From: Actinomycetes bacterium
GTDB taxonomy: Bacteria > Actinomycetota > UBA4738 > HRBIN12
Length of the DNA: 56,679 nt
Reading direction: 5' to 3'
Assembly: GCA_025351565.1 (NCBI GenBank)
Contig: JANXVR010000072.1
Coordinates: 1 to 56,679 of the forward strand
Shown: in pieces, positions 1 to 56,679 of the stretch
Layout of the letters: each line of letters starts with the position of its first letter
Numbering within the stretch: position 1 is the stretch's first letter
Notes under the pieces: generated by a model
The model's database searches: none
The model's input: the letters and a program-made list of their open reading frames with translations, nothing else
What the model was told of the DNA's origin: nothing
Made by a program: the position numbers and the translations under genes

Positions 1-407
1 CCGGCTCCCTCGGGCATGCCCGCCAGATCGGCGATCCATCGGAGCGCCCGGTTCTCGGCCCAGATGGCGCCCGCCCCATCGAGCCACGAGGCTGCGATCA
101 CCGATGAAGATCCGACCACCAGGTCGAAGAGGACCGACGCCTTCGTCGGTGCGCCGGGGACGAACGCCAGCGAGGCCGGATGATCCGTTGAGATGGTGGC
201 CGGCGCCAGGACCTCGGCCCAGATGCGCAGGGCTTCTTCGCCGCCGATCCCTTCGGGTGTGATGGTTTCGCCCGCGCGGCGCGCCAGTTCGGCGCTCGGC
301 TGCGGGCCGTCCAGAGGCTGAGGGTTCGCGATCCGGTTCCGCGCATAGGCGACCAGCGAGCGCGCGAGCGCTTCGGTCTGATCGGTGTAGGTGTGCATCC
401 CGTCCAT
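1..407 (-). CDS. PLP-dependent group II (aromatic-L-amino-acid type) decarboxylase, N-terminal part, runs off the left edge
   Basis: Reverse-strand reading from ATG at 407: MDGMHTYTDQTEALARSLVAYARNRIANPQPLDGPQ...ISTDHPASLAFVPGAPTKASVLFDLVVGSSSVIAASWLDGAGAIWAENRALRWIADLAGMPEGAG; absent from ORF track because it is open at the edge. Confidence 0.6.
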   Translation of the reverse strand, partial: MDGMHTYTDQTEALARSLVAYARNRIANPQPLDGPQPSAELARRAGETITPEGIGGEEALRIWAEVLAPATISTDHPASLAFVPGAPTKASVLFDLVVGSSSVIAASWLDGAGAIWAENRALRWIADLAGMPEGA

Positions 408-441
408 CAGCGCCCCCTGAAGCGTTCTCCCGCGAAACGAA

Positions 442-468
442 CGGAGCCGGCCCTTCGGGCCGGCTCCG
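442..468 (-). terminator. Strong GC hairpin downstream of the aminotransferase gene
   Basis: CGGAGCCGGCCC-TTC-GGGCCGGCTCCG, perfect 12-bp stem between stop at 494 and the next gene. Confidence 0.55.
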
Positions 469-493
469 CATGATGGTCGCTACCCGTTCGACG

Positions 494-1930
494 TTATCCC
501 GCGAGCTCCTGGCAGAACTCGCCGAACGCATCGATGTACTTCTGGACGTCGGCCTCAGTGTGCTGAACCGAGATCGTCCACTGCTCCTCGTCACCGGGGG
601 TCATGAAGATGCCCCGGTTGATCATCCACGCGTAGCTGGCGTAGAAGAAGCCCGGTTCGGTCTCCAGGAAGTCCCGGTAGTTCGTGAGCGGTTCTGGGCG
701 ATACGACACGCAGCCCTTCGCACCCAGGTCCATCGTGTGTCCCGGGATGTCGCCATCGTTCATCGCCTTGGTGCAGCCCTCGGCGAGTTGCGTACCGAGC
801 TTGCCCAGGTAGTCGTAGGCGTCCTTGGTCAGGACCTGGGTGAGCGCGGCAAGTCCCGCAGCCACGGACAGTGGGTTCCCGTTGAACGTGCCCTGCTGCG
901 CCGCACCTTTGCCGACCCACTCCATGTAGCGAGCTTCGCCGCCGAACGCGCCGATCGTGGCACCGCCGCCGATCGCCTTCGCGTACGCCGCGAGGTGCGG
1001 ACGGACGCCGAAGCGCTCGGTGGTGCCACCGTAGGCGATGGTGCCGCCGCACTTGACCTCGTCGTAGATGAGGACGGCGCCGTGCTTCTCGCAGGCATCA
1101 CGGAGCGCCTGCAGATAGCCGGGCGCCGGCACCACGAGCCCGATGTTCATCATAACGGGTTCGAGGATGACCGCAGCCACTTGGCCGTCGTTCTCGGAGA
1201 GCGCCTGCTCGACGGCTGCGGCGTCGTTGAACTGCACGACGATGACCGTCTCCCATAGCGCCTTCGGGATGCCCTTGGACGTCGGCTCGGTGGTGTACCA
1301 GGCCTTGCCGTCGGTTCCCATGCTTGCGCGCATGTCGAGGACGTCGGCCTCGGGGACCACAGAGAAGAGCACCGAGTCGTGGTGACCGTGGTAGCTGCCC
1401 TCCATCTTGATGATCTTGTCCCGGCCGGTGGCCGCACGGGCCACGCGGATGGCGTCCATCGTGGCCTCGGTGCCCGAGTTCACGAAGCGCATCTGCTCGA
1501 GCTGGAAGCGCGAGCAGACCTCCTCGGCCAGGGCGACGGTGGCTTCGGTGGTGACGGCGAAATGGATCCCGCGGTCGGCAACCTTGCGGATGGCCTCGAC
1601 GATCTTCGGGTGGGCGTGGCCCACGACGTTGACGCCGAACCCACCGTGGAAATCGGTGTATTCGGTGCCATCGACGTCCCAGACACTGGATCCCTTGCCC
1701 CGCTCCAGATACACGGGATAGGGGTCGCCAACCTGGAAGTTCGAAGCCACGCCGCCGGGCAAGCTCTTTATCGCTCGCTCGTGGAGTGCCTTCGAACCCG
1801 ACGTCCGGTCGAGTAGGACTTTCGTCTCCGCATCGGCGACTTCCGCCGCACGGGCCTTGAGACGCTCAAGGTCCACGTCTATCACCTCCTGTAGGTGCTC
1901 CAAGGTACCCGGCGCCGGTTCCACCGGCAA
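494..1930 (-). CDS. Glutamate-1-semialdehyde 2,1-aminomutase-like class III aminotransferase
   Basis: 478 aa; motifs FVNSGTEATMDAIRVARAATGRDKIIKMEGSYHGHHD and AKAIGGGATIGAFGG typical of the GSAM/class III family. Confidence 0.85.
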   Translation of the reverse strand: MPVEPAPGTLEHLQEVIDVDLERLKARAAEVADAETKVLLDRTSGSKALHERAIKSLPGGVASNFQVGDPYPVYLERGKGSSVWDVDGTEYTDFHGGFGVNVVGHAHPKIVEAIRKVADRGIHFAVTTEATVALAEEVCSRFQLEQMRFVNSGTEATMDAIRVARAATGRDKIIKMEGSYHGHHDSVLFSVVPEADVLDMRASMGTDGKAWYTTEPTSKGIPKALWETVIVVQFNDAAAVEQALSENDGQVAAVILEPVMMNIGLVVPAPGYLQALRDACEKHGAVLIYDEVKCGGTIAYGGTTERFGVRPHLAAYAKAIGGGATIGAFGGEARYMEWVGKGAAQQGTFNGNPLSVAAGLAALTQVLTKDAYDYLGKLGTQLAEGCTKAMNDGDIPGHTMDLGAKGCVSYRPEPLTNYRDFLETEPGFFYASYAWMINRGIFMTPGDEEQWTISVQHTEADVQKYIDAFGEFCQELAG

Positions 1931-1963
1931 TCCCGGGTCGAACGGGCGTTCGAGGGGTTCGGG

Positions 1964-2461
1964 CTAGGGCCGGTAGTTCGTGAACTGAAGCGCGATGCCG
2001 AAGTCATGCTCGCGGACGGCGCCCATCGCTGCCTGGAGGTCGTCCTTGGACTTGCCGATGACCCTGACCTGCGCGCCCTGGATCTGCGTCTGGACCTTCG
2101 AAACCGCCTGCCGGACGAACTTGGAGATCTCTTTCGTCTTCTCGTCGGGTATCCCGGTGACCACCGTCACGGTGATGCGGGCCGAACCCTTGGAGGCTTC
2201 CTGGATGGGGCCCTCGGACAGGGCCTTCAGCGGGATCTCCCGCTTGATCGCCTTCTCCTTCAGCACCTGGAGAGCGGCCTTCAGCCGGTCCTCGGTACCC
2301 GAGTGGAGCTCGATCTTCTCCTCGGTGAGTTCGATCTTGGTGTCGGTGTTCTTGAAGTCGAAGCGCTGGGAGAGTTCGCGGCCTGCCTGATCGACGGCGT
2401 TGCGAACCTCCTGCATGTCCACCTCGGACACGATGTCGAACGAGAACTGGTCTTTCGCCAT
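1964..2461 (-). CDS. yajQ: YajQ family nucleotide-binding protein
   Basis: 165 aa; MAKDQFSFDIVSEVDMQEVRNAVDQAGRELSQRFDFKNT... matches YajQ family pattern end to end. Confidence 0.92.
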   Translation of the reverse strand: MAKDQFSFDIVSEVDMQEVRNAVDQAGRELSQRFDFKNTDTKIELTEEKIELHSGTEDRLKAALQVLKEKAIKREIPLKALSEGPIQEASKGSARITVTVVTGIPDEKTKEISKFVRQAVSKVQTQIQGAQVRVIGKSKDDLQAAMGAVREHDFGIALQFTNYRP

Positions 2462-2523
2462 GGCCGAAGGATAGCTGCTGGGGCCCGAGGGCGCCTGCGT
2501 TCGCTATCCTGCTAGCGCACCAC

Positions 2524-2605
2524 GGGAGGATGCCCGAGCGGCCAAAGGGAGCGGTCTGTAAAATCGCCGGCGTAGCCTACGAAGGTTCGAATCCTTCTCC
2601 TCCCA
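2524..2605 (+). tRNA. tRNA-Tyr (anticodon GTA), class II with extra arm
   Basis: Acceptor GGGAGGA/TCCTCCC, anticodon arm GCGGT-CTGTAAA-ATCGC, T arm GAAGG-TTCGAAT-CCTTC, discriminator A, no encoded CCA. Confidence 0.92.
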
Positions 2606-2692
2606 CGGACGAGCGAACCGACCGACCGACCAACCAACCATGTGATGTGTCGGGGCACCGTGGACGGATGTGTCGGGCATCGTAGCCACCAT

Positions 2693-2890
2693 TCATGATC
2701 CCTGCGGTTGGTAGTCTCGGCTCGGATCAGCGTCAGGTGCCCGAGCAACTCTCCATCCACGGACACGACGCGGACATCGAGCCCGTGTACGAGCCGGATC
2801 TCGCGCTTGCCTCGACGCGTCGCCCCAATGCCGAGGTGGGCACCTTGGTCCGGTGACGAAGCGTCACCCGTACGCGCTTGTCGATCCGGT
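2693..2890 (-). pseudogene. C-terminal remnant of IS481-like integrase-core transposase
   Basis: Across two frames: DRIDKRVRVTLRHRTKV / HLGIGATRRGKREIRLVHGLDVRVVSVDGELLGHLTL / LDPSRDYQPQGS-stop; resembles the usual '...ELLRELTLDPTRDYQP' transposase tail, frameshifted. Confidence 0.6.
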
Positions 2891-2991
2891 CCCTGCGCGC
2901 ACCCTGGCAACGACGATCTTCGGCCCGGAGGGACGGGCCATGTCCGAAAGCCACGGTTGCGGTACCACCGCAGCGGGTGAAAGATTCGGGC

Positions 2992-4338
2992 GTGGACCTT
3001 CCTGAGACCCGCTATGCGAAGAGTGCCGATGGCCTCTCCATCGCGTACCAGGTGTTCGGGACCGGCGCCGACCTCCTGTTCGTCCCGGGCTACATGTCGA
3101 ACCTCGAGCTCAACTGGGACCTTCCTGCGTACGCTGGTTTCCTCCGCCGGCTCGCGTCGTTCTCCCGCGTCATCGTCGTGGATCGGCGCGGCACAGGGCT
3201 CTCCGACCGTCTCTCGCCCGATGACCAACCGCCGCTGGAGATCCTGATGGAGGACCTCGGCCGCGTGCTGGATGAGGTTGAGTCCGATCGAGCGACCGTC
3301 GCCGGCTTCCTCGATGGCGGCTACCTGTGCACGCTCTTCGCGGCGACCCGTCCCGAACGGACCCAGGCCCTGGTGCTGTACGGGACGTCCGCCACCGGGA
3401 AGTGGTCGCCCGACTACCCGTGGCAGTGGAAGCCCGACCGTTGGGAGAGCTTCATGGACGAGATGGCGTCGGGTTGGGGGAGTCAGAGCTTCGCCGACGA
3501 CGTGCTGGAGTGGTACGCGCCGAACGCGTACCGAGACGAGACCACGAGGCGCTGGTGGGGTCGCTACCAGCGACTGTCGGCGAGTCCGGGATCGGCGGTC
3601 GCGCTCGAACGCCTGTACAGCCAGACCGACGTGCGGGACGTCTTGCCGTCGATCCGTGTCCCCACCCTCGTGCTCCACCGACGAGAAGACCCGGCGGATC
3701 CGGTGGAGGGCGCGCGATATATCGCTAGCGAGGTCCCGGGAGCGAAGTACGTCGAACTCGAGGGCGTCGATAGCCCGCCGTGGGCGGGCGACTCGAGCGC
3801 CATCGCCGACGAGATCGAAGAGTTCCTGACCGGCATGCGCCGAGCACCAGAGCCAGACCGCGTGCTATCCACCGTCCTGTTCACCGACATCGTCGGTTCG
3901 ACCGAGCAACTCGCGCGGATCGGAGACAAGCCGTGGAAGGACCTGCTGGCGCGACACGACGAGCTGTCGAAGGCGGAGGTCGAGCAGGCGCGCGGAACCT
4001 ACGTGGACTCGACCGGCGACGGTGTCTTCGCAACGTTCGACGGACCGGCGCGCGCCGTTCGGTGCGCGAGGGCCATCGGCGGGGCGATACGCCCGCTGGG
4101 GATCGAGATCCGAGCGGGCTGCCACACGGGTGAGATCGAGCTCGCAGGCGACGCGGTGCGCGGCATCGCCGTCCATATCGGAGCCAGGGTTGCGGCGATG
4201 GCCGGGCCTTCTGAGGTGCTCGTCTCTTCCACGGTGAAGGACCTCGTTGCCGGCTCGGGCCTCACGTTCGCAGACGCCGGCGAGCACGAGCTAAAGGGCG
4301 TCCCCGATCGCTGGCACCTGTATCGGGTGGTGAAGTAG
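2992..4338 (+). CDS. Alpha/beta hydrolase fused to class III adenylate/guanylate cyclase domain (copy 1)
   Basis: GTG start VDLPETRYAKSADGLSIAYQVFG; C-terminal cyclase VLFTDIVGSTEQLARIGD...STGDGVFATFDGPARAVRCA...HTGEIEL...VSSTVKDLVAGSG. Confidence 0.88.
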   Translation: MDLPETRYAKSADGLSIAYQVFGTGADLLFVPGYMSNLELNWDLPAYAGFLRRLASFSRVIVVDRRGTGLSDRLSPDDQPPLEILMEDLGRVLDEVESDRATVAGFLDGGYLCTLFAATRPERTQALVLYGTSATGKWSPDYPWQWKPDRWESFMDEMASGWGSQSFADDVLEWYAPNAYRDETTRRWWGRYQRLSASPGSAVALERLYSQTDVRDVLPSIRVPTLVLHRREDPADPVEGARYIASEVPGAKYVELEGVDSPPWAGDSSAIADEIEEFLTGMRRAPEPDRVLSTVLFTDIVGSTEQLARIGDKPWKDLLARHDELSKAEVEQARGTYVDSTGDGVFATFDGPARAVRCARAIGGAIRPLGIEIRAGCHTGEIELAGDAVRGIAVHIGARVAAMAGPSEVLVSSTVKDLVAGSGLTFADAGEHELKGVPDRWHLYRVVK

Positions 4339-4348
4339 GTCACTTCGC

Positions 4349-4636
4349 TCATGTGACCTCGGTAACGTCCGGATCTTTGAGCAGGAACTCGATCGGACCG
4401 AACCCGACGACCTCGTCTGAGATCTCGTTCACGACGCGAGCGAGCTCGCGCTGGGGAAGGATGGCTCCGCTCGCGCGCAGGATCGCGAGCGCCTCCTCGC
4501 GCACCCGCAGGCGCCGCTCCGTGCGAGGCGGCGCCGCGAGCGCGCTCGCATCCACGCGCTGACGCAGCTGCTCGCGAAGATCCGCCCGCACGCTGGCGAG
4601 AACGTTCGCTCGCTGCCCAGCCTTCTCCACGACCAT
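4349..4636 (-). CDS. Truncated CpaF/TadA-type secretion ATPase N-terminal domain (copy 1, intact 95-aa ORF)
   Basis: MVVEKAGQRANVLASVRADLREQLRQRV...LARVVNEISDEVVGFGPIEFLLKDPDVTEVT-stop; ends where CpaF normally continues into VNG. Confidence 0.65.
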   Translation of the reverse strand: MVVEKAGQRANVLASVRADLREQLRQRVDASALAAPPRTERRLRVREEALAILRASGAILPQRELARVVNEISDEVVGFGPIEFLLKDPDVTEVT

Positions 4637-4894
4637 CTCGCTCCTAAAGTGCATGGGGAAGACCACACACCTGCGAGGGAGAGGAGGCGGCGGCCGGACC
4701 GAGGGAGCCGACCACCGAAGGGAGTGGAAGGCTAACGCGGCTCGGCGAACAGGTGAATCCCCAGACCGACCGATTCGCAGGACTTGTCGGGGGACTCGAT
4801 GGCGGCGCATCGGCCCACCTGCTGTGACGAGGGTCGCATCTCGACCGATGCCGACTCAGGCCACGGGCCCCCTGCGGGAGCGCGTTCGTGCCGC

Positions 4895-5030
4895 TCAGTC
4901 CTTCGCTGCCACGTCGGCAGACGGTTCTTCAGGCGGCTCGAGATAGATGTATCGGCAGACCTCGACGAACCCCATCCCTCGATAGACCTCCACCGCCATC
5001 TCGCGGCCTCGTCTTCGAAGAGCGTTGACG
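4895..5030 (-). pseudogene. C-terminal remnant of GNAT-like acetyltransferase
   Basis: Reverse reading ...GREMAVEVYRGMGFVEVCRYIYLEPPEEPSADVAAKD-stop; no N-terminal portion present. Confidence 0.4.
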
Positions 5031-5038
5031 CCTGAACC

Positions 5039-5875
5039 TCAGCTGGGGTGCGCCGCCACTCTCAACAAGCCATCCGTGAGCGTAACGGCCTTGCCCAGAA
5101 CGATCACTCGATCGCCGCCGCACTCGACACCGACGAGCCCTGGCCTCGCTGAAGCCTGAAGGCCGACAAGCGCTTGCCGATCCAGCCGGTCAGCCCAGAA
5201 CGGCGCGAGCACGGTATGCGCGCTGCCCGTGACCGGATCTTCGTCGATACCTGCGTTCGGAGCGAACACCCGCGACACGAAGTCATACGGCCTCCCTACA
5301 TCAGCGACCGCGGTGGCGATTACTGCGAGGGCGTCGATCCGAGCGACTCCTGCGATGTCAGGCGTTAGCTCACGTACGGTCCTTTCGTCGACGACGAGGG
5401 CCAATAGCATCCCGTTGCCGCCTCGGCCAACCCACTCCACTTGTGCGTCGAGCGAGTCAATCAAGCCCGACGGAACATCCATCTGCGCCGGTGGCCAAGC
5501 AGGAAAGTCCATCGCCAACGAGCCATCTCCCCGCTGGGTGACAGTGAGGACGCCGCTGCGGGTAGCGAACCGGATCGGACTGGCCACGCCATCCTCGAGA
5601 AGACAGTGCGCGGACGCGAGCGTCGCGTGGCCACAGAGATCCACCTCCATCCTCGGCGTGAACCACCGTAACCGGAAGTCTGCGTCTGACGACGTCTCAC
5701 GTATGACGAACGCGGTGTCCGAAACGTTCATCTCGCACGCGAGTGCCAGCATCCATTCATCGGGCGGAGCTTTATCGAGCATGACCACAGCGGCAGGGTT
5801 GCCGCTGAACGGTCTCTCCGTGAAGGCGTCCACCGTTCTCAGCTGTATCTCGGCCACGGCGCAAGGGTAGCCCAT
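5039..5875 (-). CDS. PhzF family isomerase/epimerase
   Basis: 278 aa; VDAFTERPFSGNPAAVVML, RWFTPRMEVDLCGHATLASAH, NAGIDEDPVTGSAHTVLAPFW. Confidence 0.9.
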   Translation of the reverse strand: MGYPCAVAEIQLRTVDAFTERPFSGNPAAVVMLDKAPPDEWMLALACEMNVSDTAFVIRETSSDADFRLRWFTPRMEVDLCGHATLASAHCLLEDGVASPIRFATRSGVLTVTQRGDGSLAMDFPAWPPAQMDVPSGLIDSLDAQVEWVGRGGNGMLLALVVDERTVRELTPDIAGVARIDALAVIATAVADVGRPYDFVSRVFAPNAGIDEDPVTGSAHTVLAPFWADRLDRQALVGLQASARPGLVGVECGGDRVIVLGKAVTLTDGLLRVAAHPS

Positions 5876-5938
5876 CGTCGGCGAGAGCGTCCGAGCGAGC
5901 TGGCGGGGTACGGCGGTGAAAGAAGGTACGATACGTTC

Positions 5939-6138
5939 GTGGAGATTCTGGAAACCCGCTACGCGAAGACTCCGGACGGCCTCTCCATCGCATACCAGAT
6001 CATCGGGGATGGCGCGACCGATCTCGTCTACGTACCGGGCTTCGCGTCAAACCTCGATACGACTGGGAGAATCCGAGGTACGCCCGGTTCCTCCGCCGGC
6101 TCGGCTCGCTCTTCCGCCTCATCGTTCTCGACCGGCGG
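5939..6138 (+). pseudogene. 5' fragment of the hydrolase-cyclase family (copy 2), 1-nt frameshift then truncated
   Basis: MEILETRYAKTPDGLSIAYQIIGDGATDLVYVPGFASNL then, after ~1-nt loss near 6057, DWENPRYARFLRRLGSLFRLIVLDRR; homology to copy 1 stops there. Confidence 0.75.
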
Positions 6139-6152
6139 AGCTGGCCCATATC

Positions 6153-7253
6153 GTGCTTGAAGAAGACGTTGACGTCCTGATCGTCGGAGCGCGCGTCGCC
6201 GGTTCGGTCCTTGCGGCGCTACTCGGCCAGGATGGACAGCAGGTTCTGGTGATCGACCGCGCGACGTTCCCGAGCGGCACGCTTTCTACGCACTTCTTCC
6301 GGGGTGAAGGATGCGTCGGGGTCCTGCAGCGCCTGGGCGTCCTCGAAGAAGTCCTCTCCTTCGGGTCCCCTCCATTGGTGCGTGAGTACAACGCGGATGC
6401 GACAGACGGCTCATCTACGGTCGATCCGCCGCAAACCCCTGGCGAGGTCGGGTTCAACCTGTCGGTGCGGCGGGAGACGCTAGACGGGGTTCTCGTCGAA
6501 CGCGCCCGCCGCGAGCCTACGGTGGAGGTACGGGAAGCAACGACGCTCCAGGCGATAGTGCGTGAGGGAGATCGGGTGACCGGAGGGGTGATCGCCGACG
6601 GGGCCGGCACACGTCTGATCCGCGCTCGGCTGGTGATCGGCGCGGATGGGCACTCCTCCCGTGTCGCGAAGCTCGTAGATGCACCGATCCAGCAAGAGAT
6701 CCCGCCATCACGAGCGATGTACTACCGCTATATCCAGGGGCTGGAGGGGCCCGGCGGAAAGCCGGACGGTCCGGAGTTCTCCCTTGGGGACGACGAGCTC
6801 GTCTACGTCTTTCCAAGCGACGGGGGGTTCGCGTGCGTCGCGTTGTCGCTGAACCTCGATGACTACCGAACGGTACGCAGGGACGCCGATCGTGCCTTCC
6901 AGGCTCGGGTAGCCGGTCACCCCTTCATCGCCGGTCGTATCGAGAAAGCTTCGTGGTGCGGCCGGCTTTGGGCGTGCGGGCCCAGGCCGTCGCTGGTCAG
7001 GGTTCCAACCGGGCCGGGTTGGGCGCTCGTCGGGGATGCGTCCATGTACCAGGACCCCTGGACAGGGCTCGGGATGGACAATGCGGCGACGCATGCGACG
7101 TTCCTCGCAGAGGCTGTCGATGACATCTTGTCGGGAACGGATGAGTCGGTGGCCTGGGCCGACTTCCACCGAAGGCGAGACGAGCACGCGATCTCCGGGT
7201 TCCTGGAGACCGCCGATCTCGCTCTAGACCTCAACGCTCTCCGCAGCGGATAG
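6153..7253 (+). CDS. FAD-dependent oxidoreductase/monooxygenase
   Basis: GTG start; VDVLIVGARVAGSVLAALLGQDGQQVLVIDRATFPSGTLSTHFFRG ... GWALVGDASMYQDPWTGLGMDNA. Confidence 0.8.
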   Translation: MLEEDVDVLIVGARVAGSVLAALLGQDGQQVLVIDRATFPSGTLSTHFFRGEGCVGVLQRLGVLEEVLSFGSPPLVREYNADATDGSSTVDPPQTPGEVGFNLSVRRETLDGVLVERARREPTVEVREATTLQAIVREGDRVTGGVIADGAGTRLIRARLVIGADGHSSRVAKLVDAPIQQEIPPSRAMYYRYIQGLEGPGGKPDGPEFSLGDDELVYVFPSDGGFACVALSLNLDDYRTVRRDADRAFQARVAGHPFIAGRIEKASWCGRLWACGPRPSLVRVPTGPGWALVGDASMYQDPWTGLGMDNAATHATFLAEAVDDILSGTDESVAWADFHRRRDEHAISGFLETADLALDLNALRSG

Positions 7254-7262
7254 CGGCAGCAT

Positions 7263-7289
7263 CCCGGGGGTCGAGAAGGACACCCCGGG
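7263..7289 (+). terminator. Possible hairpin after FAD oxidoreductase gene
   Basis: CCCGGGG ... CCCCGGG, 10 bp past the stop codon; long loop, no T-tract. Confidence 0.3.
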
Positions 7290-7424
7290 TGGCGGGCGAA
7301 CGAGCCTGAGCCAGCCGGTCAACGAGACCGCAGGTCGCCTGTAGCGACCGCCCATGCGAAGTCAAAGAGAATAGGCACCTTCGCAAGAGTTGCGTCCCGG
7401 TGACCGCCAAGGGAGTATCGGCCG

Positions 7425-8770
7425 ATGACGGCGAACTCGACGTTCGGCTACGCGAAGACCGACGACGGTATCTACCTCGGCTATCGGGTCGACGGCGACG
7501 GTTCGATCGACATCGTCAGTCAATCGACTGGCCGGGCAACATCGACCTGGAATGGGGGGATCCCTTCTCGGGCGGTTGGCTGCGCGAGCTGCGTTCGTTC
7601 TCCCGGGTGATCACGCACGACCCGCGTGGGATCGGGCTGTCGAGCCGCAACGTCGATCTCCCAACGCTCGAGACCCGCGTGTCCGACCTCATGACAGTGC
7701 TGAACACGATCGGAATCCGTCGACCCGTGCTCAACGGGGCTATGGCCACCGGCGCGGTGAACATCTTGGCGGCCGCGATGCGGCCGCGACTCGCCCGGGC
7801 GATCGTCTGGTCCGAGCCGACGCCTCGCTACGCGTGGGCCGAGGACTTCCCTTGGGGCGTCACGCCCGAGGACCTGCAAGGCGAGCTCGACTTCATCGAA
7901 CTGTGGGGGACCGACGCGTACGGGAAGGCATTCCTGGAGGAACAGGGGGCGCTGGGGAACAGGTTCCCTGCCGACCTGGCTCCGCACATGGCGGCGGGGA
8001 CCCGTGGCTCGTGCACACCCGACGTCGCCCGGGGGATGGTGAAGATCTGGGCCGAGATCGACGTCCGGAACGTGCTCGACGCCGTGCGAACCCCCACGCT
8101 GCTGCTCGTGCACAAGGAGCGGGAGGGCGCCGTCGACGTCGCCGAGTACATCGCGTCCAAGATGCCCGCGGCCGAGGTCCGGGCGATGCCGGGCGATGCC
8201 TGGAGTCCGGAGGAGATTCCCGCGTGGGTCGAGCAGATCCGGGACTTCATCGGCGTGGAGCGGCCCCCCGCCGCCCAGAGCACCGTTCTGGCCACGGTGC
8301 TGTTCACCGACATCGTCGGTTCCACAGAGCGGTCCGCCGAGATGGGAGACCGGGATTGGAAAGACCTCGTCCAGCGGCATCACGCGATCGTGCGCGAGTC
8401 GCTGCATCGGTTCGACGCAACCGAGGTCGATACGGCAGGTGACGGCTTCTACGCCACGTTCGACGGACCTGCACGCGGCATCCGGTGCGCCCTCGACATC
8501 GCGGAGCGTGTTCTAGAGCTCGGTATCGAGGTACGTGCTGGCATCCACACCGGTGAGTGCGAGATGATCGACGGGAAGGTCGGCGGGTTGGCCGTCTCGA
8601 TCGGTGCCCGGGTCGCAGCGAACGCCGGTCCCTCCGAGGTGCTGGTGTCGCAGACGGTGAGGGACCTGGTCGCCGGCTCCGGGCTCGCCTTCGAGGACGC
8701 CGGCGAGCATGAACTGAAGGGTGTGCCCGACCGCTGGCGCCTCTACCGGGTCGTGAACGAATCTGCATAA
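7425..8770 (+). pseudogene. Alpha/beta hydrolase-class III cyclase (copy 3), frameshifted near its 5' end
   Basis: MTANSTFGYAKTDDGIYLGYRVDGDGSIDIV (frame of 7425) continues as SIDWPGNIDLEWGDPFSGGW... in the frame of ORF 7400-8770; ~1-nt deletion at ~7518 relative to copy 4. Confidence 0.7.
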
Positions 8771-8907
8771 GGGTCTCGTCGACCGGGCTGAGATCAGAGG
8801 TCACGACCGCGCATGCCAACATTTCTTACTTGGGCACCTTGTGTCTGGGGGACCGTGCTAAGGGGAGAGCGCTTGCGGTCCGGAGGTGCCGAAGTCAGGA
8901 TACGGTC

Positions 8908-10242
8908 GTGGAGATCCCAGACACCCACTACGCCGTCACTCCGGACGGCGTCTACATCGCCTACCAAGTCTTCGGCGATGGCCCGATCGATGTGGTCTGG
9001 CAGTTGGACTGGCCCGGCAACATCGACATGGAGGGGGAAGATCCGCTTAGCGGACTTTGGATCCGCGAGGTCGCCTCGTTCGCGCGGGTGATCTTGCACG
9101 ATCGCCGGGGCATCGGGTTGTCGAGCCGCAACGTGGCACTCCCCAACCTCGAGACGAGGGTCTCCGACCTGCTCACCGTGATGGACGCTGTCGGATCGGA
9201 GCGGCCGATCTTGACGGGGGTCTTCGAATCGGGGGCTCCGAACGCGTTGCTCGCGGCTTCCAAGCCGGAGCGGGTGCACTCGATGGTGTGGATGGAACCG
9301 AACCCGCGGTGCGCCTGGGCATCCGACTACCCCTGGGGCCGAACTCCTGCGGACATGGAAGCCGAGTTCCGTGACATCGAGCTGTGGGGCACCTTCGCGT
9401 ACGGTCGAGCGTCTCTCCAAGTCGAGGCGTCTCGCGGCAACGTGATGCCGGACTCCGAGGGCGCCTTCCTCGCTAAGGCGAGCCGGAACGCCTGCACGCC
9501 CGACGTCGCACGAGCTCTCACGAAGATCTGGTACGAGTCTGACGTCCGAGGCGTCCTTCCCGCGATGCAGGTGCCGACGTCTATCCTCGCCAGAACCGGC
9601 GACTTCGATCGAGCCAAGTACGTCGTGTCGCTGATCCCGGGAGCCGAGTTGCGGGAGATACCGGGTGACGCGTGGACGGAGGAGACCGTACGGGCCTTCG
9701 CGGAGGAGATCCGTCGCGTCGCCGGGGTAAGACCGCCGGCAGAGTATCTCGATCGGATGCTCGCTACGGTGCTATTCACCGACATCGTCGGGTCGACGGA
9801 GCAGCTTAGCCGGCTGGGCGACGCAGAGTGGCGCTCGATCCTTGCTCGCCACGACGAGCGCGCTCGCGCGGAGATCGAACGTCACCGAGGCCGGTACGTG
9901 GATTCCACGGGCGACGGACTCTTGGCGACATTCGACGGCCCCGCTCGTGCAGTCCGATGTGCCCAGGCGATCGGTTCATCGGTCCACGACCTGGGGGTAC
10001 AGATCCGCGCTGGCGTGCACACGGGCGAAATCGAACTTGATGGAGACGCCATCCGGGGCATCGCGGTTCATATCGGAGCAAGGGTGGCCGCGCTCGGGGG
10101 TCCGTCAGAAGTCCTGGTCTCACAGACCGTCAAGGACCTGGTAGCCGGTTCGGGCCTGGTCTTCGAAGACCGAGGTGAGCACGAGCTGAAGGGTGTGCCC
10201 GACCGCTGGCGCCTCTACCGGGTCGTGAACGAATCTGCATAA
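8908..10242 (+). CDS. Alpha/beta hydrolase-class III adenylate/guanylate cyclase (copy 4)
   Basis: GTG start VEIPDTHYAVTPDGVYIAYQVFGDGPIDVVWQLDWPGNID...; cyclase domain ATVLFTDIVGSTEQLSRLGDAEW...STGDGLLATFDGPARAVRCAQ. Confidence 0.87.
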   Translation: MEIPDTHYAVTPDGVYIAYQVFGDGPIDVVWQLDWPGNIDMEGEDPLSGLWIREVASFARVILHDRRGIGLSSRNVALPNLETRVSDLLTVMDAVGSERPILTGVFESGAPNALLAASKPERVHSMVWMEPNPRCAWASDYPWGRTPADMEAEFRDIELWGTFAYGRASLQVEASRGNVMPDSEGAFLAKASRNACTPDVARALTKIWYESDVRGVLPAMQVPTSILARTGDFDRAKYVVSLIPGAELREIPGDAWTEETVRAFAEEIRRVAGVRPPAEYLDRMLATVLFTDIVGSTEQLSRLGDAEWRSILARHDERARAEIERHRGRYVDSTGDGLLATFDGPARAVRCAQAIGSSVHDLGVQIRAGVHTGEIELDGDAIRGIAVHIGARVAALGGPSEVLVSQTVKDLVAGSGLVFEDRGEHELKGVPDRWRLYRVVNESA

Positions 10243-10329
10243 GGGTCTCGCCGACCGGGATGAGATCAGAGGTCACGACCGCGCATGCGAACTTGCCAAG
10301 ATATCTCTGCTCTGGGCGGTGGAAGTAGG

Positions 10330-10607
10330 TCACTTTGCGCGGGTGACCTCGGTTACGTCGGGCTCCTTCAGAAGGAACTCGATCGGACCGAACCCGACGA
10401 CCTCGTCTGAGATCTCGTTCACGACGCGAGCGAGCTCGCTCGCTGGGGAAGGATAGCTCCGCTCGCGCGCAGGATCGCGAGCGCTTCCTCGCGAACCCGC
10501 ACACGGCGCGCGGTGCGAGGCGCGGCTGCCAATCCCCGCGCATCGACCCGCTGCCGCAGCTGTTCGCTCAGCTGCCGGCGAACCAACAGCAGGGCGTCCG
10601 CGCTCAC
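10330..10607 (-). pseudogene. Truncated CpaF N-terminal domain (copy 2), 2-bp insertion frameshift
   Basis: MSADALLLVRRQLSEQLRQRVDARGLAAAPRTARRVRVREEALAILRASGAILPQR then frame change; the downstream DNA still encodes NEISDEVVGFGPIEFLLKEPDVTEVTRAK-stop. Confidence 0.65.
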
Positions 10608-10948
10608 ACCCTCACCCCCGACACGTCTACCGTTCGCTCCTCGATCACCTCAGGACCGACCAACCATTCGAGGGAGAAGGATCCGGCTGGGGATCGATGC
10701 CACCGGCCGGAGGGGATGCCTCAACGCTAGCGCTTGGCACCGGAACGGACGATTCCCAGCGCGGCCGATTCCGATCCTCCGTCGGGGGACCTTGCGAAGC
10801 ACCAGCGGGTGAGCGAACCCGGTGATCGTGCTGTCGCTGGCGTCGCTCCGGCACGGCGTGAACCTCGGTCTGGTACCAGCAGAGTCGCCACACGACGGCC
10901 CGAGCGTCTGTCCGAAGCCTCCAGGCACCCGACCGGATCGGCTGTCCC

Positions 10949-11022
10949 AGTGGGCAGTCGGTGGGCAGTCGGCGGGGCAAACCCGCAGGTCACAGGGGTT
11001 GACAGAATCCTTCTCCTCCCAC
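10949..11022 (+). repeat. Att-like repeat R1: 11-bp arm units + 34 bp + 18-bp tRNA-Tyr 3'-end copy
   Basis: AGTGGGCAGTC GGTGGGCAGTC, 34 bp, GAATCCTTCTCCTCCCAC (identical to tRNA positions 2589-2606). Confidence 0.75.
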
Positions 11023-11116
11023 GACCGACCGACGACGGAGCTTGGCCCTCGCCTGCTCGTAGCTTGAACACCGCACAGGTGGCGAGCGTTGAGTCACCGC
11101 CGCTCGCCACGTCCTA

Positions 11117-11450
11117 TCAGAAGGACACCCAGCCACTCTTCTCAACGTCGTACGGCTTGATGACGACCTTCACCTTCCGGTCGCGTCCGACAACGGCCTG
11201 GAAGGCGATGGCCATCCTCGTCGCCAGATCTTGAAGCGCGTCCCTGGTTCGAGCAGGTCCCTCCCACGGATCCAAGAAGATCCGGGTCACCGCCGGGGAG
11301 AAGCCATCAGGAGCCCACACGGGAACGAAGTCAACCTCGTCGTCGTGTATCGCGAGCGCTGGCATGCTCTTTGATCGCTTGACGCAAGGCCTCCTCGATA
11401 GCTGAGAGTGGGTCCTCCCTCCTCAGATTGAAGACGGTGACAGGCGGCAT
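11117..11450 (-). pseudogene. Conserved small protein of unknown function, apparently frameshifted
   Basis: MPPVTVFNLRREDPLSAIEEALRQAIK (frame from 11450) continues as SMPALAIHDDEVDFVPVWAPDGFSPAVTRIFLDPWE... (frame of ORF 11117-11365) if one T of the TTT run at 11370-11372 is removed. Confidence 0.5.
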
Positions 11451-11532
11451 GGCTCCTCTCCTTGTCGGTCGGGTCGTCTCGCTTGCTCCTGACCGCCACA
11501 CCCTAGCCGTGTAGGCCGTAGGGTTAGGCGCC

Positions 11533-12063
11533 ATGACGATCGAGCTCGTCTTCGAGACCCACTTGACGACCGAGGACAACGAGCGGGGCGCCGCCACCGG
11601 GTGGCGCCCCGGGAAGCTGTCCGCTGCTGGCCGCGAGCAAGCAGGGCAGATGGGCCGGAGGCGCACGAACTACGGGATCGAGGCCATCTTCACGTCCGAC
11701 CTGGCAAGGGCCATCGAGTCGGTGCGAATCGCGTTCCTTGACGCCACGGTCCCGGTTTTCATGGACTGGCGGCTCCGCGAGTGCGACTACGGCGAGATGA
11801 CGGGCATCGACCCCGGCCCGCTCGAACGAACCGAGCACATCGATATCCCGTACCCCTCTGGGGAGAGCTGGCGCCAAGCCGTCGAACGGGTCGGTTGGTT
11901 CACTCGTGACCTAGGGGCCAGGCGGGACTGGTCGCGTCTCCTCGTCGTCGGACACGTCGCGACGTGGCGAGGCTTGGAGCACTCGATCAACGGGACCCCT
12001 TTGGAGCCGCTCGTTGCGACGCCGTTCGAGTGGCAGGAGGGGTGGGAGTACCGTGTGGACTGA
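11533..12063 (+). CDS. Histidine phosphatase superfamily (phosphoglycerate mutase-like) protein
   Basis: 176 aa; LVFETHLTTEDNERGAATGWRPGKLSAAGREQAGQMGRR ... IFTSDLARAIESVRIA ... LLVVGHVATWRGLEH. Confidence 0.75.
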   Translation: MTIELVFETHLTTEDNERGAATGWRPGKLSAAGREQAGQMGRRRTNYGIEAIFTSDLARAIESVRIAFLDATVPVFMDWRLRECDYGEMTGIDPGPLERTEHIDIPYPSGESWRQAVERVGWFTRDLGARRDWSRLLVVGHVATWRGLEHSINGTPLEPLVATPFEWQEGWEYRVD

Positions 12064-12137
12064 GATCGCGTTTCAGCGCTATCGGCTCGCGACCCCCGAC
12101 AGGTAGCGGGTTCGTGCCGATCCGTGTCCCTGCAGCC

Positions 12138-12200
12138 GGTGGGCAGTCGAAGAGGCATCGCGGCAGGTCAGAGGGGGCGACATGATCCTCCTCCTCTCAG
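12138..12200 (+). repeat. Att-like repeat R2 (degenerate)
   Basis: GGTGGGCAGTC, 34 bp, then TGATCCTCCTCCTCTCAG, a diverged form of the 18-bp core. Confidence 0.5.
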
Positions 12201-12290
12201 GAACGAAGACGGGGTGTTCTCAGAACTGAGGCCCCTGATATCTCAGAAGTCCCTCTGAAGGGCCCGCTACGGCTGCATCTGCGGTCCGAA

Positions 12291-12320
12291 GGGCGTCACG
12301 AGCGCATGCTCATGACGCCC
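12291..12320. repeat. 30-bp imperfect palindrome
   Basis: GGGCGTCACGAGCGCATGCTCATGACGCCC; mismatches only at a few symmetric positions. Confidence 0.5.
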
Positions 12321-12509
12321 AGTGAAGGCGAAGAGGGTCGTTCGGGGGAGATGGGCTAGGCGGGAGGGCCGCGCCCGGTGCCGACCGGGTTGGCCATCGT
12401 ACAGTCATTCAACGGGGCACCGTAGACAGGTGAGCGCGTCGACGAGCGCCCGCCCGCCGCAGCTGGAATCTGGCGGACCAGACCGCACACCTCAGCCGGA
12501 GGGTGTTGA

Positions 12510-12902
12510 ATGGTCGCGATGGCTCGCGAGGAAGGGTCTTCGCCCGACGGTCAGCTGATCTGGTTCGTCACATGGATGATCGTCGGCTTGGCCTACGCCG
12601 TCGGGATCCTCGGTGTCTTGACCGTCGGCCTCGTCTTCCTGGCGCTTGCCGTGATCGCCTCGGTTCTCTTGAGTTCACGCGGAAGAGGGCGGGTCGCGCT
12701 GCCAGGAATCTCGTCCGGGGTCGGCGTCGGGTTGCTCTACGTCGCCTTCCTGAATCGCGCAGGTCCTGGGTTGGTCTGTTCGACGACGGCAACCGGGGGG
12801 TCGCACTGCGTCGAGAGGTGGACCCCGTGGCCCTGGCTCGTCATTGGCTTCGCGCTTCTTGTTGGCGGCGGCTTCTGGTTCCGGGTGCTGCGGCGACGGT
12901 GA
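12510..12902 (+). CDS. Small integral membrane protein, unknown function
   Basis: 130 aa with several hydrophobic segments (VGLAYAVGILGVLTVGLVFLALAVIASVLL; WPWLVIGFALLVGGGFWF). Confidence 0.5.
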   Translation: MVAMAREEGSSPDGQLIWFVTWMIVGLAYAVGILGVLTVGLVFLALAVIASVLLSSRGRGRVALPGISSGVGVGLLYVAFLNRAGPGLVCSTTATGGSHCVERWTPWPWLVIGFALLVGGGFWFRVLRRR

Positions 12903-13032
12903 CGGGGCCGTAGATGGGCACCAGGCAGACGGGACCCGGAGCGCGTTCCGGACGGGCCGGTGACGTCCGGACTGACCCGAGATCGTCTTGAATGATCGAC
13001 CGACCCAGGCCTTTCGGGCAGTGCGGTGCTCG

Positions 13033-13572
13033 TCACCCCGACGGCAGTTGATCGAGGTTGAACGTAACGAACCAACGACCCGTGCTCGGGACTCGCTCCA
13101 GGAAGACTCGAAACGCCGGATCAGCCGAGCTCGGATCCTGGTTCGCTATGCAGCGGTCATTCTTCTCGTGCGTCGAGCCCCCGGACTGCACGCCAGCGTC
13201 CGTCGACGGGCTCGACGAGGCGACACCGCCGCTCCCAGTTGAACCCACGCTCTTCGCACCAGCCACGGAGCACAGGGTGCCGGTCAGGATGACGACCGCG
13301 GAGTCATCGGTCACGGTCTCAGATCCAACCGCGATGTTGTTGGCGGTTCCCGTCGGAGGATTGCCAGCGGCGATTACCTCGAGCACGTTCCTCTCCGCTG
13401 GAGTGACGAAAGCAATCGCGCGGTCGTAGTTACCAGCGGCCAGCGCGTTCACGTACGCGACGGCGATCTCCCCCGGCGAGGAACTCAACGTTGGGTCTTG
13501 GCCGGAACTTCCGCGCGAACATGCCACAAGAGCGGCGAGTGCGACGACCAACGCTAATCGGTGCTTTGCCAA
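13033..13572 (-). CDS. Putative secreted lipoprotein (start uncertain)
   Basis: LAKHRLALVVALAALVAC (lipobox LVAC) followed by NTF2-like stretch GEIAVAYVNALAAGNYDRAIAFVTPAERNV; TTG start assumed at 13572. Confidence 0.5.
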   Translation of the reverse strand: MAKHRLALVVALAALVACSRGSSGQDPTLSSSPGEIAVAYVNALAAGNYDRAIAFVTPAERNVLEVIAAGNPPTGTANNIAVGSETVTDDSAVVILTGTLCSVAGAKSVGSTGSGGVASSSPSTDAGVQSGGSTHEKNDRCIANQDPSSADPAFRVFLERVPSTGRWFVTFNLDQLPSG

Positions 13573-13663
13573 GCCGAACGACCGCTGCTCGAGCGCCGGC
13601 GAGCGGCGTCCTGCGCCACGTGGGTTCGAAGCCAGATATAGCTCGCTTGGCTCGGCCCCGTCC

Positions 13664-13737
13664 GGTGGGCAGTCGGTGGGCAGCCAGGATCGCATCACTG
13701 CAGGTCAGATGGGTTGACAGAATCCTTCTCCTCCCAC
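13664..13737 (+). repeat. Att-like repeat R3: two 11-bp arm units + 34 bp + 18-bp tRNA-Tyr 3'-end copy
   Basis: GGTGGGCAGTC GGTGGGCAGCC, 34 bp, GAATCCTTCTCCTCCCAC. Confidence 0.75.
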
Positions 13738-13791
13738 CGATCGACCGACTGTCTGCGTTCAGGCGCATGCTCTCCAACCTAGGATGTTGCG

Positions 13792-14400
13792 ATGCGCGGC
13801 GTCGTGAAACCCGGGGGCACCCCGTTTGCACCGACCCTGTTGATCCGACAGGGTGCCGGACGGACGGCAGCGACGTGGATCTTGTTTGCCCTGCTTGTCG
13901 GAGCCGTCGTCGGGGTGAGGGTCATCCACCCAGACCGCTTCGATCCGAACATGTCGAACTGGGCGCTGATCCCCCCAGGGGTTGGCGCGCTCGCTATCGT
14001 GATCCTCAAGCTGATGGGCCCGAGCAGTGGACGTCCGAGGCAGCTGGAGATCACCCCGGCCGGGCTTCGGGTGAACGACACCACCATGCCGTGGAGTTCG
14101 ATCAGTGCCATCCGCTGGCGCTTCTCGCCGGCCTTCAAGATCCGGAACCCCACGGTAGGCAGGTACCGTGACCTTCGAACGAGGATCGACACCATCCCGA
14201 CGACAACGGTGTCCATCACCCCGAACGTGCTGCCCACGATCGCTGCCACTGACCCCGCATGGATGTCCGAGTTCGAGGTTTCCCTCCCATTCCTCTCTCT
14301 CCGCGCGGATTCGCAATCAGTGGGGAAGACGTTTGCTCAGGCGTGCAGCGCCTACGGCATCAACGTCGAACTCGACCTACCTACGGGTCCCTTGTCCTGA
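13792..14400 (+). CDS. Membrane-anchored protein of unknown function (possible PH-like domain)
   Basis: 202 aa; two hydrophobic segments then QLEITPAGLRVNDTTMPWSSISAIRW. Confidence 0.5.
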   Translation: MRGVVKPGGTPFAPTLLIRQGAGRTAATWILFALLVGAVVGVRVIHPDRFDPNMSNWALIPPGVGALAIVILKLMGPSSGRPRQLEITPAGLRVNDTTMPWSSISAIRWRFSPAFKIRNPTVGRYRDLRTRIDTIPTTTVSITPNVLPTIAATDPAWMSEFEVSLPFLSLRADSQSVGKTFAQACSAYGINVELDLPTGPLS

Positions 14401-14660
14401 CGGCCCGTTCCTCCCTCGCATCGGGATGCGACGTTCAAACGGCCGTACGGCGCCGAGCGGGGAGAAGCCAGACTTGATGCTGCGACCACAGAGTCAGCGA
14501 ACCGGGATGGGAACCGGGAAGAGGGAGACCTAGGAAGGAGGGCGACTCGTGAGGGGACGGTGGTCGTCGCTCTCGAACCTGGCACTGTCGGCGCTCGCAG
14601 GATCGGGCACCTAGGTGCCGGTGAAGGCGAACAGCAACTTCACCGGGATATCCTCTCCCC

Positions 14661-16817
14661 GTGAGTATGTGTTCGAGTTGCGGCGCATCGAATGCGGACA
14701 AGTCTCGGTTCTGCGCGACCTGCGGGGCGGGCTTGGGATGGGTCTGCAGCCATTGCGGAGCGAACGCGCCCGAAGACGCTCGGTTCTGCCCGGCATGCGG
14801 AACGCGGGCAGGGGCCGAGGTCGACCCGGAGCGACAGCGGAAGGTGATCTCGGTGGTCTTCGCCGATCTCGTGGGCTACACCTCGCGGTCGGAGACCACC
14901 GACGCCGAAGACGTCCGCGAGCTGCTCGAGCACTACTACCAGCGCGTGAGCGCGGAGATCGAGCGCTTCGGCGGAACCGTCGAGAAGTTCATCGGCGACG
15001 CGGTGATGGCCGTGTTCGGCGCTCCCGTCGCCCGGGGTGACGACGCCGAGCGCGCTGTCCGCGCGGCCCTCCAGATCCCGGTGGTCGTCGCCGCGCTGAA
15101 CGAGGAACTGTCGGGGCCCGAGCTCCTGGTGCGCGTGGGCGTGAACACAGGCGAGGCCGTTGTAGAGCTCGATCCCACGTCGGAGAGAACCGCGCTCGTC
15201 GTGGGCGACATGGTGAACACCGCGTCACGACTCCAATCTGCTGCGCCGGTGGGGCGCGTGCTCGTGGGCGAGGAGACACACCGCGCCACACACCGAGCGA
15301 TCCGCTACGAGGACGTCGAGCCCATCATCGCGAAGAACAAGGCAGACCCGGTCCCCGCGTGGCTCGCCGTCGAGCCCTTGCGCGAAGACGGCCAGCGCCC
15401 CAGCGAGACGCCGTTCCTAGGGCGCGTGAGCGAGCTCGGCCTGCTCGACGATGTGTGGCACCGGGTGGTGAGCGGGCGGCGGGCGCACCTGGTCACGATC
15501 CTGGGCGAGCCGGGCATCGGCAAGAGCCGCATCGCGGCCGAGCTGGCGAACCAGATGGAGAGCTCCGGCGGCCGATGCCTGCTGGTGCGAGAGCTTCCCT
15601 ACACCCAGAGCGTCGGCTACGAGGCTTTCGGGCAGCTCGTGAAGGAGGTGGCGGGGGTCTTCGAGTTCGACGTCGACGCGACGGTGACCCAGAAGCTGGA
15701 GCACTCCCTTGCGGAGCTGGGGCTCGAAGACCCTGAAGTCGCGCAGCGGCTGGCCGTCTTCGTGGGGACGGCCGAGGCCGCCGCAGAGGATCGACGCGAG
15801 GTCTTCGACGCAGCCCGCCGCTTCGCAGAGGCGCTCGCGCATGACCAGCCCACCCTCCTCGTGTTCGACGATATCCACTGGGCCCACCCAAGCATGCTCG
15901 ACCTGATCGACTCACTGGCGGCCCGGATACGGGACACGCCGATCCTGCTCCTGTGCCTGGCCCGGCCCGAGCTGCTCGACATCCGGCCGATGTGGGGAGG
16001 CGGCCAGATCTCGTCGTTCACGATCCGCCTCGAGCCGTTGGGGACCGAGGAGTCGCATGCCCTGGCGGCGCAGCTCACGCCGGCGCTGGCCGGCGAGGTC
16101 GCGGCGCAGATCGAGGCGACCGCGGGCGGGAACCCACTGTTCATCGAGGAGCTGTCGTCCTGGGTCGCCGAGGGCGGTGATAGCGCGGTTCTTCCCACCA
16201 CCGTGAAGGCGATGATCGCGGCGCGGCTCGATGCTCTACCCAAGGACGAGCGATCGGTGCTGAACGATGCGGCCGTGGTGGGTAAGGTCTTCTGGCGTGG
16301 TGTGCTGGGCGGACTCGGCACGAACAGCGATGCGCTGGACGGTGCCTTGGAGTCTCTGGAATCACGCGACCTCATCCGGACCGACGCCTCCTCGACGGTC
16401 GAGGGCGACCGGGAGTACGCGTTCCGCCACATCCTGATCCGTGACGTCGCGTACTCGACCATCACGAAGAGCGACCGGCGCGACCGGCACCAGGCCGTTG
16501 CGCAGTACTTCGAGCAGGCGGTGCCGGAGGCCGACAGCATCGCCGCGATCCTCGCGTACCACTGGAAGGAGGCGGGGGATACGCAGCGGGCCGTCGGCTA
16601 CCTGCTCGCAGCGGCCGAACGCGCCGAGCGCGCCTGGGCGAACGCCGAGGCGGTGACACTATTCGAGGAGGCCCTCTCGCTGATCCCGAAGGACGAGGAG
16701 GAGCGGCGCCGCTCGATCAGTCTTCGCCGCGGCGTCGCCTGGTTCCGCTACGAACATTCGCAGGTGGACGAGGAGACCCTCCGACGTGCGGCGCGCACGG
16801 ATCCCGCTAGTTCGTGA
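14661..16817 (+). CDS. Double zinc-ribbon + class III adenylate cyclase + AAA/STAND ATPase regulator, apparently C-terminally truncated
   Basis: MCSSCGASNADKSRFCATCGAGLGWVCSHCGANAPEDARFCPACG; VVFADLVGYTSRSETTDAEDVRELL; TILGEPGIGKSRIAAELA; LVFDDIHWAHPSMLDL; ends early without the usual TPR region. Confidence 0.8.
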   Translation: MSMCSSCGASNADKSRFCATCGAGLGWVCSHCGANAPEDARFCPACGTRAGAEVDPERQRKVISVVFADLVGYTSRSETTDAEDVRELLEHYYQRVSAEIERFGGTVEKFIGDAVMAVFGAPVARGDDAERAVRAALQIPVVVAALNEELSGPELLVRVGVNTGEAVVELDPTSERTALVVGDMVNTASRLQSAAPVGRVLVGEETHRATHRAIRYEDVEPIIAKNKADPVPAWLAVEPLREDGQRPSETPFLGRVSELGLLDDVWHRVVSGRRAHLVTILGEPGIGKSRIAAELANQMESSGGRCLLVRELPYTQSVGYEAFGQLVKEVAGVFEFDVDATVTQKLEHSLAELGLEDPEVAQRLAVFVGTAEAAAEDRREVFDAARRFAEALAHDQPTLLVFDDIHWAHPSMLDLIDSLAARIRDTPILLLCLARPELLDIRPMWGGGQISSFTIRLEPLGTEESHALAAQLTPALAGEVAAQIEATAGGNPLFIEELSSWVAEGGDSAVLPTTVKAMIAARLDALPKDERSVLNDAAVVGKVFWRGVLGGLGTNSDALDGALESLESRDLIRTDASSTVEGDREYAFRHILIRDVAYSTITKSDRRDRHQAVAQYFEQAVPEADSIAAILAYHWKEAGDTQRAVGYLLAAAERAERAWANAEAVTLFEEALSLIPKDEEERRRSISLRRGVAWFRYEHSQVDEETLRRAARTDPASS

Positions 16818-17091
16818 AGTCTGACGGCGCGACGTCTCCGCCGATCTCGTAGATGACTTCGATCTGGTGTCCGCCCATCGCGTCGGCGTGCTCGCGCACG
16901 ATGGCTTCGTCCGGTGCGACGTAGATACAGAAGGTACGGACGGCCCCGTCGGGGCTCCCGACCACGTGGCTGTGCTCCCAGGTGATCTGGGTGAAATCGG
17001 TCTCGGTGAGCAACTTGCTCTTGCGCGCACGCAGCTCAAGATGCTCATCGTCGATATTGCCGAAGTTGCGCTGAACCAAGTATCGCGGCAT
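16807..17091 (-). CDS. DUF4242 family small protein
   Basis: 94 aa MPRYLVQRNFGNIDDEHLELRARKSKLLTETDFTQITWEHSHVVGSPDGAVRTFCIYVAPDEAIVREHADAMGGHQIEVIYEIGGDVAPSDFTN. Confidence 0.7.
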   Translation of the reverse strand: MPRYLVQRNFGNIDDEHLELRARKSKLLTETDFTQITWEHSHVVGSPDGAVRTFCIYVAPDEAIVREHADAMGGHQIEVIYEIGGDVAPSDFTN

Positions 17092-17248
17092 GACTCCCTT
17101 TCGGCGGACAGCTGACCTTGAGTGGAACCCTATGCGCACGCAGGCCAACTGGTCAAGGGAGACGAGCCGCTGAAGTTGAACGTGGGAACAAGGGCCGCAT
17201 GCGTTGAAAACCGGGCTGCAGCCACCGGATCCGTCCCCTTTCACCCCT

Positions 17249-17902
17249 TCAACGATCCCGCCACTCGGCGCGCAGACCGAGGCGGCGGCGCTGTTGCGTG
17301 GCTGCGCCGGCGTCGTGGAAGTCGCCGCGCGCCTCAAGGTTGGCGGAGACGCGTTCGCGATGATCTGCGGGGTTGTGGTCGTCGTACTTGAACTTGGCGA
17401 GCACATCGAGGATATGCAGACGCAATCCTCGGATCCCGGGAAGCATGCGTCCGTAGGGTGGTTCCTCGGTCTCCACGGGCGCGTGGCCACCCTCAGGCTG
17501 GATGTGAGCGAACTGCGTGCGCAGCAGCGCAGCCTTGTCCTCTGGGTCGTCGACGATCTCCGGGCGACAGATGAACTGCACCGTGGCGTAATAGCTCGTT
17601 GGGACCCCGTCTTCATCGGCGCCTCCGGCCTTGGCTCGCCACGTGCTGGGGATGTACGCGTAGTCGCCTACGACCGTGAAGCGCACCTCCTTCGTCGCTT
17701 GGAGATGAGGCCACACGGGGTTTGGGGTCGCCAGGTGCATCCAGAGGTCCTCGCCCTCCAGGACGGCGTGCGACGGGATGGCAAGCGGTGCATGTGAAGG
17801 ATCGGCGTTGTTCACGATCAGTTGGCCGAACAGGGCGGTGGTACCGAGCCAATCCCGCCATTCATCGTCGCTGACCGCAGCGTCCCAGGGGTGCACGAGC
17901 AT
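17249..17902 (-). CDS. PaiB-like FMN-binding negative transcriptional regulator
   Basis: 217 aa from MLVHPWDAAVSDDEWRDWL; LIVNNADPSHAPLAIPSHAVLEGEDLWMHLATPNPVWPHL. Confidence 0.75.
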   Translation of the reverse strand: MLVHPWDAAVSDDEWRDWLGTTALFGQLIVNNADPSHAPLAIPSHAVLEGEDLWMHLATPNPVWPHLQATKEVRFTVVGDYAYIPSTWRAKAGGADEDGVPTSYYATVQFICRPEIVDDPEDKAALLRTQFAHIQPEGGHAPVETEEPPYGRMLPGIRGLRLHILDVLAKFKYDDHNPADHRERVSANLEARGDFHDAGAATQQRRRLGLRAEWRDR

Positions 17903-18102
17903 CTGTCTTCTCCTTTGTGTTTCCGACCACTCTATGGCGCGGAGACCGGAGACAGCAGGTTCGGGTGGACTCTCCGAACGGCGCGCTCGATGAACGCATT
18001 CGTTGACGACGGCCGAACCTACGATCATGCTCCTCACGCTCTTGCGTTCCGCCTGAGTGTGCGTCTCCGGCCACACCACTGAACCGGCCCGCCTGCCCGC
18101 TG

Positions 18103-19662
18103 CTAGGCGGGGCGCTCGAGCATCCGCCACGCGCGGAGCGCAAGCCACACATCGACCAGATCGCCCATCTTCGTGACGTCCTGACCCGTCAGGTCGGCGA
18201 ACCGTCGCAGCCGGTATGCCAGCGTGTTCGGATGGACGTGCAGGGCGCGGGCTGCGCTGCCGGTACTACGGTCCTGCGCCAGCCAAACCTCGACCGAACG
18301 CACCAGCTCGGTGCGGTGGTTGCGGTCGTAGTCGATCGCCGACCCCAATATCCGCTGGACAACCTCGTGCTGCGCCGTAGCGCCGGCGGGCATCCATCCG
18401 ACGTCCCGCTCATCGTCTGCACGAACGATCCGCTCGTTCAGGTCGATGGCGCGGAATAACGCCCATCGCGCCTCGCGCCGGGCCGTCGCGAAGCCGGCCA
18501 TCGCCGCGAAGCCGCGACTCACCCCCAGACGGATCCCGTCGATGGAGCTCATCATCCTCAGTGGTGCCGATCCATCAGGCACGAGCACGTACAGCTCGCC
18601 CAACGACAGCATGAGATGCGGTTCGCCGAGTTGGGAGAGAGTCCGGGCAACCGCCTGGTCATCCGGCGACGCCGTGTCCGCGCCGACGGCGATGAGCTGC
18701 AGGTCATCGCCACCGGCGAATCCTGCGAGCTCGAGTCGATTCGCGGCCGAGCCGGGGTCGAGCGTCCCGGCCAGCAGTTCGGCCAAGGTCTCGGCCCCTT
18801 CTCGGCGACGGAACTCGTAGTCGCCCAGGCGGGTCGCGATCCGAAGCGCCGCGATCGTGGCGATGTGCTGCACCGCGGCGAGCCCCATCTGTGAGGTGGT
18901 ACCCGTTCGCGGCGTCGCCACGAGATACCCCTGCACATGGCCCGCCGCGGGGAGCGTCACGGCATATCCCTCTGCGATCCGTGGTGGTGACTCGTCGGTC
19001 TCCGGCAATCGCTCGACGATCTCGGCCGGGGGCGCCGGGACGCCGTCGATCAGCGGGCGTCCTGCGCGCGAGCAGACGGCAAGCCGGTACCCGGACAACT
19101 CCTCCAACCGGGCGAACAGATCTCGGTTCCCCAGCTGTTCGGCGGCGACGTTGCGGAGCGTGCCGAAGAGCCGGAGCAGCGTCGCAAGGCGGGCCTGCGC
19201 GCCGACCTGCGTGTGGGCCGCCACCTCCTGAGCGATGGCGATGAACGGCACCTGCAGCGAGATCGTGACCAGAGGGAACCCACGGACATCCGCCTCCTCG
19301 CGCATCCCCTCCGAGAGGATCGGCGCGAAGAGCTCGTCGGAAACGGCCAGGGCCGCGACGCCTCCATCGTCGAGGAGCGCTATGTAGGCCCGTTGTTCGT
19401 CCGGGTCCTGCGGGACGGCGAGTCCGATCGTCATCAAGAGTTCTGACCCCTGCAGCCACGGCGTGGGATCAGCGAGTTCACTCACGTGCGCCCAGGACAC
19501 GCGTCGGTCCGACCCTGCTGCTCCTGCGACCAGCGTCATCCCGAGGGTGGGTGTGGCCACCAGCTCGGCCACGGTCGGCCCCACGGTCGTCGTATCGCGA
19601 AGGGTGCTCCCGGTTTCTGCCATGTGGTTCGCCACCATGTCACGGGCGGCTTTTGTGGTCAA
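18103..19662 (-). CDS. PucR family transcriptional regulator
   Basis: 519 aa; N-terminal PucR domain (VAELVATPTLGMTLVAGAAGSDRRVSWAHVSELADPTPWLQGSELLMTIG) and C-terminal PucR HTH (ARALHVHPNTLAYRLRRFADLTGQDV). Confidence 0.88.
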   Translation of the reverse strand: MTTKAARDMVANHMAETGSTLRDTTTVGPTVAELVATPTLGMTLVAGAAGSDRRVSWAHVSELADPTPWLQGSELLMTIGLAVPQDPDEQRAYIALLDDGGVAALAVSDELFAPILSEGMREEADVRGFPLVTISLQVPFIAIAQEVAAHTQVGAQARLATLLRLFGTLRNVAAEQLGNRDLFARLEELSGYRLAVCSRAGRPLIDGVPAPPAEIVERLPETDESPPRIAEGYAVTLPAAGHVQGYLVATPRTGTTSQMGLAAVQHIATIAALRIATRLGDYEFRRREGAETLAELLAGTLDPGSAANRLELAGFAGGDDLQLIAVGADTASPDDQAVARTLSQLGEPHLMLSLGELYVLVPDGSAPLRMMSSIDGIRLGVSRGFAAMAGFATARREARWALFRAIDLNERIVRADDERDVGWMPAGATAQHEVVQRILGSAIDYDRNHRTELVRSVEVWLAQDRSTGSAARALHVHPNTLAYRLRRFADLTGQDVTKMGDLVDVWLALRAWRMLERPA

Positions 19663-19748
19663 AACCGATAGACACAGCCCGCGCCTGCGGCGAAGGATGC
19701 AGAGTCATCCCGGGCCAGCTCGGTGCGGGGACGACGGGAGGGGGCTGC

Positions 19749-21317
19749 ATGGCTGCGACGGGGGCGAAGGCTGCGACGTCTGCGATCGAGGTTCGCTCGA
19801 TCGACTGGGTACCCGAGGACGAACGGCACGGGAAGGTCTGGCAGCAGGGACCCTTCTGGTTCCTCGGGAACTTCCAGTTCTTCACTCTGGCACTCGGGTT
19901 CACCGGGCCGCTCGTTGGGCTGTCGCTGTTGTGGAGTTTCGTCGCAGGCGCGCTGGGGATCCTGTTCGGCACGGTGTTCATGGCTCTGCACGCGACGCAG
20001 GGACCTCGTCTCGGCCTGCCGCAGATGATCCAGTCGCGGGCGCAATTCGGGTACCGCGGGGCGATCGTGGTCCTGTTCGGGTCTCTCTTCACGTTCATGG
20101 CCTTCAACGTCGTGGACCAGTTGCTGATCGCCGCGGGCGTTGAGGGCATCTTCGGGTGGAACTCGACGGCCGTGGCGATCGTGGCGACCGCGGTGGGGGC
20201 GCTGCTCGCTGTCTTCGGCCACGATTGGCTTCACCGGGCGTTCCGGATCCTGCTCTACATCTCCGTGCCGGTGTTCCTCCTCCTCACTATCGGGGTGCTG
20301 ACCGGCAACGCCGGCAAGACCACCGCGGCGCCGGGACTCGGATTCAACTTCGTGGGATTCATGGTGATGTTCACGGTGGCCGCGGGCTACAACATCACGT
20401 ATGCCCCGTACGTTTCGGACTACTCCCGGTACCTGCCCAGGAACACGCCTCGCGGCCCACTCATCGCCTCGGTGTTCTTCGGCGCCTCGGGCTCACCCCT
20501 CTGGTTGATCCCGCTCGGCGCCTACCTCGCCTCCCGGCTGGGAGCCATAGACCCGTTGGTGGCCCTCCGCGATGCCGGCGACGCGTTCTTCAAGCCGCTC
20601 GGCACGATCGCAGCGATCATGTCCGTGCTGGCACTGGTTGCGACGATGGGGATCAACGGGTACAGCGCGATGCTCTCCGTCGTGACCGGCATCGACTGCT
20701 TCAAGAAGGTCGAACCGACGGCGCGTATCCGTGTGGTAACGATCGTCGTCCTTGCAGCGGTGTGGTGCGGCGCTGCGTTCGCATTCTCGACGAACGCACT
20801 CACCGCGTTGTCGAACTCGTTGATCCTGATGCTCTATCTCCTGGTGCCCTGGACGGCCATCAACCTCGTCGACTTCTTCTTGGTCCGCCACGGGGCGTAC
20901 TCGGTGATGGACATCTTCAAGTCCGATGGCATCTACGGCGCTTGGTCGGCGCGCGGTCTCGTTACGTACTTCGTGTCCATCGCGTCCATGCTCCCGTTCA
21001 TCGTATTGCTGGCACCATCTGAAGGAACTTCCCCCTACACCGGTTTCCTGGCGACGAAGCTCAACGGCGTTGACTATTCAGCGATCGTCGGCTTGCTCGT
21101 CGCAAGTGTTCTCTACTTCCTGCTCGCGCGGACCCGTGACCAATCTTCCGAGGCGGGCGCCATCCAGCGAAGCGAACAGCAGCTCGGCGTCCTGACGGCG
21201 GCAGAGGCGGCGGGGCACGAGCGGGGCATCCCGATGGAGGAGGCGCCTACGCCGGAGCGCGGCGTTCCAGACCCGGAGGAGACACCCGACCAGCCTCACG
21301 GTGGAGGGAGCGTTTGA
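19749..21317 (+). CDS. NCS1 family nucleobase/cytosine-purine-type permease
   Basis: 522 aa; [58 protein letters not shown]. Confidence 0.88.
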
Positions 21318-22306
21318 GGCCGAACCTGGTGGGCGGCGGCGAGCAGATGCCCGAGGACGCACGCGCGGCCCCCAGGGGTCCGGTCGACGCGACCGTCGTT
21401 CCGCGGTTCGCAGGGCCGGCGACATTCGCCCGGCTCCCGCGTCGGGATGAGGTCGAACGCTGTGAGGTAGCCATCGTCGGGGTGCCGTTCGACGCGGGGG
21501 TGACGTATCGGCCGGGCGCGCGGTTCGGCCCGGGCGCGATCCGCGCAGGTTCGAAGTTGCTTCGTCCCTACCACCCGGGTCTGGACGTGGAGCCGTTCGG
21601 CGTGCAACAGGTCGCCGACGCCGGCGACATCGCGTGCAACCCGTTCGACATCGGCGAGGCTATCTCGACGATCGAACGCGGGGCGACCGAACTCCTGGGC
21701 GATGTCGGGAAGCTCGTGACGATCGGCGGCGATCACACGATCGCGCTACCGCTGCTGCGGGCCACCCGTGCGAAGTTCGGGGAGGTCGCACTGGTCCATT
21801 TCGATGCGCACCTCGACACGTGGGATACGTATTTCGGGGCGCCCTACACCCATGGGACGCCGTTCCGTCGGGCCGCCGAGGAGGGGTTGTTCGTTTCGGA
21901 TCACTCCGCACACGTGGGTATCCGTGGCCCGTTGTATGCCCGAACCGATCTCTCGAGCGACGAGGAGCTCGGCTTCACGATCGTCTCGAGCGCCGACTAC
22001 GCACGGACCCCCATCGACGATATCGCTGCGCGGCTGCGGGCGCGTGTCGGCGACGCGCCGGTCTACATCTCGGTCGACGTGGACGTGATGGATCCCGCGC
22101 ATGCCCCGGGAACCGGAACTCCGGAGGCGGGGGGGCTCACCAGCCGTGAGCTGCTGCTCACGTTGCGCGCCCTGGACGGGCTCCAGATCGTCGGCGCCGA
22201 CGTGGTCGAAGTCTCTCCGGCTTACGATCACGCGGAGCTCACCACGATCGCCGCATCCCACGTTGTCTACGAGCTACTCGCCTTGATGGCCCGGATGGAC
22301 GGCTGA
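21314..22306 (+). CDS. Ureohydrolase (agmatinase/guanidino-hydrolase family)
   Basis: [51 protein letters not shown] start overlaps upstream TGA. Confidence 0.88.
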
Positions 22307-22308
22307 CC

Positions 22309-23697
22309 GTGGGCCTGGCCGAGTTTGCCGCGCGCGTTGCCGCGCGCGAGATCTCCGCGCGCGAGATGGTTCAGGAAGCCCTCGATCGGATCGAACGGCT
22401 GGACGGGGATCTGCACGCCGTCGTGGCGCTGCGCGAGGAAGCGCATGCGGACGCGCGCGCGCTCGACGATGCCATCGCGGCCGGTGCACCAGCGGGGCCG
22501 CTCGCCGGACTCCCCGTGTTGGTGAAGGACGTCACCGACGTTAAAGGGATGCGGACGACCTTCGGTTCGCAGTGGTTCTCCGATGCGCCCACGGCGACAC
22601 GGGATGGCCTCGTGCCCGCGCGTCTGCGCGCGGCCGGCGCGATCATCGTCGGCAAGACCAACACGCCCGAGTTCGCGACGGAGGCGTTCGCCTCGAACCT
22701 GGTGTTCGGCACCACCGGCAATCCGTGGCGGCTCGACGCCTCTCCCGGTGGGTCTAGCGGCGGATCCTCGGCCGCACTCGCCTCCGGGATGGTGCCGATC
22801 GCCACCGCGGCCGATGGGGGAGGGTCGGTGCGGATCCCGGCGGCCTGGTGCGGGTTGGTCGGCCTCAAGCCGACGAACGGCGTGATCGGCCGAGATCCGG
22901 TCCCTGATTGGATCGACTTCTCGACCGATGGGCCGATGGGCGCGTCCGTTGCCGATCTCCGATCGCTGCTCGCGGTGATGGCCGGCCCTGTGCCGGGGGA
23001 TCCGACGGCGCTGCCGGAGCAACCACCCAAGACGGCCGCGCCCACCAAGCTGTTCGCGATCGAACGGTGGGCGGCCTGGGGCCCGCTGCCTCCCGATGTT
23101 GCGAGCATGTTCGATCGTGCGGTTGCTCGCCTTCAGGACGTGATGGCTCTGGAGGTCGAACGTCTCGATGCGTCCCGCCTATTCGGCGAGGCGAACCTCG
23201 ACGAGGACTGGTTCTCTCTGGCCGGGGCCGAGCACGCGCATCGCTTCGGGCGCGAGCGGATCGAAACTGCCGGCGATCAGCTACACCCCTGCGCCCGTGC
23301 GTTCCTCGAGGCCGGGCTGGAGGTCTCGTTGGAGGGATACCTGGCGGCCCGCAGACGCCGGTTCGACTACGTTCGCGTGCTGGATGAGCTGCTGGGCCAG
23401 GGCGGACTCATCTGTTCGCCCGTCATGGCGATCGCGTCGTGTCCGGCCGACGGGGTCATGCCGGGCGCGGATGCGCCGGGCCTGCCCGTTGACGCCTACG
23501 GGACCCAGGCGCAGAACATGACGGGCCATCCCGGGATCTCGGTGCCCGCCGGGCGTTCGTCCGATGGTGTGCCGTTCGGCCTGCAGATCACCGGACCACG
23601 GTTCTGCGACCGGATGTTGCTCGATGTCGCCGAGGCCTGGGAGCGGGCCGAGCCCTGGCCCCTGGTTGCCGACGGCTATGCCCCGTTCGACCTATAG
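22309..23697 (+). CDS. Amidase signature family amidase
   Basis: 462 aa; VLVKDVTDVKGMRTTFGS, VGKTNTPEFA, GGSSGGSSAALASGMVPIATAADGGGSVRIPAAWCGLVGLKP. Confidence 0.92.
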   Translation: MGLAEFAARVAAREISAREMVQEALDRIERLDGDLHAVVALREEAHADARALDDAIAAGAPAGPLAGLPVLVKDVTDVKGMRTTFGSQWFSDAPTATRDGLVPARLRAAGAIIVGKTNTPEFATEAFASNLVFGTTGNPWRLDASPGGSSGGSSAALASGMVPIATAADGGGSVRIPAAWCGLVGLKPTNGVIGRDPVPDWIDFSTDGPMGASVADLRSLLAVMAGPVPGDPTALPEQPPKTAAPTKLFAIERWAAWGPLPPDVASMFDRAVARLQDVMALEVERLDASRLFGEANLDEDWFSLAGAEHAHRFGRERIETAGDQLHPCARAFLEAGLEVSLEGYLAARRRRFDYVRVLDELLGQGGLICSPVMAIASCPADGVMPGADAPGLPVDAYGTQAQNMTGHPGISVPAGRSSDGVPFGLQITGPRFCDRMLLDVAEAWERAEPWPLVADGYAPFDL

Positions 23698-23706
23698 GAG
23701 GTATCG

Positions 23707-24099
23707 ATGGACACTGAGGTGAGGGAAGCCGTCGACTCGCTCGTGGCAGCGTTCGGCGAAGGTCGGCTCGAGGACTACTTCGGCTCGTTCGCGCCGGATG
23801 CGACGTTCGTCTTCTACACGTCGCCCATGCGGCTGATGTCGGCGGGGGAGTATCGGACGCTGTGGGACCGGTGGGTCACCGAGGACGCGTTCCGTGTCGT
23901 GGCGTGCCGAACCTATGACACCAACGTGCAACGCTTCGATGACATCGCGGTGGTAACGCACTCGGTTCAGACGCAGATCTCGACCAACGACGGTGAGGAC
24001 ACGCTCGACGAACGCGAGACCATCGTGTTCGCCCGCGGCGCAGACGGCCGCTGGCGCGGCGTGCATGAGCACCTGTCGCCGAAGCCCTCGGACGACTGA
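23707..24099 (+). CDS. NTF2-like/SnoaL-like small protein
   Basis: 130 aa; VDSLVAAFGEGRLEDYFGSFAPDATFVFYTSPMRLMSAGEYRTLWDRW ... RWRGVHEHLSP. Confidence 0.7.
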   Translation: MDTEVREAVDSLVAAFGEGRLEDYFGSFAPDATFVFYTSPMRLMSAGEYRTLWDRWVTEDAFRVVACRTYDTNVQRFDDIAVVTHSVQTQISTNDGEDTLDERETIVFARGADGRWRGVHEHLSPKPSDD

Positions 24100-24216
24100 A
24101 TCAGGCCGTTCTGAGAACACCCCACGGATGGATATGGCCGTGACCTGCGCTGGCGGGGATGGGGGGTCGTGCGCCTCCCGGCTCGGCAGATGTGCCGCAG
24201 AGGTGCCGATGGTCGC

Positions 24217-25521
24217 TCAGCGCAGAGGAAGAGACCACTGCGTGATGTCACGAGCGACGGACCGCGCGATGACTTTCGGCACGCCTGCCTGGGACGCGAA
24301 CGCCGCCCACTGGGACGTGGCATCAAGAACCTGGTCGATCGCGGTGGAGACCTGCGGGACGGCGAAGCGATCACCAACTTCGACCACGTCGGCCCGCGTG
24401 ATGTCCGTCACGCGTCCGTTCACGGCCATCAAGTGCTGACGGGTCCATCTGCTCTTCGTCGAGTGGGCGTGGGTCACATCGTATGCAGGGGAGACCTTCC
24501 AGCTGCCACCCTTGTGTAGGAGGAACGAGAAGTTCTTCGTGTGATCGTCGCAGTTCGCCGCCGCGACATTGAAGACCATCCTGCGAAAGATCTCGGTGCG
24601 AGCGTCCGGAGGCAGGTCGAGCCGCTTGCACAACAGGAAAAGCTGCGCGTAGTCGTGGGCCCCGATCAGCCTGAAGTCAAGTTCGGCTAGAGCACACATG
24701 GTTTGCGCATGCACCTTCGTTCCGTCCGAGGGACGGTCGAAGCGACGAGTCATGAAGTGCGCTCGTTCCCCCTCCTCGACCAAACGGCATTCGGTCATGT
24801 CGATACCGGCGGCTTTGGCCATGAGGTGATATCCGAACTCGATGCGACCGTAGGAACCGGTTGCACCCATGTCTTCGTCATGGCCAACGCCGTCCAGCTT
24901 CAACACCCAGTGCTCGAAGCCAGGAGGCGCAGGTACCTGACCCGAGCGCAGTTCGCCCGTCGCTGGGTCGAGAGCGACTACGGCCTTGGCCCTGGCACCA
25001 CCTGCCGAGGTGCCGACAGCGATCAGTTCGGATAGGGCCTGCGTGGTTTCCATCTCCGTTGTCATTCGGCCCGCGATGGCGCTTCGTGCGGCCAGGACGA
25101 GGGTCGAAAAGTCGATGGCCGTGGCCTTTTGTGTTCTTGGGCCGCGGATCGGATGGAACTCCAGAGCCCCCACTCCGCGCGTTCCGAGAAATGCCAATCG
25201 ATCCAGGGCTGTTATCCGGTCGGAGGCGATCCCTTCTCTCGCGAGGTAGGCGGTCGTCAGGGCGTTCCCGAAGGCGTCCGGCAGCGAGTCGGCCACCATC
25301 GAGGGAAGGCGCTGGTACGTGCCCGGTTCCAGCGCCGGGAACACGAAGGGTTGACCTGCTGCCCGGATGGGCATCGTGGTGGGCGCCAGCTCGACACCGG
25401 CCTTGGCCCAGGCGGGCTCGTACTCGAACGCGTAGAAGCCCGATCGCTCATCCAGGGCGATCGCGCCTACTCGCGAACCCCAGCACCAGACCTCAACGAC
25501 GTCGACCGGCTTGTATGCCAC
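24217..25521 (-). CDS. hipA: HipA-like serine/threonine kinase toxin
   Basis: 434 aa; VGTSAGGARAKAVVALDPATGEL, EHWVLKLDGVG, NVAAANCDDHTKNFSFLLHKGGSWKVSPAYDVT. Confidence 0.88.
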   Translation of the reverse strand: MAYKPVDVVEVWCWGSRVGAIALDERSGFYAFEYEPAWAKAGVELAPTTMPIRAAGQPFVFPALEPGTYQRLPSMVADSLPDAFGNALTTAYLAREGIASDRITALDRLAFLGTRGVGALEFHPIRGPRTQKATAIDFSTLVLAARSAIAGRMTTEMETTQALSELIAVGTSAGGARAKAVVALDPATGELRSGQVPAPPGFEHWVLKLDGVGHDEDMGATGSYGRIEFGYHLMAKAAGIDMTECRLVEEGERAHFMTRRFDRPSDGTKVHAQTMCALAELDFRLIGAHDYAQLFLLCKRLDLPPDARTEIFRRMVFNVAAANCDDHTKNFSFLLHKGGSWKVSPAYDVTHAHSTKSRWTRQHLMAVNGRVTDITRADVVEVGDRFAVPQVSTAIDQVLDATSQWAAFASQAGVPKVIARSVARDITQWSLPLR

Positions 25522-25524
25522 TCG

Positions 25525-25851
25525 TCACCTCGGGGTTGAAGTGCCGTGGGTGCGCACGCGCACTCTTGTGCGCTGAGCCCGCTGCTTGGCTCGAAGCACC
25601 TGGATGGGGGAGACGGCGATCGGTGGTGACAACGACTCGAGCCAGTCGGTGCGCCCGACTGCCCGCATGACGACGATCAACGTCTTGAGCGATGATCCCT
25701 TGCCTCGCTCGAGGTTGGATACTGCGCCGACCGAGATGTTCGCCAGCTCGGCCAGGCGCTTCTGGTCGAGAGCCCTGACGATCCTCGCGTTTCGGACGTG
25801 CTCACCGATGACCTCTTCCCACTCCTGGGTGGTTCGATCGCCGCTCTCCAC
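25525..25851 (-). CDS. hipB: HipB-like XRE-family antitoxin
   Basis: 108 aa; HVRNARIVRALDQKRLAELANISVGAVSNLERGKGSSLKTLIVVMRAVGRTDWLESL; 3 bp upstream of hipA. Confidence 0.85.
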   Translation of the reverse strand: MESGDRTTQEWEEVIGEHVRNARIVRALDQKRLAELANISVGAVSNLERGKGSSLKTLIVVMRAVGRTDWLESLSPPIAVSPIQVLRAKQRAQRTRVRVRTHGTSTPR

Positions 25852-25906
25852 GGAGATTCCTCCTAGATAGACCTAGTTCTTGCTTCTACACCGAGCATCA
25901 TACGAT

Positions 25907-25920
25907 TTATGCGCGCATAA
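25907..25920. promoter_or_regulatory. Perfect 14-bp palindrome TTATGCGCGCATAA in AT-rich hipBA upstream region
   Basis: Self-reverse-complementary, ~55 bp upstream of hipB start in an unusually AT-rich stretch. Confidence 0.6.
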
Positions 25921-26214
25921 GACCGCGCATATCAGTCAGAAATATGATGGTTAACGGCTGATAATGCCATTATATATATCATTCTATGGATTAGCCGCTG
26001 ATACATTGTTCACCTCTTCGGGGCTGCGCCCGCCCAAGGACCCCTGCCTCAGACTGCCCCCCGACCACCCACGCCACGAAAGAGGTGATCTCGTCTGCTC
26101 GCGCGCCCAGGTCCTGCGAAACGAGTCGTAGCCTGAACCTGAAACGCAGGAGGCACACCCCCGAACAGGTGGTATGGGTGGAGCAAGTGCGTTTGGTCTG
26201 CGGCACCCGTGGGT

Positions 26215-26286
26215 ATGGGTATCATCGGCACCCTAGTGGTGGTGCTGCTCGTAGTGGCGATCGTCTACTTCTTGAGGCGCGCTTGA
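26215..26286 (+). CDS. 23-aa hydrophobic membrane peptide
   Basis: MGIIGTLVVVLLVVAIVYFLRRA-stop; single TM plus basic tail. Confidence 0.45.
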   Translation: MGIIGTLVVVLLVVAIVYFLRRA

Positions 26287-26335
26287 GCGAAGGTTCCCGA
26301 CTGCACACGGGACCAGCTGGGACAGGAGCCACGTA

Positions 26336-26500
26336 GTGCGCACGATCCTTTCAGTCGTCTACATCATCATCGGCGCGGTCGTAGCCGCCTCGAATCACTA
26401 CTTCGTCCATCTGGACGCGCTCAAGCCGATCGCGTCGTCGGTCCTAGCGGTGCTGCTGTGGCCCCTCGTCCTCATTGGCGTCAGCCTGCATCTCAAATGA
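26336..26500 (+). CDS. 54-aa small membrane protein
   Basis: GTG start; MRTILSVVYIIIGAVVAASNHYFVHLDALKPIASSVLAVLLWPLVLIGVSLHLK-stop; two TM segments. Confidence 0.5.
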   Translation: MRTILSVVYIIIGAVVAASNHYFVHLDALKPIASSVLAVLLWPLVLIGVSLHLK

Positions 26501-26621
26501 CCATGTGACCGCACCTCGGCCCGGTGGGCGCGACGCGAGGAGGGGCCGGCCCCCGGCGCCGTCTTTTCGTGGGCTCAGTCGATGACTGACGCTACCGAAT
26601 GGCTCCTCACGTCCCGCGAGC

Positions 26622-27145
26622 GGGGGAATCAATCGCGTGGTGCCGCGGATCCACGGCGCCGACTACTTCAAGGCGCTCGCCGACGCGGTCGGCTCACTCG
26701 AGCGCGGTTGCCACCTGTGGGTCGCGGACTGGCGAGGCGATCAGGACCAGTTCCTAACGGACGGCCTCACGCTGGGCGAACTGCTGACCGACGCTTGTCA
26801 GCGGGGAGTCCAGGTGCGAGGACTTACGCGGAGACGGGTGAGGAAGGCGCCTCGACGTTCGCCCATGATCTTCGGGTCTCCCTCTGGCGCGAACACCTCG
26901 GCGACGTCGCGGTCGGGGAAGGCCATCTCGATCCAGTAACCGACTTCGCAGTCGGGCAGCGGTCGGCCGAGGCGCTCGATGCGTGGCATCTAAACGGCGG
27001 GCCGAGCAGCCGCCCGATCGGACGTGTCCGCCCTCATCGACCGCGGAACCTTTCGGTCTGGCAACAGCCCTGGGCGCGAGTCCTCTATCGGGCGTTCATC
27101 GATCCAGACGGCCGGCCCGCATCGATGACGCCCGGCACGTTCTGA
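26622..27145 (+). pseudogene. Phospholipase D-like protein with internal deletion and frame change
   Basis: N-terminal RIHGADYFKALADAVGSLERGCHLWVADWRGDQDQFL...LGELLTDACQRGVQVRGL joined at ~26820, in another frame, to C-terminal-like TFAHDLRVSLWREHLGDV...RPHRPRNLSVWQQPWARVLYRAFIDPDGRP; no HKD motif left. Confidence 0.6.
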
Positions 27146-27272
27146 CTGGTCCCCTGAGCAGTGCCGGCCCGCGCGGGAAGCGCGGGGGAGACATCCCTTT
27201 CGCCGTTCGGGAACCTCCCACACAGGAACGGCGTCTGACCCGCCCCTACCAGTCCCATCATGGAGGTCAATA

Positions 27273-27836
27273 GTGAAACGACTCCTGGTTGCGTTGCTCG
27301 GTTTGTCCTTCGTCACCACAGCGTGCATCGCTAGCGGGACACGTCTCACGCCGCAGGACCCGTCCCGGGCGCCACTGACTCCTGCAGTCTCGCGCGCGGC
27401 GGCGATCTACTCCGCCGTGATCCGACAGCTTGTAACCAACGACGCGTCTCGCGGCGTTGGGGCGATCAAGAGGGTCTATGTGATCGATGGGGCTGTCGGT
27501 TCGGCCGAGGATCCGCAGCAGTCGTTGAGCAGACAGCGGCCGCCGCGCTTCGACCCCGCTGTGAAGGATGGGATCATCACAGCATCGTCAGATCTCCCGC
27601 CGTTGACCTTCATCTCGGACCGGTCAGCCGTAGTTGCCGGCCAAGGACCCGGCCATGTCATCCACGGCGGGGTTCTTCTGACGCTCGGCCCGATCCGTGG
27701 CGATGGGGGAACCGTCACCGTCGGGAACAGCTACTGGATCAACGGCCTGGACGGGCAATGGCTGACCTATGTTGTGCAAGAGCGCGCCACCGGATGGACC
27801 ATCAAGGGAACGGCTGGACCCGCCGCGATCTCCTGA
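27273..27836 (+). CDS. Putative lipoprotein
   Basis: 187 aa; MKRLLVALLGLSFVTTAC lipobox. Confidence 0.6.
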   Translation: MKRLLVALLGLSFVTTACIASGTRLTPQDPSRAPLTPAVSRAAAIYSAVIRQLVTNDASRGVGAIKRVYVIDGAVGSAEDPQQSLSRQRPPRFDPAVKDGIITASSDLPPLTFISDRSAVVAGQGPGHVIHGGVLLTLGPIRGDGGTVTVGNSYWINGLDGQWLTYVVQERATGWTIKGTAGPAAIS

Positions 27837-27928
27837 GGCGGCTTCCGAGGCGCTGTCGTAGTCGATGGTAGTGTTACGCGCTCGGAGAAGCTCTCCTTCC
27901 CTAACGCTTCTCCTGCAGGGCACTCCTC

Positions 27929-29107
27929 ATGGTGAGATCACCGCGACGTCTGTTCCCCATCTCAACGTCCGCCATCGTCCTTGCAGTCCTGATGCTGGCT
28001 GCGACGCTTAGCGCATCCATGGCCGGGGCTTCTCCAACAGCTGGCCAGGTCCAGAGTGCGAAAGCCAAGGTCGCACAGTTGGAGAAGGAGGTACAACGAA
28101 CTCGGACCGAATTAGCCCAGAAGAAGCTGGAGGCAGACAAGGTAGCCCAGCAGCTGTACCAGGCGCAGAGTGATCTGGAGAAAGCACAGAGTGCGTTGGC
28201 GGACACACAGAAACAGCTGACAGACGCAAGAGCGAAGTACACCGCGATCGCGGCACAGCTGGACGCGCGCACCCGGGCCGCGTACATGCAAGGAGCGGCG
28301 TCGAACCTCGACTTCATCCTGGGGTCATCGTCGATAACCGACCTGTCCGATCGCCTCGAATATATGAACGCGATCTCTCGCAATGATGCGGATCTGGCGA
28401 CGGAGGCGCAGGCGCTGAAGACCGTGCTCTCCTCGACGATGCAGAAGCGGGCGGCGACGAAGGATGCTGCGAATGCGGCGGCGATCAAGGAGCAGGCCGC
28501 ATTCCAGCAGATCCAGGCAGCCTTCCAGGCCCAACAAAGCCTCTTGCGATCGATCACCCGCAAGGAGGCGGTGGCGAAGGCGACAGCGGCGAAGCTTTCG
28601 AAGCGATACCAGGCGTCTCTCGCGTTTGCGCCACCGCCGATCGGCGGGACTCCTCCTCCGGGGTTCGTTGGCGTGTTCAAGGTCTGCCCCGTTGGTTCCC
28701 CAAGAGCCCTCACCGACAGTTTCGGGGCCCCCCGATACGGCGGGGGCTACCATATCCATATGGGAGACGACATCATGTCGTCTCCTGGTGTGCCGATCTA
28801 TGCGCCCTTCGATGGCACTGCGTACAACTCGACGAACTATCTTGGCGGCTTGGCCGTGACCGTTCGGGGCAGCGTCGGATATGTATACAACGCGCACATG
28901 TCTAGGATCGGCAAGTTGGGCTCTGTACGCGCCGGCGATGTGATCGGCTATATCGGGGACACAGGCGACGCGCCGGGTGTGTTCCACGACCATTTCGAAT
29001 TTCATCCGAACGTGATGCCATCAAGCTGGCCCGCGAGTCCATATGGCTACTCGATCTACGACGGTGCCCTCAACCCGTACCCCTTGCTCGTCGCTGCTTG
29101 CGGGTAG
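27929..29107 (+). CDS. Coiled-coil M23 family metallopeptidase
   Basis: 392 aa; signal peptide, long coiled coil, YHIHMGDDIMSSPGVPIYAPFDGTA ... VFHDHFEFHPN. Confidence 0.82.
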   Translation: MVRSPRRLFPISTSAIVLAVLMLAATLSASMAGASPTAGQVQSAKAKVAQLEKEVQRTRTELAQKKLEADKVAQQLYQAQSDLEKAQSALADTQKQLTDARAKYTAIAAQLDARTRAAYMQGAASNLDFILGSSSITDLSDRLEYMNAISRNDADLATEAQALKTVLSSTMQKRAATKDAANAAAIKEQAAFQQIQAAFQAQQSLLRSITRKEAVAKATAAKLSKRYQASLAFAPPPIGGTPPPGFVGVFKVCPVGSPRALTDSFGAPRYGGGYHIHMGDDIMSSPGVPIYAPFDGTAYNSTNYLGGLAVTVRGSVGYVYNAHMSRIGKLGSVRAGDVIGYIGDTGDAPGVFHDHFEFHPNVMPSSWPASPYGYSIYDGALNPYPLLVAACG

Positions 29108-29143
29108 GGTCCCCGTGCATCCTCCGCCTCGACTCAACTGATC

Positions 29144-29695
29144 TCAACGGGTCGGGCTGACCACAACCATGCCCTTCATACCCCCGGCGAAATGCCCTGG
29201 TTCATGACAGCCGAAGATCACTCTTCCAGGGGAAGTGAAGGTCCATACAATGGTCTTGATGAAACCCGGCTGGACGGTTACGGAATTCGGTTCGTCGGGA
29301 GGTCCCGCCCCTGCCATGCCGACCATCGCGGCCTCGTGTTGCCGCTGATAGGTCTTGTCACCGAGGACGAACTCATGGTTGGTCTTGCCGTAGTTCCGTA
29401 TCTCGAACGTCACAGTTTCGCCCTCACGGACCCGGACGAGGGTGGGATCAAAACGCAAGGTGTCGAAAAGCCCCACCTTGACGACCTGTGTCGCCTGCGT
29501 TGGCTCACCAGGCATCCCAAAAGCAAAGCCGCCCGGGTCAGGCGTGCCTATCATGGGTGAGGCTGCACTCGGCATGGTCATCCCGCCGACTCCCGGCGGA
29601 GGCGTGCTGTTCCCAGTTTGGCTCGTGGAAGAGGTTGCAGAGCAGGCGCTCATAAGCAACCCCAGGGCGCAGATCTCGATGAGCCTCTTCCGCAC
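29144..29695 (-). CDS. Cupredoxin-domain lipoprotein
   Basis: VRKRLIEICALGLLMSAC lipobox; VREGETVTFEIRNYGKTNHEFVLGD ... VIFGCHEPGHFAGGMKGMVVV. Confidence 0.75.
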   Translation of the reverse strand: MRKRLIEICALGLLMSACSATSSTSQTGNSTPPPGVGGMTMPSAASPMIGTPDPGGFAFGMPGEPTQATQVVKVGLFDTLRFDPTLVRVREGETVTFEIRNYGKTNHEFVLGDKTYQRQHEAAMVGMAGAGPPDEPNSVTVQPGFIKTIVWTFTSPGRVIFGCHEPGHFAGGMKGMVVVSPTR

Positions 29696-29770
29696 GAAGG
29701 TAGTCTCCCTCTTCCAGGTTGCCGGTGAGCGGCCGTCGGGATAGGGCTTTGCCACGCTCTAGTCTCGACA

Positions 29771-29790
29771 TCCTACACAACGTCGTAGTA
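29771..29790. promoter_or_regulatory. Candidate BlaI/CopY-like dyad upstream of cupredoxin gene
   Basis: tcctacacaacgtcgtagta (reverse TACTACGACGTTGTGTAGGA), resembles the second site at 33735-33754. Confidence 0.4.
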
Positions 29791-29814
29791 GGCGGGCAGA
29801 TGATGCCCGCGCGA

Positions 29815-30807
29815 TCAGTGGAAAGAGGCGTGAGGCAGATGGCACACGCCGTGCGTCTCCTCTGAACGAGCGGCCGACGTTAACGCTCTGCCTCCGGCTG
29901 CGAGCGCTGCACCCTGAAGAAGGACGAGGATGATCACCGTCAGCAGGGCCACGGCCGTAAACACCGGTGATCCGTGGCTTGCGCGGTCGACCGTAAGGCG
30001 GCGCACCCGAAGTGCGAGTTCTGTATCTGCCGCTGCAAGAGCTAGGGTGGCGGTGGGCGTCGGATTCATGGATTTGGCCATCGCCGTGAGCGCCCGGGCG
30101 ACGACGAGGGGATCCCCTGAGGCACGCACTGCCGCCTCGTCGGCGGCTACCTCGAGACCGAGAAGCAGATGAGATGTTGCCCGGCGCACTGGCGGCAGGA
30201 ATCCGTATGCACGCGCTATCACTCGTCCACCGAAGAGCAGTAGCGTGTGCCAACCCTCAACGTGCGCGAGCTCATGCCCAATCACCGCTCGGCGCTCGTC
30301 CTCGCGCAGGAGCCAAGAAAGCGAATCTGATATCACTACGCGACGACGGACCAGCCCGATCGAATATGCCAATGGAGGGTCGTAGCGAACGACTCGCACG
30401 GCGCGTCCACCGTCGTAGCCCGGCGTCAGAGCCAATGAGGCGAAGGAAGCGACGTCAGAGCGCACGCCGCGAACGGTGACCAAGATGGCGTAACCCAGTC
30501 GTGTGATCAGAAGGAGCACGATCACCGATGCCGCGATGTGGGGCCAGTGGCCGAGAGGGTGGGACAAGAGTTCTCCGGCGGCGTCCACACATCTACCCAC
30601 TGCGGCCGGGATGGCTCGGGCCGGCAGGTTCGACGGAACCACGGCGGCGGCCAAGACGAGGGTGAACCCGCTTGCGAGGCCCGCGAGGGTAAGGAGCGAG
30701 AGTGTGATGAGGAGCCGCGGTCCCGCTCCCAGAGCCATCCGAGAGCCGGTCGCATATGGGACCCCGCCTAGGAGCACTCCTGCGAGGAGGAGCAGCACAA
30801 CCCTCAT
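29815..30807 (-). CDS. M56/BlaR1-like membrane metalloprotease
   Basis: 330 aa; ERRAVIGHELAHVEGWHTL (HExxH) and flanking TM segments. Confidence 0.82.
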   Translation of the reverse strand: MRVVLLLLAGVLLGGVPYATGSRMALGAGPRLLITLSLLTLAGLASGFTLVLAAAVVPSNLPARAIPAAVGRCVDAAGELLSHPLGHWPHIAASVIVLLLITRLGYAILVTVRGVRSDVASFASLALTPGYDGGRAVRVVRYDPPLAYSIGLVRRRVVISDSLSWLLREDERRAVIGHELAHVEGWHTLLLFGGRVIARAYGFLPPVRRATSHLLLGLEVAADEAAVRASGDPLVVARALTAMAKSMNPTPTATLALAAADTELALRVRRLTVDRASHGSPVFTAVALLTVIILVLLQGAALAAGGRALTSAARSEETHGVCHLPHASFH

Positions 30808-31208
30808 GGGCCTTTCTTGCGCTCCTTCTCGACCTCGCGGATCATGCTTCGCAGTTGCGCCAGGTCCTCTTGGTCGATCCCCCGCACGAACCCGAGGAGC
30901 ACACTCCGTCGATCCGCCGCACCCGTGAGTACCCTATCCATGAGTCCCGCCAAGTACTCCTGCTCGGTCCTCTTGATCCAGTAGACATAGGCTCGGCCAA
31001 CCCGGGAGCGTCGCAGGAAGCCTTTACGCCAGAGCCGGTCGAGGATCGTCATGACCGTCGTGTAGGCCAGGCCCGCCCCGGCTTTCGTTTCGAGCACATC
31101 TCGCACGGTCACGTCGGCGCCCTCCTCCCAGATGTGATCCATGACGGTCCGTTCGAGCGGCCCGAGTTCGCCCCGCAGTTTTGGCATCAGTCTGTTCCAA
31201 CCCTTCAC
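30804..31208 (-). CDS. BlaI/MecI/CopY family transcriptional regulator
   Basis: LGPLERTVMDHIWEEGADVTVRDVLETKAGAGLAYTTVMTILDRLWRKGFLRRSRVGRAYVY; 4-bp overlap with M56 gene. Confidence 0.9.
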   Translation of the reverse strand: MKGWNRLMPKLRGELGPLERTVMDHIWEEGADVTVRDVLETKAGAGLAYTTVMTILDRLWRKGFLRRSRVGRAYVYWIKRTEQEYLAGLMDRVLTGAADRRSVLLGFVRGIDQEDLAQLRSMIREVEKERKKGP

Positions 31209-31244
31209 CGTTGAAGTCTTCTCGGCCCATGCTAACGAACAGGC

Positions 31245-32006
31245 TCAGTCCGTGAGGTAGGGCTGAGACGGGACCGGGGTGGGGGCAACTGATGTCGCCA
31301 CCACCAGCACCTGGCGCCCCAACGCATAGATCGAACCCTTCACTTCTACCCACGAGTTCGTGACCGCCGGCGGCGCGTTGACAACCCTGACCTGGATCAA
31401 CAACGTGTCGGCAGCACAGCACACGAATACCCAGCGGTTCAGCTCGAATTCTCCCGGTGATGATCCAGGGTCGTGGGTCACGAAACCGACGAAGTCGACC
31501 TGCGTCCCCGCGCGGCTCGCGAGTGTGCTCATGCTCGTGCTCGAGTTCTCTGCCTCGAAGACGCCGAGCAGGGTGATGGGGCCATCGTTCTGCAACGAAC
31601 CTCGTGCGAGGCCCGCCCCGGCTCCGCTCGAGGCTGACTTCTTCGACACCGTGAAGGCTCCCAGCGTTGCGGGCGGCAAGGCGAGAATGAGGATGATCGG
31701 CAGCACCATCCCAGCCAGCACTATCGTCTCGCGGCGTCGAAGGGGTTCCCGCCGGCTCACGCGAGCTGCGGAGAGGCGTCCGATGGCGGCGATCGTCAGG
31801 AGCGCGGCTCCTATCGGCGCGACCCAGAGTGTGCGTGTCGAGAGATAGAGGTGGATCCGGCCGGTGATCAACAGGATCCAGAACATGGCCGCCCACAACC
31901 CCAGTACGAGACCGGCGCCGACCCTGGTCGCGCTCCAAACGCGTGGAGGCGTTCGTTGCTCTTCGGTCTGTGTCGGTTCAGACAGGCGCCGTTGGGTGCG
32001 TGTCAT
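31245..32006 (-). CDS. TIGR03943 family membrane protein
   Basis: VDFVGFVTHDPGSSPGEFELNRWVFVCCAADTLLIQVRVVNAPPAVTNSWVEVKGSI; ATGA overlap with permease gene. Confidence 0.8.
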   Translation of the reverse strand: MTRTQRRLSEPTQTEEQRTPPRVWSATRVGAGLVLGLWAAMFWILLITGRIHLYLSTRTLWVAPIGAALLTIAAIGRLSAARVSRREPLRRRETIVLAGMVLPIILILALPPATLGAFTVSKKSASSGAGAGLARGSLQNDGPITLLGVFEAENSSTSMSTLASRAGTQVDFVGFVTHDPGSSPGEFELNRWVFVCCAADTLLIQVRVVNAPPAVTNSWVEVKGSIYALGRQVLVVATSVAPTPVPSQPYLTD

Positions 32007-33043
32007 CGGGCGAGCACCCCAACCCATAACCCTCCAACGAGCGACACGGCCCCCGCCCCGACGAGGATAGCCAGGAGCGTCCGGCGGGAGAACGTCCCGG
32101 CGTAGAGCGAGATCAACTTCAGGTCCACCATCGGTCCAAACACGAGGAAGGCGAGCTGGGGCCCGGGCCCGAACTGGGTGAAGGAGGCCGCGATGAACGC
32201 ATCAGATTCTGAGCATAGCGAGAGTATGAGGGCCAGCGCCATCATGGCTAGTACGTCTACGACCGGAAGCCCGCCGACCTTTGACGTCCATGACTGCGGC
32301 AGGAACGTCTGAACAGCCGCCGCCGCCGCCGCGCCGATCAGTAGGAACCGTCCCATGAACAGGAAGTCATTGCCCAGGTGGAGGAAGAACATTCGCCATC
32401 TGGCCTCAGGCCTGCCGAGCTCGATCGGTTCGGCCGGCACTGGGATGGTGCGCCGGAGAAGGTTCTCGCTCCTGGCTCCGCCTAAGGCCCACCCCACCAC
32501 CACGGCGGCGATGAACCCCAGGATGAAGCGGCCCGGGACCATCACCCAGAGCGTTGACCTTCCTCTATAGGCCACGAATGTGGATGCGATGACGACAGGG
32601 TTGAGGACAGGGGCCGCGAGCATGAACGTGATGGCTGCTGATGGGCTGAGTCCTTTGGAGATCAGGCGTCTGGCGACCGGTACAGATCCACATTCGCAGA
32701 GGGGGAACGCCACCCCGGCAAGCGCGGCGCAGGGCAGTTGTGCCCACTTCGGCAGGTCGGCGAGCCTCTCCAGCTTCGATGGCGAGACGAAGACCTCGAT
32801 CACTGCCCCCGCGAGGGCTCCTACCAGTACGAACGGCAACGCCTGCACGACGAGGGCGCTGAAGATGATGATGGCTGCCTGCAACCACGCGACCCGTTCG
32901 GGTGCGAATACGCGGAGCAGACCGATCACCGCGATCAGTCCGACCATGGTGAGGAAGAGGAATGACCGAGTGGCTGTGCTTCCTGACGGTCGCCCGTCAT
33001 GAGCGTGGCCAGCCGGCTCGATCGTCAGGGGATCGGCTGACAC
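32003..33043 (-). CDS. Permease (DUF318/UPF0718 family)
   Basis: GVAFPLCECGSVPVARRLISKGLSPSAAITFMLAAPVLNPVVIASTFVAY; LCSESDAFIAASF. Confidence 0.85.
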   Translation of the reverse strand: MSADPLTIEPAGHAHDGRPSGSTATRSFLFLTMVGLIAVIGLLRVFAPERVAWLQAAIIIFSALVVQALPFVLVGALAGAVIEVFVSPSKLERLADLPKWAQLPCAALAGVAFPLCECGSVPVARRLISKGLSPSAAITFMLAAPVLNPVVIASTFVAYRGRSTLWVMVPGRFILGFIAAVVVGWALGGARSENLLRRTIPVPAEPIELGRPEARWRMFFLHLGNDFLFMGRFLLIGAAAAAAVQTFLPQSWTSKVGGLPVVDVLAMMALALILSLCSESDAFIAASFTQFGPGPQLAFLVFGPMVDLKLISLYAGTFSRRTLLAILVGAGAVSLVGGLWVGVLAR

Positions 33044-33051
33044 CGTGGGTC

Positions 33052-33726
33052 TCACGCGCCGGCCTGAGCGATGTTGTTTCCTACCACCGCGTCGAGAGCC
33101 TGGCCGAGCGTCTGAGGATCGAGGTAGCCCATGAATCGATACAAGGGATCTCCATCGGGGCCGATCACGACCGTCGTAGGCAGGCCAACAAGACGGTACC
33201 GGTCGGCGATCACGCCCGAAGGATCGAACGCGCTTGGGTAGGTCACTCCGTACTTGGACTGGAACGCCAGAGCGCTCGGACGGCTGTCCTTCTCGTCGAT
33301 GCCGATGAAACGTACGTTCTGGGACAGATATGCCTTCGAGACGGCCGCGAGCCCAGGAGCCTCGCGGACGCATGGTTCGCACCAGCTGGCCCAGAAATTC
33401 AACACGACGACATGGCCCCTAAGCTGAGAAGGAGACACGTGTCCCGAACCTTGTAGGTCCGGCAGTGTGAAGTCTGGCATCATCCCATTGATCACTCTCG
33501 CCTGGCCCACCACGTCGGTATTCGATCCAGCAGTGATGTTAGTCCCGTGAGCGTCTAACTGAAGCCAAGCCAGCATGCCGAGGCTTCCTAGCGCCACAAG
33601 CAACGCAAGGAGAGCCAGCACGCGCCTCCACCGTGAAGGCCCGTTTGGCGCAGTTTGAGGGTTCGGGAGAGTGGCGAACGGCTCGTCTCTGTTGCTATGT
33701 CGGCGAGGCCCTCGCTGCTCCGGCAT
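33052..33726 (-). CDS. TlpA/ResA-like membrane-anchored thioredoxin
   Basis: VVVLNFWASWCEPCVREAPGLAAVSKAY. Confidence 0.88.
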   Translation of the reverse strand: MPEQRGPRRHSNRDEPFATLPNPQTAPNGPSRWRRVLALLALLVALGSLGMLAWLQLDAHGTNITAGSNTDVVGQARVINGMMPDFTLPDLQGSGHVSPSQLRGHVVVLNFWASWCEPCVREAPGLAAVSKAYLSQNVRFIGIDEKDSRPSALAFQSKYGVTYPSAFDPSGVIADRYRLVGLPTTVVIGPDGDPLYRFMGYLDPQTLGQALDAVVGNNIAQAGA

Positions 33727-33734
33727 GGACCCAA

Positions 33735-33754
33735 AGTACTACATGTCGTAGTGA
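33735..33754. promoter_or_regulatory. Candidate BlaI/CopY-like dyad
   Basis: agtactacatgtcgtagtga: ACTAC-ATGTC-GTAGT dyad 8 bp from the tlpA-like start codon, in the divergent intergenic region. Confidence 0.5.
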
Positions 33755-33803
33755 CCAGGTAAGCTGCGTTATCCACTACAGCCCATAGCAATGAAGCAGG
33801 AGT

Positions 33804-35012
33804 ATGCGCACCCGACCCCACGCCCGCGAGCGTCAACCAGAAAAGGCCCGGAGACGAGTTCGTGGTTCGATGACTTCCGTGGGCGCCGGATCAAAGGCGC
33901 AGCCGTTGCGAGTGGAGACCATAGGGTGTGAGGCCGCGTCCGATCTCATGCCGCAGGCGCTCGGGTTGACGTACTGGTTCGATGTTGGCTCGGTCGGCGA
34001 GCCGTATGAGGTAGATATCCGATTCACCGGGCGTCGTCTTGGTGTCAGAGGGAAGCCAGGTCCACGCGATTCCTTCAGCGTGGTCGAGTCGATCGATCAC
34101 GTTCTGCCGGGCAGCGGACCCATCGCGATCACGACACGCGTGCACGACATCGGGCCGGGCACGTGGCAGGTCACGGCCGCGCCTTCAACCAGTGCGCGCC
34201 GAGCGGCGTTGAAGCCACGCAGCCTTTCGGCCGAGCGCCGTCACCTTCCCAAGGGCTCGGCGTCGGGGACGACCATCTACGCGCCTATCGCCGGGGTGTC
34301 CGCCCCTGGCGCCTACCGAGGGGTGTGGCCCGTCCTGGTCAGTCTCGGCGCGGCGATCGCTTTGGGCACACAGACGGCCCTCGCCACGCGCGCCCGCCTT
34401 CCAGTGGGGTCGATATTGGCGGTTTCGCTCATTGCCTGCGTGGTCGGGCTGATCGGCGCTAAGGCCTACTACACGGCTGGACACCTAATCACTGGCGAGC
34501 ACCAAGGGCTTAGGAGTCTCCTTATCGGTGGCATGTGTATCCAGGGATTCGTGCTCGGCGCGATCAGCACCCTCATCGTCGGGGCGCGGGCGTCGGGTAT
34601 AGCCGTGGGTCAGGTGTTGGATGTCACCGCTCCGGGTCTGCTGTTCGCCATGACGATCGGGCGGTTCGGGTGCTTCTTCGGTGGCTGCTGTGCTGGAAGA
34701 CCCACGTCATCCCGGCGTGGTCTCTGGTCTTCCGATAGGAGGCTTGGGGTCCGCCGCATACCGTCCCAACTCTACGAGTCGGCAGTCGCGCTGCTTATCG
34801 GGTTGGCGGCACTGCTCGTGTTGCTGACGACGACGCATATTCGGCCCGGGGTCGTCTTCATCGGGGCGATCGCTGCCTACACCTTCGGTCGTCAGTTGGT
34901 CTTTCCCCTACGCGCGAATCCCAGCCACACTCGATACGGGCGGGTCGCCGTGCTCGTCCTAGCCGCAGGCGCCCTCGTCCTCGACCTGCTTTTCGTGGCC
35001 TTTGCGAAGTAG
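33804..35012 (+). CDS. Lgt-like (prolipoprotein diacylglyceryl transferase family) membrane protein with N-terminal extension; start may be 33870
   Basis: TIGRFGCFFGGCCAGRPTS ... PSQLYESAVALLIG ... HIRPGVVFIGAIAAYTFGRQLVFPLR. Confidence 0.65.
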   Translation: MRTRPHARERQPEKARRRVRGSMTSVGAGSKAQPLRVETIGCEAASDLMPQALGLTYWFDVGSVGEPYEVDIRFTGRRLGVRGKPGPRDSFSVVESIDHVLPGSGPIAITTRVHDIGPGTWQVTAAPSTSARRAALKPRSLSAERRHLPKGSASGTTIYAPIAGVSAPGAYRGVWPVLVSLGAAIALGTQTALATRARLPVGSILAVSLIACVVGLIGAKAYYTAGHLITGEHQGLRSLLIGGMCIQGFVLGAISTLIVGARASGIAVGQVLDVTAPGLLFAMTIGRFGCFFGGCCAGRPTSSRRGLWSSDRRLGVRRIPSQLYESAVALLIGLAALLVLLTTTHIRPGVVFIGAIAAYTFGRQLVFPLRANPSHTRYGRVAVLVLAAGALVLDLLFVAFAK

Positions 35013-35020
35013 ATGCTCTT

Positions 35021-35740
35021 TCATACTGGAGGCCACCGATGCTGAGCGAACCAACGAACGAGGGGTGAGAAGAGGGTGAGCCATTGTCCCGTGATCATGA
35101 GCACACCCATAAGGATCAAGACCGCTCCGCCCGTGCGTTCGACCGCTCGGGAGTGGCGTCGGAGCCATCCGGAGGCTCGTGATGCTCGAGCGAACCCCAA
35201 AGCCAGAAGCAGGAACGGGATACCTAGTCCCAGCGAGTAGGCGAACAGCAGCGATGCACCGCGCCACACGGTTTGCGTTGCTGCTGCGGCGGTCAGGATC
35301 CCGGCGAGGACGGGTCCGATGCACGGCGTCCATCCGATCGCGAACGCCACACCGAGTGGCATCGCCCCGGCCGGGCCTCGCCGGATCCGGTGCAGGTCGA
35401 GTCGAACCTCCCTGTTCAGCACGGGGATCCGCAGGATCCCCATCGTCGTTGCGCCCATGGCGATCACGAAGAGCCCTGCCACCTTGACCAAAACCTGCCG
35501 GTGCGCGAGCAACGTTGATCCAAGGACCGATGCGCTCGCGCCCATGACAGTGAACACCATGGCGAATCCGGTAACGAATAGCACCGCCGACATGACGATG
35601 CGACCTCGCACCGCCACGTTTGCACTGTCCTCGCCCGCCACGCCCGACACGTAGGAGATATAGCCGGGCATCAGAGGAAGACAACAAGGTGATGCGAACG
35701 AGATGACGCCGGCGACCAGGGCGAGGGCGTAGCCCCCCAT
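35021..35740 (-). CDS. ccdA: Cytochrome c biogenesis protein CcdA
   Basis: VAGVISFASPCCLPLMPGYISYVSG; six-TM pattern with GVAFAIGWTPCIGPVLAGIL. Confidence 0.88.
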   Translation of the reverse strand: MGGYALALVAGVISFASPCCLPLMPGYISYVSGVAGEDSANVAVRGRIVMSAVLFVTGFAMVFTVMGASASVLGSTLLAHRQVLVKVAGLFVIAMGATTMGILRIPVLNREVRLDLHRIRRGPAGAMPLGVAFAIGWTPCIGPVLAGILTAAAATQTVWRGASLLFAYSLGLGIPFLLLALGFARASRASGWLRRHSRAVERTGGAVLILMGVLMITGQWLTLFSPLVRWFAQHRWPPV

Positions 35741-35741
35741 C

Positions 35742-36638
35742 TCAGTGAGCTCCCGGGGTTCGTGTCGCAGCGAGGAGTTGCCTGACGAGATCCCGTTCCG
35801 TGCCGAACGGCGCCACCTTCAGGTATTCCTCGAGTGGGGCTCGCGCGGCTCGGTTGCGTCCAAGCCCACGGAGAAGGATGTAGCCCTTGACGTAGAGCGC
35901 CTCGGGGTAGGTCGGGTCGGTGACGAGCGCTCGTTCAACGTGCGCGAGCCCAGACTTGGGCCGGCCGAGGATCGATAGCACCAGTCCGAGTTGCGCGTTC
36001 GCTTCTGGGTTCGCGGGGTCGATGTTGAGCACGGCCACATACTGCTGAACCGCCCCCTTGATGTTCGCGGCGCCCGAGTATGCCTGAGCCAAGGTAAGCC
36101 TCGCTGCGATGTCGTCGGGGTGCGCCGCCACCTGTTGCTCCTTGGCGGTCAATGCATCAGCAGGACTCGGAGAACCCTGGGCCAAGTCCCCCGTGATCGG
36201 TTGTCCGGGGGTGCGAGCCCCCAGCGCCGAGCCGAGCGTAGGCACCGCCCACGCAAGGACGACAGCGATCGAGAGGAGCACGAAGGCTTTCCGAGAGCTC
36301 GAAGCCGCCTGCTGCGCCCCAAGCCCGGGAGCAGGCGAACGGATCTCCTTCACATGTTCCCGGATATCCGAACTGTCTCGCTCGGCGATCCGGTGCAGCA
36401 CGCCGACCGCGCGAGCCTCCGCCTCTGAACGAAGCGTGTGGTAATCGCGGTCAGAGAGCGCGCCGGTCTCTCGTTCGAGTTCGAGTTCGCGTAAGGTCCG
36501 CAAGACCATCCGTCGTTCATCATCCAGTGGATCGGAGAGGCGCTCCATGACGATCGTTCGGGGACGCAGGTACGGCTTGATCGCACCCGCTATCGCGACG
36601 ATGAACAAGAGCGCGGCGGCCACTGTGGGAACGATCAT
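35742..36638 (-). CDS. ccmI: CcmI/CycH-like TPR protein of cytochrome c maturation
   Basis: RRMVLRTLRELELERETGALSDRDYHTLRSEAEARAV plus TPR C-terminus, in ccm operon. Confidence 0.78.
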   Translation of the reverse strand: MIVPTVAAALLFIVAIAGAIKPYLRPRTIVMERLSDPLDDERRMVLRTLRELELERETGALSDRDYHTLRSEAEARAVGVLHRIAERDSSDIREHVKEIRSPAPGLGAQQAASSSRKAFVLLSIAVVLAWAVPTLGSALGARTPGQPITGDLAQGSPSPADALTAKEQQVAAHPDDIAARLTLAQAYSGAANIKGAVQQYVAVLNIDPANPEANAQLGLVLSILGRPKSGLAHVERALVTDPTYPEALYVKGYILLRGLGRNRAARAPLEEYLKVAPFGTERDLVRQLLAATRTPGAH

Positions 36639-37129
36639 TCGTCCTCGTCCCGGGGTCCAGTGGCCAGCGCAACGGCGAGCGTACGACGATCCTCGTCACT
36701 GAGGGCGCCCCGATCGCTGCCGTCGCTAGCCTGTTGACTCCTCCAGCTCCGGATCGCCAGGGTCGCGAGCGCCGTCCCCAAGAAGAGGGCGAACAGTGGC
36801 GCCAGCCTCAGATACCGCCCAGGCTCGCCGGGCGGGGAGAGGAGGATCCAGTCTCCGTAGGACTTCACGAATCTCGCCCTGATCTGGTCGGGAGACATCC
36901 CAGCGCGCAGGTCACTTTCGATCGTGCCCCGCATCTGGCCGGCCAAGGGGGAGGGCGAGTCTGCGACGGAGAGGCCTTGGCACACAGGACAGCGCAGGGT
37001 GGCGGCGATGGCGAGCGTGCGGGCTTGGAGCGAGGTCTGGGGGAGGGGGCCGCTCCGGACCACGAGGGCGATGGCGATGAGGGCCGCAACAGCGAGTAGG
37101 ACAAGGGCGGCGGTCCGGATCCCCCGCAT
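36635..37129 (-). CDS. ccmH: CcmH/CycL-like thioreductase
   Basis: LRCPVCQGLSVADSPSPLAGQMRGTIESDLRAGMSPDQIRARFVKSYGDWILLSPP. Confidence 0.9.
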   Translation of the reverse strand: MRGIRTAALVLLAVAALIAIALVVRSGPLPQTSLQARTLAIAATLRCPVCQGLSVADSPSPLAGQMRGTIESDLRAGMSPDQIRARFVKSYGDWILLSPPGEPGRYLRLAPLFALFLGTALATLAIRSWRSQQASDGSDRGALSDEDRRTLAVALATGPRDEDE

Positions 37130-37743
37130 CACGGCGTGCCTGCCGGAAGTAGCCGGTTGATGTGGGTGGTCAGGACGTCGAACGACGTGTACCCAACCTG
37201 TTTGAACGACACGACGCCCGTCGGTCCGATGAAGAAGGTCTCCGGTACCCCGTACACGCCGTAGGCTTGGGCAACCCGCCCTCCGGCGTCTGTGACCAAT
37301 GGCCAATCACCCCCGAGCTGCTGCTGGTAGGCCAGCGCGTCACTCGTCTTGTCTTCGAACGAGATCCCTACGAAGGTCACTCCTTGGTCTCGATATCGCT
37401 GCCAGGCAGCCATGAAGTTGGGATGCTCCTCTCGACAAGCGGTGCACCACGAAGCCCAGAAGTTCACCACGACCACCTGACCCCGAAGGTCGCTCAACCT
37501 GATGGTGTCGTTTCCGTCCAAGGTCGGGAGGTCGAAGTTAGGAGCCAGCTTGCCCGCAAGAACCGTCCGGATCAGTTGCGGGTCTCGCCGTAGACCCCAT
37601 CCCAGCAGGAGGGCGACCAAGAGTCCAGCCAGAGCGACACAGACGAGCCTGAAAACCCGCGCCGATCGCCTGTGAGGGCCTGGATGCCCCCCGTCCTGTG
37701 CGGAGTCGGGGCGTTCCTCGATGGGCGTGAGGGGAGTCGTCAA
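37129..37743 (-). CDS. ccmG: CcmG/DsbE-like thioredoxin
   Basis: VVVVNFWASWCTACREEHPNFMAAWQRY; ATGA overlap with ccmH; TTG start assumed. Confidence 0.85.
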   Translation of the reverse strand: MTTPLTPIEERPDSAQDGGHPGPHRRSARVFRLVCVALAGLLVALLLGWGLRRDPQLIRTVLAGKLAPNFDLPTLDGNDTIRLSDLRGQVVVVNFWASWCTACREEHPNFMAAWQRYRDQGVTFVGISFEDKTSDALAYQQQLGGDWPLVTDAGGRVAQAYGVYGVPETFFIGPTGVVSFKQVGYTSFDVLTTHINRLLPAGTP

Positions 37744-39743
37744 CTTACGGACACTTCCTCCAGGATCGAAGGTGTGTTCTCGCGATGAACCCGGCGACCG
37801 GGCTGTCGCCGCGGCCACCCGGCGATGGCACCGCCGGCAAGCATCACTAACGCGCCGATCCAGAGCCACGTGACACCCGGATCGGCATAGAGCCGGAGGT
37901 ATACCGTTTCCCCTCCCGGCTGCAGGGACATCAGGGATACATAGGTGTCCTGCACGACGCCGACACGGATCGACGGCGAACCGATCGGTTGGCTCACGCT
38001 GGGATAGAGGTTCATCGACGGGTGCATCTGTACCGGCGGAGCTCCCCCGCGCGAGACGGAGATGTCGGCGACGAAGACGCTTCGTTGCGGCTGTTCGATC
38101 TTGCGCAGGCCATCGAACCGAACCGCGTAGGGCCCGGCCTGGGTCTCCTGTCCTTTGGTGAGCTTCACGTCCCACACGCTGCTGAAGGACCAAGAGGCCG
38201 TTAAGGCAACCGCCACGAGTGCGACCCCGATATGAACGATGAGACCTCCGTACATCCGTCGGTCACGCGCGATAGCTCCGGTCAAGGCCGAGCGCCGAGT
38301 ACCTCCGAGAGAGCGACGATACGCGGTGACTCCACGTGCGAGCTCGGCCAGGTTCGCGGTCAGTACGAAGGCTGCAAAAGACAGCGCGGCGATGGCTGCC
38401 AAGTTTCGCACGCCAACGGTTGCGAGGATGACGATCAAGGCGGCCGATGCCGCCACGGGCCAGGCCAAGCGGCGGCGTAGGGCCGCCCACGATCCCACTC
38501 GCCACGGCAGGAGCGGCGCTGCGCCGGCCAGCAGCAGCAGAACGAGCGCGATGGGGAGCGTCGACCCCCTGAAGTAGGGGCCACCCACTGAAACCTGACG
38601 TCCCGTGATCGATTCGATCAACAGCGGGTAGATCGTTCCAAGCAACACGACGAATGTCATGGCTAGAAGGACGATGTTGTTCCCGAGGAAGGCACTCTCT
38701 CGCGAAAGCGCCGAGTCGATCCTGCCTTCTTTCCGAAGCAGATCCGCCCGCCACGCGATCAGACCGAAGCCCACGAGCAGCACGACGGTGAGGAACCCGA
38801 GGTAGAGCGGGCCGACGAGCGACGCCGCGAACGAGTGGACGGACGACAGGATGCTTCCCCGCGTGAGGAACGTCGCGAGGGTCGTCAGAGCAAACGTGCC
38901 CACGATGAGGGAAAGGTTCCAAACCTTCAGCATCCCCCGGCGCTCCTGGATGATCACCGAGTGCAGGAACGCCGTAGAAAGGAGCCATGGGAGGAGCGCG
39001 ACATTCTCGACCGGATCCCATGCCCAGAAGCCGCCCCAACCCAGGACTCGGTAGGACCAGAGAGCCCCAAGCACGAGCCCGGTCGTCAGACAGAGCCAAG
39101 CGAGGATCGTCCAGCGCCGCGTGATCCGGATCCATTCGTCGGAGAGGCGCCCGCTCAACAGCGCTGCCATCGCGAACGCGAACGGCACGGTGAAGCCGAT
39201 GAACCCGAGATAGAGGAACGGCGGGTGCACCGCCATCAAAGGGTTGTTCTGGAGCAGCGGCAAGGGTCCGCGGCCGTCGGCGGGCAGCGTTGCGACGCCG
39301 GCGAACGGGGACGTGGGTCCCAGCACGAGGATCAGATAGAACGCTGCGATGAAGAACATCACCGCGAATACCCATGGAAGGATCTCCAATCTCCGCCTAC
39401 GGAACCGCACCGCGACGGCGCTGATATAGCCGGCGAGCACCAGGTTCCAAAGCAAGAGTGAGCCTTCGTCGGCGGACCACAGGGACAGGATCTTGAAGAA
39501 TGTGGGCGTTTCGCGACTGGAGTTCTCGGCGACGTAGCGGATGGAGAAGTCGTTGTGGAGGATGGCGACGAGCATGGCTGCGTTCGCCGCGGCGACGAGG
39601 ACCAGTAGTGAGTACGCAGCGAGCCGGGCGCTCTCGCCCATCACCACGTCCTCCTTACGAGCCGCGAGAACCGATGCGACTGCGCCGTACAAGGCGACTC
39701 CCAGCGCCAGCACCAGTGCGAAGCGTCCAAGGATCGCCGGCAT
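37740..39743 (-). CDS. ccmF: Heme lyase CcmF
   Basis: 667 aa; FFKILSLWSADEGSLLLWNL, LGWGGFWAWDPVENVALLPWL. Confidence 0.95.
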   Translation of the reverse strand: MPAILGRFALVLALGVALYGAVASVLAARKEDVVMGESARLAAYSLLVLVAAANAAMLVAILHNDFSIRYVAENSSRETPTFFKILSLWSADEGSLLLWNLVLAGYISAVAVRFRRRRLEILPWVFAVMFFIAAFYLILVLGPTSPFAGVATLPADGRGPLPLLQNNPLMAVHPPFLYLGFIGFTVPFAFAMAALLSGRLSDEWIRITRRWTILAWLCLTTGLVLGALWSYRVLGWGGFWAWDPVENVALLPWLLSTAFLHSVIIQERRGMLKVWNLSLIVGTFALTTLATFLTRGSILSSVHSFAASLVGPLYLGFLTVVLLVGFGLIAWRADLLRKEGRIDSALSRESAFLGNNIVLLAMTFVVLLGTIYPLLIESITGRQVSVGGPYFRGSTLPIALVLLLLAGAAPLLPWRVGSWAALRRRLAWPVAASAALIVILATVGVRNLAAIAALSFAAFVLTANLAELARGVTAYRRSLGGTRRSALTGAIARDRRMYGGLIVHIGVALVAVALTASWSFSSVWDVKLTKGQETQAGPYAVRFDGLRKIEQPQRSVFVADISVSRGGAPPVQMHPSMNLYPSVSQPIGSPSIRVGVVQDTYVSLMSLQPGGETVYLRLYADPGVTWLWIGALVMLAGGAIAGWPRRQPGRRVHRENTPSILEEVSVS

Positions 39744-40162
39744 CAGCCCGGTCCCAGATCGGCAACCGTCGGGGTGACGCCCGGTGCGGGAGGTCGGTAA
39801 TCAGCAGAGTGCTTGACGAAGAGCGTGGTCGCGTGAACCACGCCGTCTGTGCCGTACTGGCCTTCTACGATGACCCCGATCCCCTGTCGGAACAGGGGTG
39901 GGATCTCCCCGGTGTCCACTACGGGAACGGTGGTCGTGCCATCGCTCAGCATGAAGCGGACGCCGCCCGGCATGTCGGTCGCGGAGCCGGGGACGACCTG
40001 ACCGCCGACCCGCACCTGCTGACCAGGGGCGCCGGCTCCTCCGCGTAGCAGCTCGGTGGGAGTCAGGAAATAGACGAGGCTGCCGTTTAGGCCTCGAGCG
40101 AGGATCCAGCCGAGCCCTGCAACGATGACGACTAGCGGCAAAGCGATGCGGATCCATCTCAC
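39743..40162 (-). CDS. ccmE: Heme chaperone CcmE
   Basis: VRVGGQVVPGSATDM ... VIVEGQYGTDGVVHATTLFVKHSADYRPP (heme-binding His context). Confidence 0.88.
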   Translation of the reverse strand: MRWIRIALPLVVIVAGLGWILARGLNGSLVYFLTPTELLRGGAGAPGQQVRVGGQVVPGSATDMPGGVRFMLSDGTTTVPVVDTGEIPPLFRQGIGVIVEGQYGTDGVVHATTLFVKHSADYRPPAPGVTPTVADLGPG

Positions 40163-40299
40163 CGCAGCCGTTCCTTCCTCAGGGCTGCCTTCATCCGGGC
40201 GCGACGCAGCCTTTGATGGAGAGATCTCGCGTACAACGCCGGCGCAAGCACGGCCGCGCCGTAGCCGACCCCAACGAACCACCAGTCACTTGCCGGCAC
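40159..40299 (-). CDS. ccmD: CcmD-like small protein
   Basis: 46 aa VPASDWWFVGVGYGAAVLAPALYARSLHQRLRRARMKAALRKERLR, one TM, between ccmC and ccmE with overlaps on both sides. Confidence 0.7.
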   Translation of the reverse strand: MPASDWWFVGVGYGAAVLAPALYARSLHQRLRRARMKAALRKERLR

Positions 40300-41038
40300 G
40301 GACCCGCTCCTCTCCAACGGTGCTCCGGATCGCATCCGTGAGAGGTTCCATCTCCTGGCGCTCTTCGATCCGGGCGACCCGGAGCCGCAGGACCATGAGG
40401 TAGCTGTAGAGAACACTGAAGGCAACAACTCCGAGGAGCAGCGCGGCAAACATCGACCCCGCGATGGTCGGCGCGCCGGGGCGAAGGATCGTAGGGGGCT
40501 GGTGGAGCGAGCGCCACCACACGACCGACAGATGGACGATCGGCACATCGAGGAATCCGACGATCCCGATCACCGCCGCCCATCTCGCACGCCGCTTGGG
40601 CGAGGCGGGGAGTCGTCTGACCGCTAGGTAGCCGAGATAGATCAGGAGCAGGATGGCCGTGGTGGTGAGGCGTGGGTCCCATGTCCACCACGTTCCCCAG
40701 ACCGGCTTCCCCCACAACGAACCCAAGATGATGGTGAGCGCCGTGAAGAGAACGCCGACCTCGGCCGATGCGGCGGCGAGGCGGTCCCATCGGGTCTGTT
40801 TCGTGATGAGGAACGCGACGCTTCCGATGAAGACGACGAGGAACGAGAGATAGGCCAGCCAAGCCGCGGGAACGTGGACGTACATCAGTCGTTGGACCTG
40901 GCCTTGCACGGCGTCGGGCGGAACAAGAGTCAGAGAAACGATGACGCTGGCAGATACGAAGACGATCGACACGATCCCCAGGACGCGCTGTGCGTTCCTG
41001 TTCGACCCGCGGCCCATCAGTCTTCCGATGGATGTCAT
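40286..41038 (-). CDS. ccmC: Heme exporter CcmC
   Basis: 250 aa; LMYVHVPAAWLAYLSF, PVWGTWWTWDPRLTTTAILLLIYLGYLA. Confidence 0.92.
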   Translation of the reverse strand: MTSIGRLMGRGSNRNAQRVLGIVSIVFVSASVIVSLTLVPPDAVQGQVQRLMYVHVPAAWLAYLSFLVVFIGSVAFLITKQTRWDRLAAASAEVGVLFTALTIILGSLWGKPVWGTWWTWDPRLTTTAILLLIYLGYLAVRRLPASPKRRARWAAVIGIVGFLDVPIVHLSVVWWRSLHQPPTILRPGAPTIAGSMFAALLLGVVAFSVLYSYLMVLRLRVARIEERQEMEPLTDAIRSTVGEERVRAGK

Positions 41039-41039
41039 G

Positions 41040-41714
41040 TCAGTCCTCCATCATCGAGGCGAACAGGAGGGTCCCAGCGCTGAGGAACACTGCATCGAAC
41101 GCGATCAGGAGCAGCGACCACGAGCGGGCTTGCCCGACTACACCGATGAAGCCCAGGGAGGATGTCTTGATGGCACCCAAGGTCACGGGGACGACGAGGG
41201 GAAAGACGAGAACGGGCAGGAGTGCCTCTCGAGCTCGTGAACGAACAACGAGGGCGGCGAACAAACAGGCCACAGAGACCAGACCAAGGGTCCCAAGGAT
41301 CATGCTGCCCACAAGTACCAGCGGATGGCCCGCAACCGTTAGATCGAACAAGACAACGGCGAGCAGCCCTGCGACGGCTTCGAGCGCCAGCAATGAGATG
41401 ACCAGCGCCACGACTTTCCCGGTATAGATAGCTCCCATGTCTGCGGCCGACATGAGGAGTCCGTCGAGGGCCCCATCTTCGTCCTCCATCTCGAACGACC
41501 GCCTGACCCCGAGCAGTGTCGAGAAGAGGATGGTCACCCAGAGGAGCGCGGGCGCGGCAGGCTGGAGCACGTCCTTTCCCGGTCCGAGCGCCAAGCCGAA
41601 AACGATCAACGTGGCACCCGCGAAGGGCAACAACAGATTGAATGCATGCCGTCCCCGCACCTCGGCCCGCAGATCCTTCGACGCGACGAGCGCAACCGTT
41701 CCGAAGAAGCTCAT
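41040..41714 (-). CDS. ccmB: Heme exporter CcmB
   Basis: DLRAEVRGRHAFNLLLPFAGATLIVFGLALGP, in operon between ccmA and ccmC. Confidence 0.88.
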   Translation of the reverse strand: MSFFGTVALVASKDLRAEVRGRHAFNLLLPFAGATLIVFGLALGPGKDVLQPAAPALLWVTILFSTLLGVRRSFEMEDEDGALDGLLMSAADMGAIYTGKVVALVISLLALEAVAGLLAVVLFDLTVAGHPLVLVGSMILGTLGLVSVACLFAALVVRSRAREALLPVLVFPLVVPVTLGAIKTSSLGFIGVVGQARSWSLLLIAFDAVFLSAGTLLFASMMED

Positions 41715-42403
41715 CCGACGTTCACCCGTCCCGACACTCGGTCATCGGCCAGGATCCGGCCGCGGGACATGCGGATCTCGCGATCCACTGATGTGGGGCG
41801 TGAAAGATCATGAGACGCAAGGATGACGGTCCGGGCTGCGTGTCGCGTCTCGATTATCAACTCGTCCACCATGTCCTTTCCCTGCTCGTCCAGGCCCGAA
41901 TACGGCTCGTCCAGTAGGAGTAGTTCGGGTGCGCGGGCGATCGCGCAAGCAAGGGCGAGTCGTTGACGCATCCCCTGTGAGAGGTTTCGGGCCTGCTCGT
42001 CCGCGCGCGCCGCCAGTTCCACGCGCTCGAGCGCCGACGCGAGTCCGATGTCAGACCCTCCGGCCAGCCGGGTCCAAAAGTGCAGGTTCTCTTCGACCGT
42101 GAGATCACCGTAAAGGTGGGTCGCATGCCCGACCAGCGCCAGCCTGCGCCGTATCGCCGAGCGCTGATCTTCCAGGTCAAGTCCAAGGATGCTCCCGGAC
42201 CCGTAGGTAGGGGATAGCTCGGTAGCGATGATTCGAAGGAGGGTGCTCTTCCCGGCACCATTCCCCCCGCGAAGGACGACTACCGAGCCGGTCTCGACCT
42301 CAAGGTCGGCCTGCACCACGGCTGCGGTGGCTCCGAAGACGCGAGAGACGTGATCGAGTCGGACAGCTGGCGTTGACCTGCCTTCTTCCCACATCCCACA
42401 CAT
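41711..42403 (-). CDS. ccmA: Heme exporter ATPase CcmA
   Basis: Walker A GGNGAGKSTLL, signature LSQGMRQRLALACAIA, Walker B LLLLDEPYSGLD. Confidence 0.9.
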   Translation of the reverse strand: MCGMWEEGRSTPAVRLDHVSRVFGATAAVVQADLEVETGSVVVLRGGNGAGKSTLLRIIATELSPTYGSGSILGLDLEDQRSAIRRRLALVGHATHLYGDLTVEENLHFWTRLAGGSDIGLASALERVELAARADEQARNLSQGMRQRLALACAIARAPELLLLDEPYSGLDEQGKDMVDELIIETRHAARTVILASHDLSRPTSVDREIRMSRGRILADDRVSGRVNVG

Positions 42404-42550
42404 CCGTCGCTAGGTGAACGATGCCGCTGCGGATTACTACGCATCGTCGCAGGAGTGGCATGGTACCGCCTGAGACGGTGATCGTGAGTGGAGGAGCGCC
42501 TGACACCGCTTGGCTCAGCGGGTGATCCTGGACAGCGAGCATGAGGGTTG

Positions 42551-43060
42551 CTATCGAACGTCGAGCTCGGTGAACATCCCCGAGGTGTAGTGGCCCGGCT
42601 CGTTGCAGATCAGCTCGTAACGTCCGGACGCCATACGCAGCGTGATCCAGCTCACCGACCCCGGGGTGATCCCAGCACCCGTACCCTCGGCGCAGCTCGC
42701 AGAGGCCTCCCCGAGGCTGCCCGCTTCGCTCACCCGGCCGTCGGGACCGACGGGCCGGGAGCCTGCTCCCCCCGGAGGCAGCGGCAAGACAAGGAACTCG
42801 TGGACCATCACGCCCGTGTTCCGTACGATGAACGACACCTCACCCGGGGCGACCGCAGATGGGCTGGCCACGACGCTCAACATGTGGCCACTCCCCATCA
42901 TCCCTCCCGTATCGGAGACGCTCACGTCGACCGTTTCTCCTGGGAGCGCCGGGGCCGTGCAGGTAAGGTCGCCGCGTGCCCCGCTGAAGGGACCCCACGT
43001 GCCGATCAGACCGGCGAGGCCGACGGCGATAAGGGTGATGCCGATCGTCCGCCGCCTCAC
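42551..43060 (-). CDS. Cupredoxin-like exported protein
   Basis: TGVMVHEFLVLPLPPG ... GRYELICNEPGHYTSGMFTELDV. Confidence 0.7.
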   Translation of the reverse strand: MRRRTIGITLIAVGLAGLIGTWGPFSGARGDLTCTAPALPGETVDVSVSDTGGMMGSGHMLSVVASPSAVAPGEVSFIVRNTGVMVHEFLVLPLPPGGAGSRPVGPDGRVSEAGSLGEASASCAEGTGAGITPGSVSWITLRMASGRYELICNEPGHYTSGMFTELDVR

Positions 43061-43064
43061 GCCG

Positions 43065-43310
43065 TCATCTTCTGTCGGAGAGGATGCGCCGACGCTCTTC
43101 ATGCTCCTGTTGGTCGATCTCGCCGCGCGCGAACCGCTCGTCCAAGATGTCGCGCGCGCTGTTGCGCTCTGGTCGGCGTGCGGTCCCGCCGCCCTCCGAG
43201 GAGGATCGGACGACGAACACGATCCCCACGACGATGAGCGCGAGGAACAGGAGAGAAGCGAGCATCATCCCGAAGCCCCACCAACCGCCATTCCATGATC
43301 CCTGCATCAC
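43065..43310 (-). CDS. SHOCT-domain small membrane protein
   Basis: MMQGSWNGGWWGFGMMLASLLFLALIVVGIVFVV ... RDILDERFARGEIDQQEHEERRRIL. Confidence 0.78.
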   Translation of the reverse strand: MMQGSWNGGWWGFGMMLASLLFLALIVVGIVFVVRSSSEGGGTARRPERNSARDILDERFARGEIDQQEHEERRRILSDRR

Positions 43311-43865
43311 GGCGCCGCACCTCCAGGACCAACTCTAGGAGATACCAAGTTCGATCGAGGGGGCCTTGTGCCCCGGTATCGGCGGGACGTTCCCCTTCCA
43401 TATGCATCGGCCTGCAATCGCCACATATTGCGACTTGTGGTTTCTTGCTTGAGGTGGGTGTGCTCCATCTGGCTCATGTCGTGCCCGGCGCGCTCGGTGG
43501 TATCCGGAATTCCTTCAGGGCGGGGATCCCGTTCGTGGTGCTGCATGGTTCCCTCCGTGTAATCCTCGGCACCCCTCAAGGGTATGTCCCAAGGTGCCGT
43601 GGCCGGGCGGTCCGTGTGACCCGGAATCGCGAAGAACCCGGCCAGTCAAAAACGGTGACCTCGTGGCGGTCCTCGCCCGATATGTCTACTATGCCCCGTC
43701 GTATTCAGCAACTGTTTCACCGGATCCTGTTGGGGGTATGCCGATGCGAGCCGAAGGCGGCGACCGTGGCGACCGTCAAGAAACGCTCACCGGCTGCACA
43801 CAAGCGACGAAGGTTCTTCGGCAGGATCTGTTAGCTGGGTTCCCGATGGCAGCCTTGTTGCCCTG

Positions 43866-44366
43866 TCACGTCGATGGCAAGGGTACGGGTGAAGGTGACC
43901 CCGCGGGTGGCGGACAGCTCGGGAATCGGAACCTGCCGATCGCGGCACGATGGTGTCCCACTAGGTGCACATCGATCCGCAGACGAACGCGAAGACCGCT
44001 GAGGTCGAGCCCGGGGTTGCCCGGAGCGCCGTCGCCCATCGGAACGCGGAACCTGCTCACGTCGTGGGGTCGGATCGTGGCAAGCTGGGGGATGGGAAGC
44101 ATGTACGCCACGGGTCCCTGTTCGAGCCCCGTCTCGCGGACGATCGTGAGCGTGAGGACCACCTCGTCCTCGATCTTGATCGTCTCATCGCCGACGTTCC
44201 GAACCCGGAACGTGATGTTCCCGCCGCCGTTGCGTAGACAGCCGAGCTTCGCCTTCGTTCTCACCACTTCGGCGCTCGGTGCCGCCCGCGCGGGTGTCGC
44301 GCCGACGAGCGAGACCAGGAGCAGGGATCCCGCAAGGCGCCGGACGGTGGTCGCGCATGAACGCAT
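43866..44366 (-). CDS. Secreted protein of unknown function
   Basis: Signal peptide MRSCATTVRRLAGSLLLVSLVGATPARA; Ig-like NITFRVRNVGDETIKIEDEVVLTLTIVRETG. Confidence 0.55.
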   Translation of the reverse strand: MRSCATTVRRLAGSLLLVSLVGATPARAAPSAEVVRTKAKLGCLRNGGGNITFRVRNVGDETIKIEDEVVLTLTIVRETGLEQGPVAYMLPIPQLATIRPHDVSRFRVPMGDGAPGNPGLDLSGLRVRLRIDVHLVGHHRAAIGRFRFPSCPPPAGSPSPVPLPST

Positions 44367-44501
44367 AAAGGTTCCTCCTCATTCGATGTCGTCCTGCGAC
44401 GCGCCCGGCCGGGCACCCGGTTCCCGAGATCAGGGGGCGACAGGAGCTTAGGTTGCGGAGTAGCTCGTCGTCCTGCCGGTCCGGGTGGGAGAGCTGGTGC
44501 T

Positions 44502-44729
44502 TTGGGTGGGCTCCGAGCGATCGCAGGAGTGGCCGATGGGTCCTTGCCGGAGCTCGTGTGGCTGGTGCTCAGGGCATTCGTAGCCGAAGGTGACCACGGT
44601 GAGCGGCCCGAACCCCGGGGGACGCAAGACGTGCTAGCTGAGCGGTTTGGCAATGGTGAGGTCGACGCCGAGGACTACTGGAGTCGACTGCACGCGCTTG
44701 AGGGAACGGGCGGCCGCAAGGCGGGCTAA
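44502..44729 (+). CDS. SHOCT-like small protein
   Basis: VLAERFGNGEVDAEDYWSRLHALEG. Confidence 0.4.
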   Translation: MGGLRAIAGVADGSLPELVWLVLRAFVAEGDHGERPEPRGTQDVLAERFGNGEVDAEDYWSRLHALEGTGGRKAG

Positions 44730-45141
44730 CCTGACATCCGACCGCCGTAGGCGAAGAACCCGAAGCTGTCGATGTTTCGGTAGTTGACCTCACCGCCGGC
44801 TCCTGGGTGGATAGTGTCGATCATCGTCCCGCCGCCGATGTCCCGCCGCCGATATAGAGACCCACGTGACTCACTGGGGTGTAGAAGAACACCAGGTCGC
44901 CTGGGACCAGGTCGGCCCGAGACACGTGAGGGAGCATGGCGGCCATCATCGCGCTGGACCCCGAACAGTCGAAACCGCTCGGATCCGCTCCGCCCCAGAC
45001 GTACTGCGTTCCAAGCATGCTTTTAGCGGTCACGATGGCGATCGCCGCCGCGCTGCCATTCGGGCTGGAGGCAGGGTGATGCCGCCGCCGTCCGTCGCGC
45101 CTCCTGTACTGTCGCCCCCCGCCCTCAAGGCCGGGTGACAC
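44726..45141 (-). pseudogene. NlpC/P60 hydrolase domain, internally shortened and frameshifted by a 14-bp duplication
   Basis: AKSMLGTQYVWGGADPSGFDCSGSS...RADLVPGDLVFFYTPVSHVGLYIGGGT|SAAGR-stop; deleting one 14-bp unit restores GGGTMIDTIHPGAGGEVNYRNIDSFGFFAYGGRMSG. Confidence 0.7.
44826..44853. repeat. Exact 14-bp tandem duplication
   Basis: GTCCCGCCGCCGAT GTCCCGCCGCCGAT. Confidence 0.95.
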
Positions 45142-45177
45142 CCCGACTGCTGCGCCGGGGGTGCGGGCGAAACCGGT

Positions 45178-45405
45178 TCAGACATCGGTAGAGCGCGGGC
45201 GCCGCTGACCGCGACCCACGGCGATCATGATCCTCGCCGGTATCGTCCAGGCGACCACGAGCCCGATGGACGAGAGGGCGAGAACGATCACAGTCACCAC
45301 GGAAGGGTCTCGGAAGGCCGAATCGGCGGCGCCGATGGTGCCGCCCAACAGGAAGACGGATGCCACCACCGACGCCCAGAACACGATCGCCGTTTTGGCC
45401 TGCAT
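45178..45405 (-). CDS. Small membrane protein
   Basis: 75 aa with two TM segments directly downstream of cytochrome b gene. Confidence 0.5.
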   Translation of the reverse strand: MQAKTAIVFWASVVASVFLLGGTIGAADSAFRDPSVVTVIVLALSSIGLVVAWTIPARIMIAVGRGQRRPRSTDV

Positions 45406-45406
45406 C

Positions 45407-46480
45407 TCAGCCTCCGATGTGGCTCGCCACGGGTTGGATGGCCGCGTAGATGATCAACGCGATGACGCCAAGGACGACGATCGCGGCGGGGATCACGATC
45501 AAGAGTCTGTGTCGAGGGGCTCGTTCCTCGCGTCGGTCCACGAACGGCACGATCAACAACGCGCTGAACATCGCGACCGTTGCCCAGAGGATCCCGGAGA
45601 TCCCCACCCAGTTCTCGACCGGATAGATCCACAGGAGCGGCCAGGGCGGCTTCGTGACTTCGATGCCTGCGACGGGAGCCGGTCCGTGCCCCGGTGGTAC
45701 CAGGAGCGCGAGCAGCGTGATCAGGCCGATGAGGACTAGCGAGAACGCGAGGAGGTGGGACAGATGGCGGGAGAAGCTCGCGCTCGGCTCCGGGAGCGGC
45801 CCCTTACGGAACGGCGAGGGGGCCATGCCGTGGCGTTTCACCAGCAGTAGATGCACCAGAACCATGAAGGCGAAGAAGGACGGGAGGATGGTTACGTGCA
45901 CGGAGTACAAGCGATGCAACAAGGGGATGCCGCCGAAGTTCGGAGAGAGCCAGAATCCGAAGCGTCCCATCAGCTTCCCGATCTCGACGTTGTGCTGCAG
46001 CGCCTCGAAGGATTCCTGATCCCATTTCATCACCGTCCCGGTGAAGAAGAAGATCGCCGTGGCACCCGCAAGGACGACACCGATCAGCCAGTTTCCCTCG
46101 CGGGGGCGCTTGTACGAACCCGAGACGAAGACTCGCAGCAAGTGAAGGCCGACCAACACCACCATCGCCATAGCGCCCCAGTAGTGGAAGGCACGGATGA
46201 ACCCGCCGAGCGTCACGCTCGTGATGATCTGGTGCACGCTCTCGTGCGCGACGATGGGATCCGCTTGGTAGTACTGGGTGAGGAAGATTCCCGTCCCAAG
46301 CAGGAGAGCGAAAGAGACCAAGGATAGCCCTCCCAAGCTGTAGGCGAGCCTATTCGCATGTTCGGGTATCGGGTATTGCAGCGAGCTGAGTCCGAGTCGC
46401 TCATCCAGTGCGCTCCACAAGCGTGAAGGCTGTTTGGACGGGATCGGGTCCTGTGTCTGTTCGGGCGACACCACGCTCAT
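45407..46480 (-). CDS. Cytochrome b family protein (b6/bc1-type N-terminal domain)
   Basis: GGFIRAFHYWGAMAMVVLVGLHLLRVFVSGSYKRPREGNWLIGVVL ... LHRLYSVHVTILPSFFAFMVLVHLLLV. Confidence 0.85.
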   Translation of the reverse strand: MSVVSPEQTQDPIPSKQPSRLWSALDERLGLSSLQYPIPEHANRLAYSLGGLSLVSFALLLGTGIFLTQYYQADPIVAHESVHQIITSVTLGGFIRAFHYWGAMAMVVLVGLHLLRVFVSGSYKRPREGNWLIGVVLAGATAIFFFTGTVMKWDQESFEALQHNVEIGKLMGRFGFWLSPNFGGIPLLHRLYSVHVTILPSFFAFMVLVHLLLVKRHGMAPSPFRKGPLPEPSASFSRHLSHLLAFSLVLIGLITLLALLVPPGHGPAPVAGIEVTKPPWPLLWIYPVENWVGISGILWATVAMFSALLIVPFVDRREERAPRHRLLIVIPAAIVVLGVIALIIYAAIQPVASHIGG

Positions 46481-46968
46481 CTCGTCCTCCTAACCAGAAC
46501 GACGCCCAGCGCGATCGCGAGTACAGCCCCGATGCCGAGGATCACCGTGGCGGCCGGGCTCGGTCGGCCCACCGATCCCTCCGTCGCCAGCTGATCGGTG
46601 AGCGGAACGCTACTCGGGCGGGTGATGTCCTCCGTTTGTATCGCGAGCGCCTCGGCGGGGGTGAGGCCGGTTGCTTGCTCGAGGAGGGCGAGTGTATCGG
46701 CACTCCTCCCGGCCTGGAAGCTTTTCTGGGCCTGTGCCACCAAGACGAGATCAACGCCCGACGTATCGGAGGAATCGAGGCCATCGTTGATCTTGTCCGC
46801 GATCATCTCGGTCATACCCGGCTGAACTTGGAGGAGGGACATGGCGGTCGCCAGCGACTCCTTGGCCGGGACGTTTGCTTCGCCCGCGTGTGCCCACGCG
46901 GGGCCCACCATGACCATCAGCCACGCCGCCGCCGCGATGAGAGCGAGCATCGCGTTCCTGGCCTTCAT
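46477..46968 (-). CDS. Exported, membrane-anchored protein of unknown function linked to cytochrome b
   Basis: MKARNAMLALIAAAAWLMVMVGPAWAHAGE signal; C-terminal TM; ATGA overlap with cytochrome b start. Confidence 0.6.
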   Translation of the reverse strand: MKARNAMLALIAAAAWLMVMVGPAWAHAGEANVPAKESLATAMSLLQVQPGMTEMIADKINDGLDSSDTSGVDLVLVAQAQKSFQAGRSADTLALLEQATGLTPAEALAIQTEDITRPSSVPLTDQLATEGSVGRPSPAATVILGIGAVLAIALGVVLVRRTR

Positions 46969-47102
46969 TGGCTCCGCCTCCATTCACGATGAAGAGGTTT
47001 TGGGTGAACCATACAGCGGTCCAGGGTGCAGCCGGGGGGCCGAACGGTCCGATACGCAGGTGCCGATCGCCCCGATCGCCGCGGGCTCCCTTCGAGGGTC
47101 GG

Positions 47103-47702
47103 TCAGTTGAGGTGGTCGGCGATCATCTTGGCAAGCTCGACGCTCGGCACGTACATCGAAGGGAAGTTCTGCTCCCAAGCGATCTGGCCCTTTGCATCGA
47201 CGAGGACGAAGCTGTGTCCGGGCAGCCCGGCATGCATCCCGGTTCCGAGCACCCCGTATGCTTCCGAGACGGTCTTGGTGGTGTCGAGTGCGATCGGCGT
47301 CGTGAGGCCGAAGTCGGCCGCCGAGGGAGCGATGTCGGAAGCCTGGTTCACCATGATCGGCACGACGTGCACCCCGAGCTGCTTGAAGGAGGACGACGAC
47401 GCCTCCATGTCGGCGAGTTGCGCGAAGCAGGAGTCACAGCCCACGCCTTCGCTGAAGTAGAGCAATACCGGGTGCCCACGCATGGCCTCGAGCGAGACCG
47501 ATCCGCCGGCGGAGGTTGGAAGCGTGAACACGGGAGCGGAACCCGTCGTGGGGTTCCCGCGTTCTTGGGTCGCGAATGCGAGGGTCAGCAACCCGGCGAC
47601 GAGACCGATCGTGAGGGGCACGCCGATGAGCCACCGTCGGCGATCACCGTGCCGAGGTCTTTGCCGCGTCTGGGTGGCACGCGTTCTCGTGCGGGCCGTC
47701 AT
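47103..47702 (-). CDS. Peroxiredoxin/redoxin-family membrane-anchored protein
   Basis: APVFTLPTSAGGSVSLEAMRGHPVLLYFSEGVGCDSCFAQLADME. Confidence 0.78.
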   Translation of the reverse strand: MTARTRTRATQTRQRPRHGDRRRWLIGVPLTIGLVAGLLTLAFATQERGNPTTGSAPVFTLPTSAGGSVSLEAMRGHPVLLYFSEGVGCDSCFAQLADMEASSSSFKQLGVHVVPIMVNQASDIAPSAADFGLTTPIALDTTKTVSEAYGVLGTGMHAGLPGHSFVLVDAKGQIAWEQNFPSMYVPSVELAKMIADHLN

Positions 47703-48600
47703 CTGATTCCCCTTTCTTGGGTTGCTCGGGTTCCTGGGACTTGGCGCGTCGGGTGCCGCGGAGACCGATCCAGCCGATCCAGCCGGCGAGCAGAAGCAGG
47801 CCAACACCGAGGATGGGTTCTGGGATAGGTCGCAAAGATCGGAGCACACCCTCGCTCGCGTTGGTCATCCAACGACCGATCGCGGCCTGCGCGCTCGTGG
47901 ACCACATCGGGTTCCCTGTGAGCGCCAGGGCGATCACGAGGATCCCCATCAGCGAGAAGACCGCGGCGACGACGAGGTTAGTCGTCGATGTGTGGACCGC
48001 GCGCGACCCATGTCCGATCGTCACGTCGCGACCGACGAGGAACCGACGCTCTCCCAAGTGGAACCGGTCCCAGGCGAGCGCGATCACGAAGAGCGGGAAG
48101 ACCATCCCAAAGACGTAGGCAGAACCGAGAACCACGGACCCAAGCACCGATCCTGAGAGTGCCGATAGCGTGACGATCCCGGCGAGCACCGGAGCGCAAC
48201 ATGAGGAGGCGATGCCGGAGAAGACCCCGAGCGCGAACACACCTGAGGCGTTCGTCCTTTCGAGGGAGGGGGCTCGTAGGCGAGCGGGCATGCTCCAGGT
48301 CCTCCCGGTGAACGCCAGGAACGCGAGGGCCAGCATCATGACGCCTCCGGTGAGGTAAAGCGCGGTGTGGAAGCGAGACACGAAGCTCGCGATCAACGCG
48401 AATCCCAACGTCAGTGGCAGGATCACGAGCGCCAGCCCTGCCCCGAACGCGAGCGTCAGGGGGAACAGCGCCCATCGTCTTCCTTGGACCGCCGAGGCAA
48501 GATAGGCGGGAAGCAAGAAGACGATGCAGCAAGGGCTGAACAGCGCGATGGCGCCGGCCAGGAACGCAGCGAGGGCTCCCCCGCCCAGTAGGAGGTTCAC
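47644..48600 (-). CDS. CcdA-like thiol:disulfide interchange membrane protein (second homologue)
   Basis: GAIALFSPCCIVFLLPAYLAS ... GIASSCCAPVLAGIVTLSALSGS. Confidence 0.82.
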   Translation of the reverse strand: MNLLLGGGALAAFLAGAIALFSPCCIVFLLPAYLASAVQGRRWALFPLTLAFGAGLALVILPLTLGFALIASFVSRFHTALYLTGGVMMLALAFLAFTGRTWSMPARLRAPSLERTNASGVFALGVFSGIASSCCAPVLAGIVTLSALSGSVLGSVVLGSAYVFGMVFPLFVIALAWDRFHLGERRFLVGRDVTIGHGSRAVHTSTTNLVVAAVFSLMGILVIALALTGNPMWSTSAQAAIGRWMTNASEGVLRSLRPIPEPILGVGLLLLAGWIGWIGLRGTRRAKSQEPEQPKKGESDDGPHENACHPDAAKTSAR

Positions 48601-48875
48601 GACGCTGCCTCGTCACGTAGCGCGTTTAGGTAGCGGTCGAGTTTGCGACGGGGGAGGCGACCGGCGCTGAATGCTTCTCCGTCCACGAGCACGAGCGGCT
48701 GGAGTGCCGGTCGATGACGTGCAACGAGCGCGAGCCCCTCCGGCGAACGGGCGTCCACGAGTTTTACGGTCAGCCGGTGGCGAGAGCCAAGATCCTCTAG
48801 GGCGGCGCGCGCTTCGGCGCAGAGGTGGCATCCGGGGCTGTGGACGAGCGTGATCTCCGTGGTCGATTCCGGCAT
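48597..48875 (-). CDS. Glutaredoxin-family protein
   Basis: ITLVHSPGCHLCAEARAALEDLGSRH; ATGA overlap with CcdA-like gene. Confidence 0.8.
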   Translation of the reverse strand: MPESTTEITLVHSPGCHLCAEARAALEDLGSRHRLTVKLVDARSPEGLALVARHRPALQPLVLVDGEAFSAGRLPRRKLDRYLNALRDEAAS

Positions 48876-48966
48876 CGTGCCCGCACCATCGGCGACCCGT
48901 GTGAAGAAGATGTGAAGAGGGCGTGGGCGCCTCGTGCGCCCTGGGTCTGCTCGTGCGGCGAGGTAA

Positions 48967-48998
48967 GGGAACGGCCGCCCGAAGAGGCGGCCGTTCCC
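48967..48998 (-). terminator. Strong hairpin downstream of the Met-rich protein gene
   Basis: GGGAACGGCCGCC-CGAAGA-GGCGGCCGTTCCC, perfect 13-bp stem. Confidence 0.6.
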
Positions 48999-49012
48999 GC
49001 GTGAGCCCAAGA

Positions 49013-49441
49013 TCAGCCGACGCTACTGGTGCCTGGGTGGTGCGACGCATGGTCGGCGCTCGTACTCCCGCCGGTTGCCATCATCCGCCCGTGGAGGGCG
49101 TCGCAGCGAGCGAGCACTTTGGCGGGTACGCTCCCGGCCATCGAAGCCATCATCTGCTCGTGCATGGCCGCCATATCGATGCTCCCGCTCATGCCCGACG
49201 TGCTATCCATCATCCCGGTACTGGCTCCAGTGTCGCCCACCAAGCCCGACGTGCTATCCATCATCCCGGACGCTGTCGAGTTGCCAGTCCAGGCGTCCCT
49301 GGCGGTAGAGGTGTCACCCATCATGCCGCCCGAGGCCGGGAGGGTGCCGCGGCTACCCGCGGCTGCGATCCCCATCCCGACCACCAACATCGCCACCAAG
49401 GCTAGGAATCCGATTCCCCATCGATTCTTCGTCATCTCCAT
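49013..49441 (-). CDS. Exported Met/His-rich protein with internal repeats
   Basis: Signal peptide; two GMMDSTSG repeats; MAAMHEQMMASMAG; C-terminal HASHHPG. Confidence 0.6.
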   Translation of the reverse strand: MEMTKNRWGIGFLALVAMLVVGMGIAAAGSRGTLPASGGMMGDTSTARDAWTGNSTASGMMDSTSGLVGDTGASTGMMDSTSGMSGSIDMAAMHEQMMASMAGSVPAKVLARCDALHGRMMATGGSTSADHASHHPGTSSVG

Positions 49442-50861
49442 CTCCTCCTTCGTCTCCCTTGACCTTCGATCCGGGGTGTGAAGGATTCATGAAGGGGCGG
49501 CCGCTTCTCGGTGCGGAAGGGAGTACGACGCGGAACCGGGTCCCCGAGGTGCGACTGTTCTCGACAAAGACCTCCCCGCCATGTGCCCTTGCGAGGTCGC
49601 GAACCACCGCTAGCCCGATCCCGGAGCCCCCGGCCTTGACGGTTTGGCCGCGATAGAAGCGGTCGAAGATCCGATCGATCTCCCCCGGTGGTACGCCGGG
49701 CCCGCTGTCCGTCACTTCGAGGATCGCGGTGTCGTCTCGGCTGGTGACCGACACGTTCACGCGCCCGCCCGCCGGCGTGAACTTTCGCGCGTTCGATAGG
49801 AGATTCGACACGATCTGACGCAGACGGACGGGGTCACCCTCTAGGTTGACGTCCTCGATGTCGGACAGGACCTCTATCCCACCTTCCGCGAACCGATCGC
49901 GGAACCCTTCCATCACCTTGAGGACCTCCTCGCCCAAAGCGACCGGCTCCCGCCGTAGGGAGAACCGCGCTGCGTCGGCCAGCGCTATCGTTTCCAGGTC
50001 CTCAACGAGCCTGGACATCCGGAGCACCTCCTCGTGCAACGAGGCGAGCGAGGCTCCGTCAGGGGTGAGCACGCCGTCCTGGATCGACTCCACGCTCGTG
50101 CGAAGGATCGCGAGCGGAGTCCGTAACTCGTGCGCGACGTCGGAGGCGAACGTCCGGCGGATCCGATCTTCCTCGTCGACCGTGTCTGCCATCGCATCGA
50201 AGGCGTCTGCCATCTCACCGAATTCGTCATCGCGAGCGGAGGAGATACGCGTTGCCCGGTCTCCGCGGGCGAATGCCCGGGCCGCAACGGTTAGATCACG
50301 GGCGGGCGCAACTGCTCGTCTCGCGAGAAGCAGCCCAAGGACTAGGGCGACGACGGCCGCAGCGATGGCACCGAAGAACAGGAGGCGGTTGACGGCATCG
50401 CGGAACGAGATGTCATGGGGGAGCAAGCCGCCGATCGGCAGGCGCATCACGGCGTATCCGACGACACGGCCTTGCGCCGCGACCGGGAGTGTGTGTTCGG
50501 GCCCGAGTGGTCCCGCGCCCATCATCGCTCGACGCATCGAAGCGTCCATCCCGGTCGTTGTCTGGTCGGCGACCCACACGGTGGACCCCGTGAGATCGCG
50601 GATCTCGAGCGTGCCCCCTTCCATCCCGATGAGCGTGCCGACCGGCGAGAGATCCGCGGTCGACCACCCGCCGGCTCTTCCGTAGGCGGCAGCCAGCGCA
50701 GCCGTGACCTGCTGCTCCTGAGAGACTTGGCGGCTGTCCAGGTAGTCCGCGAACCGCCTGCCGAACTCTGCGTTGACCAAGAGCGCCGCAACCGCTGCAG
50801 CGGCGATACCGACGCCGACGAATGCGGCTGTCAGGCGCAGGGCGAATGACCGCCTAGCCAT
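49353..50861 (-). CDS. Sensor histidine kinase (HAMP)
   Basis: FASDVAHELRTPLAILRTSVESIQDG H-box; LSNARKFTPAGG; DSGPGVPPGEIDRIFDRFYRG; GGSGIGLAVVRDLARAHGG. Confidence 0.92.
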   Translation of the reverse strand: MARRSFALRLTAAFVGVGIAAAAVAALLVNAEFGRRFADYLDSRQVSQEQQVTAALAAAYGRAGGWSTADLSPVGTLIGMEGGTLEIRDLTGSTVWVADQTTTGMDASMRRAMMGAGPLGPEHTLPVAAQGRVVGYAVMRLPIGGLLPHDISFRDAVNRLLFFGAIAAAVVALVLGLLLARRAVAPARDLTVAARAFARGDRATRISSARDDEFGEMADAFDAMADTVDEEDRIRRTFASDVAHELRTPLAILRTSVESIQDGVLTPDGASLASLHEEVLRMSRLVEDLETIALADAARFSLRREPVALGEEVLKVMEGFRDRFAEGGIEVLSDIEDVNLEGDPVRLRQIVSNLLSNARKFTPAGGRVNVSVTSRDDTAILEVTDSGPGVPPGEIDRIFDRFYRGQTVKAGGSGIGLAVVRDLARAHGGEVFVENSRTSGTRFRVVLPSAPRSGRPFMNPSHPGSKVKGDEGGDGDDEESMGNRIPSLGGDVGGRDGDRSRG

Positions 50862-51555
50862 CGGCGGTAACCGCAAGCTTGTAGCCGACGCCAGTCACAG
50901 TGACGATGTAGCTGGGGGCCCGTGGATCGTCTCCGAGCTTCCGACGCAGGTTCTTCACGTGAGCATCGATGGTCCGCTCGTATCCCTCGAAGTCGAATCC
51001 CTGTACTCGGGTCACGAGTTCGTAGCGGGAGAACACGCGTCCGGGACGCGATGCGAGCGCCAAAAGAAGGTCGAACTCGCTCTTCGTCAGCAGCGTCGGC
51101 TCCCCTTTGACGTGAACCTCCCATGCGTCGCGGTCGATGACTAGGTGGCCGCCGTCGAACGAAAGGGCCGCAGCATCCGGCCGAGCACCTCGTGTTCGTC
51201 GAAGGATCGCCTCGATCCGTGCAGTGAGCTCGCGGGGGCTGAACGGTTTCACGAGATAGTCGTCGGCACCGAGCCGTAGGCCTGTCACCCGATCGTCCTC
51301 CGTCGCTTTCGCGGTTAGCATCAGGATCGGAACGTCGGACGTCTCACGGAGGGACCTCGTGACCTCCTCGCCGGAGACGTCGGGCAGCATGAGGTCGAGC
51401 ACGACAACATCCGGGTGGGTCCGCAGCGCCAGCTCCAGTGCTCCTTGTCCGGTCTCTGCTGTGAACACCGAGTAGCCGTCCGCTTCAAGGTAGGACTGAA
51501 CGAGGTCGCGGATCTTGCGCTCATCATCGACGACCAGGATCGTCGCTTTGCCCAT
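50854..51555 (-). CDS. OmpR-family response regulator
   Basis: ILVVDDERKIRDLVQSYL, VVVLDLMLPDVSGEEV, LGADDYLVKPFSPREL, wHTH RKLGDDPRAPSYIVTVTGVGYKL. Confidence 0.94.
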   Translation of the reverse strand: MGKATILVVDDERKIRDLVQSYLEADGYSVFTAETGQGALELALRTHPDVVVLDLMLPDVSGEEVTRSLRETSDVPILMLTAKATEDDRVTGLRLGADDYLVKPFSPRELTARIEAILRRTRGARPDAAALSFDGGHLVIDRDAWEVHVKGEPTLLTKSEFDLLLALASRPGRVFSRYELVTRVQGFDFEGYERTIDAHVKNLRRKLGDDPRAPSYIVTVTGVGYKLAVTADG

Positions 51556-51647
51556 GTGGCTCCCCCGATCGAAGAACTGGCTTCAGCCGTGCGGATCACT
51601 GTCGAGGGTTCTATCGTACGGCCACGATCGGGCGCTTGTTTAGCCGA

Positions 51648-51836
51648 TCAGTGTCGCTGACCGTGGTGGCGACCTGACCGATGCATCCCGATCATGAGCA
51701 TCGGGCAGATCAGCCACAGGCCGACCAGCAGCAACCCCTGAAGGGGCGCGAGGTAGAGGACGGCCATCACCAGTGCGAACGCGGCCGCGATGGCCAAGGG
51801 CGTCCAGTTTGCCGGTTTCGGCCCTCGCACGTTCAT
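51648..51836 (-). CDS. DUF2933-like small membrane protein
   Basis: LYLAPLQGLLLVGLWLICPMLMIGMHRSGRHHGQRH. Confidence 0.55.
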   Translation of the reverse strand: MNVRGPKPANWTPLAIAAAFALVMAVLYLAPLQGLLLVGLWLICPMLMIGMHRSGRHHGQRH

Positions 51837-52247
51837 CGAAGCCTACCTCCGCGTCGCCTACCATTTCCTGACGAAGACAGGTTCGGACACGGCGGTGAAG
51901 ACCGTGTGAAGCGGCGATGGGGGCGGGATATGAATGGTGGTTCACGAAACCAGATGGCTTCGTGAGTCCTTCTCGGTCGCCACTCCACGACGAAGATCCT
52001 GCCGTGCATCGCCCCTACCACCTCGGCGTCGGCCCGAGATCGCTGCGTTGCGCTGAATAGGCTGCTGCTGGAGCACGTCCGGCTTCGGCGCCGGCGACTG
52101 CCCCGGCCAGAACCGACCGCCATGGCCGACCCACTCGACCCAGCGGGCTGAACTGAAGCGCACACCCCCTCGCTCGTTCCTTCACCGCCCGTTCACAGCT
52201 GATCCCTAGGTTCGATCCGTGACAGACCCAAGAAGGAGGCGAGGGCG

Positions 52248-53168
52248 ATGAGCGATGATTACGGACTCTGGCCTCTGGTCGTGTTGAACTCGGTGATCCT
52301 CATCGTCTTTGCGCTGAGCTTCACGCGGCCGAAGACTCGGCAGGAGTGGACCGCGATGGGGGCGTTCTCCGCGTTCATCGTGGCGCTCTTCACCGAGATG
52401 TACGGGCTCCCGCTCACCGTCTACCTCTTGAGCGGCTGGCTCGGCAACAGGTTTCCCGCTCTCACGGCGACGCACGCGGGCGGACATCTTTGGAACGACC
52501 TGATCGGATGGAAGTGGGACCCGCATCTGAGCCCGTTCCACTTCGCTAGCTACGCACTGATCGGCTTCGGCATCTGGCTGATCGTCACCGCGTGGGGCGT
52601 GCTCTGGAGAGTCCGCCGATCCGGACGCCTCGCCGCAACTGGCCCCTACGCGAGCGTGCGCCATCCCCAGTACGTCGGGTTCCTGCTCGTGATGGCGGGC
52701 TTCCTGCTGCAGTGGCCGACGATCCCCACGCTCCTGATGTTCCCGATCCTCGTCTGGGTGTATCGCCGACTGTCTCTCTCGGAGGAGAGGGTCGTGCGAG
52801 CTGAGTTCGGCTCTGCCTGGGATGCATACGCGAAGAGGACACCTCGGTTTGTGCCCAGGATCCAGACTCCCGCAGCCCAACGAGGAGCGGGGCACCCGCC
52901 GACCGCTTCAAGGAGTTTCGAAGATGGAGCAACGGAGGGATGGGTGGAGCCGGACAAGGTGCTGGTGGGTGTTCGCACTCGCAGGTCTCGCGTTGGTCGC
53001 GCTCGCGAACGGCATCTCCGCTCTTCTACTCGGGCTGTTGTCGATCTGCCCGCTGGTGATGGCCGGGATGCACGGCGATCATGCGAGCACGGTGACACGT
53101 CGCCACGAGATCACGACGGCGAGGAGGTCGAGCACTGGCAACTCGAACGGAAGGAGGACGGACGATGA
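52248..53168 (+). CDS. Isoprenylcysteine carboxyl methyltransferase (ICMT)-like membrane protein with unusual long tail frame
   Basis: GRLAATGPYASVRHPQYVGFLLVMAGFLLQWPTIPTLLMFPILVWVYRRLSLSEERVVRAEFGSAWDAYAKRTPRFVP. Confidence 0.8.
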   Translation: MSDDYGLWPLVVLNSVILIVFALSFTRPKTRQEWTAMGAFSAFIVALFTEMYGLPLTVYLLSGWLGNRFPALTATHAGGHLWNDLIGWKWDPHLSPFHFASYALIGFGIWLIVTAWGVLWRVRRSGRLAATGPYASVRHPQYVGFLLVMAGFLLQWPTIPTLLMFPILVWVYRRLSLSEERVVRAEFGSAWDAYAKRTPRFVPRIQTPAAQRGAGHPPTASRSFEDGATEGWVEPDKVLVGVRTRRSRVGRARERHLRSSTRAVVDLPAGDGRDARRSCEHGDTSPRDHDGEEVEHWQLERKEDGR

Positions 53169-53406
53169 TCTGGACACTAACGATCCTCGGGGCGATCGTG
53201 GTCGGGGTGATGGCAGCGTTCATCGTGAGCGACTTCTTCGGCTCGAAGGCGCTCGGCGGCCTGATCGGCACAGGGTTCGTCGTGGTCGTGCTGTTCATCG
53301 TGGCGGCCTTCGCCACAGCGTCCGCTCCCCCTCCGAACATGGGTTTCGCGCACGTCCAGCTAGAGGCGGATCGCGTCATGACCCAGCAGATGGCGATCTC
53401 GGTTGA
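52924..53406 (+). CDS. DUF2933-like small membrane protein; real C-terminal boundary unclear
   Basis: SD-like AAGGAG then MEQRRDGWSRTRCWWVFALAGLALVALANGISALLLGLLSICPLVMAGMHGDH; overlaps the ICMT frame. Confidence 0.5.
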   Translation: MEQRRDGWSRTRCWWVFALAGLALVALANGISALLLGLLSICPLVMAGMHGDHASTVTRRHEITTARRSSTGNSNGRRTDDDLDTNDPRGDRGRGDGSVHRERLLRLEGARRPDRHRVRRGRAVHRGGLRHSVRSPSEHGFRARPARGGSRHDPADGDLG

Positions 53407-53530
53407 CCCGGGGATGCAGGCGTTGATGGGGCAGGACAGTATGCTCCAGCGATCGGTGAACCCCGCATACGTCCGAGCCCTAGAGGAGCACATCCGGCAA
53501 TTCGACCGCACGCTCGGACAGGCGCCGTAG
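53165..53530 (+). CDS. Membrane-anchored protein of unknown function
   Basis: 121 aa MIWTLTILGAIVVGVMAAFIVSDFFGSKALGGLIGTGFVVVVLFIVAAFATA...; ATGA overlap with preceding frame. Confidence 0.6.
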   Translation: MIWTLTILGAIVVGVMAAFIVSDFFGSKALGGLIGTGFVVVVLFIVAAFATASAPPPNMGFAHVQLEADRVMTQQMAISVDPGMQALMGQDSMLQRSVNPAYVRALEEHIRQFDRTLGQAP

Positions 53531-53753
53531 GCCCTCGCCTGCAACTTGTTGCCATCGCAACCCCGCGGCTGCCACCCCGTCGCCCGCTCGAGGGTGTGCT
53601 GGGACGACGACTTCCAGTCGGAAGGCTCTCCCGGACGCTCGATCTGTGCCTGCGAAGCGGGGACGCTGTTCTCTCTTACTTCCTGGTACCTCCAAACGGT
53701 CGGCCTACCGATCGCCGGCGGGCCGGTCCCGGACGGTTAGAGCGCCCGCGGAG

Positions 53754-54884
53754 ATGCTGAGCATGAACCGGCATGGCGAACCACCACCGTCGATGGGTGG
53801 AAGGACCGTCGGCCCAGTTTCGTTCAACCTGCGGCGCCTCGGGGTCGTGATGGAGTCGGAAGCGGGCAACCCGCTCGAGGTCGAGGGTGTGCTGAACCCG
53901 GCCGCGGCGCGAGGCCCCGATGGCGAGCTCTACCTCTTCCCGCGGCTCGTTTCGCGCGGCAACTACTCCCGGATCGGCGTTGCGCGGGTCCGCTTCAGCG
54001 ACGACGGCGACCCGGTTGCGGCCGAGCGCCTCGGGATCGCGCTGGAGCCGACCGCCGAGTACGAGCTGCGAGCCGATGGAGGCGGTTGCGAGGACCCGCG
54101 GATCACGTTCGTCGAGCCACTGCAACGCTACGTCATGACCTATACCGCCTTCTCGTCCGAGGGGCCCCGGATCGCCCTCGCGATATCCGACGATCTCTTC
54201 CACTGGGAGCGCTTGGGGCTGGCGACGTTCGAGCCACATCACGGCCTGGACTTCAACGGGGTGAACAACAAGGACGCCCTCGTGTTCCCCGTCTCAGTGC
54301 CCGATCCGAACGGACGACCCGCGATGGCGATGATCCACCGTCCACTGTTCCCGGGCACCGACGCGGCGGAGATAGCTGCGGAGCCGACGGGGAGGCCGAT
54401 CGACCTGGATCGAGAGAGCATCTGGATCGCGTACTGCCCGCTCGATCAGCCTGGGATGGCGCCCCATCATCTGTGCCACTTCCGCTCGCACCATCGCCTG
54501 GCGTCGCCGGCCGCACCGTGGGAGCGCCTGAAGATCGGCGGGGGGACCCCACCTATCCTGACGCCGGACGGCTGGCTCATGATCTATCACGGGGTGAGGG
54601 AATCACAGGGTGGCGAAGGCCGCAACCTGCGGTACTCCGCCGGCGCGCTCGTGCTGGACGAGCGCGACGCCCGCCTCATCCGCTATCGCTCGCCGACACC
54701 GATCCTGGTCCCGGAGCTGCCCCAGGAGCGGGAGGGCACGGGGGCCGAGGTCGTCTTCCCCACCGGCGTGGACCGGCGGTCGGACCTGGGCCACCCGAGC
54801 CGGATCGACGTGTACTACGGGATGGCGGACAGACGGATCGGCGCAGCGCGCCTCGACCTGCCCACCCAGACGATGCGGTCGTGA
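53754..54884 (+). CDS. GH130-like glycosidase/phosphorylase
   Basis: NPAAARGPDGELYLFPRLV, GGCEDPRITFVEPLQRYVMTYTAFS, WERLKIGGGTPPILTPDGWLMIYHGV, five-bladed propeller family pattern. Confidence 0.8.
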   Translation: MLSMNRHGEPPPSMGGRTVGPVSFNLRRLGVVMESEAGNPLEVEGVLNPAAARGPDGELYLFPRLVSRGNYSRIGVARVRFSDDGDPVAAERLGIALEPTAEYELRADGGGCEDPRITFVEPLQRYVMTYTAFSSEGPRIALAISDDLFHWERLGLATFEPHHGLDFNGVNNKDALVFPVSVPDPNGRPAMAMIHRPLFPGTDAAEIAAEPTGRPIDLDRESIWIAYCPLDQPGMAPHHLCHFRSHHRLASPAAPWERLKIGGGTPPILTPDGWLMIYHGVRESQGGEGRNLRYSAGALVLDERDARLIRYRSPTPILVPELPQEREGTGAEVVFPTGVDRRSDLGHPSRIDVYYGMADRRIGAARLDLPTQTMRS

Positions 54885-55054
54885 CCGGCCAACTCGCCCC
54901 GGTGCGCAGCCCGTCGAGAAGTTCGTCGTTCTGGTCCTTACCCACATCTCGGCACCACGCGCCCTTCGCAACGACTTCACACGCGGTACCTACCGTATGT
55001 CTCGTATTAGATCGGAAGGAACTGTGCCGGGACCTGGAAGGGAGATCGATCGTG

Positions 55055-55372
55055 ATGAAGCATCTTCTTGATGTGGATGCACCTGCAGAGGCGGGAAGGC
55101 GGGACGGATCGGCGGCGCAGGGAGGCGAGAAACGTCGGCACCCTGTCGTGAACATCACCCCGCTCGAGCGCGTCGGACGGGTGGTGGCGGGCGCGATCGG
55201 CGCACTCGGCGGCGCGCTCCTGCTCGTCTCCGGTGGAGGAGCCCTGGCGAACATTTTCGAGGGACTACTCGTACTCGCGGGCCTCGACCTCGTGGTCACC
55301 GGCGCGCTTGGACACTGTCCCCTGTACGGAAAGCTCGGATATGTCCCGCCGTCGCTGAGGGGGCCAGCATGA
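55055..55372 (+). CDS. DUF2892-like small inner membrane protein
   Basis: VNITPLERVGRVVAGAIGALGGALLLVSGGGALANIFEGLLVLAGLDLVVTGALGHCPLYGKLGY. Confidence 0.72.
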   Translation: MKHLLDVDAPAEAGRRDGSAAQGGEKRRHPVVNITPLERVGRVVAGAIGALGGALLLVSGGGALANIFEGLLVLAGLDLVVTGALGHCPLYGKLGYVPPSLRGPA

Positions 55373-55593
55373 GCCAGCACCAGCAGCACGAGACCCATCC
55401 CGACCGCGAGGCGAGGCACGGGAAACACGGTTGGATGATGATCGCCTGCTGCATCCCGATGCTTGCGATCGCCGGGGTCCTCGTGGCGACCGGCGTCCTC
55501 AGTGCCGGGTTCCTCGTCCTCGCGGTCGGCTGCACGGCGATGATGGCACTGATGATGCGCGGCATGGGTCACGTCGGGCGCAACGACGGCTGA
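55369..55593 (+). CDS. Small His-rich membrane protein
   Basis: MSQHQQHETHPDREARHGKHGWMMIACCIPMLAIAGVLVATGVLSAGFLVLAVGCTAMMALMMRGMGHVG; ATGA overlap. Confidence 0.6.
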   Translation: MSQHQQHETHPDREARHGKHGWMMIACCIPMLAIAGVLVATGVLSAGFLVLAVGCTAMMALMMRGMGHVGRNDG

Positions 55594-55648
55594 GACCGAT
55601 ACCGCGCGGGATGGCAAGGCCCGACCCGAAAAGGAAAGGAGCACCTAG

Positions 55649-55918
55649 ATGTCTGATATCGCGAACACCGGTAGGAGAGGTCGAACGTTGGTATGGCTCG
55701 GGATCGCGGCGGCGGTCGTGGCGATCGCGGTCTTTCGGGTCCGTGTGAGCACCGTCCTGTACCTCGGCCTCTTCCTTGCGCTTCCCTTCTTCATGATGCG
55801 GATGCACGGGGGCGGTCACGGGGGCGGCTTCGGTTGCGGGGGTGGTCACGGCGGTTCGTCCGAGCAGGACGATCAGACACGTGATGCAGGTGGAACCCCG
55901 GCGGGTCACCAGCACTGA
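55649..55918 (+). CDS. Small membrane protein with Gly/His-rich tail
   Basis: FFMMRMHGGGHGGGFGCGGGHGGSSEQDDQTRDAGGTPAGHQH. Confidence 0.6.
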   Translation: MSDIANTGRRGRTLVWLGIAAAVVAIAVFRVRVSTVLYLGLFLALPFFMMRMHGGGHGGGFGCGGGHGGSSEQDDQTRDAGGTPAGHQH

Positions 55919-56014
55919 GCCGGCATCGTTCTACTCCGACCGTTCCTTCACGGCAGGCTCACATCAGCGGTCGTATGCGGCACACGAAGAACCGAACGCG
56001 GGGAGAAGGATGAC

Positions 56015-56345
56015 GTGGGCGGTGACTGGGACGCGATCGTCGTCGGAGCGAGCTTCGGCGGCCTGGCGGCAGCTATGGAGCTCGCCGGCGCCGGCCGCGT
56101 CTTGCTGATCGACCGGCAGCCGGTCGGCGCGGGGGGGACCTCGGCCTGCGGGACGCTGCTTCGGGTCCTCGAGGGACTGGACGCCCTGGACGCGCTCCAG
56201 CAGTCCCACGAGGAGATCGTCTTGCACCTGGCCGACGACAAGATCTACCGGTTCCGGCCCGCGTACCCCTCGCCACCTTCGATTACCGCAGGCTGTGCGA
56301 GATCTTGCGGGCACGCACTGATGCCTCGTTCCTGCGGACCTCGGT
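56015..56345 (+). pseudogene. N-terminal fragment of FAD-dependent oxidoreductase (geranylgeranyl-reductase-like), frameshifted and truncated
   Basis: WDAIVVGASFGGLAAAMELAGAGRVLLIDRQPVGAGGTSACGT ... then in another frame FDYRRLCEILRARTDASFLRTSVA; stops abruptly. Confidence 0.6.
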
Positions 56346-56409
56346 GGCTCTATCGCACTCGCGTCGCCGGGTGTCGTCATCGCCAGGACGTTCCTCGGGG
56401 TCCCGCTGG

Positions 56410-56558
56410 GGAGCCTGACGAACGTTGAGAAGACGCCCATCGCCCGCCAGTCGCGTTTGGTCTTGGGATGGAAGAAACTCAGCGCGGAGATGATGAAGAT
56501 GGCGGAGTTGATCGCCACCAGCGCGCAGCACCCAGAGCCCGTAGCCATAGTCGTCCAT
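56410..56558 (-). pseudogene. 5' fragment of a second ICMT-like gene
   Basis: MDDYGYGLWVL + (1-nt shift) LVAINSAIFIISALSFFHPKTKRDWRAMGVFSTFV; parallels MSDDYGLWPLVVLNSVILIVFALSFTRPKTRQEWTAMGAFSAFIV at 52248. Confidence 0.65.
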
Positions 56559-56597
56559 GGTCGACCCTCTGCGTGAGCGCGCCCGGCGCCCGGGCGA

Positions 56598-56679
56598 TTA
56601 CCTTCGCCCTGTCACCGGCGCGTCGTCGCGCTCCTCCAGGTGGGCCTGAAGACTGGCGACCTGATGCTCCATCTCGGCG
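56598..56679 (-). CDS. C-terminal end of an unidentified CDS running off the right edge
   Basis: Reverse reading AEMEHQVASLQAHLEERDDAPVTGRR-stop; coiled-coil-like tail as in MerR-type regulators. Confidence 0.3.
   Translation of the reverse strand, partial: AEMEHQVASLQAHLEERDDAPVTGRR

Follow-up and report, generated by a model that had tools for sequence, protein, structure and literature searches.

Stacked gene-carrying insertions behind an actinomycetote tRNA-Tyr gene and their probable origin from IS1182-like transposons

INTRODUCTION

Islands at tRNA genes are routinely ascribed to tyrosine integrases, and those that carry no integrase are termed remnants. Tycheposons, cargo elements residing at tRNA genes, use active tyrosine recombinases, and some of them are perhaps mobilised in trans. 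Tn7-like elements use a dedicated target-selector protein. Among the DDE transposons, IS1272 leaves no target duplication and replaces a hairpin, and TnSha1 carries a passenger gene by means of an alternative end (PMC5678879, PMC4923244).

Here, we analysed a stretch of 56,679 nucleotides (the window) of contig JANXVR010000072.1 from an uncultivated actinomycetote (assembly GCA_025351565.1), in which repeats of a tRNA-Tyr 3ʹ end had been likened in a first-pass annotation to the arm and core sites of tyrosine-recombinase att regions. We propose that gene-carrying insertions have piled up in tandem at this locus, most likely through an IS1182-like branch of DDE transposons that targets tRNA 3ʹ ends.

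RESULTS

Three repeat units behind tRNA-Tyr

As first described, the last 18 bp of the tRNA-Tyr gene are present exactly at 2589, 11005, and 13720, and in diverged form at 12183, where we count five mismatches. The true repeat unit is 76 bp long (Table 1), and its three copies have a common design, in which GTGGGCAGTC arms are followed by GCAGGTCA, GGGTTGACA, and the copy of the tRNA-Tyr 3ʹ end. An 11-mer had been described 34 bp before the core at every site; GGTGGGCAGTC does stand there exactly at 10960–10970 and 12138–12148, whereas at site 3 the exact copy (13664–13674) ends 45 bp before the core and the copy at 34 bp (13675–13685) is GGTGGGCAGCC, with one mismatch. The spacer features noted earlier were confirmed, each of the three cores being preceded by GCAGGTCA and, at the spacer end, by GACA. 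Tandem arms with an 11-bp period were found at sites 1 and 3, and mismatch-free tandem arms occur in the whole assembly at only two of the unit places.

When the 2.63-Mb assembly was searched with the unit, the three window places gave E values of 6e-40, 4.5e-19, and 2.1e-10, and the next match after the tRNA itself had an E value of 0.69. The unit was thus matched only within this locus, indicating that the repeats did not arise by chance and are not scattered away from tRNA-Tyr. When 60 relatives were searched for the 76-bp unit by BLAST and profile, no convincing match was obtained, and no significant inverted left terminus could be assigned to the GTGGGCAGTC-type units. From unit 2, the alignment with relatives continues through its tRNA copy into 12211 onward; the ancestral tRNA flank lies 3ʹ of this unit alone among the three.

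Table 1. Coordinates of the features at the tRNA-Tyr locus.
Feature	Position	Strand	Basis or detail
tRNA-Tyr (GTA), insertion target	2524..2606	+	ARAGORN, Rfam tRNA; last 18 bases = 2589–2606
Tetranucleotide-periodic tract GGAC GAGC GAAC CGAC CGAC CGAC CAAC CAAC CA, 3ʹ of tRNA-Tyr	2607..2640	+	read directly
Cargo segment 1: three cyclase/hydrolase-type genes, PhzF-like and FAD-binding genes, cpaF-like fragments	2607..10946	.	ORFs, Pfam
Unit 1, putative right end with tRNA 3ʹ-end copy (11005–11022)	10947..11022	+	arms 10949–10970, GCAGGTCA 10985–10992, GGGTTGACA
Cargo segment 2: small ORF (11117–11365, −), histidine phosphatase gene (11533–12063, +)	11023..12124	.	Pfam His_Phos_1, E=1.7e-22
Unit 2, older putative right end with diverged tRNA 3ʹ-end copy (12183–12200)	12125..12200	+	70% to unit 1
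IS1182-like left end: terminus GGGGTGTTCTCAGAAC (12211–12226) and second repeat ATCTCAGAA	12211..12252	+	exact terminus
Hairpin GGGCGTCAC..GACGCCC, terminator-like	12291..12321	+	conserved in relatives, 3ʹ of this left end
Cargo segment 3: small membrane gene (12510–12902, +), possible lipoprotein gene (13033–13698, −)	12330..13661	.	ORFs
Unit 3, putative right end with exact tRNA 3ʹ-end copy (13720–13737)	13662..13737	+	83% to unit 1
Right terminus GTTCTGAGAACACCCC plus AC, perfect inverse of 12211–12226	24108..24125	+	sequence comparison

The same locus in family relatives

Other genomes of this uncultivated actinomycetote family show that insertions accumulate in tandem at the 3ʹ flank of tRNA-Tyr, a hotspot at which congeners differ in their insertions. 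A left end adjoins the tRNA-Tyr 3ʹ end in six family genomes, and the family elements have perfect 16-bp terminal inverted repeats and right ends resembling those of the window. The left ends carry a remnant of an IS1182-like DDE transposase gene oriented toward the tRNA; in the 60 relatives, this remnant was confined to tRNA-Tyr or to places next to these ends. It matches Pfam DDE_Tnp_1_6 (E=2.9e-5; 24.8 bits, cut-off 25.1) and NCBIfam IS1182 (E=3.5e-4), in both cases below the curated cut-offs; the best score reached with NF033551 was 38.6 bits, where the cut-off is 270. Judged by these profile scores, the transposase is related to the IS1182 family yet lies outside its curated limits.

The unit directly 3ʹ of tRNA-Tyr in genome G002 is found behind the right end of an element in the congeneric G013, with 91% and 85% identity in two blocks. 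This displacement supplies the occupied-versus-empty comparison that had been called for in the form of an occupied/displaced polymorphism, and together with the tandem element ends in relatives it bears out the earlier view of a tRNA-Tyr hotspot with successive insertions. The resemblance of the window units to the family right ends exceeded that in 498 of 500 column-shuffled controls; an earlier significance test had treated the three units as independent, and the column shuffles (2/500) are the weaker result. The exact core was present among GTDB contigs in G002, G013, G014, G004, and one unrelated record.

IS1182-like termini in the window

A left end starts at 12211, just to the right of the diverged core; like the terminus at 24108, it had been overlooked in the first-pass annotation. 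It is a single copy in the window's genome and can be aligned to left ends located 3ʹ of tRNA-Gly, -Leu, -Ser, -Met, and -Tyr and tmRNA. It has the two direct repeats about 24 bp apart that mark the branch; in the window, this left end has been moved away from the tRNA along with a copy of the tRNA end. At the right terminus, CCCACGGA (24121–24128) is a second copy of the tRNA-Tyr end and adjoining flank; GTGGG arms, which usually lie upstream, are absent from this terminus. Terminal inverted repeats of about 16 bp, as in IS1182, are formed by GGGGTGTTCTCAGAAC and GTTCTGAGAACACCCC in the relatives and in the window, and were not found for the GTGGGCAGTC-type units. The termini at 12211 and 24108 could bound one 11.9-kb element or belong to two, the boundaries being ambiguous because unit 3 sits between them. 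The branch transposase was not found in the window's genome, a draft assembly that can miss genes, and the window holds ends only.

Distant homologues and their partner protein

Distant full-length relatives were located behind the 3ʹ ends of tRNA-Gly, -Leu, -Ser, and -Met or tmRNA, with a tRNA or tmRNA gene adjoining 8 of the 10 places outside the family. In all seven cases measured, the transposase faced the tRNA or tmRNA, its stop codon lying 189–230 bp from the 3ʹ end of that gene. Where right ends could be located, the tRNA-end copy comes next, and the order of right end, tRNA-end copy, and next left end was seen in G246, G236, and G256; the G246 junction has an 11-bp perfect direct repeat, CCGCCACGGGG. 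These copies span 5–16 bp in the relatives and a longer 18 bp in the window. The intact transposases are encoded together with a homologue of tyrosine recombinases in which most catalytic residues are gone. Three plasmid copies of the element are not beside tRNAs, and the branch proteins are labelled 'hypothetical protein' in two annotated plasmid records.

Alternative origins of the repeats

The three units might instead be attR sites of elements moved by a trans-acting tyrosine integrase, with the IS1182-like ends being separate insertions at the same hotspot. Their appearance is att-like: one-sided direct-repeat arms, no inverted left terminus, and an 18-bp direct repeat of the tRNA 3ʹ end, which at 11005 and 13720 marks the far boundary as in a tyrosine-integrase island. 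PF00589 matches also exist in five places elsewhere in the window's genome, three of them on short contigs. However, the integrase with matching arms that had been suggested as something to look for there did not appear, as no integrase contig bears the arms or the unit. The integrase reported as missing locally is indeed missing, with no PF00589 gene on the contig and none at the tRNA-Tyr locus of the 11 family genomes (0/11). The comparable ends in relatives are the terminal inverted repeats of IS1182-like DDE elements, the units resemble the right ends of the family transposons, and the homologue travelling with intact members mostly lacks catalytic residues. We therefore regard attR sites as unlikely, and the repeats are probably not tyrosine-recombinase att sites.

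Local tandem duplication, in which a single unit-bearing insertion was copied by homologous recombination so that the three sites reflect one event, is very improbable. Diverged internal duplications do occur in the locus (for example 3946–4245/8369/9841 and 4332–4575/10322–10567), yet the segments between the units have no sequence in common with one another, the units differ by 17–30%, and only unit 2 is followed by ancestral flank. The genes of cargo segment 3 matched no Pfam family above the cut-off. Small one- or two-gene segments, each ending in a conserved site, recall integron-like cassettes or a structured RNA, a reading we dismiss since single-stranded DNA of the three units folded no better than shuffled sequence (z −0.46, +0.88, and −0.21), no Rfam match apart from the tRNA was obtained, covarying pairs were not seen, and the PF00589 genes are ordinary and lie elsewhere, none at the locus.

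DISCUSSION

The repeats were most likely left by an unrecognised branch of cut-and-paste transposons that targets tRNA genes in many Actinomycetota and carries other genes. In relatives, the left end of such an element adjoins the tRNA and contains two TTCACGAAA-type direct repeats spaced by about 24 bp, the transposase gene has its 3ʹ end toward the tRNA, and the right end has the inverted terminus followed by the copy of the tRNA-gene end. Relatives also show that a newcomer inserts directly behind the tRNA, ahead of the resident element, which is displaced downstream. The 76-bp units of the window are probably right ends of such elements, with the 18-bp cores as duplicated or displaced tRNA 3ʹ ends, and the small transposase-free segments may have moved in trans, a mobilisation already suggested and still supported as a possibility. 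We infer that the GTGGGCAGTC ends belong to this family, and this assignment stays an inference because they have no matching left terminus and no relatives elsewhere. The points against the favoured transposon origin are that the GTGGGCAGTC units show no inverted left terminus and have no counterpart in the 60 relatives, that the 18-bp copy is longer than those in relatives, and that no branch transposase was found in the draft genome, together with the armless terminus at 24108, the boundaries blurred by unit 3, and the plasmid copies away from tRNAs.

The degenerate tyrosine-recombinase homologue may recognise tRNA 3ʹ ends and direct the DDE enzyme there. More tentatively, and on balance rather doubtfully, the DDE branch would have co-opted a catalytically dead tyrosine recombinase as a selector reading tRNA and tmRNA 3ʹ ends, would stack cassettes in tandem, and would supply a new terminator for the tRNA transcript. 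It would then resemble Tn7-like elements in leaving the choice of a safe, conserved site to a separate protein, the selector role here being putative; transposase and selector are unrelated to those of Tn7-like elements. Tycheposons are similar in being cargo elements at tRNA genes with possible mobilisation in trans, and are set apart by their active tyrosine recombinases. Like the IS1182 family, IS1272, and TnSha1, the branch has a DDE transposase, with a C-terminus that resembles DDE_Tnp_1_6 at a score below the curated cut-off, 16-bp terminal inverted repeats, and insertion beside hairpin or terminator positions (PMC5678879, PMC4923244); unlike them, it targets tRNA and tmRNA 3ʹ ends, has the tRNA-end copy at its junctions, stacks in tandem, and co-encodes a tyrosine-recombinase homologue. 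Hairpin insertion without target duplication, as in IS1272, was not seen here, and this trait is not common to every IS1182 member. Tyrosine-integrase islands in tRNA and tmRNA genes share with the branch the target genes, the tRNA 3ʹ copy at the far end, and tandem accretion (Islander, PMC4383910), whereas the branch has no active integrase and has inverted-repeat termini and a DDE transposase facing the tRNA.

A DDE branch that lands at tRNA genes, stacks, and leaves a tRNA-end copy would mimic att sites and hence be misread. If true, the selector reading would account for a class of integrase-less tRNA islands, and should the companion prove to be a former recombinase now used to choose targets, transposases would have a new means of reaching conserved sites where insertion does no harm. 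The literature searched, which was mostly without subscription journals, contained no description of an IS1182-like element directed to tRNA genes.

Viral contigs contained 45 matches to GTGGGCAGTC..GCAGGTCA, apparently unrelated and mostly from one recurring coding-like sequence, and 117 matches to TTAACCTGTGGGNNNTC, none in a right-end context among the matches listed; the family core GTTCTGAGAACACCCCAC had no viral contig match. Tracts similar to the tetranucleotide-periodic one behind tRNA-Tyr also occur in G002, G004, G005, and G011, where they come after tRNA-Tyr or after right ends, and it is only a guess that such a tract might be the footprint of repeated target duplication.

A repeated unit at tRNA-Tyr

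Exact copies of the last 18 bases of tRNA-Tyr lie at 11005 and 13720, and a copy with five changes lies at 12183. Each of the three copies closes a 76-bp unit, in which it is preceded, in order, by GTGGGCAGTC arms, GCAGGTCA and GGGTTGACA. A search of the whole assembly (2.63 Mb, 293 contigs) found the unit confined to the tRNA-Tyr locus. The 34-bp spacing between arm and core described in the first-pass annotation holds at sites 1 and 2, while at site 3 the exact 11-mer lies 45 bp off and a one-mismatch neighbour lies at 34 bp. The contig carries no integrase gene. Tetranucleotide-periodic tracts such as that behind the window's tRNA-Tyr also occur in G002, G004, G005 and G011, where they come after the 3ʹ end of tRNA-Tyr or the right end of an element. 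They may have arisen by simple slippage or as an accumulation of target duplications.

Features in and next to the tRNA-Tyr island of the window
Position	Strand	Feature
2524-2606		tRNA-Tyr
2607-2640		tetranucleotide-periodic tract (ACCA/ACCG/CGAC units)
2641-2890	-	frameshifted C-terminus (..DPSRDYQP) with TGTGATGTGTCGGGG-like end
2878-4338, 7400-8770, 8830-10242		three related genes, alpha/beta-hydrolase-like part and nucleotide-cyclase domain
4332-4575 and 10322-10567	-	apparent N-terminus of CpaF/TadA-type ATPase gene, two copies
10947-11022		76-bp unit 1
12125-12200		76-bp unit 2
13662-13737		76-bp unit 3
24217-25851	-	434-aa gene next to small helix-turn-helix gene

IS1182-like transposon ends at the same locus in relatives

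We compared 16 genomes of the window's family and 10 more of the order, the window's genus being represented by its own genome only. The gene order upstream of tRNA-Tyr, with neighbours that we take from our own reading of the sequences to be yajQ and a hemL-like aminotransferase, was conserved, and downstream there was no orthologous content in common. In G002, G005, G006, G008, G013 and G014, tRNA-Tyr has GGGGTGTTCTCAGAACTGAGGCCCCTGACATCTCAGAAC or a variant behind it, and a shorter version lies on two contigs of G017. This sequence is a transposon left end, the first several hundred bases of which encode the C-terminal part of a DDE transposase, facing the tRNA and closest to IS1182. An exact or nearly exact inverse of it, GTTCTGAGAACACCCC, terminates right ends at other places in these genomes: G014, G008 (three, one decayed), G013 (three), G004 and G002. 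Among 60 relatives, the transposase remnant was found only at tRNA-Tyr or beside the transposon's own ends. As the transposase scores under the curated IS1182 cut-offs, the best name is 'IS1182-like'.

In the window, the GGGGTGTTCTCAGAACTGAGGCCCCTGACATCTCAGAAC-type sequence sits from 12211 onward; what precedes it there is the diverged copy at 12183, not the tRNA itself. The alignment with relatives spans both this copy and the sequence from 12211 onward, indicating that an element ending at 12200 was inserted between the tRNA and its former flank. The unit behind a right end in G013 matches that directly behind tRNA-Tyr in its congener G002 (two blocks, 91% and 85% identity), and G013's own tRNA-Tyr carries a unit unlike that of G002; this difference shows the two congeners to be polymorphic for insertions, the newest element being the one that adjoins the tRNA. 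Together with the tandem order tRNA-left..right-left, present in G008 and G014, this polymorphism bears out the earlier proposal of a hotspot with tandem accretion. The enzyme class then proposed, a tyrosine recombinase, was probably wrong, as the left-end remnants belong to an IS1182-like DDE transposase. We consider the tRNA-targeting transposon branch behind the hotspot to be the most interesting result.

The inverse terminus also occurs, without mismatch, in the window at 24108; behind it comes CCCACGGA, which comprises the tRNA-Tyr end and its flank, so the array extends to at least 24.1 kb, past the coordinates of the original finding. The gene pair just right of this terminus is, by eye, perhaps a HipAB-like toxin-antitoxin pair.

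The three window units are likely ends of the same IS1182-like kind. They share with the family right ends their position, orientation, GTGGGNNNTC arms, GGTCA..GGG.GTT and the tRNA end that follows, and their likeness to these ends exceeded that of 498 of 500 column-shuffled controls. Against this assignment, the tRNA copy is longer in the window units, which have no inverted left terminus, and no counterpart of them was found in the 60 related genomes; a tyrosine-integrase origin for the three units seems unlikely, if far from negligible.

Homologues beyond the family and the partner gene

We searched 396 genomes of the phylum, first with a remnant from the family and afterwards with a distant full-length transposase as the query. 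Distant homologues of the IS1182-like transposase adjoin tRNA-Gly, tRNA-Met, tRNA-Ser (two genomes), tRNA-Leu (three genomes) and tmRNA, with the stop codon 189–230 bp from the RNA-gene 3ʹ end and facing the RNA gene (seven measured); at two more places, one of which lay at the edge of a contig, there was no tRNA. Distant left ends carry the same two-repeat pattern as window 12211-12252, and just inside several of them lies a strong hairpin, likely a terminator. The right ends located in G246, G236 and G256 are followed by a tRNA-end copy and then another left end, which is the same logic as the window's putative right end followed by the 18-mer; in G246, the two flanks have an 11-bp perfect repeat, CCGCCACGGGG, in common. 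Three plasmid copies (Streptomyces, Rhodococcus) lie away from tRNAs, so tRNA targeting is not absolute.

In most fuller copies read, a partner gene, sometimes present twice, overlaps the transposase gene upstream on the same strand; none was found in G227 or in the truncated G294b copy, and none was seen in the window. A profile of eight partner proteins matched a XerC-like tyrosine recombinase in PDB (E=2.9e-10), and two matched a PHROG integrase family. Substitutions predominate at the positions of the first catalytic arginine, the histidines and the tyrosine, and the box II arginine is invariant. The partner protein itself should recombine no DNA; we hypothesize that it may help find tRNA 3ʹ ends. 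The partner-plus-transposase operons of L361 (NZ_CP086232.1, Streptomyces clavuligerus pSCL3) and L362 (NZ_CP130954.1, a Rhodococcus opacus plasmid) are annotated as hypothetical proteins, and on the latter plasmid a GGGGTGTTCACC left end accompanies two partner genes.

In the IS1182 family, IS1272 and TnSha1 enter hairpins, which they replace without leaving a duplication, and a passenger gene can be carried along (PMC5678879, PMC4923244). The tRNA-associated branch is set apart from them by its target, its junctions, its stacking and its partner gene.

Other content of the island

The frameshifted C-terminus right behind the tRNA tract had no Pfam match and is a possible IS481-type transposase remnant; in G003, an end resembling its TGTGATGTGTCGGGG-like end lies directly behind tRNA-Tyr. 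The two CpaF/TadA-type copies are 83–92% identical, and in G008 a similar fragment follows the last right end at a distance of ~160 bp. The hydrolase-cyclase genes are tandemly duplicated within the island, and a homologue is also found near tRNA-Tyr in G026.
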